Source: Deltaproteobacteria bacterium (GTDB lineage Bacteria > Desulfobacterota > Dissulfuribacteria > Dissulfuribacterales > QOAL01). Taken from it: DNA of 64,000 nt. The position numbers were made by a program, and so were the translations under genes. Shown one piece after another: positions 1 to 64,000 of the stretch. Location: assembly GCA_024275145.1 (NCBI GenBank), contig JAJRZR010000035.1, forward strand, positions 1-64,000, written 5' to 3'. How positions within the stretch are numbered: the first letter of the stretch is position 1; each line of letters opens with the position of its first letter. The notes under the pieces were generated by a model, which saw only the letters and a list, made by a program, of their open reading frames with translations, had not been told where the DNA came from and did not search any database.

Positions 1-148
1 CCCGTACACCTGATGCCGCGCACCTGGGACATGAAGACACCACCCAATGAACGATGTGGCTTCACGGTAAACCTTCATGTCTGCCCGGCCACTTGTACAG
101 GCACCTCCAGGTATGAAAGCACGGCCCGGAGGAGGGATACCTCATGGC
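1..148 (+). repeat. Two tandem copies of the ~80-bp structured intergenic repeat (family IR-80); first copy truncated by window edge
   Basis: cccgtacacctgatgccgcgcacctgggacatgaagacacc... followed by aaaccttcatgtctgcccggcc...ggcacctccaggtatgaaagcacggcccgg; matches copies at 39825, 51440, 61323. Confidence 0.6.
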
Positions 149-425
149 AGATACGGAGAGCATCACCTATCAAGCGGTAAAGATAAGGCCTCAGGGCCTA
201 CAGGTACCATAAAACCGCGGCAACAGCAGGGAGGGAAGACGCGGGGCAGGTCCAAAAGACCTATGCCTCCAGGCAGGGACGCTCCAGGCAGCTGTGAACC
301 CCCTAATCAATGGAAATAAACCAATCTTGAATCGTATTGTGGGGCACCTGATCGTTTGCCAAAAAAGCCGATCGTACAGTGCCTCACGGTATATCTTGAA
401 TCAACCCGTAGCAGGAGGTGTAGAA

Positions 426-923
426 ATGGCCGAGAAAAAGTTAAGGATCCTAAAACAACAGTGGCCTGCTTTCGTTAAGGACTTCAACCGGCAAAACCAG
501 TCGAGGAGGGCTGTTCTTGCGGTTGGTGACCGCGAAATCGTGGGAGGGGAAGGACTGCCACTGGTAGGCCTTTCTTATGAACCGGAAGAAAGAAAGATAG
601 AAGTCTTCTTCGGTTCCAATGATCCAGATGAGATCTACCACATCGCCCATACGGTCAAGGTGCCAAGGGCACTGTACCTTATCCGGGATGACGAAAGCCC
701 TAATCCAGTAATCGGGATTCAGATACAAGGTGCCCCTGGTGCGGGCATGGCGGTAATCCGTTTCCTGGATGAGAATCCTGAAGAGGGTATGACGATGTGG
801 ATTGCCTCAGTGGCCCATACCATCTATGAAAGAAGGGGCTGCCAACCGGGTGCAGATCAGCAGGACTGGTTCGAGGCGGAAAAGGCTATACGACAAGCGA
901 TTACGGATTTTTTGGAAGACTAA
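426..923 (+). CDS. Hypothetical protein, possibly DUF5335-like; paired with downstream YcaO gene
   Basis: In-frame ATG at 426 (MAEKKLRILKQQWPAF...); stop abuts ycaO-like start; resemblance to DUF5335 is from memory of family pattern. Confidence 0.65.
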   Translation: MAEKKLRILKQQWPAFVKDFNRQNQSRRAVLAVGDREIVGGEGLPLVGLSYEPEERKIEVFFGSNDPDEIYHIAHTVKVPRALYLIRDDESPNPVIGIQIQGAPGAGMAVIRFLDENPEEGMTMWIASVAHTIYERRGCQPGADQQDWFEAEKAIRQAITDFLED

Positions 924-924
924 A

Positions 925-2673
925 ATGGCTATGATTCTAAAAGACTGTTACAAAAATACCGGCGCCTACTACGACAAAGTCAAAACACCAGAGGAAACCC
1001 TGGACTGGGTCAGGGGCAGGCTTGACCATTTCGACGTTCCACTGCTCAAGGAAACCGTTCGAATCGACAAGGGAAGACTTGGCATCCCTGTATACATAAG
1101 TAGGTATACGCCAGAGGCCCTGCGTGTAACCGGAACGCCAAAACAGATGGGAAAGGGTGCTACAGCCAGGCAGGCCGAGGCCAGTGCAGTAATGGAGTTG
1201 ATGGAACGTTTCAGCCTCTTTTCGTTCGTGAAGGAATGCCCAAAGAGGACCGGCAGTTATCCAGACCTTACGCCAGGTGCCATGCCTGTGCAGGATATGG
1301 CCTGTGTATTCCATCCTGGCGAGGGGGCGCAGGATCTTATAAAGGAGCTGGAGGAACTATTTGAGTTCCTTCCCTTCGAATGGGTCCATGGTTATCGCCC
1401 CCTGGACAGGAAAAATGTCTGGATCCCGTTCTCCTGGTTCTGGCCCATCAACGAGTACAATGGATCGGCTTCGGGAAACAGCCTTGAAGAAGCCGCAGTA
1501 CAGGCCATCTCAGAGGTAGTGGAGAGACACGTATGCTCGGTCATCAGCTATGATAAACTAAGGACACCCACCATAGATCCAACCTCGGTCAAAAATCCGG
1601 TTTCCAAGGAGCTTCTGGAAAAATTTACACACACTGGGGTTGAGGTTGTGCTCAAGGATTTCTCCCTGGATACCGGGGTCCCAACCGTGGGCGCGATTGC
1701 GTGGGATCCTGCCACCTTCCCCTCCAGGAGCGAGATCGTCTACACGGCGGGAACTGCCCCTGATCCAGAGAGGGCATTGATCAGGGCACTCACAGAGGTG
1801 GCGCAACTGGCAGGCGATTTCGATACGGATGGCGAATACGTGGAAAGTGGCCTGCCCAAGTTCAAAAATCTGACAGAGGCCGACTATATCCTTGCATCCC
1901 CTCAAACGGTACCGATCACCGCGCTATCTGATTGCGGGGCTGACAATTTCCGTTTGGAAGTGGAGAGGATGAGCACTGCCCTTTCAAAAAAGGGCCTCAA
2001 CGTATATCTGCTCGACATCACCCATCCGGACCTGGGAGTACCTGCGGTTTATGCCATAATACCTGGAAATCATTTCAGGGACAGGACAATAAACCTCGAC
2101 CTGCCCTTCCACTGTGCGAGGGTAACCGCCTCGGCCGGTTACGTATCACCTGAAGAGCGTATACAGATCCTGGGGACCCTGGAACGTCATCATCCAGGAA
2201 GATTCGATATCGCTTTCTATCAGGGCCACCTCCACGAGCTGATGGGAAACTTCCAGGCTGCACTGGCATTTTACGACAAGGCCTTGAAATCCAACCCGGC
2301 CCCTGAAGAAATTGCAAGTATCTATTGCCACAGGGCGGTATGCAAAAAGGAGAACGGCGCGATCGCAGAGGCCATAGACGAGTTGCTCAAGGCCAGGGAA
2401 TTAAACCCTGGACTCAAAGAGATCCACAACCTTCTTGGTTATTGCTATTACCGCAGAGGGGAATACCTGATGGCGATTGAATCCTTCGAGCAGGCCGTTT
2501 CCATAGATCCGGCATCTGCCATCGACTATGCGAATATCGGCAGCAACCTGCGGAAGCTAGGCCAGGATGAGGCAGCAATCAACTGGTACAGCATGGCTCT
2601 CGAACTGGACCCATCGCTTGAATGGGCCAGGGAACATCTGGATGAACTAAGGTCTGGGAAAAAGAACGTATAA
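925..2673 (+). CDS. YcaO-like family protein with C-terminal TPR repeats
   Basis: MAMILKDCYKNTGAYYDKVKTPEETL...; YcaO motifs (GKGATARQAEASAVMELMERFS, GSASGNSLEEAAVQAISEVVERH); C-terminal TPRs (ALAFYDKALKSNP, AIESFEQAVSIDPAS). Confidence 0.85.
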   Translation: MAMILKDCYKNTGAYYDKVKTPEETLDWVRGRLDHFDVPLLKETVRIDKGRLGIPVYISRYTPEALRVTGTPKQMGKGATARQAEASAVMELMERFSLFSFVKECPKRTGSYPDLTPGAMPVQDMACVFHPGEGAQDLIKELEELFEFLPFEWVHGYRPLDRKNVWIPFSWFWPINEYNGSASGNSLEEAAVQAISEVVERHVCSVISYDKLRTPTIDPTSVKNPVSKELLEKFTHTGVEVVLKDFSLDTGVPTVGAIAWDPATFPSRSEIVYTAGTAPDPERALIRALTEVAQLAGDFDTDGEYVESGLPKFKNLTEADYILASPQTVPITALSDCGADNFRLEVERMSTALSKKGLNVYLLDITHPDLGVPAVYAIIPGNHFRDRTINLDLPFHCARVTASAGYVSPEERIQILGTLERHHPGRFDIAFYQGHLHELMGNFQAALAFYDKALKSNPAPEEIASIYCHRAVCKKENGAIAEAIDELLKARELNPGLKEIHNLLGYCYYRRGEYLMAIESFEQAVSIDPASAIDYANIGSNLRKLGQDEAAINWYSMALELDPSLEWAREHLDELRSGKKNV

Positions 2674-3424
2674 AGGCGGCATAGGGTACAGGTCTCCTGC
2701 CAGGCCTTATGCCCCCACAAAATGACGGATGGACACGAAGGCATGGAAGAGGCTCCATTTTCCCAGATAAATAGAAGGCATTGACCATCACCTATCCACC
2801 ATAGCCAATGCCCGCCTGGTCACGTAATCGGGTAAGGGGAGTTTCTCCTCCCCTCCCCTGCACCCATTCCAGGCGGGTCCGCACGGTGTGGTTTCTGGTC
2901 ACGGCAACACCGCCCGCATCAGGTTCATACCTCCACGGCAAGATATGTCAAAAAAATGACGAACATCTTGGCCCATCCTGCCATATCCACCCTGTTTTTT
3001 ATCTTTCATCCTTATTAATCCTGTAATCTCAACATGTAACGTCCAGGGCGTCCAATGGCACAACTGTTGCGACATCCATGGGGCGTGATCTTTTTACAGA
3101 TCTTGCTGGTGTTGAGTCAATCATGCAATATCGCAAGGTTACACCAATTATTTTTTGCGCCTGCAAGGCACGGCCTAGGGCACGGTATCGGCCATATGCC
3201 CCTTGTTGTATGGGGGCAGGTACAAAAAAGAACGGACAAAGGACCGGCGGTTCGTAATTGCCCCAATACCAGCCATTGAACCCGGACTTTCATATCCAAA
3301 ACGGCCTACTCGATCGAGCCGGTAACGCATAAAAATTCTATCGTGAAACCTTCAGCGAGGCATGCGCACTTGATACAGCCCTTGGACATGAGGGTTCTGG
3401 TTGAACGAATACGGAGAGATACAG

Positions 3425-3958
3425 ATGGCAAAGGATGAGAAAGGCGCAAAAAACAAAGGGGCCGCGGAAACCAGTGGTAAGAAGAAAAAGCCAATCCTGC
3501 TGTTCATCATCATAGGGCTGGTGTTGCTGGTTGCAGCGGGCGGGGGGGCATTCTTTTTCCTGTACTCGGCTCCCAGTGACGAAGAGATAGCAAACCAGAT
3601 AGCCAAGGATGAGAAGGCACAACATGCACCCCAACCCCAGGAATCCGGACAGGCCATTGGCGTGACCCTGGAACTGACCCCATTCGTGGTGAACCTCGCA
3701 GATCCCAAGGCGAGGCATTTCCTCAAGGCCAGTCTCGTACTCGAGCTGTCAAACGAGGATGCAAAAGAGGTTGCCCAGAAGCTCATGCCCAGGATCAGAA
3801 ACGATATACTGATGCTGTTGAGCAGCCAGACCATTGAAGACGTCATATCCATCGAAGGCAAGGTACGCCTGAGGGATGAAATCATCGCAAGGGTGAGCCG
3901 CATAGTTGGCAGCAACAGGCTCCGAAACGTCTACTTCAGCCAGTTCGTGGTTCAATAG
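3425..3958 (+). CDS. fliL: Flagellar basal body-associated protein FliL
   Basis: Single TM helix then LTPFVVNLADPKARHFLKASLVLEL...; directly upstream of fliM. Confidence 0.85.
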   Translation: MAKDEKGAKNKGAAETSGKKKKPILLFIIIGLVLLVAAGGGAFFFLYSAPSDEEIANQIAKDEKAQHAPQPQESGQAIGVTLELTPFVVNLADPKARHFLKASLVLELSNEDAKEVAQKLMPRIRNDILMLLSSQTIEDVISIEGKVRLRDEIIARVSRIVGSNRLRNVYFSQFVVQ

Positions 3959-3999
3959 GCCGGGGATCAACCCCTTGGCCACAGAATTTCAGGGAAAGC

Positions 4000-4983
4000 A
4001 TGACCCAGGTACTCAGCCAAGATGAAATAGATGCCCTCTTAGGGGGACTGGATGAGGTCTCTGAATCGAAGACGGAAAGCGAACCGTCGGTTCAGGAAGA
4101 GGGTGAGATAATACCATACGACTTCACCAATGCCGTCCGGATGAGCAGGGTAAAGTTCCCGGCGTTCGCTGCTATCAACGATCATTTCAACAGGGGGCTG
4201 AGGACCACGCTTTCATCCATCCTGAGGGTAATGGTAGACAGTTCCATCGTGCCCATAGAGGTTATCAGCTTTAAGGAATTTCTCAGGAGAGTGCCTGTAC
4301 CCAGCAGCCTGCACATACTCAAGATGGACCCTTTCAGGGGACACTTCATGATGGTAATGGACTCCCAACTGGTCTTCTGTATCGTGGAGATATTCCTGGG
4401 CTCATCCTCAATCGGCCAGAGCCGGATAGAGGGAAGGGAGTTTACCTCAATTGAGCAGAGGCTGATAAAACGGATAGTGAACTCCCTGTTAAAGGATCTC
4501 GAGAGATCCTGGCAACCGATCAACCCGGTGAAGATCAACTATGTAAGAAGTGAGATCAACCCCCAGTTTGCCAAGATCGCCCAGGATGAGGACGCGGTGA
4601 TAATATCCAAGTTTCAATTGGACATAGAGGAGATGAGCGGCGTCATCTATTTGTGCATACCCGTAGGTCTCATCCAACCCATCAAGGCCAAGCTTCAATC
4701 CTCCTTTCAGGCGGATGAGGCCGATGATCCTGTATGGCTGAACAGACTCGTCCACAACCTCAAGGAAACCCCTCTGGAAATAAAGGTTCCCCTGGGCAAG
4801 GCCAGGGTCAAAGGCTCGGCGCTCCTTGACCTCGAAATCGGGGACATCATCCAGCTCGATACCAGAATTGACGACATGCTGGAGGTCATCATCCAGGGGC
4901 AACCAAAATTTGCCGGGCATCCGGGTATATCCAGGGGTCAAAGGGCGATAAAGATCGTGACCCCTATTTTGCCAGAGGATTAA
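4000..4983 (+). CDS. fliM: Flagellar motor switch protein FliM
   Basis: MTQVLSQDEIDALLGG... typical FliM N-terminus and C-terminal SpoA region. Confidence 0.97.
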   Translation: MTQVLSQDEIDALLGGLDEVSESKTESEPSVQEEGEIIPYDFTNAVRMSRVKFPAFAAINDHFNRGLRTTLSSILRVMVDSSIVPIEVISFKEFLRRVPVPSSLHILKMDPFRGHFMMVMDSQLVFCIVEIFLGSSSIGQSRIEGREFTSIEQRLIKRIVNSLLKDLERSWQPINPVKINYVRSEINPQFAKIAQDEDAVIISKFQLDIEEMSGVIYLCIPVGLIQPIKAKLQSSFQADEADDPVWLNRLVHNLKETPLEIKVPLGKARVKGSALLDLEIGDIIQLDTRIDDMLEVIIQGQPKFAGHPGISRGQRAIKIVTPILPED

Positions 4984-5036
4984 ACCCAAATCATATAAAA
5001 AGGTACATCACTCCGAATCATCAGGAGAAAAAAGAC

Positions 5037-5708
5037 ATGTTGAGTCAGGAAGAACTGGACAAATTACTGGAAGAAGGTGGTGAAGGCACGGACACGGGCG
5101 GGGGCGGGACCGATGAAAACAAACCGGAGACCTCTGCCGCATCCTCATCTGATCAACCCATAAGCCAGGATGAACTGGACGAGATACTGGGGGAATCAGA
5201 CGGTAGCAAAACCTCTACTGCTACTGCTTCAGAAACGGGGGACGATGGTAGCACTGATGACGATGTAGACTGGGCCGATGCATTCCAGGAGGCTGCCGAA
5301 GGTGGTGATGCCGCAGCGGCAAAGGCAATACACCAGGGGACAACCGGGGACAAACCGGCTGAAGAAAAGGACCATGCGGAGGCAAAGGCCCCTGATTTTG
5401 CCGAATTCAGCAAGGCCACCCCAACTTCCCCTGATGAGACAGGCATAAAACCAAACCTTGACTTTATCCTGGAGCTGCCCCTGGAGGTTTCAGTAGAACT
5501 TGGCAGATCCTCCATGCAGATAAAGGACCTCCTGAAGCTGGGCCAGGGGGCCGTGGTTGAGCTTAACAAGATGGCCGGAGAACCGGCTGAGATATACGTA
5601 AACCAAAAGTTGATGGCAAAGGGAGAGGTAGTAGTCGTAAACGAAAAATTTGGGGTCAAGCTCACCGAAATCATCAGCCCGGCAGACAGGGTACGGTCCC
5701 TGGGATAG
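5037..5708 (+). CDS. fliN: Flagellar motor switch protein FliN with extended acidic N-terminus
   Basis: MLSQEELDKLLEEGG; C-terminal SpoA domain LPLEVSVELGRSSMQIKDLLKLGQGAVVELNKMAGEPAEIYVN. Confidence 0.95.
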   Translation: MLSQEELDKLLEEGGEGTDTGGGGTDENKPETSAASSSDQPISQDELDEILGESDGSKTSTATASETGDDGSTDDDVDWADAFQEAAEGGDAAAAKAIHQGTTGDKPAEEKDHAEAKAPDFAEFSKATPTSPDETGIKPNLDFILELPLEVSVELGRSSMQIKDLLKLGQGAVVELNKMAGEPAEIYVNQKLMAKGEVVVVNEKFGVKLTEIISPADRVRSLG

Positions 5709-5714
5709 GAAATC

Positions 5715-6020
5715 ATGGAGGTCACCGGACTGATTATAAGGACCATAGGTGCACTTGCCATGATCCTTGGACTGATACTGGTAATGCTCTATGGCCTTCG
5801 CAAATGGGGGAAAAGAATCCAGGGTGAAGGCCTTGATATGATACAGGTACTATCCACGAGGATGATACTTCCCAAAAAATATATCAGCCTGGTCAAGGTA
5901 CCAGGAAGGATCCTGATCGTGGGCAGCTCCGAGCAGGCGATGGTGCTTCTTGGCTCACTCAGTGAAGATGACCTCGTACACGTGCCGGGCAAAGAGGAAG
6001 ATCATGATCAGAGGCTATAG
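5715..6020 (+). CDS. fliO: Flagellar biosynthetic protein FliO
   Basis: Small membrane protein between fliN and fli[39 protein letters not shown]. Confidence 0.85.
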
Positions 6021-6792
6021 GAACTTTGGCCATATCCACCTGCCCTTCATCATCATGGTGGTCGCAGTCTTCGCGCCCATCTTCTTTACCGCAAATGCCC
6101 ATGCGGTAACAGTGCCCAACTTGAATATAGGGATCGAGAACACCGACAACCCTGAAAAGGTGGCCACTGCCCTTGAAATAGTGTTGGTCCTTACGGTCCT
6201 TTCCGTTGCCCCTGCCATCCTGTTGATGATGACCTCCTTTACCCGCCTCATCGTGGTGTTCGGATTCTTGAGGCAGGCCATAGGGACCCAACAGATGCCC
6301 CCGAACCAAGTCTTGATAGGGCTGGCCCTGTTCCTCACATTTTTCATCATGCAACCGGTGTGGCAAAAGGCCAACAGCCAAGGAATCCAACCCTACCTCA
6401 ACGAAGAAATTTCCTTCAAGGAGGCGCTTCACAACGTGGAGATGCCCCTTAGAGATTTCATGTTCAGGCAGACCAGGCAGACCGATGTAGCACTCTTTTG
6501 CAGGATGGCCCACATCGAAAACCCAAAAGACAAGGATGCGATACCTACACTGGTCCTGATACCCTCCTTCATGATAAGCGAACTCAAGACGGCCTTCGAG
6601 ATAGGCTTCATACTCTACATCCCGTTCCTTATAATAGACATGGTGGTCTCCAGTGTCTTACTGTCAATGGGCATGATGATGCTTCCCCCTATACTGATCT
6701 CCCTGCCCTTCAAGCTCCTGCTCTTTGTCCTGGTGGATGGCTGGAACATACTGACTGGCTCCCTTGTAAAGAGTTTTTTTACCGGAGGATAG
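6004..6792 (+). CDS. fliP: Flagellar type III export protein FliP
   Basis: [42 protein letters not shown]; start at internal ATG 6004 overlapping fliO end. Confidence 0.96.
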
Positions 6793-6794
6793 AC

Positions 6795-7064
6795 ATGACA
6801 CAGGATATGATAGTGGGACTGGCGAGACAGGCCATAGAATTAACCCTCCTTATAAGCCTGCCCATGCTCGGTCTTGGGCTCATTGTAGGGCTTGCCGTGA
6901 GTATATTTCAGGCCGTGACCCAAATCCAGGAGATGACCCTTACCTTCGTCCCTAAGATAGTGGCCGTGCTGGTGGGCCTCCTCTTTGCCTTCCCATGGAT
7001 GATGAACAAACTCCTTGACTTCACAAGGGGCCTTATTGAACAGATACCGCAGTTCATCAGGTAG
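6795..7064 (+). CDS. fliQ: Flagellar export protein FliQ
   Basis: MTQDMIVGLARQAIELTLLISLPMLGLGLIVGLAVSIFQAVTQIQEMTLTFVPKI. Confidence 0.96.
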   Translation: MTQDMIVGLARQAIELTLLISLPMLGLGLIVGLAVSIFQAVTQIQEMTLTFVPKIVAVLVGLLFAFPWMMNKLLDFTRGLIEQIPQFIR

Positions 7065-7082
7065 CCGGAGGGCCTGTAACCC

Positions 7083-7880
7083 ATGCCTTTAGACCAGGAC
7101 TTTCTTGCAGGAATAATCAGCCATTACAAGGTATTTGCGCTTGTCCTGGTAAGGGTCGCGAGCCTGCTTTTCATGATGCCGATATTCAGCAGCAGGACCA
7201 TCCCTGTACAACTGAAGGCTGCCGTTTCATTGGTCATAGCCCTGCTCCTGACCCCGGTAGTCCCCTTCTCTGCTGCCCAGCTACCGGGTAATCCAGTGGG
7301 CTTCGCACTATTGGTAGTAAACGAGCTATTCACGGGCATGACCCTGGCACTCCTGATCCGTTTCGTATTTGCCGGGCTTCAGACAGCAGGGCAGATGGTA
7401 GGCGTACAGATGGGGCTGTCAGTAGCAAACATCATGGACCCCCAATCCGGTGTTCAGTCGGTAATCGTTGCACAATTTGCATATCTTATCGCATTGCTCC
7501 TTTTCCTGGCGGCCAACGGTCATCTCTTCATACTCAGGGCCATATATGACAGCTTCGTCATATTACCACCGGGCAAGCTGGTCCTCTCCTCTTCACTCTT
7601 CGACATCGTCATTGATATGGGCAGGGAGATGTTCGTACTGTCGGTAAAGCTCATGGCCCCTGTAATGGCCATACTCCTTTTTTCCCAGGTAGCCCTTGGG
7701 ATACTGGCAAAGACGGTGCCTCAGATCAATCTATTGATAGTGAGCTTTGGCCTGAACATAGCTTTGGGCCTCTTTTTCATGGGGCTGACCCTTCAGGTTT
7801 TCTGGCCAGTGCTCGTCAGATACCTCGACAAGGGTGTCAAGCTCTTACCTGTAGCCATGAAGATCATGGCTGGACAATAA
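7083..7880 (+). CDS. fliR: Flagellar export protein FliR
   Basis: Family-typical membrane protein between fliQ and flhB. Confidence 0.94.
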   Translation: MPLDQDFLAGIISHYKVFALVLVRVASLLFMMPIFSSRTIPVQLKAAVSLVIALLLTPVVPFSAAQLPGNPVGFALLVVNELFTGMTLALLIRFVFAGLQTAGQMVGVQMGLSVANIMDPQSGVQSVIVAQFAYLIALLLFLAANGHLFILRAIYDSFVILPPGKLVLSSSLFDIVIDMGREMFVLSVKLMAPVMAILLFSQVALGILAKTVPQINLLIVSFGLNIALGLFFMGLTLQVFWPVLVRYLDKGVKLLPVAMKIMAGQ

Positions 7881-7896
7881 CCCAAGAGACCGGGCC

Positions 7897-8991
7897 ATGG
7901 CTGAAGAATCCTTCCAGGAACGTACAGAACAGGCAACCCCGAAGCGACGCGAGGAGGCCAGGAAGAAGGGCCAGGTGGCCAAAAGCAGGGAACTTGCCTC
8001 GGTAGCAGTCCTGCTTTCGGGGCTGTTTACCCTATCATGGGGAAGTACTTTTTTTTACCATCATATAACGGACACCCTGAGTTACTACCTTGAACGATTC
8101 CCTGGCTTGGAGATCACTAGTGACAACATTGACGGGCTCGCCATGCTGGCCATGAAGCAGTTTGCCCTGATGCTTGTGCCCCTTTTTCTTGTCCTCTGTG
8201 CCGTTGCAATACTATCAAACTATCTCCAGGTAGGAGGACTTCTCTCCCTCGAGGCCATAAAACCCCAGGCATCCAAGATCAGTCCACTCCAAGGGCTGAA
8301 AAGGCTTTTCTCCCTGCAGGCCATGGTGGAGTTCATGAAATCACTCCTGAAGCTCACCATAGTGGGCTGGATAGCCTATGACACGGTACGTGACGAAACA
8401 ATGAACCTTCTTCCACTCCTGGACAAGGAACCCATCCAGATACTCCAATATATGGGGGGGGTGAGCTTTTCCTTGTTCCTCAAGACATGCATGGTCATGG
8501 TGATCCTGGCAACCCTGGACTTCCTGTTCCAGAAATGGGAATTTGAAAAGAATCTCAGGATGACGAAGCAGGAGGTCAAGGAGGAATTCAAACAGACCGA
8601 AGGTGACCCGCACACGAAGTCCAGGATACGCAGCATCCAGCGGGAGATGGCCCAGAAACGCATGATGGCAGAGGTACCCAAGGCCGACGTAGTGATCACA
8701 AACCCGACCCATCTGGCGGTTGCGTTGAAATATGAAGCGGGAAGGATGGAGGCCCCCATGGTGATAGCCAAGGGCGCTGGGGTGATTGCGGAAAAAATCC
8801 GTGAAATCGCAAAGAAAAACAATGTGCCTGTTATCGAGAACAAGCCTCTTGCCCAGAGCCTTTACAAGCTGGTGGACATGGGAAAGCCTATCACTGAAAA
8901 TCTATATCAGGCCGTGGCCGAGGTACTTGCATATGTCTATCGGCTGAAAAGCAAAAAGAGAAACACCAACACGAGGGGAGGTATCCGTTAG
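7897..8991 (+). CDS. flhB: Flagellar export switch protein FlhB
   Basis: ERTEQATPKRREEARKKGQVAKSRE; NPTH autocleavage motif (ADVVITNPTHLAVALKY). Confidence 0.97.
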   Translation: MAEESFQERTEQATPKRREEARKKGQVAKSRELASVAVLLSGLFTLSWGSTFFYHHITDTLSYYLERFPGLEITSDNIDGLAMLAMKQFALMLVPLFLVLCAVAILSNYLQVGGLLSLEAIKPQASKISPLQGLKRLFSLQAMVEFMKSLLKLTIVGWIAYDTVRDETMNLLPLLDKEPIQILQYMGGVSFSLFLKTCMVMVILATLDFLFQKWEFEKNLRMTKQEVKEEFKQTEGDPHTKSRIRSIQREMAQKRMMAEVPKADVVITNPTHLAVALKYEAGRMEAPMVIAKGAGVIAEKIREIAKKNNVPVIENKPLAQSLYKLVDMGKPITENLYQAVAEVLAYVYRLKSKKRNTNTRGGIR

Positions 8992-11085
8992 ATGGCTACC
9001 GAAGCCGCAAGAAGCCTGTGGTCCGGCATACGTATAGACAGGAACAACCTCATTGCATCCCTTGGAGTAGTGGGAATCCTCCTTTTGATGGTCCTGCCAC
9101 TTCCCTCGCCAGCCTTGGACCTGTTCCTAGCGCTCAACATAACCATATCACTGCTCGTGTTCCTGTTGGCATTATACGTCATCAAGCCGCTTGATTTTCC
9201 GATATTCCCTTCCCTGCTTCTGCTCACCACCCTCTTCAGACTTTCCCTGAACATTGCATCGACCAGGCTTATACTGCTTCATGGCCACGAAGGACCGGAT
9301 GCTGCCGGCAAGATCATAATGGGTTTTGGAAAATTCGTAGTGGGCGGCAACTACGTCGTAGGCGGTATAGTGTTCGCCATCCTAGTGATCATCAACTTCG
9401 TGGTCATCACCAAGGGGTCTGGGCGAATCGCAGAGGTGGCGGCCCGCTTCACCTTGGATGCTATGCCAGGCAAACAAATGGCCATAGACGCCGACCTTAA
9501 CGCAGGCCTCATAGATGAAAATGAAGCCAGGCGCAGGAGAAAGGAGGTGGCCAAGGAATCTGAATTCTATGGTGCCATGGACGGTGCCAGCAAATTTGTC
9601 CGGGGAGAGGCCATTGCCGGTCTTATCATAATGGCCATAAACGTAATAGGCGGCTTCATAATCGGGGTGCTTCAACAGAATATGCCGGCAAGCTCTGCTG
9701 CCCAAAGCTATACCCTCTTGACCATAGGCGACGGCCTCGTCTCACAGATACCTGCCCTTATCATCTCCACTGCTGCCGGCATCCTGGTCAGCCGCGCTGC
9801 GTCCAGCACCAACATGGGCTCCGAATTCGTGAAACAGTTTGCCCTCCATCCACAGGCACTTGGCGTCACCTCCTGCGTAGTCTTCTTTTTTGGAATGGTA
9901 CCGGGGCTGCCTGCCGTACCATTTTCCCTCCTTGCTGCAGGAATGGCAGCCCTGGCATGGATAGCCTACAGAGAGCAATCAAGGGCAGCGGAGCAGGCTG
10001 CATTGGAGGAGACAACAGAAAGCAAGGCTGAAGCCGCCCAACCCGGATCATCTGAAGAGATAGAACAACTACTCATCATGGACATACTTGAGTTGGAGGT
10101 AGGTTACGGCCTCATCTCCCTGGTAGATGAAGAACAGGGAGGCGATCTCCTGGAACGTATAAAGTCAATCCGACGTCAATTTGCCCAGGAAATGGGTATT
10201 ATTGTGCCCCCGTTACATGTCAGGGACAATCTCCAGTTGAACCCTGGCCAGTATTCCATCCTTATAAAAGGTATCGATGTGGCCAAGGGTGAACTGCTCA
10301 TGGGCCATCTTCTAGCTATGGATCCTGGAAACGCCAAAAGAAAGGTGGAAGGCATTCCAACTACTGAACCGGCCTTTGGCCTTCCAGCCCTGTGGATTCC
10401 GGAAGAAAAACGGGAAGAAGCCCAACTGGCAGGCTATACCGTGGTAGACCTTTCCACGGTGGTGGCGACCCATCTGGCAGAGGTGATAAAGAAAAATGCA
10501 GACGAACTTCTTGGAAGGCAAGAGGTCCAACGGCTTCTGGACGCCCTTGCCAAGACCCATCCAAAGGCCGTAGAGGAGGTCACCGAATCCCTTTCCCTAG
10601 GACTGATTCAAAAGGTTCTCCAGAACCTCGTCAGGGAAAATATATCCATAAGGGACTTGCTTACCATCTCTGAGACTCTGGCTGATTATGCACCGGTCAC
10701 CAAGGATCCCGACATATTAACCGAATATGTGCGTCAAAAACTTGGCAGGGCCATTGTCAAACCCTTCCTTACCGAGGAAGGTAGTCTGCCGGTCCTTACC
10801 ATGGATACCAGCCTGGAAGAGCAACTGAGAAACAGCATTCAACAGACCGAACATGGCAGCTTCCTTGCATTGGATCCAGCCAATGCACAACGGATTATTC
10901 AGGCGATCCAGAAGGGCGTGGAAGAGACCACACAAAAGGGCTTCCAGGCCGTGATACTGACAAATCCAGCCATCAGGCGACACCTTAGGAAATTGATAGA
11001 ACGCTTCGTTCCAAATGTCACGGTTCTTTCCCATTCAGAGATTCCGAGCAACGTGAAACTGGAGTCCATCGCTATAATAAGATAG
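8992..11085 (+). CDS. flhA: Flagellar export protein FlhA
   Basis: 697 aa, FHIPEP-type family (FRLSLNIASTRLIL, DAMPGKQMAIDADL). Confidence 0.97.
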   Translation: MATEAARSLWSGIRIDRNNLIASLGVVGILLLMVLPLPSPALDLFLALNITISLLVFLLALYVIKPLDFPIFPSLLLLTTLFRLSLNIASTRLILLHGHEGPDAAGKIIMGFGKFVVGGNYVVGGIVFAILVIINFVVITKGSGRIAEVAARFTLDAMPGKQMAIDADLNAGLIDENEARRRRKEVAKESEFYGAMDGASKFVRGEAIAGLIIMAINVIGGFIIGVLQQNMPASSAAQSYTLLTIGDGLVSQIPALIISTAAGILVSRAASSTNMGSEFVKQFALHPQALGVTSCVVFFFGMVPGLPAVPFSLLAAGMAALAWIAYREQSRAAEQAALEETTESKAEAAQPGSSEEIEQLLIMDILELEVGYGLISLVDEEQGGDLLERIKSIRRQFAQEMGIIVPPLHVRDNLQLNPGQYSILIKGIDVAKGELLMGHLLAMDPGNAKRKVEGIPTTEPAFGLPALWIPEEKREEAQLAGYTVVDLSTVVATHLAEVIKKNADELLGRQEVQRLLDALAKTHPKAVEEVTESLSLGLIQKVLQNLVRENISIRDLLTISETLADYAPVTKDPDILTEYVRQKLGRAIVKPFLTEEGSLPVLTMDTSLEEQLRNSIQQTEHGSFLALDPANAQRIIQAIQKGVEETTQKGFQAVILTNPAIRRHLRKLIERFVPNVTVLSHSEIPSNVKLESIAIIR

Positions 11086-11138
11086 CGGACAGTACAGGGG
11101 AAAGAACCACTAACAGAGAAAGGATGAGTGGATAGAGC

Positions 11139-12416
11139 GTGCATATTAAACGTTTCAGGGCCAAAGATGTGACCTCAGCCCTAGAGATGGTCAAAAACCA
11201 ACTTGGGCAGGATGCTGTCATATTGAGTACCGGCAAGAAAAGGGCGAGAAACGAAAAAACCGGCGGGTTCGAGCGGTTCGTGGAGGTGATTGCCGCGGTG
11301 GATCTCGACGAGCAGGCTCCTGGCAGGGGTTACCCACAACAGGCCGAACCGGTTGTAGGTGGGGCACAGGAAACCTGCCATCCACCCTTTGACGACAGGA
11401 TCAGGAAAGACATCCTGTCTGAAATCAATGAACTCAAGGCACTCATAAACGAAAAGATCGGGCTGCTGAAGGCCAATAGTGGGATGGAAGGCTACACACA
11501 GCAGCCTTTCTCACCTTTCCATGGAGGTTCATCGCTGCTCGTGATACAGGATGTATTTTCCGCCATGGGCATGGAAGAATCACTCATAAGACAGCTATCC
11601 TCCATGCTTTTGGCCTCTGCAAAGACAAAACGGCTACTTGACCATCGCTTCGTGGAAAGATGGCTTCTGGCCTATATCGCCCGCAACATGAACACCGGTC
11701 CAAAGGCCCATGAATGCACGGGGTCATGCTGGTGGGCCTTTGTTGGCCCGACAGGCGTGGGGAAGACCACTACCCTGGCAAAAATCGCTGCAAGGCTAAA
11801 ATACAGACATAAGAAAAACGGCCTTATCGTTACCGTCGATACCTACCGGTTGGGAGGTATCGAGCAGATCCAAAGGTATGCACAACTCATGGACATCCCC
11901 TTGGAGGCCGCAGGTAACCCTGATGAATTAAAGCGCATCTTCCTGGATAACCAGGACAAAGACTTCATCTTCGTTGATACTACCGGGAGGAATCCATGGT
12001 CAAAGAAACACAGGCAGGAACTTGCCGGACTATTCGAATCGATCCCTGACCTAAAGGCCCAGGTGCTTCTGTGTGCCACCTCAAAATCCCAGGACCTCAG
12101 AACCGCGATAGAGTGCTACAGGGAATTTCCAAATGCCGGTTGGATAATCTCGAAGATAGATGAAACCAGAACCTATGGTCCGATACTTACACCGGTCCTG
12201 AAATACAGGCTGCCCATATCATACTTGACCAATGGCCAACGGGTCCCCGAGGACCTGATCCATCTGACCCCTCTGAATTTTATAAATTTTATCTTTTCCA
12301 ATTCCCTCAGGACAAACGAATCCGAAGCGTACGAGTCAACCTCAGAGAGTATAGCTAAGAAGATGAAACCTGCAAATCAGAAAAAGATGAGCATAATAGT
12401 CCAGGAGCTATCATGA
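11139..12416 (+). CDS. flhF: Flagellar SRP-like GTPase FlhF
   Basis: MHIKRFRAKDVTSALEMVKNQLGQDAVILST; GPTGVGKTTTLAKIAAR; DTYRLGGIEQIQRYA. Confidence 0.95.
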   Translation: MHIKRFRAKDVTSALEMVKNQLGQDAVILSTGKKRARNEKTGGFERFVEVIAAVDLDEQAPGRGYPQQAEPVVGGAQETCHPPFDDRIRKDILSEINELKALINEKIGLLKANSGMEGYTQQPFSPFHGGSSLLVIQDVFSAMGMEESLIRQLSSMLLASAKTKRLLDHRFVERWLLAYIARNMNTGPKAHECTGSCWWAFVGPTGVGKTTTLAKIAARLKYRHKKNGLIVTVDTYRLGGIEQIQRYAQLMDIPLEAAGNPDELKRIFLDNQDKDFIFVDTTGRNPWSKKHRQELAGLFESIPDLKAQVLLCATSKSQDLRTAIECYREFPNAGWIISKIDETRTYGPILTPVLKYRLPISYLTNGQRVPEDLIHLTPLNFINFIFSNSLRTNESEAYESTSESIAKKMKPANQKKMSIIVQELS

Positions 12417-13309
12417 ACCAAGCCGCCACGCTAAGAGACTGGAAACTAAACGGCCATGGATATGAAAAATCATCCATTGATTCTTGGTCTACGGCGCACA
12501 AAAGGAAATCCCCTCGGGTACTTTGTTTCAGCAGCGGGAAGGGCGGCGTTGGCAAAACCAGTGTGGTCATAAACCTTGCCATGGCCCTGGGTAAGATGGG
12601 TAAAAAGGTCTTGATACTGGATGCTGATCTCGGATTGGCGAACGTGGACGTCATGCTGGGGCTCATACCCAAGTACACCATCCAGCACGTATTTTCAGGT
12701 GAGAGGAGCCTTGAGGAGATCCTGGTCACCGGGCCCGGAGGTATGCTCATACTACCCGCTGGCTCAGGGGTGCCCGAGCTTGCAAACCTGAACGAAGGCG
12801 AAAAATTGCTCCTACTGAACGAAATGGAGGGTCTGTCATCCCGCATAGATGCGATGCTGATCGACACAGCTGCTGGAATTTCGGAAAACGTCCTCTATTT
12901 CAATCTGGCTGCACAGCAACGGATTATCATTGCAACCCCTGAACCCACCTCCATAACCGATGCCTACGCCTTGATAAAGGTGCTGTCGAAGAGGCACCAG
13001 GTAAAGGACTTTTCCATATTGGTAAACTGGGCCGATTCCCAGAGAGAGGCTGAAAACGTCTACAAGCAACTCTCCATGGTAGCCGACCGGTTTCTTGGAT
13101 TGCTATCCCTGGACTTCCTTGGCTACATCCCCAAGGATTCCAATGTGCCCAAGTCGGTCAGGTATCAAAAGGCCTTGTTGGAAACACATCCAGGATCAAA
13201 AGCCAGCCGTGGATTTGAAAGGTTGGCCAAAAACATTCTTAACGACAGGTGTAAAACAAATGTTGACGGGAACATCAAATTTTTCTGGGAGCATCTTCTC
13301 AAATCCTGA
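12413..13309 (+). CDS. flhG: MinD/ParA-family flagellar number regulator FlhG (FleN)
   Basis: FSSGKGGVGKTSVVINLAMALGKMGKKVLILDADLGLANVDVMLGL; 4-nt ATGA overlap with flhF. Confidence 0.93.
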   Translation: MNQAATLRDWKLNGHGYEKSSIDSWSTAHKRKSPRVLCFSSGKGGVGKTSVVINLAMALGKMGKKVLILDADLGLANVDVMLGLIPKYTIQHVFSGERSLEEILVTGPGGMLILPAGSGVPELANLNEGEKLLLLNEMEGLSSRIDAMLIDTAAGISENVLYFNLAAQQRIIIATPEPTSITDAYALIKVLSKRHQVKDFSILVNWADSQREAENVYKQLSMVADRFLGLLSLDFLGYIPKDSNVPKSVRYQKALLETHPGSKASRGFERLAKNILNDRCKTNVDGNIKFFWEHLLKS

Positions 13310-13316
13310 TGGAATT

Positions 13317-14123
13317 ATGACACACAACACGAATCCTAAAATACGGGATTATACGGCGGAATTCTTCGGAACCGGACAACCCCTGTCGCGGGAGAAGAGA
13401 GAGGAGTTGATACTGCGTTACGCCCCGCTGGTAAAATACGTGGCAGGCAGGCTTGCAATGAAACTACCTCCACACGTGATGCCCGACGACCTTATCAGTG
13501 CCGGTGTGATAGGGCTCATGGACGCTATCGAAAAATTCGATCCTGCCAAGAGGATCCGTTTCAAGACCTATGCGGAGTTTCGAATCAGGGGTGCCATGCT
13601 TGATGAGTTGCGCTCCATGGACTGGGTTCCCAGGTCGGTCAGGAAGAAGGCAAGCGAACTGGAAAAGACCTTCGAAAAACTCCAGAAGGATCTTGGACGC
13701 CCGCCGGAAGACGAGGAACTGGCAAAGGCTATGGGGCTGAGCATGGAAAAATACTACCAACTCCTGGACAAGACCCGCAATATCTCCTTCCTGGACATTG
13801 ACGTAATAAGAAAAAGGATGCCGGACAGCAGTGACGACGACCTCTTTGACCTCATTGCAGATGACGGTGAAAGTGATCCATTCGTAAGGATGAATCTCCA
13901 GGAGGTCAAGGAGATACTGGTCAACAGCATCAAGGCCCTTCCTGAAAAGGAAAGGCTCGTGGTATCGCTCTATTACTATGAGCAACTGACCATGAGGGAG
14001 ATCGGAGAGATAATGGGTTATACAGAATCCAGAATTTCTCAGATGCATACGAAGGCAATGTTGAAATTGCGGGCCGACCTAGCCTCCATAGGAGACGAAC
14101 ACAGGGGACGACTTCTCACATAG
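13317..14123 (+). CDS. fliA: RNA polymerase sigma-28 factor FliA
   Basis: YAPLVKYVAGRLAMKLPPHVMPDDLISAGVIGLMDAIEKFDP; region 4 LTMREIGEIMGYTESRISQMHTKAM; start ATG 13317. Confidence 0.95.
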   Translation: MTHNTNPKIRDYTAEFFGTGQPLSREKREELILRYAPLVKYVAGRLAMKLPPHVMPDDLISAGVIGLMDAIEKFDPAKRIRFKTYAEFRIRGAMLDELRSMDWVPRSVRKKASELEKTFEKLQKDLGRPPEDEELAKAMGLSMEKYYQLLDKTRNISFLDIDVIRKRMPDSSDDDLFDLIADDGESDPFVRMNLQEVKEILVNSIKALPEKERLVVSLYYYEQLTMREIGEIMGYTESRISQMHTKAMLKLRADLASIGDEHRGRLLT

Positions 14124-14190
14124 GTTTTCAGCAGGCCTGTCCCGCTTGCGCCAGTGCCCGGGCACAAAAATACCGCCCCAATGGGGCATG
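14122..14190 (+). repeat. IR-80 structured repeat copy (divergent)
   Basis: aggttttcagcaggcctgtcccgcttgcgccagtgcccgggcacaaaaataccgcccc matches consensus core. Confidence 0.45.
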
Positions 14191-14274
14191 CCTGTGGTAA
14201 AAAATCCGGTCCATAGACCAACCTTGGGATATCGGGCAGATCCATTTGCCCATATCCCGTGAGGGGCATCACCC

Positions 14275-14530
14275 TGGATTATGCAGCTCGTAAGTTTGCC
14301 AAAGATGCAAGGCGGAAGGACACGTAAGACCTACTTGTATACTTCAACTGCCCGACAACGCAGTAAATTCGGCAAAATCGTGCGCCCCTTGCGGCTTCAA
14401 ATGCTGGATGATTTCGTTGAGAAGTGCTGCACCTTCTGGGTGAACCGAATAGGATGCTGATTTGCTTATAACATCTTGTAATTTTAACGCAATTCTATTT
14501 ATTCAGCATTTGAAGTGCATAATTTGGGAT
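14275..14530 (+). mobile_element. MITE-like interspersed element, copy A
   Basis: ggattatgcagctcgtaagtttgcc...ttcagcatttgaagtgcataatttgggat; near-identical layout to copy at 37033. Confidence 0.7.
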
Positions 14531-14637
14531 TACCTGCCGGGTCCACTGAGGTACAAGCGGACCGGTGCTTGTGCCAATTTTCAATAATGATTGAAATAAA
14601 AAAACATGGAAGTCTCCCTGTGCCATAATAAGTGGCT

Positions 14638-14664
14638 TAAACTTTTTTACCTCTATTCCGATAA
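14638..14664 (+). promoter_or_regulatory. Sigma-28 (FliA) promoter for cheY
   Basis: TAAA-N15-TCCGATAA vs consensus TAAA-N15-GCCGATAA, ~134 nt upstream of cheY ATG. Confidence 0.75.
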
Positions 14665-14797
14665 ACTCTTTATAGAAGGACCGAACAAGTCGCTCAATTT
14701 TACCGAAAGACAGCCAGGATAACGGACATTGTTCATACCCAGGGGTTATGTGACACCAGGTGAACAGGCTGTATGAAAATTTATTCAGGAGGAAGCC

Positions 14798-15178
14798 ATG
14801 GCAGTGGACTATAATATGAACGTCTTGATAGTAGACGATTTTGCCACTATGCGCAGAATCGTTAAAAATATTCTTACCCAGATCGGATTTAAAAACTTCC
14901 TGGAGGCGGATGATGGCTCGGTGGCCTGGGAGATCTTACAGAAGCAGCACGTAGATTTCATCGTATCGGATTGGAATATGCCCAAGATGACCGGAATCGA
15001 GCTATTGAAAAAGGTACGGGCCGACGACAAGTTTAAGGATCTACCCTTTTTGATGGTTACTGCCGAGGCCCAAAAGGAAAACATAGTAGAGGCTGTAAAG
15101 GCAAGGGTAAGTAATTACATCGTAAAACCTTTCACGCCAGAAACGCTTAGCGAAAAAATCGACAAGATCTTCGGTTGA
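14798..15178 (+). CDS. cheY: Chemotaxis response regulator CheY
   Basis: MNVLIVDDFATMRRIVKNILTQIGFKNFLEADDG; DWNMPKMTG; KPFTPETL. Confidence 0.95.
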   Translation: MAVDYNMNVLIVDDFATMRRIVKNILTQIGFKNFLEADDGSVAWEILQKQHVDFIVSDWNMPKMTGIELLKKVRADDKFKDLPFLMVTAEAQKENIVEAVKARVSNYIVKPFTPETLSEKIDKIFG

Positions 15179-15364
15179 TAGGCCATGGACATGAAGATAC
15201 AAGGGATGTCTCCTGTTTGTCCCTGTCTTTTTAAGAGTACCTATCTTGAACCCTCTCCGGTCAGTAGCCAGACATACCAAGCAAACCCAGCAGGTGTTAT
15301 TCTTGATACAAATGGCAGGCAGGGATAATTACCCCGGCTTATCCTCCCATGGGTAGGCAGTGAC

Positions 15365-16516
15365 ATGCAAAGAGAAGAACGTACAGGCCCAAAAGGCAGG
15401 GCAGAGCATACGAGACAGGATTCATCCATATCAAAGGATGGAAACCCGTCTGTGAATATGGATAACGATACCGCCACGACCTCCTCTGACGGTGCCATTT
15501 ATCAAACCGCACAGGAACCAGGGATTCACCCACATGAAGACGCCATGAAAAATCATGATGAAAAGCATGGGGGGGAGCCACGTGCCCAGGGAGAAAACAG
15601 GCAGAATGCGTCGTCGTTTCTCGACTCGGACGATGAGATGGGCATCACTATCACGGATGATGAATTGTGGGAGGATGCAGATGGACTGGACGAGGTGCCT
15701 CTCTTCGATGAGGAGGAATTGATAGGGGATGATCCCAACAAAGACGAACATACCACCGGGGAAGGCGGCCCAGTAAGGGCCAGTGAAACCGGGGATGATA
15801 CAACCAGCAGCGTGGCAGGTAAAGAACAGGGACGAACAGGGCATGAAGGCCCTGATAACGCACCAGGAAAAACAGAAAACAGGGACGAACAGCCAAGTGT
15901 AGCAGACGAGAAGGATGAAACCGGCCAGCTTGACGAATCACTTACCGGTAGCGTATCCGCCATATCGCCTTGGATGACGTGGACAATCTCAGGTATTGGC
16001 CTTGCGTTGATCATGGCAGGCCTCATGGTTCTTTGGGAGCTTGCCGGCCCCTATGTGAGAGGAGAGGCAACCAATGTTGCAGTGGCAGACACTTCAGGTG
16101 TAACGTATTCTTCCGCTACAAATCAAAGGAATGGCGTCGCTCAGGCCAAGGAAGACGGCTCCAGTGGACCCCAGGATGACAAAACGGCATTGCAATCAAA
16201 ATGGTCACCCAAGGGCATCGAGGCCATTGACCTTGCCCCCTTTTTGATCCCGGCCCAGCGGGAGGGGGAACTTGTATTCTTCAAATTAAAGGTCGAATTA
16301 ATCGTACCGGATGCGACAACCAAACATGCACTTAAAAAAAGGGAGGCATGGGTACGGGACATAATTTACACACAATTGAAGGGGATCGATATAAGCCCTG
16401 GCGAAAAAGGCAACGTACTTTTAAAATATAGGAGACCTTTGCTTGCAAGATTAAACAAAAAGCTTTCTCCGCTTGAAATCCGGGACGTCCGGATCATGGG
16501 ATTTTTATTGAAATAG
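15365..16516 (+). CDS. FliL-like protein with long acidic low-complexity N-terminus
   Basis: TM helix MTWTISGIGLALIMAGLMVLWELAG; C-terminus LVFFKLKVELIVPDATTKHALKKREAWVRDIIYTQLKGID resembles FliL C-terminal region. Confidence 0.6.
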   Translation: MQREERTGPKGRAEHTRQDSSISKDGNPSVNMDNDTATTSSDGAIYQTAQEPGIHPHEDAMKNHDEKHGGEPRAQGENRQNASSFLDSDDEMGITITDDELWEDADGLDEVPLFDEEELIGDDPNKDEHTTGEGGPVRASETGDDTTSSVAGKEQGRTGHEGPDNAPGKTENRDEQPSVADEKDETGQLDESLTGSVSAISPWMTWTISGIGLALIMAGLMVLWELAGPYVRGEATNVAVADTSGVTYSSATNQRNGVAQAKEDGSSGPQDDKTALQSKWSPKGIEAIDLAPFLIPAQREGELVFFKLKVELIVPDATTKHALKKREAWVRDIIYTQLKGIDISPGEKGNVLLKYRRPLLARLNKKLSPLEIRDVRIMGFLLK

Positions 16517-16519
16517 CAA

Positions 16520-16771
16520 ATGGCTTATGATGGCATCAAACAGTTGAGTTCCGTACGGCCGACAGACCCTGTAGGCGTAAGACCAAGGCATGTAAAAAAG
16601 GGGCCGAAGAAGAAAAAACAGGGGCAAGGCAGGCGCGGACACAGGGAGAACGACAAGGACCGGCTCACCCTGCAAGGCTCGCAAGAGATATCCTCCGCCA
16701 CCAACCATATTGACACGCAGTCACCTCCCAGGCCAGAAACCTCTAGGAAAAAAATTGATATCAGGGTTTGA
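16520..16771 (+). CDS. Small basic hypothetical protein
   Basis: 83-aa ORF 3 nt after the upstream stop, within the operon; no family recognised. Confidence 0.35.
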   Translation: MAYDGIKQLSSVRPTDPVGVRPRHVKKGPKKKKQGQGRRGHRENDKDRLTLQGSQEISSATNHIDTQSPPRPETSRKKIDIRV

Positions 16772-17198
16772 TTTGGTTTCCACCGATTTCTCATCGATCC
16801 TCGCAGGGATTCAGTTAGCCGTTGATGCGATTCTTTTTATCCTTATCCTTTTCCTTTATAGAAAGATAGGTGCCTTTGATCAGACAAAGCTTGCCAACAC
16901 ATTGAAGGCACTGGAAAAGGGCCAAAAATTATGCCGCGATCTTGAAAAGAACATCGAGGAAAAGGCGCGGTTGGTCAAAGAAATCTCCGGGCTCATCGAG
17001 ACACCTGCTACAAATCCGGTCGATGCCCCGCCCCACGACCCTGGCAGCCATGGAAATAGGGCCAAGGAACTGGCAGTAAGGCTCTGGAAGGAGGGTATGA
17101 GTATAGAGAGGATATCCAGGGAAACCGGTCTACAACCAGGGGAAATAGAACTGCTTACCGGCCTTTCCAAGTGTTCCCATGAAGATCCAGCTCATTGA
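16710..17198 (+). CDS. DUF2802-like membrane-anchored protein of flagellar clusters (start uncertain)
   Basis: TM helix near N-terminus, then AKELAVRLWKEGMSIERISRETGLQPGEIELL. Confidence 0.65.
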   Translation: MTRSHLPGQKPLGKKLISGFDLVSTDFSSILAGIQLAVDAILFILILFLYRKIGAFDQTKLANTLKALEKGQKLCRDLEKNIEEKARLVKEISGLIETPATNPVDAPPHDPGSHGNRAKELAVRLWKEGMSIERISRETGLQPGEIELLTGLSKCSHEDPAH

Positions 17199-18993
17199 GC
17201 CATTCTCCAGTATCGATAACCACTTTGCCAGGTTCATTTGCAGACTATCCGGAGCCTCTCCGGAAGAAGGCCTGGAAGCTGCGGCAAGACTCGTAAGTCA
17301 TCATACCCGCCTTGGAAGTACCTGCATCGATCTTAGTGATCTTTCGGGAAAGACTCTCGTTGTTGAATCGACCAAAGAGAGGATCGATTGCCCTGGCTAT
17401 AGTACATGGCTCCAGGAATTGGAGGGCAGCAGGTGCGTAGGTGCCCCTGGTGAGGCCTCTCCCCTCATATTGGATCCGCCATTTCTATACCTGAAAAGGT
17501 ACTGGGCCTATGAAAAATCAGTGGCGAGGTTTGTGCTTGAAAGATGCGGATTCAAGTGGCCGTCAATCTCGCAGGACAGGCTGAAAGGCCCTTTCAACAG
17601 GCTCTTCCCAGCCAGGGCTCGGGAGACAGACTGGCAGGCCGTGGCGGCGTTATCCACCCTCGGAAGCCGAATTTCTATAATAAATGGTGGACCAGGTACG
17701 GGAAAAACCACTACGGTGGTGAAGATCCTGGCACTATTCATGGAAATCTTTGGGGACAAGGACCTTAAAATCCTTCTGGCAGCCCCCACAGGAAAAGCTG
17801 CCTCCAGGCTCAGCACTGCCATACTCAAAGGGAAAAAGCACCTCAAATCCCCCCGCCACGTAATCGACAGGATACCTTCAGATGCAGTAACCATACACCG
17901 CCTTCTTGGTGCAGGCAGACGCCGGATATTTTTTAACAAGGACAATCCACTGTACGCCGATCTTGTAGTCATAGATGAGGCATCAATGGTGGACCTTCCC
18001 CTAATGGCACATTTGATGGAGGCGATACCTCCGGGTTGCAGGCTCATACTGCTTGGGGACATGGATCAATTGACATCCGTACAGCCAGGCTCGGTCTTCA
18101 GTGACATCTGCCGGGCCGGAAGCAATGCCTTTTCTATGGCCTTTATAAAAATGGCAAAGATATTTACATACACGGCTGACATGACAATCGCAGAGGAGGA
18201 TGCTCTGCTTCAAGACAACATCACCACCCTTGTCAAAAATTACCGTTTCGATGAAGGCAGCCCTATCCAAAGACTAAGCACGCTCATAAGGGAAAGGGAT
18301 CACGAGAAGGCGATGGAAGTAATAAGTAGCGCCCGAAAGGAGCAACTAAGCTGGAAGGACCCATCCCACAGGCCCCTCAGGGAAACTACTCGGGAGCTCG
18401 TTGAGACGATCCACAGGCATTACCTTCAGTTTATGACCGAGATGGACCCAGAGAAGGCATTATCCGCCATGGGGAAATTGGGTGTCTTGTGTGCGGCAAG
18501 GTCGGGCCCCTTCGGTGCAGAAGGGATCAACTATATGGTTGAACAAAGATTCTTGAAGGAACATCCCACAGGCCACACAGCATATCCCGGACGGCCTGTA
18601 ATGGTTACGGTCAATGATTACAACAGGATGTTGTTCAATGGAGATACAGGCGTAATTCTTAATCAAAACAGTGAATTGTGGGCTTTTTTCCAGGGTGAAA
18701 AAGAAATCCGCAGGTTTTCCATCGCGGATCTGCCTGAACACCAAAGTGCCTATGCCATAACCGTACATAAAAGTCAGGGATCTGAATTCGACACGGTAGT
18801 GTTGGTACTGCCGGAAAGGATCAATCCTGTGTTGTCCAGACAGCTAATATATACGGCAATCACCAGGGCCAGAAGAAGGCTTGAGATATGGGGTGCCAGG
18901 GAAGTATTGACCCATGCATTGAAATCAGCCACTGTACGGACATCGGGTCTCAAGGCCAGGCTTTCCACATGGCATGAAAGTAAGGTGCATTAG
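17179..18993 (+). CDS. recD: RecD-like exodeoxyribonuclease V alpha subunit (SF1B helicase)
   Basis: ISIINGGPGTGKTTTVVKILAL; VVIDEASMVDLPLMAHL; GDMDQLTSVQPGSVF; AYAITVHKSQGSEFDTVVLVLP; overlaps upstream gene. Confidence 0.9.
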   Translation: MKIQLIEPFSSIDNHFARFICRLSGASPEEGLEAAARLVSHHTRLGSTCIDLSDLSGKTLVVESTKERIDCPGYSTWLQELEGSRCVGAPGEASPLILDPPFLYLKRYWAYEKSVARFVLERCGFKWPSISQDRLKGPFNRLFPARARETDWQAVAALSTLGSRISIINGGPGTGKTTTVVKILALFMEIFGDKDLKILLAAPTGKAASRLSTAILKGKKHLKSPRHVIDRIPSDAVTIHRLLGAGRRRIFFNKDNPLYADLVVIDEASMVDLPLMAHLMEAIPPGCRLILLGDMDQLTSVQPGSVFSDICRAGSNAFSMAFIKMAKIFTYTADMTIAEEDALLQDNITTLVKNYRFDEGSPIQRLSTLIRERDHEKAMEVISSARKEQLSWKDPSHRPLRETTRELVETIHRHYLQFMTEMDPEKALSAMGKLGVLCAARSGPFGAEGINYMVEQRFLKEHPTGHTAYPGRPVMVTVNDYNRMLFNGDTGVILNQNSELWAFFQGEKEIRRFSIADLPEHQSAYAITVHKSQGSEFDTVVLVLPERINPVLSRQLIYTAITRARRRLEIWGAREVLTHALKSATVRTSGLKARLSTWHESKVH

Positions 18994-19047
18994 ACCTCAT
19001 CTGTGTATTTTGATAATGATACCGTGGATAAACCGCTGGCCACTGGA

Positions 19048-20037
19048 TCAGTGATTGGCAAATAGCATCCTGATTGCCTGGGATGTAACACTGCTGTGCC
19101 AATGCCCTGTAAGCTCGGCCGTAATCCAACCACCAAGAAAAATAAACAACAATATCAAAGGAATAACAACTGATGGGACAGTTTGCCCCCACAAACTCTC
19201 CACTTTGAGTGCTCCTGGCGTATTACAGGCATTCACACATTCCAGGCACCCGATGCATTCAGAGCCTGCCACCACATCCGACCCGTGCACCTCGATGCAC
19301 ACAGGACATGCGGCACTGCACCTCCTGCAACCGGTACAGGCCCTATCATCCCTTGAGATTCGCAACAGCCCCGGTACGGAGATCAGCCCAAGGAAGGCAC
19401 CATAGGGACATATATATTTACACCAGAAGTTTCTGAAGACGAGCGACAACATGATCATCCCTCCGATAACGACGATGGTCATGGTAGAAGGTTGCAGGAA
19501 GAACATAAGCATCCGTACATCAGCTGTCATGTTGTAAGGACTATCCATAAACGCCTCTATAGAGCGAATATCCATACGGATGCAAACCATGAACAGAAAA
19601 AAGGAGAGAATGAGATATTTTATTGGAAGGAGCAAAAAGGTTGCATACCTGGGAAGACAAAACGAAGCCTTGAATACGTATCCTGCCTGTTCCAGAAGCC
19701 TCGACAGGAATCCCACCGGACATATCCAGCCACACATCCCTCTTCTAGCTACCCAAGCGCTCAAAATGGCTGAAAGGAAAATTACAAGGCCTGCCGGATG
19801 TATCCGATCAAACTGGCCTGTAATAACAAGGTGTTTCAAAGCAACCAAGGCGCTTATGGGAAGAAAGGCCTCGATCGATGCCGGACGCATTACATAGGTT
19901 GCTGATTTGCCAGATGCCCACAGGAAGAATTCGTAGAATCTTACGCCCGCAAGGATCATGTACATGGCAAATGCCCCTTGAATGAACCACCTTAAAAAGG
20001 ACACAAGCCTTTTCAAACCTATCTCCTCCTTTTTCAA
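19048..20037 (-). CDS. Membrane polyferredoxin, NapH-like 4Fe-4S protein
   Basis: CGWICPVGFLSRL, CKYICPYGAFLGL, CTGCRRCSAACPVCIEV, CIGCLECVNACNTPGAL with several TM helices. Confidence 0.85.
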   Translation of the reverse strand: MKKEEIGLKRLVSFLRWFIQGAFAMYMILAGVRFYEFFLWASGKSATYVMRPASIEAFLPISALVALKHLVITGQFDRIHPAGLVIFLSAILSAWVARRGMCGWICPVGFLSRLLEQAGYVFKASFCLPRYATFLLLPIKYLILSFFLFMVCIRMDIRSIEAFMDSPYNMTADVRMLMFFLQPSTMTIVVIGGMIMLSLVFRNFWCKYICPYGAFLGLISVPGLLRISRDDRACTGCRRCSAACPVCIEVHGSDVVAGSECIGCLECVNACNTPGALKVESLWGQTVPSVVIPLILLFIFLGGWITAELTGHWHSSVTSQAIRMLFANH

Positions 20038-20055
20038 CTGCCACCCTTGCGGCCT

Positions 20056-22314
20056 CTACCAGATCCCCCTGAGCCCCAATGCCTTCCTGACACTATCCAC
20101 CCTTCTTTCCAGGTCGATCCTCCAATGGGCATGGATCCTTGCGCTGGGAGGGGTTATAAGCTCTGGAAGGCCGTATACGAGCCGTCCTGTGGCATGGCTG
20201 GCCTCGATTACGGCCTCGATTGAACGGGCACCGAATTTGTATTTTGCCACAAGCAGCCGCAGAAGCAGACCCGAGGTCTTTCTTGCTGCCTTTCGCCAGT
20301 GATTGTTCATTTGATGTGCAATGATGAAGGCCCTCTTCAACAATATCCTGTTAAGCTCATCCAGGTCTGCATCCGTGGCAGAATCCCTGAAAAGATCATC
20401 CGGTATCCCTATCCCGTCGATATCCACTACCACCCTGAGCCGACTCATGAAATCCGGAATCTTGAGACCCCTGACCTGTCTGGAAGCCACTGGATCGGCA
20501 CAATGCAGCATGGCCTCCATGGAATCATAGGAATCCTTGACCCCGCCGGCAAACACGAACACCGACCTGCCAATATAGCGCGGGATACCATGGACATACG
20601 TCACGCCATCCTGCATGGATGGCAAAAAGTATCTAAGGTAACCGAATTCCTGGTCCCTATAGGGACAATCGAATTCATCCCAGAATGCTATTGGTACCCT
20701 TCCCTTCGCGACAGAGGCCCGTACAAGATCTATTGCCGAATTTATCTCCTCAGGACCTGAAAACTGGGTCAAGTTGAATTCGAAAAACTCGAATGGATTG
20801 AAATCATATCTCCGGGAGATGACCTTCGCCACCTCCTTTACGGCAAAGGATTTGCCAGAGCCTGGTGGGCCGAACACCCCTATGCAGAGCGGCCTGTTGA
20901 AGCTTTCCTTGGATACATAGCTATCCATAACCCGTTGAAGGGTGACCACCGGTGCGATTTCTGCAGGGTCTGTTGTCCTGAGATTGCCGATCTGGAACAA
21001 TCTCAGCCCACAGAATCCCCTTTTAAGGTTAACCTCATCCTTCAACTGCTTGAGGACAGAAAGGATAACGCCAACGTATCCTGGAGGACTGGCAGAAACG
21101 ATCTGTCTTTTTTTATGCCTTATAACACCGGAGCCAGAAAAGAATGACCTGAAGGCCCTCTTCCTGTCCTCGTTACAACTCTGGCATGACACTGCATCGA
21201 GTGTCTTTTCGAACTCGTGTGTAATACCTGGCAGTTCAAAAAAGCAGGGATCTTCACTGGTTTCGATAAAAGAGCACGGGCCTTTCCCCGGAAGGGTCGA
21301 TGAAAAATTCAGGTTGGGAAATTCAAGGTTTCCGTTGAAATAATAGCCCCGTTCCCTTAGTAGGTGCCAATTCATCAAAACACGCTTGGAAAAATCGAAA
21401 AAATATCCACGATTCTTTACAGGGATCCTGCCAAAGCGCAGGCAGTCTATCGCAATCATGGCGGTAACCAGGCTGTCATAACAGGGCACGGATCCACCAC
21501 GCCTTGCATTGCCCTTTTCCGGAAGGCTGCCATCCCTATGTCTAAACATACTCTTTTCAGGACCAACATAGAGAATACCATGGGGGAACATCTCAACGAC
21601 GATGTGGCACCTGAAACGACCTTCAGCCTCGCTCCAAAGGCCGACTTCAGGTGACATCAAGGCCCTTAAGGTCATGGCCACCACTGACTCCCAGACTATG
21701 GCACTGTCCATTTCCATTCGGGTGGTTTCCAGGTCAGAAAGCCTGCAAAAAAGCAAAAACTTACGGCCAAACTGCCCGGCCCAATCCTCCCAGTGGGCAG
21801 CAGTAATCCCCAGTGCCACTACCCACGCCCTTGGATTCATGGCCTTGAGAAGTCCGGCCACCTGTGGAGGGCTGCCACCGTCATCTATGATCACGATCCC
21901 GTTGTTACCACTGAGGCTTTCTCGCTTGTCCTGATCCATTTCCAGGCGGTCGGGCCTCTGTGCCCTGCCTCCGGGAGGAAGTATCTGGTGCACCATAAAC
22001 CAGCCATGGTGCTCATCTGCCAGGGATATCCCCCTTTGCTTGAAAAGCTGGAATATGTCCCTTTGCTCTCCATAGGCGATGGTGTTCACCCTTGGGGTAA
22101 GCTCCGTGGATACGAGAAAGGAGGCAAGCCAGGTCAAACACTGCTCCAGGCGCCCTTCTTCAACCGAGACATCACCTGCCAACAGCTCGATAAAATCCCC
22201 TGGGTCATAGCCATAGGCAGGAAGGCTTCCCTGCGCCAGTAGGCTCACCTCTTTCAAGGGTAAATTGGTAATTCTGGCCCTTGATCCCAAAAGTGCCAAT
22301 TTCAGGTCTACCAT
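20056..22314 (-). CDS. Large AAA-type ATPase of uncertain function, N-terminal region unassigned
   Basis: Walker A GVFGPPGSGKSFAVKEVAKVI, Walker B-like VPIAFWDEFDC; 752 aa. Confidence 0.75.
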   Translation of the reverse strand: MVDLKLALLGSRARITNLPLKEVSLLAQGSLPAYGYDPGDFIELLAGDVSVEEGRLEQCLTWLASFLVSTELTPRVNTIAYGEQRDIFQLFKQRGISLADEHHGWFMVHQILPPGGRAQRPDRLEMDQDKRESLSGNNGIVIIDDGGSPPQVAGLLKAMNPRAWVVALGITAAHWEDWAGQFGRKFLLFCRLSDLETTRMEMDSAIVWESVVAMTLRALMSPEVGLWSEAEGRFRCHIVVEMFPHGILYVGPEKSMFRHRDGSLPEKGNARRGGSVPCYDSLVTAMIAIDCLRFGRIPVKNRGYFFDFSKRVLMNWHLLRERGYYFNGNLEFPNLNFSSTLPGKGPCSFIETSEDPCFFELPGITHEFEKTLDAVSCQSCNEDRKRAFRSFFSGSGVIRHKKRQIVSASPPGYVGVILSVLKQLKDEVNLKRGFCGLRLFQIGNLRTTDPAEIAPVVTLQRVMDSYVSKESFNRPLCIGVFGPPGSGKSFAVKEVAKVISRRYDFNPFEFFEFNLTQFSGPEEINSAIDLVRASVAKGRVPIAFWDEFDCPYRDQEFGYLRYFLPSMQDGVTYVHGIPRYIGRSVFVFAGGVKDSYDSMEAMLHCADPVASRQVRGLKIPDFMSRLRVVVDIDGIGIPDDLFRDSATDADLDELNRILLKRAFIIAHQMNNHWRKAARKTSGLLLRLLVAKYKFGARSIEAVIEASHATGRLVYGLPELITPPSARIHAHWRIDLERRVDSVRKALGLRGIW

Positions 22315-22387
22315 AGTTCACTCCAGTCTGTAGTAAGGATTAGGGACGCAGCCGTCAACTAAAGATACGGCCTCCGTATTAATAGTC

Positions 22388-22442
22388 AAACATTTGTGCC
22401 TGGCCCCAGGTACGCTACCAGGGCATGAAAGCAAGCGCCTCC
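22388..22442 (+). repeat. IR-80 repeat copy (5' part)
   Basis: caaacatttgtgcctggccccaggtacgctaccagggcatgaaagcaagcgcc. Confidence 0.5.
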
Positions 22443-22588
22443 ATTATTAGATCAGTTTCGGATAAAATTTCCATTTTTTTTCCCTTTACAAATACAGGAT
22501 CTTTTGGGATAAAATTATTAGATTGCTAGACCACGCTTTATCCAAGATCATGTACCCGTTTGACTGCGACACCGACGACAAATAGTCT

Positions 22589-22667
22589 GGCGTAAAAGCT
22601 ATGCCCTCCCAGGCCGTGTTTTCATGCTATGGGTCGGTATCAAGAGTACGGGCCGCATAGGGGTTTT
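22589..22667 (-). repeat. IR-80 repeat copy
   Basis: Reverse complement AAAACCCCTATGCGGCCCGTACTCTTGATACCGACCCATAGCATGAAAACACGGCCTGGG... matches consensus. Confidence 0.75.
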
Positions 22668-22751
22668 GGATTCATCTGGCCAGCAATTTTTTCGTGGCCA
22701 CCTTTGACCACCATCCATCCTGAATAATCCAGCTTTGAAAGGAGGCAACTC

Positions 22752-23840
22752 ATGTCCAGGAGCTTTTGTGCGCCGTCCATGGGAACCGGCATCAGCAGAC
22801 GCGGATTCCTCAAGGGATGTGCCATGGCTGCAGCGGCGCTAGGCCTATCAGACGAACTCGTGCCAAGGATCGCCAGGGCCGCGGCCTCCCCACTGAAACC
22901 CCCGGTTGTCTGGCTTCATTTCCAGGAATGTACAGGGTGTTCCGAGGCACTACTCAGGGCGTCACACCCAGATATAGGGCGCCTCATCCTGGACATCATC
23001 TCCCTGGATTACCATGAAACCATAATGGCGGCCGCTGGCAACCAGGCAGAAAAGGTACTCAAGGACACCATCAGCAAGTACAAGGGCAAATTCATATGTG
23101 TGGTAGAGGGCGCGATACCCACCAAGGACAAGAGCATATACTGCAAGATAGGTGGAAGGACCGCCATGGAAATACTGGATGAGGTGGCCAGGGAATCAGC
23201 GGCCATCATAACCATAGGCACGTGTGCGTCCTTCGGTGGTGTACAGGCGGCTGCCCCGAATCCAACCGGGGCTGTGGGGGTCAGGGACCTGATAAAGGAC
23301 AGGCCGATTGTGAATATTCCAGGTTGTCCACCAAATCCCATCTCGTTTCTGGGCACTGTCTTAAATTTCCTTACGTTCAAAAGGCTTCCAGAAGCCGACC
23401 GTCTTGGCAGGCCGCTGTTTGCCTATGGCAGAAGGATCCATGACCAGTGTGAACGGCGTGCCCATTTCGATGAGGGCCGATTCGTAGAACGTTTCGGGGA
23501 CGAGGCCCACCGCAAGGGCTATTGTCTCTACAAGGCAGGCTGCAAGGGACCCGAGACCTTTTCCAACTGTCCGGCGGTACGTTTCAATGATGTAGGGGCA
23601 TGGCCCGTAGGAACAGGGCATGGCTGCATAGGGTGCACGGAGCCTGCCTTTTGGGACACAATGACCCCATTCTATGAAAGGCTTCCAGATGTCAAGATTC
23701 CCGGCAACCGGGGGATCGTTTCGAGTGCCGATAGCGCTGGCAAAAAGATCCTTGGCATAACCGCTGCGGCAATTGGCATCCACGCTGCTGTAGGCATTGG
23801 GAAGCGTGTCATAAAGGGTAAGGCTGACCAATCTGATTAA
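22752..23840 (+). CDS. [NiFe] hydrogenase small subunit (Tat-exported)
   Basis: Tat motif SRRGFLKG; VVWLHFQECTGCSEALLRASHP; GCPPNP; C-terminal TM helix. Confidence 0.96.
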   Translation: MSRSFCAPSMGTGISRRGFLKGCAMAAAALGLSDELVPRIARAAASPLKPPVVWLHFQECTGCSEALLRASHPDIGRLILDIISLDYHETIMAAAGNQAEKVLKDTISKYKGKFICVVEGAIPTKDKSIYCKIGGRTAMEILDEVARESAAIITIGTCASFGGVQAAAPNPTGAVGVRDLIKDRPIVNIPGCPPNPISFLGTVLNFLTFKRLPEADRLGRPLFAYGRRIHDQCERRAHFDEGRFVERFGDEAHRKGYCLYKAGCKGPETFSNCPAVRFNDVGAWPVGTGHGCIGCTEPAFWDTMTPFYERLPDVKIPGNRGIVSSADSAGKKILGITAAAIGIHAAVGIGKRVIKGKADQSD

Positions 23841-23865
23841 CTGAAAAAGCTCAGGGAGGAATCTC

Positions 23866-25566
23866 ATGGCTAAGCGGATCGTTGTAGACCCTATTACGAG
23901 GATCGAAGGTCACCTCAGGATCGATGCCGAAATAAAGGAAGGACATATAACAAAGGCATGGTCATCAGGGCAAATGTGGCGCGGTATAGAGGTCATCTTG
24001 CAAGGTCGTGATCCCAGGGATGCATGGCTATTCACCCAGAGAATCTGCGGAGTGTGCACCACCGTACACGCTATCGCCTCTGTAAGGGCCGTAGAGAACG
24101 CCCTTGACCTTGAGATCCCCATTAATGCCCAGTACATAAGGAATCTCATCCTTGCACTTCATGGCCTGCATGACCACATCGTGCATTTCTATATCCTTTC
24201 AGCACTCGATTGGGTGGATGTGGTATCTGCCCTGAAAGCCGATCCCGGAAAGACCGCCGCACTGGCCAACAGCCTTTCAGACTGGCCAGGCAACAGCGTG
24301 GACCGCTTCAAGGCAATCAAGGAAAAGATAAAGACTCTGGTAGACACCGGCCAGCTTGGCCCATTCGCCAATGGCTACTGGGGTCATCCTGCCATGAAGC
24401 TGCCACCTGAGGCCAATCTGATGGCCGTATCGCACTATCTGGAGGCCCTTGATTACCAGAGAAAGGCGGACTCAGCCATTGCCATCCTTGTAGGCAAAAA
24501 TCCGCACATACAAAACCTTTCGGTAGGAGGGGTGACCACTGCCATCAACCTGGACAATGAAGCCACGCTGAACATGGAAAGGCTTTACTGGATAAAACAG
24601 CTTGCCAAAGACGTCCGGGCATTCGTCCACAAGGTATACCTTCCGGACGTGATCACGATAGGAGCGCTCTACAAGGATTGGCTTGAATATGGCGCTGGGG
24701 TTACCAACTATCTGGCGGTCCCGGACATGCCCCTAGATACGCAAGGTACCCGGTTCGATCTTCCAGGCGGTACCATATTCGATGGGAAGCTCGATTCCGC
24801 GAAGGCATTCAAAAACTTCAAGGACCCCTATTTCCGTGACAATGTGATGGAGTCGATCGTTCACTCCTGGTACAAGGGTGACTGGACACGGCATCCTTTC
24901 AATGAAGATACCGTGCCGGACTATACGGATTTCCAGGAAAACGGGAAATATTCCTGGATAAAATCCCCCCGTTTCCAGAACAAACCGATGCAGGTAGGCC
25001 CACTTGCCCAGGTACTGGTGGGTTATGCCCTGGGGCACGATCTGACCAGACGGTATGTGGACTATGCCTTGGAGAGGATAAGCGGGCTTGCCGGAAGTAA
25101 AGTAGGTCTCGAAGCGCTCCACTCCACACCAGGAAGGCACCTGGGTCGGGCCATACGTGCTGCGGTATTGTCGGATCTTGCCATCAAACACTGGCAGCTC
25201 CTCGTGGACAACATTGGCAGAGGAGATACTGCCATCTTCAATCCCCCATCCTTTCCCAAGGGAGAACAGATGGGATTTGGCTTCCATGAGGCACCCAGAG
25301 GGGCATTATCCCACTGGATTGTAATCAGGGACGGAAGGATAAGTAATTATCAGTGCGTAGTGCCTTCCACCTGGAATGCCGGACCGAGGGATGGTAAACA
25401 ACAGCCAGGCCCCTACGAGGCCTCCTTGGTGGACAACCCCGTGGCGATACCGGAAAGGCCCCTGGAGGTACTCAGAACCGTCCATTCCTTTGACCCATGT
25501 ATAGCCTGCGCAGTGCACATGCTGGACCCAAAGGGGGAAGAGCTGTCGAGTATCAAGGTGCTCTAG
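23866..25566 (+). CDS. [NiFe] hydrogenase large subunit
   Basis: RICGVCTTVHAIASVRAVENAL; C-terminal DPCIACAVHMLDPKGEELSSIKVL. Confidence 0.97.
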   Translation: MAKRIVVDPITRIEGHLRIDAEIKEGHITKAWSSGQMWRGIEVILQGRDPRDAWLFTQRICGVCTTVHAIASVRAVENALDLEIPINAQYIRNLILALHGLHDHIVHFYILSALDWVDVVSALKADPGKTAALANSLSDWPGNSVDRFKAIKEKIKTLVDTGQLGPFANGYWGHPAMKLPPEANLMAVSHYLEALDYQRKADSAIAILVGKNPHIQNLSVGGVTTAINLDNEATLNMERLYWIKQLAKDVRAFVHKVYLPDVITIGALYKDWLEYGAGVTNYLAVPDMPLDTQGTRFDLPGGTIFDGKLDSAKAFKNFKDPYFRDNVMESIVHSWYKGDWTRHPFNEDTVPDYTDFQENGKYSWIKSPRFQNKPMQVGPLAQVLVGYALGHDLTRRYVDYALERISGLAGSKVGLEALHSTPGRHLGRAIRAAVLSDLAIKHWQLLVDNIGRGDTAIFNPPSFPKGEQMGFGFHEAPRGALSHWIVIRDGRISNYQCVVPSTWNAGPRDGKQQPGPYEASLVDNPVAIPERPLEVLRTVHSFDPCIACAVHMLDPKGEELSSIKVL

Positions 25567-25577
25567 GAGGTGCGTCC

Positions 25578-26222
25578 ATGAAATACGAAAAAAGAAAGGT
25601 TTGGGGTGTACTGCTTCGCCTGTTCCACTGGGCATTTGTCCTATCGATCGTGGCGCTTACCGTGACCGGCATATATGTCCATAATCCTTGGACCAATACC
25701 GTGCTTGAGGGAACGGGCCGGTTTCCCTTGGCCACGATGCGCTATATACACTTTGTGGCGGGCTTCGTACTTACAGGGGCCATACTGACAAGGATCTATC
25801 TACTGGTATTCGGAAATCGCCATGAAAAATTCCTGGATTTCATCCCTGTTACTCCCCGGAATATAAAGAATTTCTTTGCAACCCTGGCCTATTACCTGTA
25901 TCTTAGCGACAAATACAGGCCCAGATCCGGTCACAACGCACTGGCAGGGAGCATCTATCTGGTCACCTTCTTCCTTGCCTTGGGACAGATACTGACCGGG
26001 TTCTACCTGCTCTATCCGGAGAACCTGACGCTACAGGGTATAGGGCTCAAGCTCTTCGGAACACAGCAACAGGCTCGATTTATCCATCACCTGTTGATGT
26101 GGTACTTTATCCTGTACGCCTTTACGCACATCTACATATTGATATGGAACGATATCAAAAGGCCCCAAGGACTCATATCATCCATATTTAACGGCACCAA
26201 GTTCAAGCCTGGCAAGGTATGA
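25578..26222 (+). CDS. Ni/Fe-hydrogenase b-type cytochrome subunit
   Basis: RLFHWAFVLSIVALTVTGIYVHNPW; TM pattern; third gene in hydrogenase operon. Confidence 0.93.
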   Translation: MKYEKRKVWGVLLRLFHWAFVLSIVALTVTGIYVHNPWTNTVLEGTGRFPLATMRYIHFVAGFVLTGAILTRIYLLVFGNRHEKFLDFIPVTPRNIKNFFATLAYYLYLSDKYRPRSGHNALAGSIYLVTFFLALGQILTGFYLLYPENLTLQGIGLKLFGTQQQARFIHHLLMWYFILYAFTHIYILIWNDIKRPQGLISSIFNGTKFKPGKV

Positions 26223-26244
26223 ATCAAGTCGGCCGAGCATGACC

Positions 26245-26515
26245 TACAATTATGCAGATTGCAAGTTTGCCGAAAAGATGCCAAGCGGAAAGGCACGCGA
26301 GATGTGCTTGGGTACCTCAAGGCTCGGCAACGCAGCAGATCAGGTAACATTACGCGACCCTTGCGGCTAAGATGCCTGAGATATAGTATATCATATCCAA
26401 TAAGCCCTGCATTTTAGGTGCAGGGTTTGATGATCTTATAAGCTGCATATAATAATTGTTTGAATTATTTAAGACAAATCATTTACTCAGACCTTTGAAA
26501 TGCATAATCTGGGAT
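26245..26515 (+). mobile_element. MITE-like interspersed element, copy B
   Basis: acaattatgcagattgcaagtttgccgaaaagatgccaagcggaaaggcacg...cctttgaaatgcataatctgggat. Confidence 0.65.
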
Positions 26516-27336
26516 GAAGGGTGCAGACTGCCCGCCGATTTGGAACGTTTCCGGCCTGTCCCATTACTGCCAGACAGCCGGGCCTTAATTTCGTCTAACA
26601 CCCTCTGACCGTTTCGTACCGACTTGACCGCCCAATCATCTATCAAGTCCATCTGCTCCGCCCTTGACATCGTCCATATCTCCGGCTCCAGCTTGCCTAG
26701 CCTCTTCCTGAGTTCATACAGGCAGATACCTACGGAGACCGAGACATTGAAACTATCGGTAAATCCCACCATGGGGATGTGGAACAGCCGGTCGCAGGAG
26801 TCCCTCAATTCACTGTGCAGGCCATCCCTTTCCCTGCCGAACGCCAAGGCAACCTTATTGTTGAGGGGAAGATCCTCAATAGCCAGGGCGCCTTCGTCAT
26901 CTGCACGGCCATCATGCGGTGGATCCGCGCCAAGTATCAGGTATTCCTTGTCCCTCAAGTGGGATACGCAGTCTTCGATAGATCCATGCCTTATTATATT
27001 GATCCATTGTTGTGCCCCGAGGCTTATTCCTGGACTTGGTTTGAAGAAATTGGTGACCTGAATGACATGGATATCCTGTATACCAAAGGCCTCGGCTGAC
27101 CTGATTATGGCACTGAGGTTGTGGGGATGGTACAGGTCGTCCAGGACAATGGTTATCCACCTGGTACGCATTGAGGCCACTGTACCCAAACGCATGGTCC
27201 TCTCACGGGTTAGCAAGGGCTCCAGAAGCTTAGCAGTACGCATGTCAAGGCATTCAGGCCTGCCTTTGTCTTTATCTCTTTCCACGTTGAAACCCCTTGC
27301 TGAAAAACAACTTTGCCCCCTTGGTATGCGAGCCAA
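26479..27336 (-). CDS. trmH: TrmH/SpoU-family RNA 2'-O-methyltransferase
   Basis: WITIVLDDLYHPHNLSAIIRSAEAFGIQDIHVIQ; VALAFGRERDGL; TDSFNVSVSVGICLYELRKR. Confidence 0.88.
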   Translation of the reverse strand: MARIPRGQSCFSARGFNVERDKDKGRPECLDMRTAKLLEPLLTRERTMRLGTVASMRTRWITIVLDDLYHPHNLSAIIRSAEAFGIQDIHVIQVTNFFKPSPGISLGAQQWINIIRHGSIEDCVSHLRDKEYLILGADPPHDGRADDEGALAIEDLPLNNKVALAFGRERDGLHSELRDSCDRLFHIPMVGFTDSFNVSVSVGICLYELRKRLGKLEPEIWTMSRAEQMDLIDDWAVKSVRNGQRVLDEIKARLSGSNGTGRKRSKSAGSLHPSSQIMHFKGLSK

Positions 27337-27402
27337 CGCATAAGCTCAGGTGCCGCAGCGGAATGACGGTCACCTTAAGTGTCTCGTTAGGCCATATTTT
27401 CC

Positions 27403-27573
27403 TTAATTTTCAAATAGTTTTCTTGACAAAAACATTAATTCTCTTTGCACCCTTTCCGCCTAAAACATCTTTAACAACGACTGATAAGATACATCCTGCC
27501 AAGATTTTATTTCGTTTAATAGGTCTTCTGGCAGACGCAGAGAAAGGGCTTTCAACGATAAGTCTTTTCCCAT
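27403..27573 (-). pseudogene. CopG/ribbon-helix-helix antitoxin-like remnant interrupted by in-frame TAG
   Basis: MGKDLSLKALSLRLPEDLLNEIKSWQDVSYQSLLKMF*AERVQRELMFLSRKLFEN; reading continues in frame after TAG at 27460-27462. Confidence 0.6.
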
Positions 27574-27649
27574 TATTCCAATCAATATATTCCGTCTAAT
27601 CAGCTTAAGGCCAAAATTCTCTCCTTGGACATCGGTTTCAAGATAGGGT

Positions 27650-29443
27650 TTAGGTAATAGTGTCAGCAAGCCTTTGGGCATCCCTGACCATCTCGTCTAT
27701 CATATCCAACCCCCTTTTCCAGAATCCTGGATTATGCAGGTCTATCCCAAACGGCTTCAGCAGGGCGTAGGGTGTATCGCTTCCCCCGGCCCTCAATAGA
27801 TCCATATATTTTTCTACAAAGCCTTCACTCCCCTGCCTGTACATGGCAAACAGGGAAAGGACAAGCAACTCTCCGAAGGCATAGGCGTATACGTATCCAG
27901 GGGCATGAATAAAATGGCCGATATAGGACCACCAGACCCCATAATCCTCGGTAAGGGTGACACTTTCATCAAACATCCTTTTCTGGGTATCGAGCCATAT
28001 CCTAGAAAAATCCTCTGCAGAAAGTTCACCTTGGGTGCGCCTCATGCGATGCACTGCGTCCTCGAAACGGTTCATGGCAATCTGCCTGAATACCGTGGCA
28101 AATATGGATTCAATCTTGGCGGCGGCCAGGCCAAGTCTCTCCTCAGGGCCTTCCAGGCCTGCCATGATATCCGTGTATACCAGCATCTCGCCAAAGACCG
28201 AAGCGGTCTCAGCCAGTACCAAAGGGGTCTGGCTGTTGAAATAGCCCTTCTCCCCAGCCAGGACCTGGTGAACCCCGTGACCGAGTTCGTGGGCCACGGT
28301 CTCCACGTCCCTGAGATTACCTGTATAGTTCACCAGCACATAGGGATGTGCCTCGGGTACTGCCGGGTGAGCGAAGGCACCACTGGCCTTACCGGTCTCT
28401 ACCGGGGCATGAATCCATTTCTTCTCGAAGAAATCCCTTGCGATTTCCTCCATCTCTGCCGAGAACCGTCCGAAGGAGCCAAGCACCCGCCTGCGGCACT
28501 CCTCCCAGGAAACCTGTTCCCGGGGCATGTAGGGTAAGGGAGCGTACCTGTCATAATCGTAGATTGTTTCCAGGCCGAGTATTTTTCTCTTGGTATTGTA
28601 ATATCGTTTAACTATATCATAACGTCCTGTAACCGCCTCGACCAATGCAGCCACCGTATCGTCGTCCACCTCATTGGACAGATTCATCGCACTGATCCAT
28701 TCAGGATACCTTCTCACCCTGTCCTCGATCATCTTTTCCCCAAGGACGGTATTGAACGTATGGGTCAATACATGAAGGTCCTTCTTAAGGCCACAGGTTA
28801 GTTCCTGGGCTGCCTTTTTCCTTACTTCCCTGTCAGGTGAGTAGAGATCCGACAGGACCTCTTCCTGAGTACGTCCGCTCTCACCATAACGTTCCATGGC
28901 AAGCACCTTTTCAAAGAGGCTTATCCAGCTCGTATGGCCCACCGGGCTGAACTCGATAAGCAGCTTCTCTTCAGGCTCTGAAAGTAGATGAGGCCGGTAC
29001 CTCCTGGCGGCCCTGAGGTAATGTTCATAATCTGCCAGAATGGGATCCGAAAGCAGGACATCGGCCTTGTCATCTGGGATCTTGGCCCATTCCAGATCGA
29101 AGAACACCACCTCCTTGCCTATTGCACTTACAAATTCCTTTATCTTCTGGAGAAATGCCCCAGTCTCTGGCTGGTTAACCCTGGTTGAAAAATTCAGGTA
29201 GGCGAAGGCAGAAAGCTTGGCCAACAGGCTGGAGAGCCCCTCAAGGCCCATTACACACCCGAGTAGCGAGTGGGCATCAAGGCTGGCTATCCTGCCGGCA
29301 TAATCAGCAGAGAGCCTCGAGGCCATCTCACGGCACGTGTCCATATCCCTTTCGATCTGTGGATCGTCTGGCCCACGGTAGAGATCTTCCAGCCTCCACA
29401 GTATATCAGAAGTGCCAAGCATGGCATTTATATTATCAGGCAT
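27650..29443 (-). CDS. pepF: M3-family oligoendopeptidase F
   Basis: VAHELGHGVHQ zinc motif; 597 aa PepF-like. Confidence 0.93.
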   Translation of the reverse strand: MPDNINAMLGTSDILWRLEDLYRGPDDPQIERDMDTCREMASRLSADYAGRIASLDAHSLLGCVMGLEGLSSLLAKLSAFAYLNFSTRVNQPETGAFLQKIKEFVSAIGKEVVFFDLEWAKIPDDKADVLLSDPILADYEHYLRAARRYRPHLLSEPEEKLLIEFSPVGHTSWISLFEKVLAMERYGESGRTQEEVLSDLYSPDREVRKKAAQELTCGLKKDLHVLTHTFNTVLGEKMIEDRVRRYPEWISAMNLSNEVDDDTVAALVEAVTGRYDIVKRYYNTKRKILGLETIYDYDRYAPLPYMPREQVSWEECRRRVLGSFGRFSAEMEEIARDFFEKKWIHAPVETGKASGAFAHPAVPEAHPYVLVNYTGNLRDVETVAHELGHGVHQVLAGEKGYFNSQTPLVLAETASVFGEMLVYTDIMAGLEGPEERLGLAAAKIESIFATVFRQIAMNRFEDAVHRMRRTQGELSAEDFSRIWLDTQKRMFDESVTLTEDYGVWWSYIGHFIHAPGYVYAYAFGELLVLSLFAMYRQGSEGFVEKYMDLLRAGGSDTPYALLKPFGIDLHNPGFWKRGLDMIDEMVRDAQRLADTIT

Positions 29444-29653
29444 AACAAAATTCCTCCTAAACTTCGTGCGTCCCTTATCTTTTATGTCGCCCCGAAGGGT
29501 AAAAAAAACAGCCTGTGGGCATTAGATATCTTCTCATGTAATCGAATCAAGGGCCTTTAAAAAAAGCGATCCCACGTCAGGCCTACCGGGCGGCCAGGAT
29601 CATTGACGTATCGGCGAAATATAGTATAAATCGCTTGATTCTATCGATGACGT

Positions 29654-29741
29654 GCCCGGGTGGTGAAATTGGTAGACACAAGGGACTTAAAATCCCTCGG
29701 CCTTTCCGGCCGTGCCGGTTCGACTCCGGCCCCGGGCACCA
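29654..29741 (+). tRNA. tRNA-Leu(TAA)
   Basis: gcccgggtggtgaaattggtagacac...ggttcgactccggccccgggcacca; long variable arm; anticodon TAA; encoded CCA. Confidence 0.95.
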
Positions 29742-29778
29742 GTTCCCTATGTATATCCGGCCAAATGGCCTTCAGCCC

Positions 29779-29858
29779 AAACTTTCATACCTAGCCTTTG
29801 CACAGGCACCCCCGGACATAAAAATCCAGCCATGATGAAGGGCGCATTTTCACGCTCA
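29779..29858 (+). repeat. IR-80 repeat copy
   Basis: aaactttcatacctagcctttgcacaggcacccccggacataaaaatccagcc...ggcgcattttcacgc. Confidence 0.65.
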
Positions 29859-30320
29859 ATTTTTCACTTCAAGTACCGAACGAATTTGATCGGATTTCAG
29901 GGCACCATTCAAGTAAATATCCATATATTTAACTATTTTAAATAAAAAATTTTTATCAGATGCTGGGAGTGCATGATTTGTGTTCAGGGAATCGTGACTG
30001 CACATCCTGTCTATACAGGAATTCATATCCCTAGAAAACGAGATGGCGAAGTGTACGGTCAGAAAGCATAACACAAGTAGCTGCTTGTCCCAAGACATGG
30101 CTTTGCTATCAATAACATAATTATTCCTGTTTTTATACCTGCAGGATACATGTTCCACCCCCTCCTACAGACCCAGTTCGAACCATCCCCTCGAAACCGG
30201 GATATTTCATGCTATCGTTTTTTTCAAAATCTCTCACAAAGTTTATTGACAATTATTATCATCTATGATAGTTTGTTATTAATTGTAAAAGAGTCGCAAT
30301 TACATTAAGGAGGCCCTGAA

Positions 30321-30593
30321 ATGACTATAAGGACAATCGAAGAACTCAAGAAAAAACGGGACCTGATACAACAAATTGACTGGACCATGACGCCTGAAAA
30401 GGCCGTTGACATGTACCTGGAATGGGGAGCAGGTTGGACCAGGGGAAATGATTTCGCCAGGAGCGACGACCAATCGATATATTTTGTGATATATGATTGG
30501 GAGAGCCCACCCCAGGTCACGATGTTAAGAAGATCTGCAAAGGAGGTGGAAGAGCTGGCGAAGATCCCTGTTGAGCCTGGCTTGATCAGGTAA
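30321..30593 (+). CDS. DVU0772-like small conserved protein
   Basis: MTIRTIEELKKKRDLIQQIDWTMTPEKAVDMYLEWGAGWTRG; family name from memory; SD aaggagg upstream. Confidence 0.6.
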   Translation: MTIRTIEELKKKRDLIQQIDWTMTPEKAVDMYLEWGAGWTRGNDFARSDDQSIYFVIYDWESPPQVTMLRRSAKEVEELAKIPVEPGLIR

Positions 30594-31043
30594 TCGATAG
30601 AGATGTTCGGTTACAAGGCAGGGGTTGGGGTATACCCGCTCAGCAAGAAATTGAAGAAATGGCTTTCCGACAAGCTGTCAGGACCTTCGGTAGACGTCCA
30701 CTGAAGGCCTGTGCCAGGGTTCAAATCTTCCTCCTTTTCCATTGGAAGGCCTGTCTTAACACCAAAAGGGCGGGGTTGGCTGATCCCGCCCTCACGGCAA
30801 CGATTCCAGCACAGAGACATCTTGCAATTAATGGATCCTACTGCTAAAAAATGCCCCTCCCACGAATCTAACCATTCACAGGACTAACCATGGCTGGGTT
30901 TCATGCCGGTCTTTCCAGGCCCTTGCAGCAAACCAAATTCTTCCACAGGGCCTTGACTCAATCCATACTCATGCTACAAAGTCTAACTGACGCCCTTTAC
31001 GGGCCGGAGATCTCCAAAAGCATACAGGGAGTAAAAACAAGAG

Positions 31044-32057
31044 ATGAGTACCTGGTATGTAGGCATAGGTGGAAAGGCAGAAGGCCCCTTCCCGGAAGAG
31101 GACATACGAAACCGTGTCCTTCAGGGAAGGCTTGGGCGTGATACACTGGTCTGGAAGGAAGGTATGGGGGAGTGGGCCCCCATCTCCACCGTGCCCGAGC
31201 TGAACAACCCATCCCGAGGTCCTGCCATGTCCCCTTCACCTCCTGTTCCGCCAAGGGGGAGAATAGCACACGAGATAGATTACAAGATCTATGGCAACGA
31301 GATGCAATTTGTCGAAATCGAGCTGGATCCAGGGGAAAGTGCAGTGGCGGAGGCTGGTGCCATGATGTATATGACAGACGGCATCGTTATGGAAACCATC
31401 TTCGGAGATGGAAGCTCCACACAATCAGGCGGCTTTTTTGATAAGCTTATAGGGGCTGGCAAGCGGTTGATTACCGGGGAAAGCCTCTTTTGCACGGTCT
31501 TTACCCAACAGGGTTCCGGCAAGGGCAAGGTGGCGTTCAGTTCCCCGTATCCAGGAAAGATCATCCCCATCGATCTAAAAGAACACGATGGGGAGATTAT
31601 CTGCCAAAAGGACGCATTTCTCTGTGCTGCAAAGGGCGTTTCAATCGGAGTGGCGTTCCAGAAAAAGATAGGGGCTGCGCTTTTTGGTGGAGAAGGCTTC
31701 ATCATGGAACGACTTGATGGCGATGGCCTTACCTTCGTGCATGCAGGTGGTACCATCGTTGAACGTCAATTGGACCACGGGGAAAGGCTCAGGGTTGACA
31801 CCGGATGTTTGGTTGCCCTGACAAGGGATGTCGACTATGACATAGAATTCGTCGGAAATGTAAAATCGGCAATATTCGGCGGAGAAGGCTTCTTCTTCGC
31901 ACAACTTACAGGGCCAGGGCATGTCTGGCTCCAGTCGTTACCCTTCTCCCGCCTGGCTGGCAGGATCTATGAAGCCGCCCCCCAAAACAACGGAGGACAA
32001 AGCACTACAGGCGAAGGCTCACTGCTAGGCGGGCTTGGAAACCTCTTCCAGGATTAA
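31044..32057 (+). CDS. TIGR00266/AIM24-family protein with N-terminal GYF_2-like domain
   Basis: [76 protein letters not shown]. Confidence 0.88.
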
Positions 32058-32216
32058 TGCCAGCAAAGGCCCGAAAATGAACCCAAGACCCAAATCCCTA
32101 CGCAGCCAGCACCTCAATACCGAACCTGCGGGCACTAGGATACGGCTCCGAAGGACGACGTATCCCTATGGCAAATCTTCATATCTACACACCTACTTGC
32201 GCGGATACCTTCAGAC

Positions 32217-33587
32217 ATGAAGACACGATCCAAGCTCAGGACATATCTTCGTATGAATCACCCGGTGGCCTTCCTGTCTGCCGCCATCCTTGCTGCCTGT
32301 TTCGCCATAGCCTGGATGATCCACGGCAATGAAAAACATACCCCCGTCACTCCAGGGTCCCCCTTGTCAGTTTCCCATCCACAGGACGTCAAAAAACCGG
32401 ACACCCCGATTGCGGACCAGCATATGAGACCTGCTAGGATCATAAGGGGGGTCATACGTTCCGGTGAAACCTTCAACAGCACCCTTGCCAGGCAAAAGGT
32501 GGATAAGAGGGTCAGTGCCGAAATAATACGTGGTCTTTCTACGGTTATCGATTTCAAAAGATGCAGGCCAGGGGAATCATTTTGCCTCAGTCTTGATCAA
32601 AAGGGACACCTCATGCAATGCCTTTATGAGAAATCACCTTTCGAAGTCTACAGGTTGCGGCCGTCGCATGAAGATCTACAAGTCCTCGAGGCAATACGGG
32701 TACCTGTAAGCCTTGAACTCCGGGTTTCCAGGATATCCGGCATAATAGAAAGCTCTCTTTTCAACTCGTTTATTAAGGCAGGAGCTACCAGCAGGCTCAC
32801 GGTGGCCTTCGCAGACATATTTGCATCCCAGATAGACTTCAATACCGAATCAAGGTCTGACGACTATTTCGAATTGATATACGAGAGGTATTTTAAAGAC
32901 GGGGTTTTCGTGGGCTATGGCAGGATTCTTGCTGCTAGATATTGCAGCCCAGGGCTCAGGGACCTGGAGGCCTACTATTATGAACCGGCGGGCAAGGAAT
33001 CCGGTCGCTATTACGATGCCAGTGGTGCAGAGCTTGGTGCATCCTTTTTAAGGTCCCCGCTTCCTGTCTACAGGCTAACCTCAAAATTCACCAGAAGACG
33101 CCTCCACCCCATACTCAAGGTCTACAGACCTCATTATGGCGTGGATCTGGCAGCACCTGTCGGAACACCTGTAATGGCCGCGGCAGATGGGTGGGTCAAA
33201 TTCGTGGGCTGGCAGAGAGGATTTGGCAGGATAGTGATCCTAGGCCACAGGGGTGGATACAGGACGTATTACGGGCATCTCTCAAGGTTCGGCCATGGTA
33301 TCAAGAAAGGGGTCAAGGTAAGACAAAAACAGGTAATAGGATACGTGGGTTCAAGTGGCCTAGCAACAGGACCACACCTGGATTACCGAATAAAACAAAA
33401 TGGGGTATTCAGGAACCCTTTCAGCCTGAAATTCAAACCCAGGTCCAGGCTTAGGGGCCTTAAGCTTGAACGTTTCAAGGCATACGTTGGAAAATGGCGT
33501 CACGAACTCAAGGAAGGAAATGACAAGGGGACGCTATTTGTTGTGACAAAAAAATTCATAGGCCCGCCAAATGGTTGGAGTGGCTAA
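32217..33587 (+). CDS. M23-family metallopeptidase (murein endopeptidase)
   Basis: RPHYGVDLAAPVGTPVMAAADGWVKFVG...YRTYYGHLSRFG...GSSGLATGPHLDYRIKQNG. Confidence 0.93.
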   Translation: MKTRSKLRTYLRMNHPVAFLSAAILAACFAIAWMIHGNEKHTPVTPGSPLSVSHPQDVKKPDTPIADQHMRPARIIRGVIRSGETFNSTLARQKVDKRVSAEIIRGLSTVIDFKRCRPGESFCLSLDQKGHLMQCLYEKSPFEVYRLRPSHEDLQVLEAIRVPVSLELRVSRISGIIESSLFNSFIKAGATSRLTVAFADIFASQIDFNTESRSDDYFELIYERYFKDGVFVGYGRILAARYCSPGLRDLEAYYYEPAGKESGRYYDASGAELGASFLRSPLPVYRLTSKFTRRRLHPILKVYRPHYGVDLAAPVGTPVMAAADGWVKFVGWQRGFGRIVILGHRGGYRTYYGHLSRFGHGIKKGVKVRQKQVIGYVGSSGLATGPHLDYRIKQNGVFRNPFSLKFKPRSRLRGLKLERFKAYVGKWRHELKEGNDKGTLFVVTKKFIGPPNGWSG

Positions 33588-33590
33588 GCA

Positions 33591-34568
33591 ATGCCGGTAA
33601 AGACAACCTTCATGACCAGGCTGAAATCGACCACAGGCTTTGTCCTCCTGGCAGCGGCAAGCATCGCGGCCTCTATGGGGGGGTCTTCGATCTCCGGAGC
33701 CATGGCCGGGCAAAAAATCCAGGCTGGCGATCCAAACGCATGGAGGCCTTCCTCGGTACAATCCGTTACGAATATCAAACCGCAATTATCCACTATTCCC
33801 CCTGTATGGAGGAATCTTGCAAGGCGTCTCATACGAGACGGCATGGAAGGCTCCATGGTCTGTGCATTATTCCAGAGAGGTGACGTAAGGTTCGATCCCA
33901 GGGTGATGCCCAGAAAGCTTGCCCACAGGGAAAGTAGGCTAAATTACGAAAAATTTCTCAACCCGGTCAGGCTAAACAGGGCAAGGGCCTACCTGCAAGA
34001 CAACAAGGCCCTGCTCGACCAGGTACAGAGGGATTACGGCGTGCCAAAGGAGATAAAGGTAGCAATCCTTCTGATTGAAACGGATCTTGGACGTTATCTG
34101 GGGGCAGGACCAGCCTTCAACATACTGGCCAGCATGGCAGTGGCATCAAACTTTGAAACCGTAAAACAATGGATCCCCAAGGAGTTGCTTGAAGGCAAGG
34201 AAGGGGAACGTACCAGGAGGCTACTGCGAAAAAAATCCCGGTGGGCCTACGGAGAGTTAAAGGCACTAATCCGGTATTCACAGGCAAACAGATGCGACCC
34301 ACTATCCATAAAGGGTTCCATATTTGGGGCCATAGGGCTGTGCCAGTTCATGCCCACGAATGCCCTGAAGTTTGGGGTTGACTATAACCATGATGGCAAG
34401 GTAGACCTGTTCTCAAAGGCAGACGCCCTGGCGAGCATGGCAAACTATCTTAGACACTTTGGATGGAAAAAGGGCCTGTCCCAAGATGAGCAGGAACAGG
34501 TAATATTGAAATACAACTACAGCCGACCATATGCCAGGACCGTCCTCGAGGTAGCCAAAAGAATATAG
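33591..34568 (+). CDS. MltB-family lytic murein transglycosylase
   Basis: AILLIETDLGRYLG; IFGAIGLCQFMPTNALKFGVDYNHDGKVDLFSKADALASMANYLRHFGWKKG. Confidence 0.92.
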   Translation: MPVKTTFMTRLKSTTGFVLLAAASIAASMGGSSISGAMAGQKIQAGDPNAWRPSSVQSVTNIKPQLSTIPPVWRNLARRLIRDGMEGSMVCALFQRGDVRFDPRVMPRKLAHRESRLNYEKFLNPVRLNRARAYLQDNKALLDQVQRDYGVPKEIKVAILLIETDLGRYLGAGPAFNILASMAVASNFETVKQWIPKELLEGKEGERTRRLLRKKSRWAYGELKALIRYSQANRCDPLSIKGSIFGAIGLCQFMPTNALKFGVDYNHDGKVDLFSKADALASMANYLRHFGWKKGLSQDEQEQVILKYNYSRPYARTVLEVAKRI

Positions 34569-34574
34569 GCACTT

Positions 34575-35789
34575 ATGCCGAATTCACGAATCATCAAAGC
34601 CATGCCCCCTGAGCGTTCTGAGCTAGAGGCCAGGATCAAGCAGTTCCAGGCTCAAATGAGGGATTGCGGGGTCGATCTTTCCCTGCTCAGGCAAAATGCG
34701 GATCTCTATTATTTTACGGGTACCGTGCAGGATGCCCATCTATTGATTCCAGCCGATGGCCCCCCTCTGTTTCTGGTATGGAGGGTCTATGAACGGGCAC
34801 TTGAGGAATCCCCGCTTGAGAACATCGAATACCTGCCTAGGCTAAAAAAATTACCCGACATCCTGCGTGCCTTTGGCCTGAAGGACATATCATGCCTTGG
34901 CCTGGAGATGGACGTGCTCCCTGCCTCTCTTTTTCTATATTACACAAAGGAGATATGGCCCGATGTACCTGTCAAGGATATTACCCACCAGGTCCGCCTG
35001 ACACGTTGCAGAAAGTCCGCATGGGAACTTTCATGTATAGAAGAGGCCTGTCGCCAGATCTCTTCTGTCATTGAGGATATGCCCCTGATACTTAAGCCCG
35101 GCATCAACGAACTCGAGCTGGCGGCAGAAATTGAAGCCAGGCTTAGGTGTCTGGGGCACCCTGGATACCTCAGGATGAGAGGCTGGAACCAGGAACTTGG
35201 GGTTGGACAAATCATATCGGGTCCGCAAGGGAGCTGGCCTGCCTGGACAAATACCCCCGCCGGCGGCAGAGGAATCAATTCCGCCTACGGCCAAGGTGCC
35301 ACCGACAGGATCATCGACCATGGTGAACCGGTGAATATTGACCTGGGCGGGTCAGTAAACGGCTACGTCTGCGATCAAACCCGGCCCTTCTGTATAGGCC
35401 GCCCCCCTGAAAGGTTACAAGAGGCCTTTAGTTTGGTAGCATCACTGCTCAAGGAACTGGAAGGCAACCTCGCCCCTGGAATCAGGTCGTCCGTGCTCTA
35501 TGACCTTGCACTCGATTTCGTAAAGGGCACCGGGTTTGAGAACGGATTCATGGGATGGGGAAGAAACCAGGTACGATTCATAGGTCATGGCCTTGGAATC
35601 GAAATAGACGAATATCCCTTTATCTCAAGGGGCAACTCCATGGTTCTGGAGAAGGGAATGATCCTTGCGCTTGAACCCAAAATAGCCCTGGATGGAATAG
35701 GATTGATAGGCCTGGAAGATACCTATCTCATAACCGCAGACGGTGCACGCAGGCTTACCCTCGGGCCACAGGAGCTGACAATCCTGTAA
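34575..35789 (+). CDS. M24-family Xaa-Pro peptidase
   Basis: Creatinase/aminopeptidase P-like fold sequence; GHGLGIEIDEYPFI. Confidence 0.9.
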   Translation: MPNSRIIKAMPPERSELEARIKQFQAQMRDCGVDLSLLRQNADLYYFTGTVQDAHLLIPADGPPLFLVWRVYERALEESPLENIEYLPRLKKLPDILRAFGLKDISCLGLEMDVLPASLFLYYTKEIWPDVPVKDITHQVRLTRCRKSAWELSCIEEACRQISSVIEDMPLILKPGINELELAAEIEARLRCLGHPGYLRMRGWNQELGVGQIISGPQGSWPAWTNTPAGGRGINSAYGQGATDRIIDHGEPVNIDLGGSVNGYVCDQTRPFCIGRPPERLQEAFSLVASLLKELEGNLAPGIRSSVLYDLALDFVKGTGFENGFMGWGRNQVRFIGHGLGIEIDEYPFISRGNSMVLEKGMILALEPKIALDGIGLIGLEDTYLITADGARRLTLGPQELTIL

Positions 35790-35817
35790 TAGCGCCCTTG
35801 GCAGGGAGGAACCGGTG

Positions 35818-36879
35818 ATGAAGAAGATCGATACCCTGATACTTGGAGCAGGCTATGCAGGCGTTCCGATCGCGTTCAGGCTGCAAAGAAGGTCTATCCC
35901 ATACCTTATCGTCAACAAAAGGCCCTATCAGAGCCTTATTGCCCTGCTGCCGGAGCTTACCACAGGGGCCATAAAGGACGACGAAGGGATATTATGGTTG
36001 AGGGACATCCTAGCCCATATCATGGTGGCCGAGGTAAGGGAGATAGACCCTGAACATAACACCGTGAGCGTTGAAAACCAGGATGGCCTGGAAAGAATAG
36101 AGTACCGTACCCTTACCATCTGCCTGGGATGGGTTGCAGACACCTTTCTGCCTGCCCGTGGCGTTAAAATAGTGGAAGACCTTCCATCTGCACTTGCGGT
36201 ACGCAAACTGCTGTACGAGAAGCCGCGTAGGGTCGTGGTATGCGGTGGGGGATTCGTAGGCGTGGAAACCGCAGGTCAACTCGCAGAGCTTTCAGGACAC
36301 ATGGGCTATGAGGTCATCCTGCTGGAGGCGGCAAGTGACATATTGGCTGGTTTGCCTGAAAAGATACGTGCACACGCCAGGAAGGTCCTGGAGGAAAAGG
36401 GTGTCAACATAGTCTGTAACAGCCACCTTACAGAGATACGGGAAAAGGAGGTCCTGCTGGACACTGGACAGAGGATAAACGGGGATATCATACTGTGGGC
36501 CTTGGGTGTCAAGGCCAACCCAATCGTTGCACAGGCAGGCTTCTCAACAGACTCCAAGGGCCGGGGGCTTGTGGACACCTACCTCAGATCGGTCGATTTC
36601 GAAAACGTCTTCTTCGCTGGGGATTGTGCCGGTACGAAACAGCCCATGTTGGGTCAAATCGCTGTACAACAGGGAAAATACCTGGGAGAATACCTGCCAA
36701 GGCTTGCGAAGGGTGAGGAAATCCCTGTCCCTGATTTCAAATACAAGGGACTCACTGTCAGCATAGGGGAAGATGACGCAATAGCTGCAATTGGCGGAAA
36801 GGTAAGTTTTTCCGGGCTGCTGGCGGTTGTGCTCAAAAAGATAATAGGAAAGAAATACTTCCTCGACATAACATTATAG
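35818..36879 (+). CDS. NDH-2-like FAD-dependent NADH dehydrogenase
   Basis: TLILGAGYAGVPIAFRLQRR; VVVCGGGFVGVETAGQLAEL; VFFAGDCAG. Confidence 0.88.
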   Translation: MKKIDTLILGAGYAGVPIAFRLQRRSIPYLIVNKRPYQSLIALLPELTTGAIKDDEGILWLRDILAHIMVAEVREIDPEHNTVSVENQDGLERIEYRTLTICLGWVADTFLPARGVKIVEDLPSALAVRKLLYEKPRRVVVCGGGFVGVETAGQLAELSGHMGYEVILLEAASDILAGLPEKIRAHARKVLEEKGVNIVCNSHLTEIREKEVLLDTGQRINGDIILWALGVKANPIVAQAGFSTDSKGRGLVDTYLRSVDFENVFFAGDCAGTKQPMLGQIAVQQGKYLGEYLPRLAKGEEIPVPDFKYKGLTVSIGEDDAIAAIGGKVSFSGLLAVVLKKIIGKKYFLDITL

Positions 36880-37032
36880 GCTCCTTTAAATTCCCACGGG
36901 TGCAAGGGAGACATTGTGCCTTTGCCATATGGTTTTCTGGTACATGGGGCGTAGAAGGTTTTAAAATACACCCCCATCAGGGATGTATTTTCATGTCAGG
37001 GGGCGCCTGTACGGGGCCTGCTCAGGCATGAA

Positions 37033-37288
37033 CCCGGATTATGCAGCGCGCAAGTTTGCCGAAGACGCAAGAGGGAAGGACACGCAGACGTACTTGTGTA
37101 CTTCAACTGCCCGATAACGCATCAAATTCGGTAAATTGCGCGCCCCTTGCGGCTTCAAATGCCGGATGATTTCGTTTAGAAGTTGTTGCACCTTTCGGAT
37201 GAACTGAATAGAATGCTGATTTGCTTGTAACATCTTGTATTTTTACGCAATTCTATTTATTCAGTATTTGAAGTGCATAATTTGGGAT
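37033..37288 (+). mobile_element. MITE-like interspersed element, copy C
   Basis: ggattatgcagcgcgcaagtttgccgaag...tcagtatttgaagtgcataatttgggat. Confidence 0.7.
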
Positions 37289-37302
37289 GAAAGTTTTGGG
37301 AC

Positions 37303-37332
37303 AAAAAAAACCCCAACCATGATGGCTGGGGC
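37303..37332 (-). terminator. Rho-independent terminator (minus strand)
   Basis: Minus strand CCCCAGCCATCATGGTTGGGGTTTTTTTT. Confidence 0.85.
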
Positions 37333-37826
37333 TAAGGAGAGGAGGAGGAGGAAAGAGAGATTGAATATGTAATCCTTCAATCTTATTATTCTGTTCGGAA
37401 ACATTTAGAAGAAACTTTAGCGTCTGCACAATTTTTTTTATTTTTTTCCCATCCACGGCCCTTTTTGGTATGGATGGCAACCCCAAAGCCCGCCGATAGC
37501 CGGAAAGGGCTCTAAGATCCGGCAGATATTCCATAAAAACGGAAACAAGCAATTCGCTTGCTATTTTTCTACAAGTCCTGTAACTTCGCCATCCTGTGCC
37601 AGGTTTAGATGATTGGCAATCCAGGTGCGGCCCCCTTCGGAAGCGCCCATTTACCATGAAGGCACACACCGTGGACACGTATCCCGATGCTATGGAATAC
37701 TGTATCGAATTGCAGGCCGCTGGCAGCTTACAGGGGAGATCGTCCTTTGTCGGGGACCCTATCCTCATATCGCAGGGTGACTGCCCAACGGACAGGCTGG
37801 CATGAAGGTATTAGGATATTTAGATT

Positions 37827-39629
37827 ATGGACCAACGACATATAAGAAACGTGGCGATCATCGCCCATGTTGACCATGGAAAGACCACGCTGGTGGACCA
37901 GCTCTTCCGCCAAAGTGGCATGTTTCGCAGCAACCAGCAGGTTGTGGAACGAATGATGGATTCCATGGACCTTGAAAGGGAACGTGGAATTACCATAGCA
38001 TCAAAAAATGGATCATATACCTACGGAGATTACCTGATCAACATCATAGATACCCCTGGGCATGCAGACTTCGGTGGACAGGTTGAAAGGGTCCTGCGCA
38101 TGGCTGACGGGGCACTGCTGCTGGTGGATGCCCAGGAAGGCCCCATGCCCCAGACGTTCTTCGTGGTTAAGAAGGCATTGGCCGCACGTCTGCCACTGGT
38201 AGTGGTCATCAACAAGGTCGACAAGCCCGCGGCCCGTTGTGATTGGGCCGTGGATCAAGTATTCGATCTTCTCGTAAGGCTGAATGCCCCGGATGAAATA
38301 CTCGATTTCCCTGTCGTCTACGCCTCGGCAAAGGATGGTTATGCCCTGGCAGATCCGGATGACAAGGCCTCCGGGGTAAACGGCATGGCCCTGATATCAG
38401 AGATGATTGTAAGACATATTCCCCCTCCCTCAGGGGACATCTCTGCCCCGCTTCAACTTCAGATCAACACCATTGACTACTCACCGTATCTTGGACGACT
38501 TGGCATTGGAAAACTTATAAACGGTCAAATCAGCATAAACAGCAATGTGGCAGTGGCAAGGCGTGACGGGACGATTTCCCCCGTACGGATCACCAAGATC
38601 TTTAAATTCAAAGGTGAGAGCAAGGTGGAGACCAAGGAGGCAGGTGCGGGAGACATAGTCGCCGTTGCCGGGATGGAGGACGTGACCGTTGGGGTAACCT
38701 TCTGTGACCCCGAGGACCCACGCCCTTTGCCCCTCGTTGAAATCGATCCACCGACTATCGCCATGAATTTCATACCAAACGACTCCCCCTTTGCCGGGAA
38801 GGAGGGGAAATTCGTCACCTCAAGGCATCTGGAGGAAAGGCTCCACAGGGAGACCCTTGCCGATGTGGCGCTCAAGGTAGAGCCCTTGGGTCATGGGGCA
38901 GGTTACAGGGTCTCTGGACGCGGGGAGTTGCATCTGTCTATCCTCATCGAGAAAATGAGGCGCGAAGGTTACGAATTCCAGGTTACCAGACCCCAGGTAA
39001 TAATGAAAAACGATAACGGTCAGGTGCTTGAGCCCTACGAAGAGCTTACGGTAGACGTGGATGAAGCATATCAGGGAGTGGTCATCGAAAAGCTTGGAGG
39101 GCTTAGGGGGATATTGAAGGACATGAAGGTAGAAAGCGGCATGGCCCGCTTGGTATTCAGGGTCCCAACCAGGGGGCTTCTCGGATTCCGTGCCGAATTC
39201 ATGACCGATACCCGGGGGATGGGCACCATGAACTACGTGTTCGATGGATGGGGACCATATGCAGGTGGAATCTGGAACAGGCAAAACGGGGTGTTGGTAG
39301 TAAAGGAGGGATGCATCACTGTGGCGTATGCCTTGTTCAACCTCCAGGAACGTGGAAAGTTGTTTCTCGGTCCTGGGGTCAAGGTCTACAAGGGCCAGAT
39401 CATAGGTGAACATTGCCGGTCAGGGGACCTCGTGGTCAATCCTGCAAAGGGTAAAAAACTTACCAACATGCGGGCTGCCGGATCCGATGATGCGGTTATA
39501 CTCACCCCACCCAGGGTAATGAGCCTCGAAGATTGTATATCGTATATCAATGATGACGAACTCGTTGAGGTCACCCCCATGGCAATACGTCTTCGAAAGG
39601 CAAAAGGGGCCAGGGTCAGGCCATCGTAG
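37827..39629 (+). CDS. typA: Ribosome-associated GTPase TypA/BipA
   Basis: [44 protein letters not shown]. Confidence 0.97.
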
Positions 39630-39711
39630 ATGGACAGGTATCGCCCATCTCTGCGCCAGTGCAATGCACAATCTTGCCAACTTGTAAAGATTATCTTATC
39701 TTAGCGTGAAA

Positions 39712-39781
39712 ACTGCCTTCGGGCTGTGTTTTCGTATTCGTAATGGTGCCATTAATCACCATGGGCTACGTAAAGGTTGTA
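39712..39781 (-). repeat. IR-80 repeat copy, inverted relative to the 39825 copy
   Basis: Reverse complement ACAACCTTTACGTAGCCCATGG...GGCACC...GAAAACACAGCCCGAAGGCAGTTTTCACGC. Confidence 0.65.
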
Positions 39782-39824
39782 ATGAAAATATAGTCGCCAT
39801 CGGGAACAACAAATGGGCGCTTCC

Positions 39825-39906
39825 AAAACCTTCGTGCGGCCCGTATCTTGATGCCGCACCCATGGCATAAAAAAACACAGCCAAGGGACAAGATGTATTT
39901 TCACGC
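39825..39906 (+). repeat. IR-80 repeat copy
   Basis: aaaaccttcgtgcggcccgtatcttgatgccgcacccatggcataaaaaaacacagccaagggacaagatgtattttcacgcc. Confidence 0.75.
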
Positions 39907-39996
39907 CAAGTTGGCAAGCTAGCGGGAAAATGCATCCTAACATCGGGCAGGCAAGAACGTCTTAGAGGCGCCCGAACATCACTGGATGTATCTTAT

Positions 39997-40404
39997 ATGG
40001 ACCTAAAACAAATTGAATCGATTATAACGGAAGAATTTATTTCAGGTCTCTTTCCACCTGAAAAGACGGATGAATTCTTTAATGCCCTTTATGGCGGGGC
40101 TGAAACCGGTGCGTTTGATATCAGTCTGCACCTCGACGGCGTCGACAGGGCTACCAACTCGCTCATGCTGGAATTCTGGCTGACCGAAAGACCTGGGAAA
40201 TGCATGGCCTGCAACCTCACCTATGGCCTGCCGCAGGTCTTTGACAGGCATCCTGTAATCGACATCAAGGGCATCAGTGCAGCGATAGAAAAGGTGCTAG
40301 CACCTGAAATAAGCGTCAAGGGATGGCAGATCGGGACCACGGAGCCCAGAAATCCCACATTGAGTGTCATACCCCTCAGGATATCCCTGGGGGAGGCCGG
40401 GTAA
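39997..40404 (+). CDS. Conserved hypothetical protein (deltaproteobacterial family often mislabelled 'pancreas/duodenum homeobox protein')
   Basis: MDLKQIESIITEEFISGLFPPEKTDEFFNALYGGAETGAFDISLHL; RPGKCMACNLTYGLPQVFDRHPVI; family recollection only. Confidence 0.65.
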   Translation: MDLKQIESIITEEFISGLFPPEKTDEFFNALYGGAETGAFDISLHLDGVDRATNSLMLEFWLTERPGKCMACNLTYGLPQVFDRHPVIDIKGISAAIEKVLAPEISVKGWQIGTTEPRNPTLSVIPLRISLGEAG

Positions 40405-40417
40405 TCTGGTAAAGCCC

Positions 40418-41074
40418 ATGAAAGTAATAGCCTTTGGCGATATCCATATGGACTGCCGGGCAATAAAAAAGATCCCGGATCTAGAGCATGCCAACTTGGT
40501 GATCATAACCGGGGACCTGACCAACTTCGGTGGAAGGAAAGAGGCCTTGAGGATCCTTGAAGAGATACGCGGGATCAATCCCAGGTGTTATGCCATACAT
40601 GGCAATCTGGATCTGCCTGAGGTAAACGATCTCCTTTCAGGGCTTGAAATAAACCTTCATAGTACAGGAATCATCCAGGGAGACATAGGCCTTTTCGGTG
40701 TCGGGGGATCAAACATCACTCCCTTCAATACCCCGAGCGAATATACAGAAGAGGAGATAAGTGAATTTGTAAATAGGGCATATGAGTGTATACAGGATGC
40801 ACCTATCAAGGTCCTCATCTCCCATGCGCCGCCCTATGGAACCGTTACCGATCAATTAAACAACGGTATGCACGTAGGCAGCAAGGCCATTCGCGAATTC
40901 ATTGAAAAATACCAGCCGGATTTCTGCTTCACCGGCCATATCCATGAGGCAAGGGGGAAAGATACCATAGGCCAAAGCCTTATCCTGAATCCCGGAATGC
41001 TGATAGAGCCAGGATGGATAGAATTTGAATCAAAGGAAAATGGCAATTACCTGGCACGGCTGAACAGGACGTAA
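40418..41074 (+). CDS. Metallophosphoesterase
   Basis: VIAFGDIHMD; VIITGDLTNFG; IHGNLDLPEV; VLISHAPPYG; CFTGHIHEA. Confidence 0.92.
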   Translation: MKVIAFGDIHMDCRAIKKIPDLEHANLVIITGDLTNFGGRKEALRILEEIRGINPRCYAIHGNLDLPEVNDLLSGLEINLHSTGIIQGDIGLFGVGGSNITPFNTPSEYTEEEISEFVNRAYECIQDAPIKVLISHAPPYGTVTDQLNNGMHVGSKAIREFIEKYQPDFCFTGHIHEARGKDTIGQSLILNPGMLIEPGWIEFESKENGNYLARLNRT

Positions 41075-41122
41075 AACGTGGCCCTTACCTCTTACCTGCG
41101 CCTGGGCCACTCCACCTGCCTG

Positions 41123-42001
41123 CTATTCCAACGGCTGGCCTGCCATTGGATTCCCTTTGAGAAAACATCTGAGCGCATCCCTCCAGTGTCTCAAATACGC
41201 CCCGGTTTTTGCGTGAAAGCGGCTATTGTCCAACACCGAATATGCAGGGCGCATTGCAGGCCGTTTGAATTCATTGCTTGAGACAGGCACGACCCGGCCG
41301 TTATCCCTGCCAGACAACTCAAGGATCGCCCTGGCAAAATCGTACCAGGAGCAGGCCCCTTGGTTGGTCACATGAAAGATTCCTCTGGCTCCGGACTGCA
41401 CCAACGACAACATACCCCCTGCCAAATCGACAGTGTAGGTAGGAGCGCCTATCTGGTCGTCAACTATTCTCAACTCCTTGTCCCCCTCATAGAGATTCAA
41501 AACGGTAGAGACGAAGTTTGGACCATGTTCACCATACAACCATGAGGTCCTTACTATTATATAATCCGCACCCGATTCAGCGACACCTCTCTCTCCACAG
41601 AGTTTTGATAGACCATAGACATTGAGGGGGGATGCGGCATCTGTCTCCTTGTATGGCACCTCGCCCCTGCCATCGAAAACGTAGTCCGTACTCACCTGAA
41701 CAAAAAGGGCACCTGACTCCCTGCAGGCATGGGCCAGATTGCCAGCACCCTCGGCGTTCACTGCCATTGCCAGTTCCCGCTCCTTCTCACATAGATCCAC
41801 CTTTGTAAACGCTGCACAGTTCACCACAGCAAAAGGAGCCTGGCGTATGACTACGTCAAGGCATCTGGCCCTGTCGGTTATATCGAGATCGTCCTTGCCC
41901 AGGCATACCATGTTGAAGGGGCCTGAAAAGGTCTTGATCACATCGGCTGCCAGCATGCCATGTGCCCCGGTAAGCACTATTTTTTTATCGTCAAGGTGCA
42001 T
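41123..42001 (-). CDS. rfbD: dTDP-4-dehydrorhamnose reductase
   Basis: KIVLTGAHGMLAADVIKTF; STDYVFDGRGEVPYKETDAASPLNVYGLSKL. Confidence 0.92.
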   Translation of the reverse strand: MHLDDKKIVLTGAHGMLAADVIKTFSGPFNMVCLGKDDLDITDRARCLDVVIRQAPFAVVNCAAFTKVDLCEKERELAMAVNAEGAGNLAHACRESGALFVQVSTDYVFDGRGEVPYKETDAASPLNVYGLSKLCGERGVAESGADYIIVRTSWLYGEHGPNFVSTVLNLYEGDKELRIVDDQIGAPTYTVDLAGGMLSLVQSGARGIFHVTNQGACSWYDFARAILELSGRDNGRVVPVSSNEFKRPAMRPAYSVLDNSRFHAKTGAYLRHWRDALRCFLKGNPMAGQPLE

Positions 42002-42108
42002 TATCTATATGGGCTGGATAGTCATTTCCTAAGACCTATACGAGCCGTCCAAATAGATACAGGTCAGGTACGCGACTGAAATGACAGACGTGATTTTAGC
42101 CCTGTATC

Positions 42109-43122
42109 CTATATCTGTTCCCCATAGTGTTGCAGGTAATATCCTTTGTAGGCTCCGGACAGAATCCTTTCCCACCATGGCCGGTTGGCCTCATACCACC
42201 GGATCGTATCCTGGATACCCTGTTCAAAGGAGATACTGGGAGACCAGCCCAGACAATTACCCACCTTTGATATATCCATGGCATAACGCCTGTCATGGCC
42301 GAGACGGTCATCCACATATTCGATCAAGGACTCAGAACTACCAAGGAATCCAAGTATAGTGCGGATCACCTGCAGGTTGCTCATTTCACAGTTGCCGCCA
42401 AGGTTATATATCTCTCCCGGTTTTCCCCTTTCCAACACCTGCATTATTGCCTCACAGTGGTCCGAGACATGTATCCAGTCCCTGACATTCTGCCCGTCGC
42501 CGTAAAGCGGAAGTTTCCTGCCTTCCATGACATTGATGGACATTAAGGGAATGAGTTTTTCCGGGAATTGATAGGGCCCGTAGTTATTGGAACAACGGGT
42601 AATGATTACCGGCGTCCCGTAGGTCTTCCAGGAGGCCCTCACGAGAAGATCAGAGGATGCCTTTGATGCAGCGTAGGGACTGTTGGGCCTCAAGGGATCC
42701 TCCTCCCTGAAGGGGGGCTCATCCGGCCCAAGGGACCCATACACCTCATCGGTAGAGATGTGGATAAACTTTTCTGGCCGATCTGCCCTACGGAAACAGT
42801 CAAGTAGCACCTGCGTTCCCATGACATTCGTGGTTATAAACGGGCTCGCATCGTGGATTGATCTGTCCACGTGACTTTCTGCGGCAAAATGCACTACCGC
42901 ATCCACCTTTTTCATAATGGCAGAGACGAGTTCTTCGTCCTCGATGCGCCCCCTTACAAAGCTGTAACCGGAATTGTCTTCCAGATCGGCAAGATTCTCC
43001 AGGTTGCCTGCATAGGTCAAGGCATCCAGATTTATTACCTCATAATTTCCCGTAGAGATAAGGTGGTGGATAAAATTAGACCCTATAAAACCACAACCTC
43101 CTGTAACTAAAAGCTTTTTCAC
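42109..43122 (-). CDS. rfbB: dTDP-glucose 4,6-dehydratase
   Basis: LLVTGGCGFIGSNFIHHLI; FAAESHVDRSIHD; HISTDEVYGSLG; SPYAASKASSDLLVRA. Confidence 0.96.
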   Translation of the reverse strand: MKKLLVTGGCGFIGSNFIHHLISTGNYEVINLDALTYAGNLENLADLEDNSGYSFVRGRIEDEELVSAIMKKVDAVVHFAAESHVDRSIHDASPFITTNVMGTQVLLDCFRRADRPEKFIHISTDEVYGSLGPDEPPFREEDPLRPNSPYAASKASSDLLVRASWKTYGTPVIITRCSNNYGPYQFPEKLIPLMSINVMEGRKLPLYGDGQNVRDWIHVSDHCEAIMQVLERGKPGEIYNLGGNCEMSNLQVIRTILGFLGSSESLIEYVDDRLGHDRRYAMDISKVGNCLGWSPSISFEQGIQDTIRWYEANRPWWERILSGAYKGYYLQHYGEQI

Positions 43123-43194
43123 CTATACTTCCTGTCCTGTACCGGGTATGTATCAAGGGGCCTCTACCCCCGGAGATATTTTACTCGACGCTAG

Positions 43195-43857
43195 CTAGCC
43201 AAGTATCTCCCTTTTCACCTCTTCGATACCGAGTTTTTTTATTAATCTATCCACCCTGGCCTTTTTCTTGACTTCGCGTGAAAACAGGCGTGCCAGGCGC
43301 CTCAGGATCCGGGCCGCATCCTGTTCAGTGGTAACAGTGGCAACCTCTTGCCCTGTTCTTGGTCTTACACCACCGTGTCCCCCTATGAGAACCTTGAATC
43401 CACTTCGCTGCCCCATAAGGCCAAAATCCATTAGATTTGCCCAGGAACAGCAGGCAGGACAACCTGAAACCCCTACCTTCAACTTTGGGGGTATGGCCTC
43501 CCTGGCCAATTCCTCGTAAAGATACTCGCCCATGGCAAAGGTGTCCTGAAAGGCCAGCTTACAATAGGGCTTCCCAACGCACACCCTGGGATGAGAAAGA
43601 TCCCTTGCCTTCCTGACCACGGCCCCGGCGGACTCCAGTGCCTTCATGGCCTTGATTCCTGCCTCATACTCGAGCCCCAACAGCATGATCTTTTGGGCAA
43701 CGGTGATATGAAGAGATATACCAGATACCCTGGAAACTTCAGTGAGCACCTCCAGGACCTGACCCTTCAGAATTCCATTCGGCAATTCAATGGTAAGGGC
43801 GTAGGTCCCATCCTTCTGGACCATAAGCCCGGGAACGATCTTGTTGTCTTCAACCAT
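43195..43857 (-). CDS. Nitrite/sulfite reductase domain protein
   Basis: MVEDNKIVPGLMVQKDGTYALTIELPNG; GKPYCKLAFQDT; KVGVSGCPACCSWANLMDFGLMG. Confidence 0.85.
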   Translation of the reverse strand: MVEDNKIVPGLMVQKDGTYALTIELPNGILKGQVLEVLTEVSRVSGISLHITVAQKIMLLGLEYEAGIKAMKALESAGAVVRKARDLSHPRVCVGKPYCKLAFQDTFAMGEYLYEELAREAIPPKLKVGVSGCPACCSWANLMDFGLMGQRSGFKVLIGGHGGVRPRTGQEVATVTTEQDAARILRRLARLFSREVKKKARVDRLIKKLGIEEVKREILG

Positions 43858-44061
43858 GGCAGGCTCTCTCCTTTCAAGAAACCGACGAACTTGCAATTTG
43901 CCTGAATCAGTTACATGGGCACTTCCAGGCATGGAAACACGGGGGAAAGGCATTCCAGATTTGCCCACGCTTTTTAAGGTACGCAAGCAGGATATGCCTT
44001 TAAAGTAAAAAGCCAGACAGGCCGTCTGGAAGCCTATAAAAATAAAAAAATTATCAGGAGT

Positions 44062-44079
44062 CCTTGACCTAAGTCAAGG
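44062..44079. promoter_or_regulatory. HcpR/CRP-FNR-like palindromic operator
   Basis: CCTTGACCTAAGTCAAGG in the divergent intergenic region between 43857(-) and 44342(+). Confidence 0.6.
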
Positions 44080-44341
44080 GCAATAAGCTGCATTGATTAT
44101 ATGATCCAGTATCTTGAGGCTTGATCCTGGATCATGTGCTTCAAAGGCCAAAGATACCGTATCCTGCTTGTCGTATCTAGGGGACCTGTCTGTTTGTATG
44201 TTCGGCGAGCTTTTTGATGATTCCAGGGTGATTCAGGCTAAAAATGCCCTGTATCCACACCATCTGAGATGGAGAAAAAAAACGGCTATTACCCAGACCC
44301 TGTTTACGGAACAAGACTATCACGAAAGGAAACCTCATACC

Positions 44342-45082
44342 ATGAAAATAATGCGCAAGATAATTGAAATAGACGAAACCCTCTGTGATGGCTGCGGCCT
44401 CTGTGTCCCTGCCTGTGCAGAAGGGGCAATAGCAATCATCGATCGAAAGGCCCGGCTAGTGTCAGAAAGATATTGTGACGGCCTGGGTGCCTGCCTGGGA
44501 AACTGCCCTACCGGTGCCTTGAAGGTAATCGAACGGCAAGCGGAAGATTTCGACGAAGAGGCGGTAAAGGAACACCTGAAAAGGCGGGACGATGTAAAGG
44601 AAACGGCCCCAAGTACCCCGCCCAGGACGTGTCCATCGGCAAGAATAATGGACCTAGACCGCCCAACCCCTTGCCAGGAGGCAAACCGGCCCGTATCGCA
44701 GAGGCCAAGGGCTTCGTTGCTCAGTAACTGGCCATTACAAATAAGGCTGGTGCCACCTGACGCTCCGTTCCTGAAGGATGCAAACCTGTTAATCGCCGCA
44801 GACTGCACCGCTGTGGCATATCCTGATTTCCATAACCAATTTGTAAGGAGCCGCATCGTACTGCTTGGCTGCCCCAAGTTCGACGATCAATCCGCATATA
44901 TAGAAAAATTTGCAGCGATATTTAGGGCCGCTGATATCAAAAAAATTACGTGCCTGATCATGGAGGTCCCATGTTGCGCCACTATGATGGTATTGATAGA
45001 CAAGGCAATGGAGATGGCCGGCAGGTCTGTTCCCGTGGAAAATATAATAATCAGTCCGAAGGGCGATATTGTAAAGAGATAG
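44342..45082 (+). CDS. 4Fe-4S ferredoxin-type protein
   Basis: CDGCGLCVPACAEGAI and CDGLGACLGNCPTGAL. Confidence 0.85.
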   Translation: MKIMRKIIEIDETLCDGCGLCVPACAEGAIAIIDRKARLVSERYCDGLGACLGNCPTGALKVIERQAEDFDEEAVKEHLKRRDDVKETAPSTPPRTCPSARIMDLDRPTPCQEANRPVSQRPRASLLSNWPLQIRLVPPDAPFLKDANLLIAADCTAVAYPDFHNQFVRSRIVLLGCPKFDDQSAYIEKFAAIFRAADIKKITCLIMEVPCCATMMVLIDKAMEMAGRSVPVENIIISPKGDIVKR

Positions 45083-45109
45083 GAGGACAAAGGAGGTATG
45101 AGGCTGCCC

Positions 45110-45135
45110 AGGGATGCCTTCAGGCATCCCTTTTT
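45110..45135 (+). terminator. Rho-independent terminator after ferredoxin gene
   Basis: AGGGATGCCTTCAGGCATCCCTTTTT. Confidence 0.85.
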
Positions 45136-45185
45136 GGATTACATAGGGCGTAACCCGGCCCATGACTGCAGGATCTGACCCATTT

Positions 45186-45213
45186 TAAAGCTGAATCATC
45201 AAGGTCTCGATAA
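45186..45213 (+). promoter_or_regulatory. Candidate sigma-28 promoter for flaG
   Basis: TAAAG...CTCGATAA with 16-nt spacing, ~96 nt upstream of flaG ATG. Confidence 0.5.
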
Positions 45214-45308
45214 GTAAAATAAGGGATAAACCAGGCTTGGGACCTAGATAAGAAAATCGGCCCAGGATTGGATAGCATGAAAATTTACAACGATCAGGAG
45301 ACCCGACC

Positions 45309-45731
45309 ATGGATACCAAGGGTATAGAATTTTTGAACCCGCATCCGGTACCGATGAACCGGATCGACATGGACAAGAAAGACATCCCTGCCATCAAACC
45401 CATAGAGGCAATTAGCAAGAGCCTGATGGATCAGGTCTTAAACCAGGCAAGGCCCAGGGACGACGACCAATCGACTACCAACCTTTACAATGACTGGCCA
45501 CCGGAAAAGGTGGCAAAGGCGGCCAAGGACTTACTCACCGAACGTCTGGGGAATTCGAAAAACCTGGAAGTAGACTGGAAATTTGATCAAAAGCATGCAG
45601 TTCTGGTTATCCAGGTAAAAGACAAGCATACGGGTGAAGTCATCAGGCAGGTCCCACCGGAAGATGTCCTGAAGGGGTTCGATCTTTTCAAACCGGATTC
45701 CACTGGCGCCCTGTTGGACAAAAAGGCCTGA
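45309..45731 (+). CDS. flaG: FlaG-family flagellar protein
   Basis: LEVDWKFDQKHAVLVIQVKDKHTGEVIRQVPPEDVLKGFDLFK. Confidence 0.85.
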   Translation: MDTKGIEFLNPHPVPMNRIDMDKKDIPAIKPIEAISKSLMDQVLNQARPRDDDQSTTNLYNDWPPEKVAKAAKDLLTERLGNSKNLEVDWKFDQKHAVLVIQVKDKHTGEVIRQVPPEDVLKGFDLFKPDSTGALLDKKA

Positions 45732-46186
45732 TCTTATCCTTTCGCCACCCCCCCAATGCCGCTTCATTGCCGTTTCCCTGTCACGACCTTTACCTACCCC
45801 GTATCCAACCGATCACAAGGCCATTGTTGAAAATTGTGTCCCTTGATCTGTATACGGCAAGATGCCTCAACCTGATTTGATCACCGGGCAGGACCCTTCG
45901 CCCCCTTAATAGAATCTTACAACCTAGTTATTGTAATTTCAGCTAATTGTGATATGTTGCGGGCGTGAGTATGGGTACAGCTGCATTGCTGAACAACCCT
46001 GCATATCCCTGGGGCATGCCCGTGAATTTACATGCCGGGCTGTCGATCTCAAAGGCGCTACCATCGAAAATCGAGGCTCATATGCCGAGAAAGCGTCCTT
46101 CTTTACCAGGGCTTCATCTCTACATCCAAGGGAGACAATAAAAACTATGGACCGCATAAGGGCCTGAACACTCAAGACACCTTGCC

Positions 46187-46987
46187 ATGAAAAGCTACAA
46201 TTACCAGGGAGCATTCCAGAAACTTATTGAGATCATAGACAGGCTCAGGGCACCTGACTGATGTCCCTGGGACCGTGAACAGACACCAGGATCTGTGAGA
46301 AAATATATCCTGGAGGAGGCCTACGAACTCGCAGAGGCTATAGAGAATGAAGGGCCCGGCGAATGCGCCGAGGAACTGGGAGACCTCTTTTTTATGCTCC
46401 TGTTCGTCGCCCGCATGTTCGAGGAGGCAGGGGCCTTTTCACTGGATGACGCGCTCGCCCTGGTCGAGAAAAAGATGATCAGGAGGCATCCCCACATATT
46501 TGGAAACGTCAAGGTAACGAACAGCCAGGAAGTGACCGCCAATTGGCAGGCCATAAAGGCCCAGGAATCCAAAGAAAAGGGGGAGGTCCATAGCGTGCTG
46601 GGGCACCTGCCAAAGGCGCTTCCTGCCCTGCAACGGGCCTTCAGGATCGGCGAGAGGGCATCGAGGGTAGGATTCGACTGGGAAGATGCCGAAGGTGTAT
46701 GGGACAAGATCGAGGAAGAACAGAGGGAGCTGAAAAAGGCCATTGAAGCAGGTAGAAAAGAGGAGGTCGAGATGGAATTGGGCGACCTGTTGTTTTCCGT
46801 AGCCAATCTGGCCCGAAAGTTGGGGATCAATCCAGAGGAGGCCTTGAAGGGTACCCTGGAAAGGTTCATTTCCAGGTTTCAGCTCATGGAAAGGTCACTT
46901 GGCAAGGCCGGAAAGGATATGGCCGGCTCTTCCAGCAAGGAACTTGAACAGGCGTGGGAAGACGTAAAGGGCTTGGGGAAAATATAA
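46187..46987 (+). CDS. mazG: MazG-family NTP pyrophosphohydrolase with in-frame TGA at codon 25 (nonsense or recoded)
   Basis: [52 protein letters not shown]; frame continuous with ORF 46295..46987. Confidence 0.85.
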
Positions 46988-46988
46988 T

Positions 46989-48860
46989 ATGTCTGTATTT
47001 CCCAAGGAATACGGCGTAATCGTGGTCGGAGCGGGCCATGCAGGGTGCGAAGCAGCCTTGGCGTCCGCCCGCCTGGGGATAGAAACCCTGCTACTGACCA
47101 TAAACCTGGACTGTATCGCCGCCATGAGTTGTAACCCCGCGATAGGCGGGCTTGCCAAGGGCCATCTGGTAAAGGAGATAGATGCACTGGGCGGTGAGAT
47201 GGCCAGAAACATCGATGCCACCGGGATACAATTCCGCAAGCTCAACACATCCAAGGGACCAGCGGTGCGGGCCACCAGGGCTCAGGCGGACAGGCTGTTG
47301 TACCGTCTCAGGATGAAAAAGGTCATTGAAGGCCAAAAACATCTTGATATTCACCAGGCGATGGCGGACAAGATCCTGGTTAAGGGCGATATCGTCAAAG
47401 GTATCAGGACAAATACCGGTGAGGAAATACACAGTACATGCGTAGTGATTACCACGGGCACGTTTCTCAGGGGCCTTATCCACATAGGTCTCAAGCATTT
47501 CCCCGCAGGCAGGATGGGGGATCCCCCATCGAACCGCCTCTCGAAATCCATCGCAGCACTTGGCTTCGAGATGGGGCGCCTCAAGACGGGAACGACTCCA
47601 AGACTTCACCGTAACAGCATAGACTTCAGCCGGCTTGAGGTACAGGAGGGCGACACCCCTCCAACCCCCTTTTCCTTCAGGACAACTGCCATATCACTTC
47701 CGCAACGCCCCTGCTTCATTACCTATACCAACGATGAAACACACAGAATCATAGACCAGGCGCTCGGGCGTTCCCCCCTCTTTACAGGAAAAATCAAGGG
47801 AACCGGGGCACGCTACTGCCCGTCCATAGAGGACAAGGTATACCGCTTCCCGGACAGGCCACGCCACCAGATATTCCTTGAGCCAGAGGGCCTGGACACG
47901 GCAGAGATATATCCCAATGGCATCGCCACGAGTCTGCCATTAGATGTCCAGATTGCAATGGTACGAAGCATAAAGGGGCTTGAAAATGCCCAGATACTCA
48001 GACCAGGCTACGCCATAGAATATGATTTTTCAGACCCTACCCAGCTTAACCCTTCCCTTGAAACCCGTTTGGTTCATGGACTGTTTTTCGCCGGCCAGAT
48101 CAATGGAACATCTGGTTACGAAGAGGCCGCGGCCCAGGGCCTGATGGCAGGAATAAATGCGGCCAGATACTGCCTCGACCAAGCCCCCTTGGTACTCGAC
48201 AGGTCCCAGGCCTATATCGGTGTGCTCATAGATGATCTGGTCACCAAGGGTACCAGAGAACCCTACAGAATGTTTACATCAAGGGCAGAATATCGTCTGC
48301 TGCTAAGGGAAGACAACGCCGATGTCAGGCTAACACCTATAGGCCGGGACATAGGCCTTATCGACAACGAGGCATGGGATATCTTCAAGACCCGGCGCAG
48401 GCGCCTTGAAGAGGCCCTGGGGCTCCTGAAGGGAATTAAAATAGCACCGTCGGCATCCATCAATGAGTGGCTGGCCTCTGTGGGAAGCAGCCCGATCCCA
48501 CAAACAACCACCCTATTCTCCCTGCTTAAACGCCCTGAGATCAAGATCAAGACCGTTGAAGGGAGATTCGAAGAGGTCAAAAGGTTCCCACCAGAGGTCT
48601 TGGACCAACTCGAGATAGAGACCAAGTACAGCGGTTATATAGAACGTCAGGAACTAGAGGTAAAAAAATTCAAAAAATGGGAGGCCATGCTTTTGCCAGA
48701 GGACCTCGACTATCGGCTGATCCCTGGGCTGTCCAACGAGATAGTAGAGAAGCTATCCAGGCAGCGTCCTGTCTCACTCGGGCAGGCCTCGAGGATATCC
48801 GGGATTACCCCTGCAGCCATCACCGCCATAAGGATATACCTCAAAAAAACCATGGGATAA
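46989..48860 (+). CDS. mnmG: tRNA uridine-5-carboxymethylaminomethyl modification enzyme MnmG (GidA)
   Basis: YGVIVVGAGHAGCEAALASARLG; CNPAIGGLAKGHLVKEIDALGG. Confidence 0.98.
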   Translation: MSVFPKEYGVIVVGAGHAGCEAALASARLGIETLLLTINLDCIAAMSCNPAIGGLAKGHLVKEIDALGGEMARNIDATGIQFRKLNTSKGPAVRATRAQADRLLYRLRMKKVIEGQKHLDIHQAMADKILVKGDIVKGIRTNTGEEIHSTCVVITTGTFLRGLIHIGLKHFPAGRMGDPPSNRLSKSIAALGFEMGRLKTGTTPRLHRNSIDFSRLEVQEGDTPPTPFSFRTTAISLPQRPCFITYTNDETHRIIDQALGRSPLFTGKIKGTGARYCPSIEDKVYRFPDRPRHQIFLEPEGLDTAEIYPNGIATSLPLDVQIAMVRSIKGLENAQILRPGYAIEYDFSDPTQLNPSLETRLVHGLFFAGQINGTSGYEEAAAQGLMAGINAARYCLDQAPLVLDRSQAYIGVLIDDLVTKGTREPYRMFTSRAEYRLLLREDNADVRLTPIGRDIGLIDNEAWDIFKTRRRRLEEALGLLKGIKIAPSASINEWLASVGSSPIPQTTTLFSLLKRPEIKIKTVEGRFEEVKRFPPEVLDQLEIETKYSGYIERQELEVKKFKKWEAMLLPEDLDYRLIPGLSNEIVEKLSRQRPVSLGQASRISGITPAAITAIRIYLKKTMG

Positions 48861-48870
48861 GGGGGCATCA

Positions 48871-49992
48871 TCAGGCAGATGGGTCATCCTCGCAAGGCAG
48901 GCACACCCTGAAGCAGGCCCCTTTTTCCACTGGTTCAAGGGAAATTTCTCCTCCCAGGTCACTTATTAAATCCCGTGCAAGGAAAAGTCCAAGGCCAAGC
49001 CCTTCGTCCCTCGTACTGACGAAGGGTTCAAAGATGGAGTTGGCGACCTCCCTTGGAATGCCTGTTCCGTTGTCTTTCAACCAGATACAGACACGACCAC
49101 CCTCCTTATCCGCCCATATCTTCAACCTGGTGGCCTGAAGACCTGGTAGTAGGGCATTCTGGCCTATAAGGAACAAGGCATTCCCAAGGACCTTGCCATC
49201 GGTAAAGGCCAACAGATTCCCGGGACAGTCTATCATGATCTTGGTGGTTGAACCAAGACGATTAAGCCTTTCCTGCAACCGTTCCAGGATGGGCAAAAGG
49301 GGAGTCCGTTCCATATGGACCCCCTTTCTCCTGTAAAATTCGAGGATCTCGCTCACCTGCCTGGCTAGATCCCGGGCCTCGTGATAAATGGCCTGGGCCT
49401 GCAAATAGAGTTTCGAATCGTGATATAGGCGCCGGGAAAGCATCTGGGCCTGACCGGAAAGAATTGCCAGGGGCGTTTTGATCTGATGGGCCATCTGGGC
49501 ACTCATCTGCCCAAGTATTGCAAGCCGTTCCTTTTCCTTGAGTCTCCTGGCAAGCGTAAAACTTTCGGTCACGTCCTGGATTAATATCATCTTTTTCCCA
49601 TGGATCTCACCCAGGCGCTGAAAACGGATTATATCGGTACCAAGCTCGAAGATCCTGTTGTCTGTATCAGAGTCCAGGAATTGATTCAGCCGTATGGAAA
49701 CCTCATCACTCCTGGAGAATATCTCCCCTGCGGTCTTGTTCATTCGCCTTGTGGAACCGTCTTCTATCTCAAGAAGCCCTACCCTGATGATATCCGCAAC
49801 CTCCTGGAGCCGCATGGTGGCATACCTTGCCTCCTTGAACCTTTCTGAAGCCAGATCAATCAACAGGCCTGCCGGGCTCTGGGTAGTTCCTGGACAAGAC
49901 CTTATCCTCTTCAAGGCCAAGACAAGGGCCCCCGATGTACCCAACCACAAGATCAACAATACCGTAATGGCAAAAAAACAGGACACTGGCAC
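48871..49992 (-). CDS. Sensor histidine kinase (start uncertain)
   Basis: LGQMSAQMAHQIKTPLAILSGQAQML (H-box); NGTGIPREVANSIFEPFVSTRDEGLGLGLFLARDLI. Confidence 0.88.
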   Translation of the reverse strand: MPVSCFFAITVLLILWLGTSGALVLALKRIRSCPGTTQSPAGLLIDLASERFKEARYATMRLQEVADIIRVGLLEIEDGSTRRMNKTAGEIFSRSDEVSIRLNQFLDSDTDNRIFELGTDIIRFQRLGEIHGKKMILIQDVTESFTLARRLKEKERLAILGQMSAQMAHQIKTPLAILSGQAQMLSRRLYHDSKLYLQAQAIYHEARDLARQVSEILEFYRRKGVHMERTPLLPILERLQERLNRLGSTTKIMIDCPGNLLAFTDGKVLGNALFLIGQNALLPGLQATRLKIWADKEGGRVCIWLKDNGTGIPREVANSIFEPFVSTRDEGLGLGLFLARDLISDLGGEISLEPVEKGACFRVCLPCEDDPSA

Positions 49993-49999
49993 AACAGGC

Positions 50000-50340
50000 T
50001 ACACCTATGCTGAACGTTTTGGCCCTGGAGAAAAGGGCACTGGAATCGGTTTGGGTAAACAATCCCTTTGACATGGACCAAATCGCCCGTGGCGTATGTA
50101 CTGCCGATATCACCATGGAAAGGGGCCCTTGACCAGGGATTGCATACAACCCCCTTGATATTTTCTTCGGTATCCCTGGATCTTTCCTCAAGTATGTACC
50201 CAACCCAACTGGTACCCCCACAAGATCTAACTATACCCATACTCGAGGCATCTACCTGTGGGTATCCACCGAGCAAACATCTTTCCAGCCCCACCGACAG
50301 GAATACTCGCAAACTTCTTGCCTGTTCTTTTCGCGCATAT
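50000..50340 (-). pseudogene. Decayed partial duplicate of the adjacent YdcF/ElyC-family gene
   Basis: RVFLSVGLERCLLGGYPQVDASSMGIVRSCGG + YILEERSRDTEENIKG in one frame, LYAIPGQGPLSMVISAVHTPRAIWSMSKG in another; all match the 50345..51163 protein; internal deletion. Confidence 0.8.
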
Positions 50341-50344
50341 TTCG

Positions 50345-51163
50345 TTACGGCCGGTGCTGGAAGCCACCACCTACAAGATACCTCAGGCGGTTCCACAGGA
50401 TACCTGCATATTCATGTACAGCCAGGTCGGATTTGGCAAGGTTCAATGGATCGGGCCAGATATCCCATGGTGTCCAGTGGTATTTACCGGCCAAGAAATT
50501 ACAGGGCACTGGAACCGGTTTGAGGGAATACCTTTGACACAGCCACATCACCCGTGGCATATGTGCTGCCGATGTCACCAGGAAAAAGGGCCTTTGGCCA
50601 AGGATTGCGTGCAGCCTCTTGATATTTTCTTCGGTATCCCTGGATTTCTCCTCAAGTATGATATTCAATCCATCTGGTACTCCAAGCTCCTTGAGCCAGT
50701 CCAACCCGAGCCTTGCCTCGGAAACAGGGCACCTGCCACCAGGCCTGGCACACCCCCCTGCAATAACGAGCGTCTTTATTCCCCTATGCCTACACAATTC
50801 CCATGCCTTTAACAAACGAAGACGTGTATATGGGGTGAGACGGTCAATGACGGGCCGGCCATCCCCCTGGTACATACCCCCACACAACACTGCCAACGTA
50901 TCTATCCTGGAGACATCAACCTGTGGGTATCCATCAAATGAACGTCTTTCCAGCCCATTGATGAGAATATTCGCAACCGGAGCGCTACTGCAAAGGGTAT
51001 AGATTAGAAAGGCCACGAAGAAAAAGGTCTTTGCCATGCCTCTTTTTCGCTTCATTGGCCAGATAAAAAAGCCCAGGAAAAGAAGGATAAATACCGCTCC
51101 AGAGGGTATAAAAAGCAAAGAGACGCCTTTTTTGATGGAAAACAGGAGACCTGATATGTCCAT
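50345..51163 (-). CDS. YdcF/ElyC/SanA-family (DUF218) membrane protein
   Basis: TLAVLCGGMYQGDGRPVIDRLTPYTRLRLLKAWELCR; LEEKSRDTEENIKRLHAILGQRPFFLVTSAAHMPRVMWLCQR. Confidence 0.88.
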   Translation of the reverse strand: MDISGLLFSIKKGVSLLFIPSGAVFILLFLGFFIWPMKRKRGMAKTFFFVAFLIYTLCSSAPVANILINGLERRSFDGYPQVDVSRIDTLAVLCGGMYQGDGRPVIDRLTPYTRLRLLKAWELCRHRGIKTLVIAGGCARPGGRCPVSEARLGLDWLKELGVPDGLNIILEEKSRDTEENIKRLHAILGQRPFFLVTSAAHMPRVMWLCQRYSLKPVPVPCNFLAGKYHWTPWDIWPDPLNLAKSDLAVHEYAGILWNRLRYLVGGGFQHRP

Positions 51164-51296
51164 TGGTAAGTTCTGCGGGATAATTTCCGGCTTATCCGAT
51201 GATGGTTGATTGAGTGAGCAAGTATAATATCAAGCCCACCGGGCAAACTCCTTTTTTGCACCGTATGGCAAGTGTTTCCAGGAGCCTATCATCATC

Positions 51297-51328
51297 AAAA
51301 AAGCCCACTAACTCAACGGCAGTGGGCT
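51297..51328 (-). terminator. Rho-independent terminator downstream of tRNA-Asp
   Basis: Minus strand AGCCCACTGCCGTTGAGTTAGTGGGCTTTTTT. Confidence 0.85.
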
Positions 51329-51341
51329 AAAACAATAAGAA

Positions 51342-51418
51342 TGGCGGGGCCGACGAGACTCGAACTCGCGACCTCTGGCGTGACAGGCCAGCGTTCTAAC
51401 CGGCTGAACTACGACCCC
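51342..51418 (-). tRNA. tRNA-Asp(GTC)
   Basis: Minus strand GGGGTCGTAGTTCAGCCGGTTAGAACGCTGGCCTGTCACGCCAG...GCCCCGCCA; encoded CCA. Confidence 0.95.
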
Positions 51419-51439
51419 TTGAAACAAATTCTATCTGAT

Positions 51440-51520
51440 TAAACATTCATGCGACCCATGATGTCCTTGGCGTCGCACCCCGGGGTAAAAAACACCGCCC
51501 TGGGGAAGGATATATGTTCA
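51440..51520 (+). repeat. IR-80 repeat copy between two tRNA genes
   Basis: aaacattcatgcgacccatgatgtccttggcgtcgcaccccggggtaaaaaacaccgccctggggaaggatatatgttca. Confidence 0.75.
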
Positions 51521-51525
51521 TTAAG

Positions 51526-51601
51526 TGGTAGGCGGAACAGGGCTTGAACCTGTGACCCCCGGCTTGTAAGGCCGGTGCTCTCCCAACTGAGCTATCCGCC
51601 C
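51526..51601 (-). tRNA. tRNA-Val(TAC)
   Basis: Minus strand GGGCGGATAGCTCAGTTGGGAGAGCACCGGCCTTACAAGCCGG...CCGCCTACCA. Confidence 0.95.
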
Positions 51602-51681
51602 CAAAATGCGGAACATGTGTAACATCTAGCAAAACACGTGTCAAGCCTGATGAAGACAATTATCAGGTTCATAATCTGGAT

Positions 51682-52335
51682 TTATTCGATCAGATGTCCC
51701 ATCCTGCCGAATCGTGGCATGTGCGTATTAGAGTTCCAACTCCAATAGATCATAAAGGCATAGCCTTTTACGTCTTTTACCGGAACGAACCCCCAAAAAC
51801 GGCTGTCATAGCTTTGGTCCCTGTTGTCACCCATGACAAACAACTTCCCCTTTGGAACCTTTATGGGCCCCATGTTGTCCCTAGGCTGTAAAGAGGCAGG
51901 GATTATTCTGGGATCGGTATGTTGGACCCCTGGCGGCTCATGAAAGAGCTTGCCATTTACATAAACCTTTTTGTTGATGATCTCAACCGTGTCTCCCCCA
52001 ACACCGATGACCCTCTTTATAAAATCCTTCGACCGGTCCAGGGGAAATATGAATACTATCACGTCACCCCTTTCAGGTTGTTCCCCCTTGATCCAAAGCT
52101 CCCGGGTCAAGGGATTCCTGACTCCATAAATGAACTTGTTGACCAGGATGTGGTCCCCAATAAGCAATGTCTTTATCATGGAGCCCGATGGAATCTTGAA
52201 GGCCTGGACCACGAAGGTCCTTATTACCAATGCCAGGAGCAGGGCAAACAGGAATGTCTGGATATACTCCTTGGAGATAGACAGCCATGATCTTGATTCA
52301 GGTGGATCTTGTAATCTTTTATTAGAAGAGTTCAT
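51682..52335 (-). CDS. lepB: Signal peptidase I
   Basis: FKIPSGSMIKTLLIGDHILVNKFIYG; KRVIGVGGDTVEI; FVMGDNRDQSYDSRFWGFV. Confidence 0.96.
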   Translation of the reverse strand: MNSSNKRLQDPPESRSWLSISKEYIQTFLFALLLALVIRTFVVQAFKIPSGSMIKTLLIGDHILVNKFIYGVRNPLTRELWIKGEQPERGDVIVFIFPLDRSKDFIKRVIGVGGDTVEIINKKVYVNGKLFHEPPGVQHTDPRIIPASLQPRDNMGPIKVPKGKLFVMGDNRDQSYDSRFWGFVPVKDVKGYAFMIYWSWNSNTHMPRFGRMGHLIE

Positions 52336-52411
52336 GAAAGCAAGATATTAGCCATATCCCGGGCACATGGCAAGGGATTATCCCAAACTTTCGCCTGTCT
52401 ACCGCTTTTAA

Positions 52412-52562
52412 ATCCAAATTATGCAGCTTGCAAATTTGTAAAGAGCAAGCCTGATTCCATAGCACCTTTTTAGTGAATGTTCACATGTCTCAAAATAGTC
52501 ATAACCGCCTTAAATGAAAGAGGAAGTGTTTTTATTCGACATTTGAAGTGCATAATTTGGGT
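52412..52562 (+). mobile_element. MITE-like interspersed element, copy D (internally deleted, ~150 bp)
   Basis: 12-bp perfect TIR: CCAAATTATGCA...TGCATAATTTGG. Confidence 0.7.
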
Positions 52563-52704
52563 CGAAGGACCATCCGGCCATGAACCAGGATCATGTGGTT
52601 CACGAGCTTGGCGAAAAGGCAAGAGCCTGGCACGAGCACGACCCATCGGTCGAATTATGCATCCAAGGGAATCGGAACCGCGGCCCTCCCCTCTATAAAG
52701 GGGT

Positions 52705-54501
52705 TCAAGACTTCAAAACGCTCAGGAATGCCTCCTGAGGGATTTCAACCTGGCCAACCTGCTTCATACGTTTTTTCCCCTCCTTTTGTTTCTCAAGGAG
52801 TTTCCTCTTTCTGGTTATGTCCCCACCATAGCACTTTGCGGTTACATCTTTCCTCAAGGGTGCAATCCTCTCTCTGGCTATCACCTTCGAGCCTACGGCA
52901 GCCTGGATTACAACCTCGAACATCTGCCTTGGTATGACCTTTCTCAGCCTGCCTACTAGGTCACGCCCCTTGTAATATGCCTTATCCTTGTGAACGATCA
53001 CCGAAAGGGCATCCACCGGCTGTTTGTTTATCAATATGTCCAGCTTAACCAGATCTGCCGGACGATACTCCAGGAAATTGTAATCAATAGAGGCATACCC
53101 ACGGCTTACCGATTTCAACCGGTCATAAAAATCCATCACTATCTCATTGAACGGTAGCTCATACCTGAGCAGGACCCTTCCTTCAGTGAGATAACGCATG
53201 TCCCTTTGGCGACCGCGTTTCTCGTCGCACAGGCCCATTACCGGACCTATGAATTCCTTGGGTACATATATCTCCATATCCACGAAGGGCTCTGATATAC
53301 TCCGGATCATGCCGATCGATGGCATCTGGGCCGGATTGTGGATTTGTACCTCCTCGCCAGAAGTCAACAGCAACCTGTATGATACGGAGGGAGCGGTAGT
53401 TATAAGCGACAGCTCATACTCCCTTTCAAGCCTTTCCTGGATTATCTCCATGTGAAGCAGGCCAAGGAAACCACAGCGGAACCCAAAGCCAAGGGCAGCC
53501 GAACTCTCTGGCTCATAGGAAAACGCCGGATCATTGAGCCACAGTTTCTCCACGGCCTCCTTAAGTTGATCGTATTGGGCCGAGTCCACCGGATAAAGAC
53601 CGCAAAACACCATGGGCTTGACCGCCTTGAATCCAGGCAATGGATTCTTGGCAGGACGTCTATCTTCAGTAATGGTATCACCAATCTGGGTATCCCTGAC
53701 CGTCTTTATCCCAGCAACGAGAAATCCCACCTCACCGACCGACAATTCTTTGACACCTACAGGCTCAGGGGTGAATACCCCGATCCGCATGGATTCATAG
53801 GTCTTGCCGCTGGCCATCATGCGTATCTTCATACCAGGCCTAAGGGTGCCATCCATCACCCTTATCAATACTATAGCCCCTTGATACGGATCAAACCAGG
53901 AATCAAAGATAAGGGCCCTGAGCGGTGCGTTCGGATCCCCCTTTGGGGCAGGAATCCTGTTCACTATGGCTTCAAGGATCTCCCTTGTGCCTGTGCCCTC
54001 CTTCGCGCTTGCAAGTATGGCATCGGATGTGTCCAGCCCGATTATATCCTCGATCTCGCCCTTTACCTTTTCAGGATCGGCACTCGGCAGGTCGATTTTG
54101 TTCAGTACCGGTATGATTTCAAGATCATCTTCCAGCGCCAGATACACGTTAGCCAAGGTCTGGGCCTCCACCCCCTGGGTCGAGTCTACGACCAGTAAGG
54201 CGCCTTCACAGGCAGCAAGGCTGCGCGAGACCTCATAGGAAAAATCCACATGCCCCGGGGTATCAATCAGATTGAGCACATAGGTTTCACCATCGTCAGC
54301 CTTGTACCGTATGCGTACGGTTTGGGCCTTGATGGTTATCCCCCTTTCCCTCTCGATATCCATCTGGTCTAAAAATTGCTTTTTCATCTCCCTGGCAGTT
54401 ACAGTTCCGGTATATTCCAACATCCTGTCGGCCAGAGTGGATTTTCCGTGATCTATATGGGCTATGATAGAAAAATTTCGTATCTTTTTAGATTTTGCCA
54501 T
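52705..54501 (-). CDS. lepA: Elongation factor 4 (LepA)
   Basis: [28 protein letters not shown]; start MAKSKK at 54501. Confidence 0.97.
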
Positions 54502-54511
54502 AACTTTTTTA

Positions 54512-54580
54512 TAAACTTCCATGCGGCCCACAACCTTTGGCGCCGCATGAAGACCCGGGTTTAATTTTTATGAAGGCACC
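54512..54580 (+). repeat. IR-80 repeat copy (partial)
   Basis: aaacttccatgcggcccacaacctttggcgccgcatgaagacccggg. Confidence 0.5.
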
Positions 54581-54744
54581 ATCACCTCGAAAAAAACATC
54601 GCTATTGTCCCTTGCGGTGCGGATCTATAAAGTCGCCTCCCTTTTATACTTACAATTGGATGATTTTTTGCAAGCACCCTATTCGGTTAAGGATAAAAAC
54701 CGTTTTGCCGAATAAGAAAATACAACCCGGCTTCCCAAAGTCAG

Positions 54745-54805
54745 ACCCTTATACATCATGGGAGCTGTGTCTTCATGTGCACGAACCCCTGGGAATAAAG
54801 GTTTG
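54745..54805 (-). repeat. IR-80 repeat copy (divergent)
   Basis: Reverse complement AAACCTTTATTCCCAGGGGTTCGTGCACATGAAGACACAGCTCCC. Confidence 0.35.
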
Positions 54806-54934
54806 AATCCCATCCGGGCTGGAACCCATTCAAGGGCATAGGACATGGCACAAGGGCCAGTGCCCTGAAAAGCAAAAGTTGGATGTATTCCCATAGCGTA
54901 AAACCATTCAACCAGATGATTGGAAATAATTAAC

Positions 54935-56014
54935 ATGAAACTTCCATCCTTGCCCAAAAAAATGGGCAGAAGGCATAGACCCACCCTGGGCCTGGATATA
55001 GGTTCACATGCCATCAAACTGGTGGAATTTACCGGGACAGGTGCCGATAGGACGATTCGTCGCATAGGCCGGGCATTGATACCTGACAAAGCCATTATGG
55101 ACGGCTCGATCAAGGAACCGGAAAAGGTCGCAGCGGTGCTAAAAGCCCTCCTGAACAACTGCCAGCCAAGGCTGCGGCATGCCTCTACATCCATTGCAGG
55201 CTATTCGGTCATAGTAAAAAAGATAACCGTACCATACGGTGATGAACAGGAGATAGAGGACAACCTCATCTTCGAGGCGGAAAAATACGTCCCGTTTGAA
55301 ATTGAAGAGGTCTATGTGGACTTTCATATAGTGGAGCGGTCAAATTCAGAGGAGGAAAGGAGTACCCAGATATTTCTGGTGGCTGCCAAGAGGGAGATCG
55401 TAGACGAATATGCCACGTTGATTCATGAGGTTGGGCTCACACCGGCCGTGATTGACGTGGATGCCTTTGCCCTGGGGAACGCCTTTGAAGGCGCATTTGG
55501 GGGAATAAGTGAGCCGGTGGCCCTCGTGGATATCGGGGCACAAAAGACCAATCTAAACGTGGTATCCAACGGCACCTCCCTCTTTGCCAGGGACATGGCA
55601 TTTGGCGGTTATCAGCTTACCGAAACGATCCAGGAGGCTACCGGCCTCAATTTCATCGAGGCAGAGCGGGTAAAGATAGCCGGCACCAGGGACAAGGCCC
55701 TGTACAAGGATGTAGAGGCCGCATGCAACCAGTTATGCACACTCTGGGCGGAGGAACTCAAAAAGGCCCTGGATTTTTGCCGCCACAACTCCCAACCGGA
55801 CGAACAGCCTACCCATATATTCTTGAGCGGAGGCGCTGCACTCCTGGGGGGGTTGGACAGACTATTCAGTGAAGGCACCGGATTGCCGGTAAAGATATTT
55901 GATCCTTTCAGATCACTGAAAACAGACAAGGATATCGATCCGGAGTATTGCAAATCGATAGCACCCCAGATGGCACTGGCGGCAGGGCTTGCCATGAGGA
56001 CAATAGACAGATGA
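54935..56014 (+). CDS. pilM: Type IV pilus assembly protein PilM
   Basis: PTLGLDIGSHAIKLVEFTG; actin-like; ALVDIGAQKTNLNVVSNG. Confidence 0.95.
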   Translation: MKLPSLPKKMGRRHRPTLGLDIGSHAIKLVEFTGTGADRTIRRIGRALIPDKAIMDGSIKEPEKVAAVLKALLNNCQPRLRHASTSIAGYSVIVKKITVPYGDEQEIEDNLIFEAEKYVPFEIEEVYVDFHIVERSNSEEERSTQIFLVAAKREIVDEYATLIHEVGLTPAVIDVDAFALGNAFEGAFGGISEPVALVDIGAQKTNLNVVSNGTSLFARDMAFGGYQLTETIQEATGLNFIEAERVKIAGTRDKALYKDVEAACNQLCTLWAEELKKALDFCRHNSQPDEQPTHIFLSGGAALLGGLDRLFSEGTGLPVKIFDPFRSLKTDKDIDPEYCKSIAPQMALAAGLAMRTIDR

Positions 56015-56601
56015 TACAGATAAATCTGCTTCCTGTTAGGGAATGGCGCAAAAAAGAGGCGGTGCGCCAACAGATATCCATCTTTATCTTATCCCTTACC
56101 CTCATATTGACGGTTTTGATAGCGGTCGGCCTGACAATTCAAGGCAGGGTCAGGGCCCAAAGGCTGGAACTCAAGCAGTTGGAAAAACAAAAGCTCAGGC
56201 TTTCCTACGTAAACCAAAAGATAAAGACGGTTAACAAAAAAACGAAAGAAGTCGAAGAGAAATTCAAGGCTATCGAAAAATTGCAGAAGGGCCGCACCCT
56301 TACGGTCAAGACCCTGGATGAACTGGTTAGTGCCATCCCTATAGACAGATTGTGGCTCACCAATTTAAGCCTCAAGAACAATCGGCTGACAATTTCGGGG
56401 GTGGCCCTTGACAATCATACCGTTGCCCTCTTCATGCGGCGCCTGGAGGATTCCCCGGTCTTCAGTTGGATCAGGCTTAAAAACACCAGTCTCAAGCCGG
56501 TTCAGGGTCATGATCTGATGGAATTTGGAATAAATATGGGCATTGCCGCCGAGACAACGAAAAAGAAGAAAAGCGACCCTGCAAGAAGAGAAAAGTCGTG
56601 A
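56011..56601 (+). CDS. pilN: Type IV pilus assembly protein PilN
   Basis: MIQINLLPVREWRKKEAVRQQ; TM; LDELVSAIPIDRLWLTNLSLKNNRLTISG. Confidence 0.93.
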   Translation: MIQINLLPVREWRKKEAVRQQISIFILSLTLILTVLIAVGLTIQGRVRAQRLELKQLEKQKLRLSYVNQKIKTVNKKTKEVEEKFKAIEKLQKGRTLTVKTLDELVSAIPIDRLWLTNLSLKNNRLTISGVALDNHTVALFMRRLEDSPVFSWIRLKNTSLKPVQGHDLMEFGINMGIAAETTKKKKSDPARREKS

Positions 56602-57368
56602 AACTAGCAAAACCCACATTCAAAATACCGCCTCAGTTGTTTGACGCTGTCTACAAGCTGCCTTCCTGGCAGAAGCTGCTTATCCTGCTTGCGGCATGGT
56701 CGATACCCATTGCATTGTTCTGGTTCCTGTTTCTGTCGGCCAGACTGGGCGAGATAGATTCGATTTCAAGCAAGTTGCCACGGCTGAAACAGGAAATCGC
56801 TGTCCTGGAGGCAAAATCCAAAAGGCTCCCTGAATTGGAGCAAGAGCTTACGGTCATGGAGGGGATTCTCAAGAAGGCCGTAAGATTGCTTCCGCAAAAG
56901 GAAGACATACCATCCGTGCTGACTGAGATCTCGTCCCTCGGAAACGAGGCAAGGCTGGAGTTCGTCTCCTTCCAACCCAAGAAGGAACAGCCAGTGGATT
57001 TCTATGCTGCCATTCCTGTCTCAATGGAGTTTCGCGGGCCATTTCACAACACCCTGGTATTTTTCGACAGAATCAGCAGAATGGCCAGGATAGTGCACAT
57101 CAAGGAGGTCACCATGGGAAAGGCCCAGGAAAGTACGGAGGTATGGAGCCAGACAGGCAGCAACCACCCCCAAAAGGCGGGCGGCACGCCAAAGACCGCC
57201 GGAGCCTCTCCAGGGGCCCAGGAGGCGAAAACTGGAGGGGTCGGCGTACAAAGGGGAAGCAACTGGGTGATAAAAACGAAATGTACAGCGGTAACATACC
57301 GCTTCTTGAGTCCTGAAGAACAACGGGCACTTAAAAGCAAAAACGCAAACAGGAACAGAAGAAGATAA
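56598..57368 (+). CDS. pilO: Type IV pilus assembly protein PilO
   Basis: Operon position, TM plus coiled coil; PQKEDIPSVLTEISSLGNEARLEFVSFQP. Confidence 0.9.
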   Translation: MKLAKPTFKIPPQLFDAVYKLPSWQKLLILLAAWSIPIALFWFLFLSARLGEIDSISSKLPRLKQEIAVLEAKSKRLPELEQELTVMEGILKKAVRLLPQKEDIPSVLTEISSLGNEARLEFVSFQPKKEQPVDFYAAIPVSMEFRGPFHNTLVFFDRISRMARIVHIKEVTMGKAQESTEVWSQTGSNHPQKAGGTPKTAGASPGAQEAKTGGVGVQRGSNWVIKTKCTAVTYRFLSPEEQRALKSKNANRNRRR

Positions 57369-57379
57369 CCAGAAAAGAC

Positions 57380-58012
57380 ATGCCTTATCAGCCCAATACC
57401 AGCCATGAAAAAAGAGGGTGGATTCCCGTCACAGGAAAGGCCTGCAGCCTGTTGCTCTGCCTGGTCTGCCTCAGCCTGCTACAGGGTTGCGACAAAATCA
57501 AGAGGTCTGGCCACGATGAAAACACTGTTGCCAGCTCTACCAGGCAATTGGCCCGGGAGTCTGCCAAGGTAAAGGAGTTCCAGCAAAGGCTTGGCGAATT
57601 ATTGAAACCCTTGAAATACTCCTATGATCCCGCAGGGAAACCAGATCCCTTTCAGCCATTTCTCCAGGCAGCGCCGGCAAAACCGGTTCAAGGCCTGGCA
57701 GGCCTAAACGCTATGAAAAAAGGGAACAGACACCCGGAACATTGCTCCACCCCACTTGAATGTATGGATGTAGGACAGCTCACACTGGTTGCAATCGTCA
57801 TCGAGGACAATGGTAAAAGAATCGCCATGGCCCAGGATGCCGCTGGCATCGGCTATATGCTCAGGCCTGGCATGGCGATAGGATACCGGAACGGGCATAT
57901 CAAAAGGATTCTCCAGGACCGGGTTATTGTCGAGGAAGAAGTTGAAACGATCCAGGGAAATCAGGCAAAGAGAGATAGAATCCTCTACCTTCATCCGGAG
58001 GAACAACAATGA
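57380..58012 (+). CDS. pilP: Type IV pilus lipoprotein PilP
   Basis: Lipobox-like LLQGC; DPFQPFL; LTLVAIVIEDNGKRIAMAQDAAGIGYMLRPGMAIG. Confidence 0.88.
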   Translation: MPYQPNTSHEKRGWIPVTGKACSLLLCLVCLSLLQGCDKIKRSGHDENTVASSTRQLARESAKVKEFQQRLGELLKPLKYSYDPAGKPDPFQPFLQAAPAKPVQGLAGLNAMKKGNRHPEHCSTPLECMDVGQLTLVAIVIEDNGKRIAMAQDAAGIGYMLRPGMAIGYRNGHIKRILQDRVIVEEEVETIQGNQAKRDRILYLHPEEQQ

Positions 58013-59316
58013 GGTTTTTGCAAAGTAGCGTTGCGACATCATTAATATTATTGTTTTTAATCCTGGGCTGGTTTGGCCAATCCAGCGTTTCTGCCCTGGG
58101 AAAAACCACCAGCAAAAACGTAAAGACCGATGATGTATCCCACTGGCTTGTCGAACTGGAAAAAAGGCTCCCTGACAAACCCAAAGCCCAAAAAACCGCA
58201 GCAGTCCAACATTCCAATTCGGTCCATACACCCAATGCCACGCCCGTTGGCATAAAGGCACAGCCCAGTGGTAAAGAGGCTATCCCAACGGTGGAATCGC
58301 CAATGCCTCCTGGGCAGGAAATGGAAACGCATCATGAAGGAGGCGGGCCAACATCCCATAGGGTGGCAAGGATAAGCGTGGATTTTTACAAGATCGATCT
58401 GCATAACGTCTTCAGGCTCCTTGGAAAGGTCAGTGGCAAAAACATCGTGGTGGATGAAGACGTCAAGGGATCGCTGACACTGGCCCTGGATAATGTGCCC
58501 TGGACCTTTGTGCTCGAGGTCATAAAGAATCTCAAGGGACTGTCGAGCCTCGAACGCTACAATACGATAATGATCTATCCATCGGACAAAAAGATCACGT
58601 GGGCCGGTGACTCTGACACCACTGGCACCCTGGACATGGAAACACATTCCATCCAGGTGGACACCAGGCCTGGCGGAATCACGGTGAATAAAATCAGCTC
58701 CTCCACCATTCCGGCAGACGATATCATCAAGGCTGACAAGTTGATCCAACAGGCCGGACAAGAGGAAAAAAGAGGCAACATATACAAGGCATGGAAACTT
58801 ATCCAAAAGGCGGCAATCAAGTGGCCCGACAACGCCCAGCTCCAACTCAAGGCAGGGACCCTGGCGCTGAAGTCCGAGGATGAGCTGGCTGCCTATAACT
58901 TTGGTAAGGCGGCACTGAAACTTTCGCCTCAAAACTGCCAGGCAGCCACCTTGGTTGCCATCTCGCTGGCAAGGATGGGCAGGGATCAACAGGCAAGGGC
59001 CTACTTTGAAAGGGCATTGGCCGTATCTTCTAAACCACCGCTTCTTACGTTGTGGAACTATGCGGTATTTTGTTTTTCGCATGGAGATTACCGGGACAGT
59101 CTGAGACTTGCGAACAGGATAGCAACCAATTTTTCCTTGACCCCTGATGTCATCATGCTGAGGGCACGTATCTATGAACAACTTTCGTACCCCAAAAAGG
59201 CCCTAGAGGAATACCGTACCATTGTAAACGGTGGGAAAGATATACCTTTTGATATGATCAGGTATGCAAAAGCACAGATAAAAAAATTGGCGGGCCAGAA
59301 GGGGCTTGCCGAGTAG
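58009..59316 (+). CDS. STN/secretin-N-like domain plus TPR protein of the pilus operon
   Basis: ISVDFYKIDLHNVFRLLGKVSGKNIVVDEDVKGSLTLALDNVPWTFVLEVI; C-terminal TPRs. Confidence 0.75.
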   Translation: MRFLQSSVATSLILLFLILGWFGQSSVSALGKTTSKNVKTDDVSHWLVELEKRLPDKPKAQKTAAVQHSNSVHTPNATPVGIKAQPSGKEAIPTVESPMPPGQEMETHHEGGGPTSHRVARISVDFYKIDLHNVFRLLGKVSGKNIVVDEDVKGSLTLALDNVPWTFVLEVIKNLKGLSSLERYNTIMIYPSDKKITWAGDSDTTGTLDMETHSIQVDTRPGGITVNKISSSTIPADDIIKADKLIQQAGQEEKRGNIYKAWKLIQKAAIKWPDNAQLQLKAGTLALKSEDELAAYNFGKAALKLSPQNCQAATLVAISLARMGRDQQARAYFERALAVSSKPPLLTLWNYAVFCFSHGDYRDSLRLANRIATNFSLTPDVIMLRARIYEQLSYPKKALEEYRTIVNGGKDIPFDMIRYAKAQIKKLAGQKGLAE

Positions 59317-59336
59317 ACTTTTCCAGGGAGGAAACC

Positions 59337-61151
59337 ATGTTCTTGCCGAGCAAGGTTGATATCAAGGGTAATTTGTATAAGCCGATCTACTTTCTGTTTA
59401 TTCTGGCGACAACTATTCCAATAATTGGATGTGCAGCACATCGTGCAGAACCGGTACTTACAGGAAACATGACACCGAAATCCGAAAAGGCCTCTCCTGC
59501 AAGCCTTGCCCCAACTCCTCCCAAGCAACCAGCAGGCCCTGCAGCAGTGGGTGAGACAGGGATATACAGGCCACCGGTTACCTGGAAGCCATCCTATTCC
59601 TTGAAGGACGTGAAGATCAAGACCGACGAATCAGGCCTTCCCAGGCTGAAAGTAGGGGCGGACATCACTGCAAAAAACGGAAAGGTGCCCCTAGGAACCA
59701 TCATAAAGAAACTTGCTGACCTCAAACACATGAATGTGAGCTGGGCAAGCGATGTGAAGCAGGACATGCCGGTAGACGTGAATATAAGTGCTGATGACGA
59801 TTTTTGGAATGCGCTTAGAAACATACTCAGGCAAATAGACTACAGTTACAAGTACAAGGACAACACCCTCATTATAAAGTACAAGGAGACACAACGATTC
59901 TATCTACCTACGCCATTTCTGACTGCCTCGTACAAGACATCGGTGGGTGGTGACTTCCTTGGATCGGAACAGACTTCAGAGAATTTAAAAGGCACTCTGT
60001 CCGTAGAACATAGCGACAAGGATATCGATCTATGGGGCAACATACAACAAAATCTCGATAAGATCCTGAGCCTTGCCACCACGCAGGCACCTGCCGGCGG
60101 CGTCCTCTCACAGGATCAGCTAGATCAGATAAGGCAGGCATGCCGCAAACAGTTTCCGTTGCGACCAGCACAACAGGCCCTCTGCATGGAAAGGGCCAAA
60201 ACCGTGGCAAAGGCCGGTGCAATAAGCGCCTCCAGCGGGGAAAAGACAGCCGCCACGGCAAAGACGAACAAGGAAAAGGGCAACCGTGAGGGATTCTATT
60301 ACACGATCGACAAGCCCCTGGGCATAATAACCGTCACTGCCCCACGCTCCCTGCTCGACCAGGTGGACACCTATCTGACAACCATCGCAAGGGAACTTTC
60401 CAGACAGGTAATAATAGAGGCAAAGATCATCGAGGTACAGCTAAACGATGAGTCACAAAAGGGAATAGATTGGAGTGATCTACTGAAGAAGTCCCCCTTT
60501 GATTTCAATATGACCTTTGGAAACAATGGACAAATATACCCTACCGATGGAATAAAACTCATAAGCAAGGTAAACCTTGCGGCCAAGGGCTTCGAATTGT
60601 TCGTCAATTTCCTGGGAGAATATGGAAAGGTCAAGGTACTTTCCAATCCGAAGCTATCACTTATGAATGGACAACCGGCCATGCTCACGGTTGGGGAAAG
60701 CGTCAAGTATATAGATAGCGTAAGTTCCACCGTGGATTCGGAAACCGGCATCATCACCTACACCGTGGATACCAAAAGCATACTTTCAGGCCTCGGGCTG
60801 GGGGTCGTGGCCAACATATCCTCGGACGGCGAGATCATTCTTCACCTCACACCGGTGACATCCAAGCTCCAGGAGCCCATAGAATACAAAAAATTCGGGA
60901 GCAGCGGCAGCGAAAGCGAGGTGGGTCTCCCAAGGGTTCACTTGAGAGAGCTTACCACCATGGCCAGGGTCAAAAGTGGACAAATGCTCGTTTTGGGAGG
61001 TCTAATAGACGATGTTTCGGGTAAGGAAGGCAACAAGGTCCCTATATTGGGAGATGTACCCGTGGTTGGAAATGCCTTCAAAAGCTCGAGGACATATACA
61101 AATAAAAGGGAACTGATCATCCTGCTGCGCCCACAGATTGTACAGATTTAA
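59337..61151 (+). CDS. pilQ: Type IV pilus secretin (PilQ/MshL-type)
   Basis: Secretin core VKVLSNPKLSLMNGQPAMLTVGESVKYI...LPRVHLRELTTMARVKSGQMLVLGGLIDD...PILGDVPVVGNAFKS. Confidence 0.92.
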   Translation: MFLPSKVDIKGNLYKPIYFLFILATTIPIIGCAAHRAEPVLTGNMTPKSEKASPASLAPTPPKQPAGPAAVGETGIYRPPVTWKPSYSLKDVKIKTDESGLPRLKVGADITAKNGKVPLGTIIKKLADLKHMNVSWASDVKQDMPVDVNISADDDFWNALRNILRQIDYSYKYKDNTLIIKYKETQRFYLPTPFLTASYKTSVGGDFLGSEQTSENLKGTLSVEHSDKDIDLWGNIQQNLDKILSLATTQAPAGGVLSQDQLDQIRQACRKQFPLRPAQQALCMERAKTVAKAGAISASSGEKTAATAKTNKEKGNREGFYYTIDKPLGIITVTAPRSLLDQVDTYLTTIARELSRQVIIEAKIIEVQLNDESQKGIDWSDLLKKSPFDFNMTFGNNGQIYPTDGIKLISKVNLAAKGFELFVNFLGEYGKVKVLSNPKLSLMNGQPAMLTVGESVKYIDSVSSTVDSETGIITYTVDTKSILSGLGLGVVANISSDGEIILHLTPVTSKLQEPIEYKKFGSSGSESEVGLPRVHLRELTTMARVKSGQMLVLGGLIDDVSGKEGNKVPILGDVPVVGNAFKSSRTYTNKRELIILLRPQIVQI

Positions 61152-61177
61152 TTAACCCCCACATCAATCCACCTGAA

Positions 61178-61201
61178 AAGGCCCTACCAGGGCCTTTTTT
61201 T
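61178..61201 (+). terminator. Rho-independent terminator after secretin gene
   Basis: AAGGCCCTACCAGGGCCTTTTTTT. Confidence 0.88.
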
Positions 61202-61322
61202 ATTGATCGGTAACCTGGAATTTGAATCATCATTCATGGTTGCACTTTTTAAATAATCGTGCTACCCTCCCCTGCACTGATGCCATTGTCCGGACTATTG
61301 GCCCGATTCCTGTAAAAATCGC

Positions 61323-61401
61323 TAAACTTCACGTGGCCCGTACCCTTAACGCGCATCCCAGGGCATGAAAACACGGCCCGGCGCAGAATGTATTTTCACG
61401 G
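61323..61401 (+). repeat. IR-80 repeat copy
   Basis: taaacttcacgtggcccgtacccttaacgcgcatcccagggcatgaaaacacggcccggcgcagaatgtattttcacgg. Confidence 0.75.
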
Positions 61402-61434
61402 TGAAAATGGCAACGATACCGGGAGGGAAAAACA

Positions 61435-63396
61435 ATGCAAATCTACTTACTCGTCCTTCTGGCACTCGTGTTCTGCCAGGCCGGTCAGGTCCAGGCAGCA
61501 GACGAACCTGAGCCAACAAAAAATATCTTGGAACTCAATGAAGTCGTTGTAACGGCAACGAAGACCCCTCATACGCTCAAGGATGTACCCATAGATACTA
61601 TGGTCATCACTGCTGATGACATCGCAAGGTCCAACGCACAGAACCTGGTAGAGGTCCTTGGCCAGGTACCGGGAATCATCACCGATGTTCATGATGACAT
61701 ATTCGGTACGTATACCTGGAGGGCAAGCATGCAAGGACTCAGCTTCAACGATGGCTATGCCCTCATACTCGTAGATGGCCAGAGGATGATAGGTGCTGGT
61801 CAAAGCGGGGGCATGGGTGAATATGGCATAGGATTGAATCAAATTCCCCTTAGCATGATAAAGCGCATCGAAATAGTACAAGGCCCCGGCACTGCTCTTT
61901 ATGGAAGTGATGCCGTAACCGGTGTCATAAACATCATAACAAAGGGGCCTTCCCGTCAACCTATGGTCTCGGCCGGCGCATCCTATGGATGGTATGACGT
62001 AAAGAGCCGGCACAAAAATGGCGCCACCATCCGCCCCAGTGACAAGGATCATTACAGGAATACATCGTCTGCCCACGTATCAGTAAGCGATACCCCCTTT
62101 GAGAGGCTGGGCTACTGCCTTGATTACAGCTACGAGAAGGCGGAAGACATAAGACGGGACCCCATCGATTCATACAGGCATACTGCCCTTGGAAAACTGG
62201 ATTTCAACCTGTATCCGGGTCTGGACCTCGATCTGTCGTCGCTTCTGAGCCATTATGAAAAATCCGGCTACAGGCAGGAGGATACGTGGCGTATTGACGC
62301 CAAAATGAAATTCACCCCGAGGGATGGCCAGAGAATCCGCCTGATGGGTTACATGTATAAATGGGAATTTGATCATGGTTACCCCGGTTATGCCTATGGA
62401 TACAAACACGGAGACCAGGAAAATCGCCAGACCGAGATACAATACGACCTGACGGTGGGAAGCCTCCAACACATAACCATGGGAGGTGAATACCGAGAAC
62501 AGATCCTCGATTACATAATAGAAGGCTCATCTAACCTGATACCGGTAAAAAAGGGCATATACGTATCCAGTCTTTATCTCCAGGATGAGATGGGTCCCTT
62601 TCACAGGTTTACCGTTGTACCCGGGCTCCGCTATGATCACCACTCTGTATTCGATGACGAGGTAAACCCAAAGCTCAGCCTGAAATTCCAGGCTTCCCCC
62701 AATACCATCCTGCGTGCATCAGCGGGACGTGCCTTTAAATCCCCCACTATAAGGCAGTTATACTATCAGGCTCCCTACGAACATGGTTCCTACTTCATCA
62801 TGTCCAACCCGGAGCTTAGCCCGGAGATATCATGGGGATATTCCGCTAGTCTGGAGCACAGGATACTGGATGATCGAATGGGCCTGTGGATTTCAGGTTT
62901 CAGGAACAACATCAGGGACCTGGTGCAACGGGTTGATACTAACAAGGACTACCAGGGGAAACCCCTCTTGACATACAAGAATGTCAGCAAGGCAATGACA
63001 CAGGGGATTGAATGCATGATAAAGGCCAGCCTGATACGGCCGATAAAGTTTTCCATCGATTATACCTATACGGACTCCGAAGATCGTGACACCCATAAAG
63101 AACTTACATATGTTCCCCGCCATCATCTGGGTTTTGACGTCTCCTACGACTTTCCATCACTCGATGCCGGCCTCAGCGCCAATATCCGTTACACCGGCAA
63201 ACAATATATAAACACCAAAAATACCCGGGCTATCTCAGATCACGCAGTTGTCGGGTTCAAACTCTACAAGGATCTGATAACCCGCAAGGCAAGACTTTCC
63301 CTTAAGGCAGACAATATATTCGGGTCAAGCAAAGGCGACCAGGAAAATTTCAGGATGAACAGGACATACCTCGTACGGCTCGACCTGATGATTTAG
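61435..63396 (+). CDS. TonB-dependent outer-membrane receptor
   Basis: TonB box/plug ELNEVVVTATKTPHTLKDVPIDTMVITADDI; IEIVQGPGTALYGSDAVTGVINIITK. Confidence 0.95.
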   Translation: MQIYLLVLLALVFCQAGQVQAADEPEPTKNILELNEVVVTATKTPHTLKDVPIDTMVITADDIARSNAQNLVEVLGQVPGIITDVHDDIFGTYTWRASMQGLSFNDGYALILVDGQRMIGAGQSGGMGEYGIGLNQIPLSMIKRIEIVQGPGTALYGSDAVTGVINIITKGPSRQPMVSAGASYGWYDVKSRHKNGATIRPSDKDHYRNTSSAHVSVSDTPFERLGYCLDYSYEKAEDIRRDPIDSYRHTALGKLDFNLYPGLDLDLSSLLSHYEKSGYRQEDTWRIDAKMKFTPRDGQRIRLMGYMYKWEFDHGYPGYAYGYKHGDQENRQTEIQYDLTVGSLQHITMGGEYREQILDYIIEGSSNLIPVKKGIYVSSLYLQDEMGPFHRFTVVPGLRYDHHSVFDDEVNPKLSLKFQASPNTILRASAGRAFKSPTIRQLYYQAPYEHGSYFIMSNPELSPEISWGYSASLEHRILDDRMGLWISGFRNNIRDLVQRVDTNKDYQGKPLLTYKNVSKAMTQGIECMIKASLIRPIKFSIDYTYTDSEDRDTHKELTYVPRHHLGFDVSYDFPSLDAGLSANIRYTGKQYINTKNTRAISDHAVVGFKLYKDLITRKARLSLKADNIFGSSKGDQENFRMNRTYLVRLDLMI

Positions 63397-63434
63397 ATCG
63401 ATAACCCCCATGAACTAATGAGGAGGAATTGAAT

Positions 63435-64000
63435 ATGGGAACAAAATGGCTACTGTCTTGCAAACCACGGTTGATTCTTTGCGTTTTGATCTTCCTAACA
63501 TCCCTCGACGGCCTTACCTGTTCCATGGCCGTTGCCCATGACCTTTGGATAAACCTGTCAAAGCACCACGTGGTGACCGGCGACACGGTAAAAATATACC
63601 TGGGATGGGGACATGACTATCCGTTCTCGGATCTCCTATCCGTTGACCGGCTGAAATCACTGGAGATAGTAACCCCCTCAGGCAAACGGGAGGTTCTAAA
63701 ACCTGAAAAGTGCGTGTCTGGAACCCCGATAACCGCCTTGGAAACCGGCACCTATCTGGTCAGTGCAATAATGAAGCCAGGTTATTATACCAAAACGGTG
63801 GGCGGCCATACCTTTAAAAGCAAGAAGGAATCCAAGGACGTCATAAGCTCTGTATGGTATGAAAAATTCGCCAAAGCCGTCTTCTCATCGGATACGGCCC
63901 TCGGCACCGCATATAAGAAGGTCCTGGGACATACCATTGAGATAGTACCTGTCGAAGACCCAACGGCCTTGAAACAAAATGACACGCTTCATGTCAAGGT
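63435..64000 (+). CDS. DUF4198-like protein (3' truncated by window)
   Basis: MGTKWLLSCKPRLILCVLIFLTSLDGLTCSMAVAHDLWINLSKHHVVTGDTVKIYLGWGHDYPFSD; open to window end. Confidence 0.7.
   Translation, partial: MGTKWLLSCKPRLILCVLIFLTSLDGLTCSMAVAHDLWINLSKHHVVTGDTVKIYLGWGHDYPFSDLLSVDRLKSLEIVTPSGKREVLKPEKCVSGTPITALETGTYLVSAIMKPGYYTKTVGGHTFKSKKESKDVISSVWYEKFAKAVFSSDTALGTAYKKVLGHTIEIVPVEDPTALKQNDTLHVK

Follow-up and report, generated by a model that had tools for sequence, protein, structure and literature searches.

An IS1380-ended MITE family with a conserved whole-element fold, most likely of a + sense RNA

The window, the whole 64,000-nucleotide stretch of DNA analysed here, carries four copies of a ~255-bp family, and the 2.65-Mb host genome has about 90 in all. 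We consider it probable that these are MITEs moved by an IS1380 transposase and selected for a fold that involves the whole element, most likely as RNA of the + sense. According to this model, an IS1380-family DDE transposase acting in trans would recognise the CCCRRATTATGCA ends and insert the element into intergenic DNA, duplicating 5 bp (NTNAW). A single strand would fold such that both terminal inverted repeats (TIRs) pair as a closing stem, the left arm would bear a conserved core hairpin whose conserved positions include unpaired bases, and the right arm would pair with a portion of the right end. The core is probably the binding site of a widely conserved protein, which would aid either the spread or the tolerance of the element.

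A mobile family with IS1380 ends

The initial annotation had proposed four copies of a MITE-like repeat in the window. All four were recovered with slightly shifted boundaries and lengths of 149-270 bp (Table 1), and their ends are indeed inverted repeats, ~13 bp long with the sequence CCCRRATTATGCA. Copies A and C, described as highly similar from end to end, are 88% identical across their length, and the interior contains no open reading frame of transposase size, as had been noted. The single orientation reported for the copies holds within the window, where all are on the + strand, but not genome-wide, where both orientations are common. Family size, the IS1380 link, the covarying fold and the cross-phylum core had escaped the first reading.

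Table 1. Coordinates of the element copies and their parts in the window
Feature	Position	Strand	Remarks
Copy A, full-length element, 256 bp	14273-14528	+	Flanks ATCAC/ATTAC (one mismatch)
Copy B, old divergent copy, 270 bp	26244-26513	+	Flanks ATGAC/ATGAA (one mismatch)
Copy C, full-length element, 254 bp	37033-37286	+	Perfect 5-bp target duplication ATGAA
Copy D, internally deleted element, 149 bp	52413-52561	+	Flanks TTAAA/TCGAA (two mismatches)
Target duplication ATGAA left of copy C	37028-37032	no strand	
Target duplication ATGAA right of copy C	37287-37291	no strand	
Copy C left TIR, 5' side of closing stem P1	37033-37045	+	
Copy C right TIR, 3' side of closing stem P1	37274-37286	+	
Copy C left arm (P2/P3) with core hairpin GATGC(R)AGGC...CAAC(RM)AGCAGAT	37046-37143	+	
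Copy C right arm (P4), CTTCAAATGCC...GTATTTGAAG, variable loop	37153-37273	+	End points approximate
Possible decayed left-end fragment directly after copy D	52578-52615	+	Repeat search family D2, 63%; weak
Probable decayed right end (CAGATGCTGGGAGTGCATGATTTGTG)	29935-29984	+	Repeat search family D1, 62%; weak

A BLAST search of the genome with copy A returned at least 44 matches (E down to 1e-131), at least 43 of them besides copy A, a lower bound because 40 of the 123 candidates were scored. With a covariance model built on the leftmost 131 nt of the element, we obtained 100 matches at E <=0.01, about 90 of which are distinct once second-strand duplicates are removed. Full-length copies with a recognisable right end were found at 55 of the 92 places examined and span 236-272 bp, while shorter copies are internally deleted. 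The 5-bp flanks are identical in 27 of the 55 full-length copies and differ by one mismatch in 10, compared to an expectation of ~0.05 identical pairs for random flanks. The repeat family and its flank duplications are far above chance. This defines a 5-bp target-site duplication with the consensus NTNAW; among the perfect duplications, T occupies position 2 in 26 of 27 and A occupies position 4 in all 27. Placement is intergenic in 89 of 92 cases, with a predicted gene overlapped in 3, and orientation relative to tandem neighbours is weakly biased (29 vs 16). On host contigs C15, C16, C20 and C80, elements abut or lie tens to hundreds of bases apart, which suggests nested or clustered insertion. 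The element was detected in 26 of 99 relatives searched, all in the host's order, and a search for carriage by phages or plasmids gave no match.

A second intergenic palindromic repeat (AAAATACANCCCTGATGGGGNTGTATTTT) was observed near several element copies, in the window at 36964-36990 and, by eye, also at 14160-14205 and 29800-29850. A strict pattern for this repeat gave six distinct matches in host-genome loci, two of which are both strands of one palindrome.

Empty orthologous sites were sought in a congeneric genome (G001), and four loci (those of copies A and C and of two further copies) were found to lack the element. The site of copy A has a sigma-70 family gene on one side and a response-regulator gene on the other, and nothing of the element is present there in the relative. 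At the resolved locus the host reads ATTTGAA-element-TTGAAAGG and the relative TTTTTGAAGG, a clean empty site with a single TTGAA; the boundaries at A, C and one other site are blurred by additional indels. In principle all four empty sites could be losses, but at the resolved site the single-copy target favours insertion.

The likely partner, judging from shared ends, is an IS1380-family transposase (NF033539 / PF13701), which would be the mover of the element. Exact CCCRRATTATGCA adjoins IS1380 genes in five genomes (G000, which is the host, G007, G026, G027 and G035), likewise with A/T-rich 5-bp duplications. The 13-bp end stands without mismatch beside the relatives in G007, G027 (two), G035 and G026 (two), and the G007 protein scores above the cut-off of model NF033539. 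Among the PF13701/PF01609-type transposases of the host, the only one with real coverage is a remnant with in-frame stops (C50:39920-41086) within a 1672-bp element whose ends are CCCGGATTATGCAGC and CCCAAATTATGCAGCTCGCA; an intact IS1380 gene was looked for in the host genome and not found, the local copy being decayed. No CCCRRATTATGCA ends were found beside the IS1380 genes of G012, G023 and G031, genomes that have no element match. Also counting against this partner, any IS1380 match was present in only 11 of 46 genomes of the host's order, compared to the element in 26 of 99 relatives; the transposase may have been lost or may lie at contig breaks.

Target duplications of IS1380-family elements are 4-5 bp. 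Internal deletion of an insertion sequence is one route by which MITEs arise. That origin was rejected for the interior of this family, which is unmatched to the 1672-bp copy, the likeness being limited to the outermost ~20 bp. The window element also differs from IS1380 in having no transposase gene. It is under 500 bp and occupies a site in one genome that is empty in a relative. Neither of the two refuting outcomes named in the initial annotation was observed: orthologous sites are empty, and an IS1380 family has the same TIR. Together these support the earlier suggestion of a non-autonomous TIR element, here a MITE with IS1380 ends and putative trans-mobilisation by IS1380.

An end-to-end fold kept by evolution

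The element folds from end to end, with the TIRs forming the closing stem around two arms, and this pairing has been kept by evolution. A full-length alignment was made of 20 lineages, three of which had been found via the core model or pattern. Paired cells amount to 94.3% over the 20 lineages compared to at most 42% in slid controls, although the counted structure was taken from one member and the paired percentage alone leans toward that member. Compensatory change was observed in 33 of 62 pairs, a count reached in none of 500 shuffles, which ignore relatedness. Weight is placed on the slid controls and on the number of double changes, which occur in all five helices including the TIR stem. 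Folding of copy C was compared with that of shuffled sequences, giving a z of -4.5.

The same layout was found in divergent elements that belong to further families within the phylum and have CCTAAATTGAGCG, CCTAAACGTTGCA, CCCGGATAATTCAC or CCTGAATCCGTGA as TIRs, and in elements labelled Aminicenantes, with TIR CCTGGATTATTCAC. Those among them that were folded individually close likewise, and many have 5-bp duplications. A coding origin was considered and rejected: reverse-strand frames appear protein-like (e.g. VHQLLNEIIQHLKPQGARNFAEFAAL), but stops and frameshifts break every reading frame across genera while the base pairs persist. Neither the element nor the core hairpin matched Rfam 15 at or above the gathering score.

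Among known bacterial MITEs, Chunjie (Geobacter uraniireducens, 235 bp) and QMITE2 (Coxiella), both reviewed in PMC10969869, resemble the family in size, TIRs, direct repeats, intergenic copies and a stable predicted transcript fold. Unlike theirs, the fold described here is backed by compensatory change seen between genera and between families, and the family has a core hairpin common to several phyla; Chunjie enters this comparison as described in the review. The earlier notice that may come nearest concerns 24 'predicted short RNA elements', left unnamed, in Geobacter metallireducens (PMC2700814, Additional file 4). They are intergenic and multicopy and have GRCGTAGCGCTGCTACGCC as a central palindrome, which resembles the apical portion of the core (e.g. 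GGCGTAGCCCTGCTACG in L135), and they are not presented there as a TIR element. The traits that distinguish the window family from other MITEs are its covarying whole-element fold and a core common to several phyla.

Apparent strand-specific selection and the nature of the folded molecule

An asymmetry was observed among imperfect stem pairs, with G-U exceeding A-C between lineages (60 vs 22 overall, and 49 vs 20 without the TIR stem). Changes private to single resident copies were balanced (33 vs 30), the strand-symmetric background to be expected once a copy has inserted: resident copies decay with no preference for either strand. No p-values are attached to these ratios because the samples are related by descent. 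The lineage excess combined with symmetric private changes thus appears to reflect selection that acts on a single strand and on the lineage as it spreads; the fold seems to be favoured in the propagating element rather than copy by copy among residents. MITE interiors are mostly thought to be passive. In this family the interior appears selected to fold while resident copies decay, and spread via a folded RNA or single-stranded DNA therefore becomes testable.

One-strand selection fits RNA, and it also fits single-stranded DNA of fixed polarity. The folded molecule is most likely a + sense RNA, with single-stranded DNA as the main alternative. Such a DNA form, arising for example on the lagging strand, would present the transposase with a double-stranded end already formed by the paired TIRs, as attC or IS200/IS605 substrates do. 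It would account for the joining of both TIRs in one stem and for selection on the spreading lineage with none on residents, and G-T is tolerated in DNA too, so the strand bias is compatible. However, a crude local test across the genome found no link between element orientation and local GC skew, with no replication-strand bias seen, and IS1380 elements are regarded as double-stranded cut-and-paste. On balance we regard this reading as rather doubtful.

It is less likely still that this is an ordinary MITE with an unselected fold, whose arms are kept complementary by template switching during replication. Quasi-palindromes can be corrected in this way, and the resident copies do appear neutral; yet correction should be symmetric, whereas the lineages differ 60 to 22, and it leaves the cross-phylum conservation of unpaired core bases unexplained.

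A regulatory RNA or bidirectional signal that benefits the host at each site and is kept copy by copy would suit the intergenic placement of 89 of 92 copies, but sites are empty in the congeneric genome and private stem changes are neutral as to pairing, making this account highly improbable. Equally remote is the mobilisation of a REP-like hairpin by a Y1 (RAYT/IS200-like) transposase: a RAYT-like Y1_Tnp fragment (PF01797) does lie ~0.6 kb from the IS1380 remnant (G000 C50:38625-39014; L033:126-515), but no core hairpin adjoins it within the stretch examined, the Y1 HUH motif appears in none of the examined hairpin loci from other phyla, and TIRs with 5-bp duplications indicate a DDE enzyme. 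REP/RAYT hairpins (PMC2817692, PMC3733652) are likewise multicopy and intergenic, but REPs measure 20-40 bp, in contrast to an element with TIRs, target duplications and a ~255-bp fold, and no Y1 transposase gene flanked by core hairpins was found at the loci examined. The preferred reading is an IS1380-moved element selected to fold, most likely as RNA.

The core hairpin across phyla

The left arm contains a core hairpin, GATGCRAGGC...CAACRMAGCAGAT, that recurs in many phyla. A scan of one genome per species with the pattern GATGCRAGGC-N(38-67)-CAACRMAGCAGAT matched at least 119 stretches, compared to a chance expectation of ~2 in the whole collection (estimated from uniform base composition). 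Titles among the matches listed include Desulfobacterota, Pseudomonas, Porphyromonas, Chlamydiae, Omnitrophota and Aminicenantes, as well as Rokubacteria, Nitrospirae, Selenomonadales, Acidobacteria and candidate phyla, although some genomes may be mislabelled where the title derives from a metagenome. Searching the literature for the core sequences returned nothing relevant.

Two features that lie outside the search pattern support the hairpin. The core flanks pair better than swapped flanks, with 70% of the matches listed above the 95th percentile of swapped pairs, and 60 of 104 of the matches listed carry an apical GTA...TAC palindrome, compared to 1 in shuffles. Among the matches listed, the outer stems show a G-U excess across phyla (281 vs 139 A-C), whereas the inner stems have no G-U bias (113:111), which counts against the preferred reading. 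The unpaired bases of the core are conserved across phyla.

We tentatively propose that the core may be an undescribed structured nucleic acid of many phyla, a conserved functional module that would be carried by several DDE-type mobile elements and bound by a conserved protein as RNA or single-stranded DNA, with the window element representing one chassis folded around it, TIRs included. Through this shared core, a class of bacterial hairpins that is abundant but unannotated becomes accessible to study.

Single-hairpin cores from other phyla (L122-L201) often have their 3' end ~17-25 nt away from where a convergent gene has its stop codon, a spacing seen in roughly 20 of ~60 cases with such a neighbour and one that places the outer stem against the stop codon. 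By eye, the core also seems to lie just downstream of the end of a purH-like gene in Pseudomonas (L134, L137 and L190) and in Cryptobacteroides (L138; Bacteroidales).

Follow-up and report, generated by a model that had tools for sequence, protein, structure and literature searches.

Copies of a short unit that recur between genes of the window (the whole stretch of 64,000 nucleotides that was analysed), the best of them at 39826-39909, raise the question of whether the unit is a mobile DNA, an RNA element whose base pairing is selected, or a product of chance similarity. An initial annotation, made by eye, had left the first two readings side by side.

Detection of the repeat family in the window

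A search with the unit at 39826-39909 of the genome from which the window derives (G000, the home genome) gave about 40 matches at the DNA level with E values up to 0.02, and 29 copies were aligned (alignment A1) and turned into a profile (R1). The profile is sequence-only because RNAalifold on this first alignment of 29 copies gave no consensus pairs, and the copies were therefore gathered without structure bias. From the window, the training set included only the unit itself and the copy at 1-71, which lies in the overlap with a contig end.

The intergenic family of about 80 bp on both strands that had been described by eye proved to be real, with a unit of about 84 nt (82-84 bp) that is dispersed, lies on both strands and is mostly intergenic. 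The R1 profile gave 18 matches in the window to E 10, 14 of them below 0.01 (Table 1). An HMM from the 29-copy alignment found 12 matches at E<=1e-3, compared with none in 20 dinucleotide shuffles and none in the reversed window, so that copies are commoner in the window than in shuffled sequence, a comparison like one of the two on which the initial annotation had staked its family. Several of its places did not hold up, since those at 14122, 22388 and 54745 are unsupported by the profile, and that at 54512 matches (E 0.004) along no more than roughly the first 34 positions. Such empty places would be expected of a chance similarity or an artefact of alignment by eye, but the result with the shuffles, and the absence of matches from most genomes of the same order under an identical search, make this explanation practically negligible.

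Table 1. Copies and fragments of the repeat in the window, with the supporting matches
Feature	Coordinates	Strand	Match
Best full-length copy (core of the finding)	39826..39909	+	R1 73.5 bits, E 8.8e-22; nhmmer 1.2e-20
Strongly decayed copy adjoining the core copy	39701..39778	-	R1 19.9 bits, E 4.8e-5; nhmmer 5.6e-4
Full-length copy on the 5' side of the gene at 61435	61324..61404	+	R1 67 bits
Copy between tRNA-Asp (51342-51418, -) and tRNA-Val (51526-51601, -)	51441..51520	+	R1 44.1 bits
Copy in the divergent gap 22314-22752	22592..22666	-	nhmmer 22592-22666; R1 43.4 bits for 22598-22666
Copy cut by the window start; complete at G000:C52:17087-17171 (overlapping contig end)	1..71	+	R1 40.6 bits
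Second copy, head-to-tail with the copy at 1-71, AAA in common (..CACGGTAAACCTTCATG..)	69..140	+	nhmmer 3.2e-5; R1 72-138, E 4.6e-4
Copy absent from the initial annotation	29459..29535	+	R1 35 bits
3'-half copy, downstream of tRNA-Leu (29654-29741)	29805..29856	+	R1 28.9 bits
3'-half fragment	36963..37006	-	R1 E 4.8e-5; nhmmer 7.6e-5
3'-half fragment	32212..32251	+	R1 E 1.9e-4
Weak piece within a predicted gene	58218..58274		R1
Possible 5' fragment, marginal	54513..54547	+	R1 E 0.004

The contig of the window begins (1-71) with the same sequence that ends contig C52 (G000:C52:17087-17231), indicating that the assembly breaks at this tandem repeat. Another dispersed repeat, of about 250 bp, was also seen in the window (14265-14530, 26237-26515, 37025-37288 and 52514-52615). 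Its ends resemble GGATTATGCAG.. and ..GTGCATAATTTGGG and look inverted, and several intergenic copies of it occur in the window and in both the home genome and its sister.

Copy number and taxonomic distribution

R1 found at least 150 copies in each of two genomes, the home genome and G001, the only other genome of the same genus (the sister). In about 1.27 Mb of the 2.65-Mb home genome, 136 and 87 R1 matches were obtained at E<=1e-3 (a few being counted twice where the stretches overlap), from which we extrapolate a total of a few hundred copies for the home genome. Elsewhere in the family, R1 at E<=0.01 gave eight copies in G002, one each in two further genomes and none in the remaining genomes, and 12 genomes of other families in the order gave none at the same threshold. 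The repeat family is specific to one genus and far larger than the initial annotation saw. An exact search of the GTDB species genomes with a conserved 20-mer returned only the MAG S143_34 (Deltaproteobacteria, WFZW01), which is presumed to be G001, and one site in a Thermoanaerobaculia MAG, which lies inside a gene and is a chance match. The IMG/VR viral contigs scanned gave no match to the repeat, and literature searches, mostly of open-access papers, returned nothing on this genus and no description of the repeat.

Genomic context

Gene calls for the context analysis came from a simple codon-usage gene finder and are approximate. By these calls, only 6 of the 134 home copies have more than half of their length inside a predicted gene, though 82% of the sequence is coding. 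In gaps between co-directional genes, 36 copies lie on the same strand as the genes and 41 on the opposite strand, and the copies are spread over the types of gap about in proportion to gap length. The lack of any bias in orientation or gap type makes the repeat a poor fit to terminators, leaders or 3' stabilisers. GC skew served as a rough indicator of the kind of lagging-strand bias that IS200/IS605 elements show, and the orientation of the copies relative to it was not significant.

Age of the copies and recent spread in the sister species

The home copies have a mean pairwise identity of 64% with a unimodal spread; the sister copies have a mean identity of 77%, and their distribution has another mode at more than 90%. 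At least 40 places in the sister genome are 96-100% identical to one consensus over 84 bp, and three of the sister copies are 100% identical over all 84 bases. For reference, syntenic stretches of the home and sister genomes are about 77-88% identical. For 21 of the near-identical sister copies the syntenic interval of the home genome could be examined, and 11 of these intervals hold no copy; some older copies are common to both species at one site (L143:8874 with L187). The home family is old and decayed and appears to be quiet now, and the sister family has expanded very recently.

We tried to define base-exact empty-site junctions at about twenty loci, where most of the home intergenic regions were too diverged. 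The clearest comparison (L144 with L154) revealed a composite two-copy insertion with about 11 extra bases 5' of the element. At another insertion site (L148:446-528 and L092:5428-5511), both species are occupied by copies of different subfamilies, perhaps through gene conversion or reinsertion. Four sister copies (L145:4703, L136:4226, L131:3138 and L145:271) carry an identical additional hairpin module at the 3' side (CTGCCATTCCCAGGGCAGGCACAACGAAGC..), which suggests that the element also exists in composite versions.

Hairpins and covariation

The consensus of the young copies, folded as single-stranded DNA, forms two near-terminal hairpins with a z score of -4.3, and none of 200 shuffles folded as well. 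The consensuses of the two species both contain hairpin 1 (TGCGGC/GCCGCA). The second hairpin that is conserved reads CATGAARAYA.../...TGTATTTTCACG, and in the young consensus it is long (TGAAGATACAG/CTGTATTTTCA). The home consensus folds more weakly (z -1.2) and prefers a CCCC..GGGG stem, which was hairpin 2 of the initial annotation and is absent from the sister consensus; of the two hairpins drawn there, the first is therefore found in both consensuses and the second, in that form, in the home consensus only.

The same annotation had pointed to compensatory changes in the stems. The pair GCGAC/GTCGC at 51440 is indeed present, but over 136 home copies standard pairs occupy 72.9% of the pair cells compared with 72.0% in shuffles, and pairs changed on both sides number 12 compared with 13.0 in shuffles. 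A tree-based null, which we used as a rough stand-in for the proposed R-scape test, gave no significant pair. Among the sister copies, one pair of hairpin 1 is changed from G-C to A-U in 12 copies, a change that was probably inherited within an older subfamily. Since the young consensus folds well and the pairs in the copies do not covary beyond shuffles, the structure belongs to the active master sequence and is not maintained in each copy. Their role is probably in mobility and not in the individual copies, as far as the hairpins are concerned.

These results bear on the reading of the repeat as a structured cis-acting RNA (a riboswitch-like leader, a terminator or an mRNA stabiliser) placed at many genes with its base pairing under selection. 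The two hairpins of the consensus, the hairpin-1 pair in which both partners changed from G-C to A-U among sister copies and the double change at 51440 are all features that such an RNA would have. However, the copies are randomly oriented to genes and prefer neither their 5' nor their 3' ends, the 136 copies lack covariation beyond shuffles, copies decay independently, those at orthologous sites have decayed or are missing, and a search against Rfam gave only tRNAs above the gathering score and no family for the repeat. We consider an RNA-level element under structural selection, one of the options of the initial annotation, highly improbable. Selection on RNA structure need not follow from the finding of a hairpin-rich consensus that recurs in intergenic space.

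Ends of the element

The ends of the element were defined from 58 young copies as (C)T|AAAC...GGTAAA|. The dinucleotide CT lies immediately to the left of AAAC in 41 of the 58, and beyond the ends there is only a weak T at -3 and a preference for A/T at +1. Tandem copies have a single AAA in common (..GGTAAAC.., for example at 60-75 of the window). No terminal inverted repeats were found, the sequences AAAC(T/C)TTCATG.. and ..TTTTCACGGTAAA not being complementary, nor was any flanking repeat that would indicate a target duplication shared at the 58 copies. The element has no coding capacity. A reading as an integron attC-like site was rejected on the end motifs when set against the core-site consensus.

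The element is very probably a non-autonomous mobile repeat. In kind, this agrees with the proposal of a REP/BIME-like element or transposase-mobilised palindrome in the initial annotation, to which the high copy number, the intergenic position, the near-identical sister copies, the lineage-specific insertions and the near-terminal hairpins all point. A classical MITE moved by a DDE transposase would likewise be small, intergenic, present in many copies and capable of recent expansion, but it is very unlikely here, as the crisp ends carry neither terminal inverted repeats nor a target-site duplication.

A candidate enzyme for mobilisation

A search with PF01797 of both genomes of the genus found only RAYT-like Y1 genes. 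The home genome has an intact and a truncated one, and the sister has a single intact one, at L087:1177-2106. The intact genes carry the HUH and YIDLNP(I/V)RAG motifs, and the best NCBIfam match of the RAYT-like gene is the REP-associated tyrosine transposase, at a score below the curated cut-off. No TnpB or IS605 parent was found, nor any autonomous parent with the ends of the element; the mover could also be a Y1 or other transposase absent from the draft assemblies. Upstream of the sister gene, at about 50 bp, lies a half-element, and a full copy follows about 245 bp beyond its downstream end, two copies that we estimate to be within chance given the density of intergenic copies, and the intact home gene has no element within about 1.5 kb on either side. 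The truncated home paralogue is the closest to the sister enzyme (76% over 120 residues), so that in this one pair of species an intact gene goes with young copies and a broken gene with old copies. TnpA_REP enzymes cleave single-stranded DNA at CT (PMC8266576); the CT at the left end of the element matches this cut site, which by analogy may serve as weak evidence. We tentatively regard the resident RAYT-like enzyme as a candidate mover of the element, with reservations that prevail slightly over confidence.

The check for a RAYT gene that the initial annotation had proposed was positive as to the gene itself, but its conserved flanking repeat is a sequence different from the element. In five or six genomes that belong to one order (L083-L088), a GGGACAGG-type repeat lies upstream of the RAYT-like gene, its inverse lies downstream, or both are found, and these include genomes without the 84-bp element. 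The upstream repeat reads GGGGACCGG in L088 and TGGGACAGG in L086. The flanking repeat is of the GGGACAGGC(G/A)AATTATT type, and it resembles the terminal repeats that are conserved at genes of the TIRYT type. In G003 (L085), the approximately 400 bases directly upstream of the RAYT-like gene hold what appears to be the end of a CRISPR array, with the repeat GTTGCAAATCTTACCCTAAAAGCCCTCCAACTGAAAC.

One alternative is that the copies constitute a true REP/REPIN family of a REPtron, in which the repeats are the recognition sites of the resident RAYT (TnpA_REP). The occurrence of a RAYT-like gene in both species, the copies beside the sister gene, the CT as a TnpA_REP cleavage site and the truncation of the sister-like paralogue where only decayed copies occur are consistent with this alternative. 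We nevertheless find it doubtful, because in five or six genomes the GGGACAGG-type repeats and not the element border the gene, the GTAG tag is missing, the intact home gene stands without a copy in its flanks, and the copies are asymmetric units and not inverted REP doublets. An equally uncertain variant, which we think rather unlikely, is that a domesticated Y1 enzyme of the RAYT/TIRYT type mobilises in trans an asymmetric two-hairpin element that carries neither the repeats flanking the gene of that enzyme nor the GTAG tag, the hairpin shape and the CT cut deciding the substrate, with transposition still going on in the sister.

More broadly, we think it likely that the repeat is a tiny, genus-specific mobile DNA, mobilised in trans by a Y1/HUH-type enzyme and recently expanded in the sister. 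A transposase acting in trans would move each copy as one unit. The mover would most plausibly be of the Y1/HUH type and recognise, in the single-stranded state, the pair of hairpins near the ends, and the element would be joined 3' of a C(T) dinucleotide without duplication of the target. An inserted copy would have no function of its own and would then drift, and copies may survive only between genes because, as we propose, insertions in genes are lost. We infer the single-strand mechanism, the Y1 enzyme class and the role of the RAYT-like gene as mover from the features described above.

Comparison with known systems

The element adds to the miniature mobile DNAs an undescribed one that seems to have been active recently, in a deltaproteobacterial genus that has been little studied, and for it exact ends and a pair of species, one with decayed and one with active copies, are available. 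The three copies with 100% identity in one genome make its movement testable. ERIC/RU, Correia and other small mobile intergenic repeats resemble it in size class, intergenic position, RNA foldability and restriction to a lineage. The ends of the element differ from those of ERIC/RU and Correia in lacking inverted repeats, and these families are not known to be related to it in sequence.

The palindrome-associated transposable elements (PATE) of Haloquadratum (PMC3119063) likewise lack terminal inverted repeats, have palindromes near their ends, do not duplicate the target, are too short to encode a transposase and show strain-specific insertions (PMC3119063). The palindromes of PATE resemble those of IS605-type transposons in their genome (PMC3119063), whereas here there is no TnpB and only RAYT-like Y1 genes occur; three of the four PATE features that were tested are found, the exception being a related IS605 in the genome. 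REP/REPIN (BIME) families with RAYT/TnpA_REP are similar in having hundreds of intergenic palindromic copies, both decayed and conserved (PMC3116915, PMC8266576), a low-copy Y1 transposase in the genome and CT at one boundary. They differ in the GTAG (GT[AG]G) tag at the hairpin foot, which is absent from the consensus of both species, and the present element is not an inverted doublet of one REP. Across genomes another repeat borders the transposase gene, which has copies of the element on both sides in the sister and none beside the intact gene of the home genome. The resident RAYT-like gene, flanked by inverted GGGGACAGGC../..GCCTGTCCCC-type repeats, fits the TIRYT/TIRtron arrangement (PMC3733652), although the 84-bp element is not the flanking repeat of that gene. 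With three of the four PATE features present and the GTAG tag missing, the element works like PATE or REPIN and is filed in neither; it is a small mobile repeat of the non-autonomous kind and represents a family that is new.
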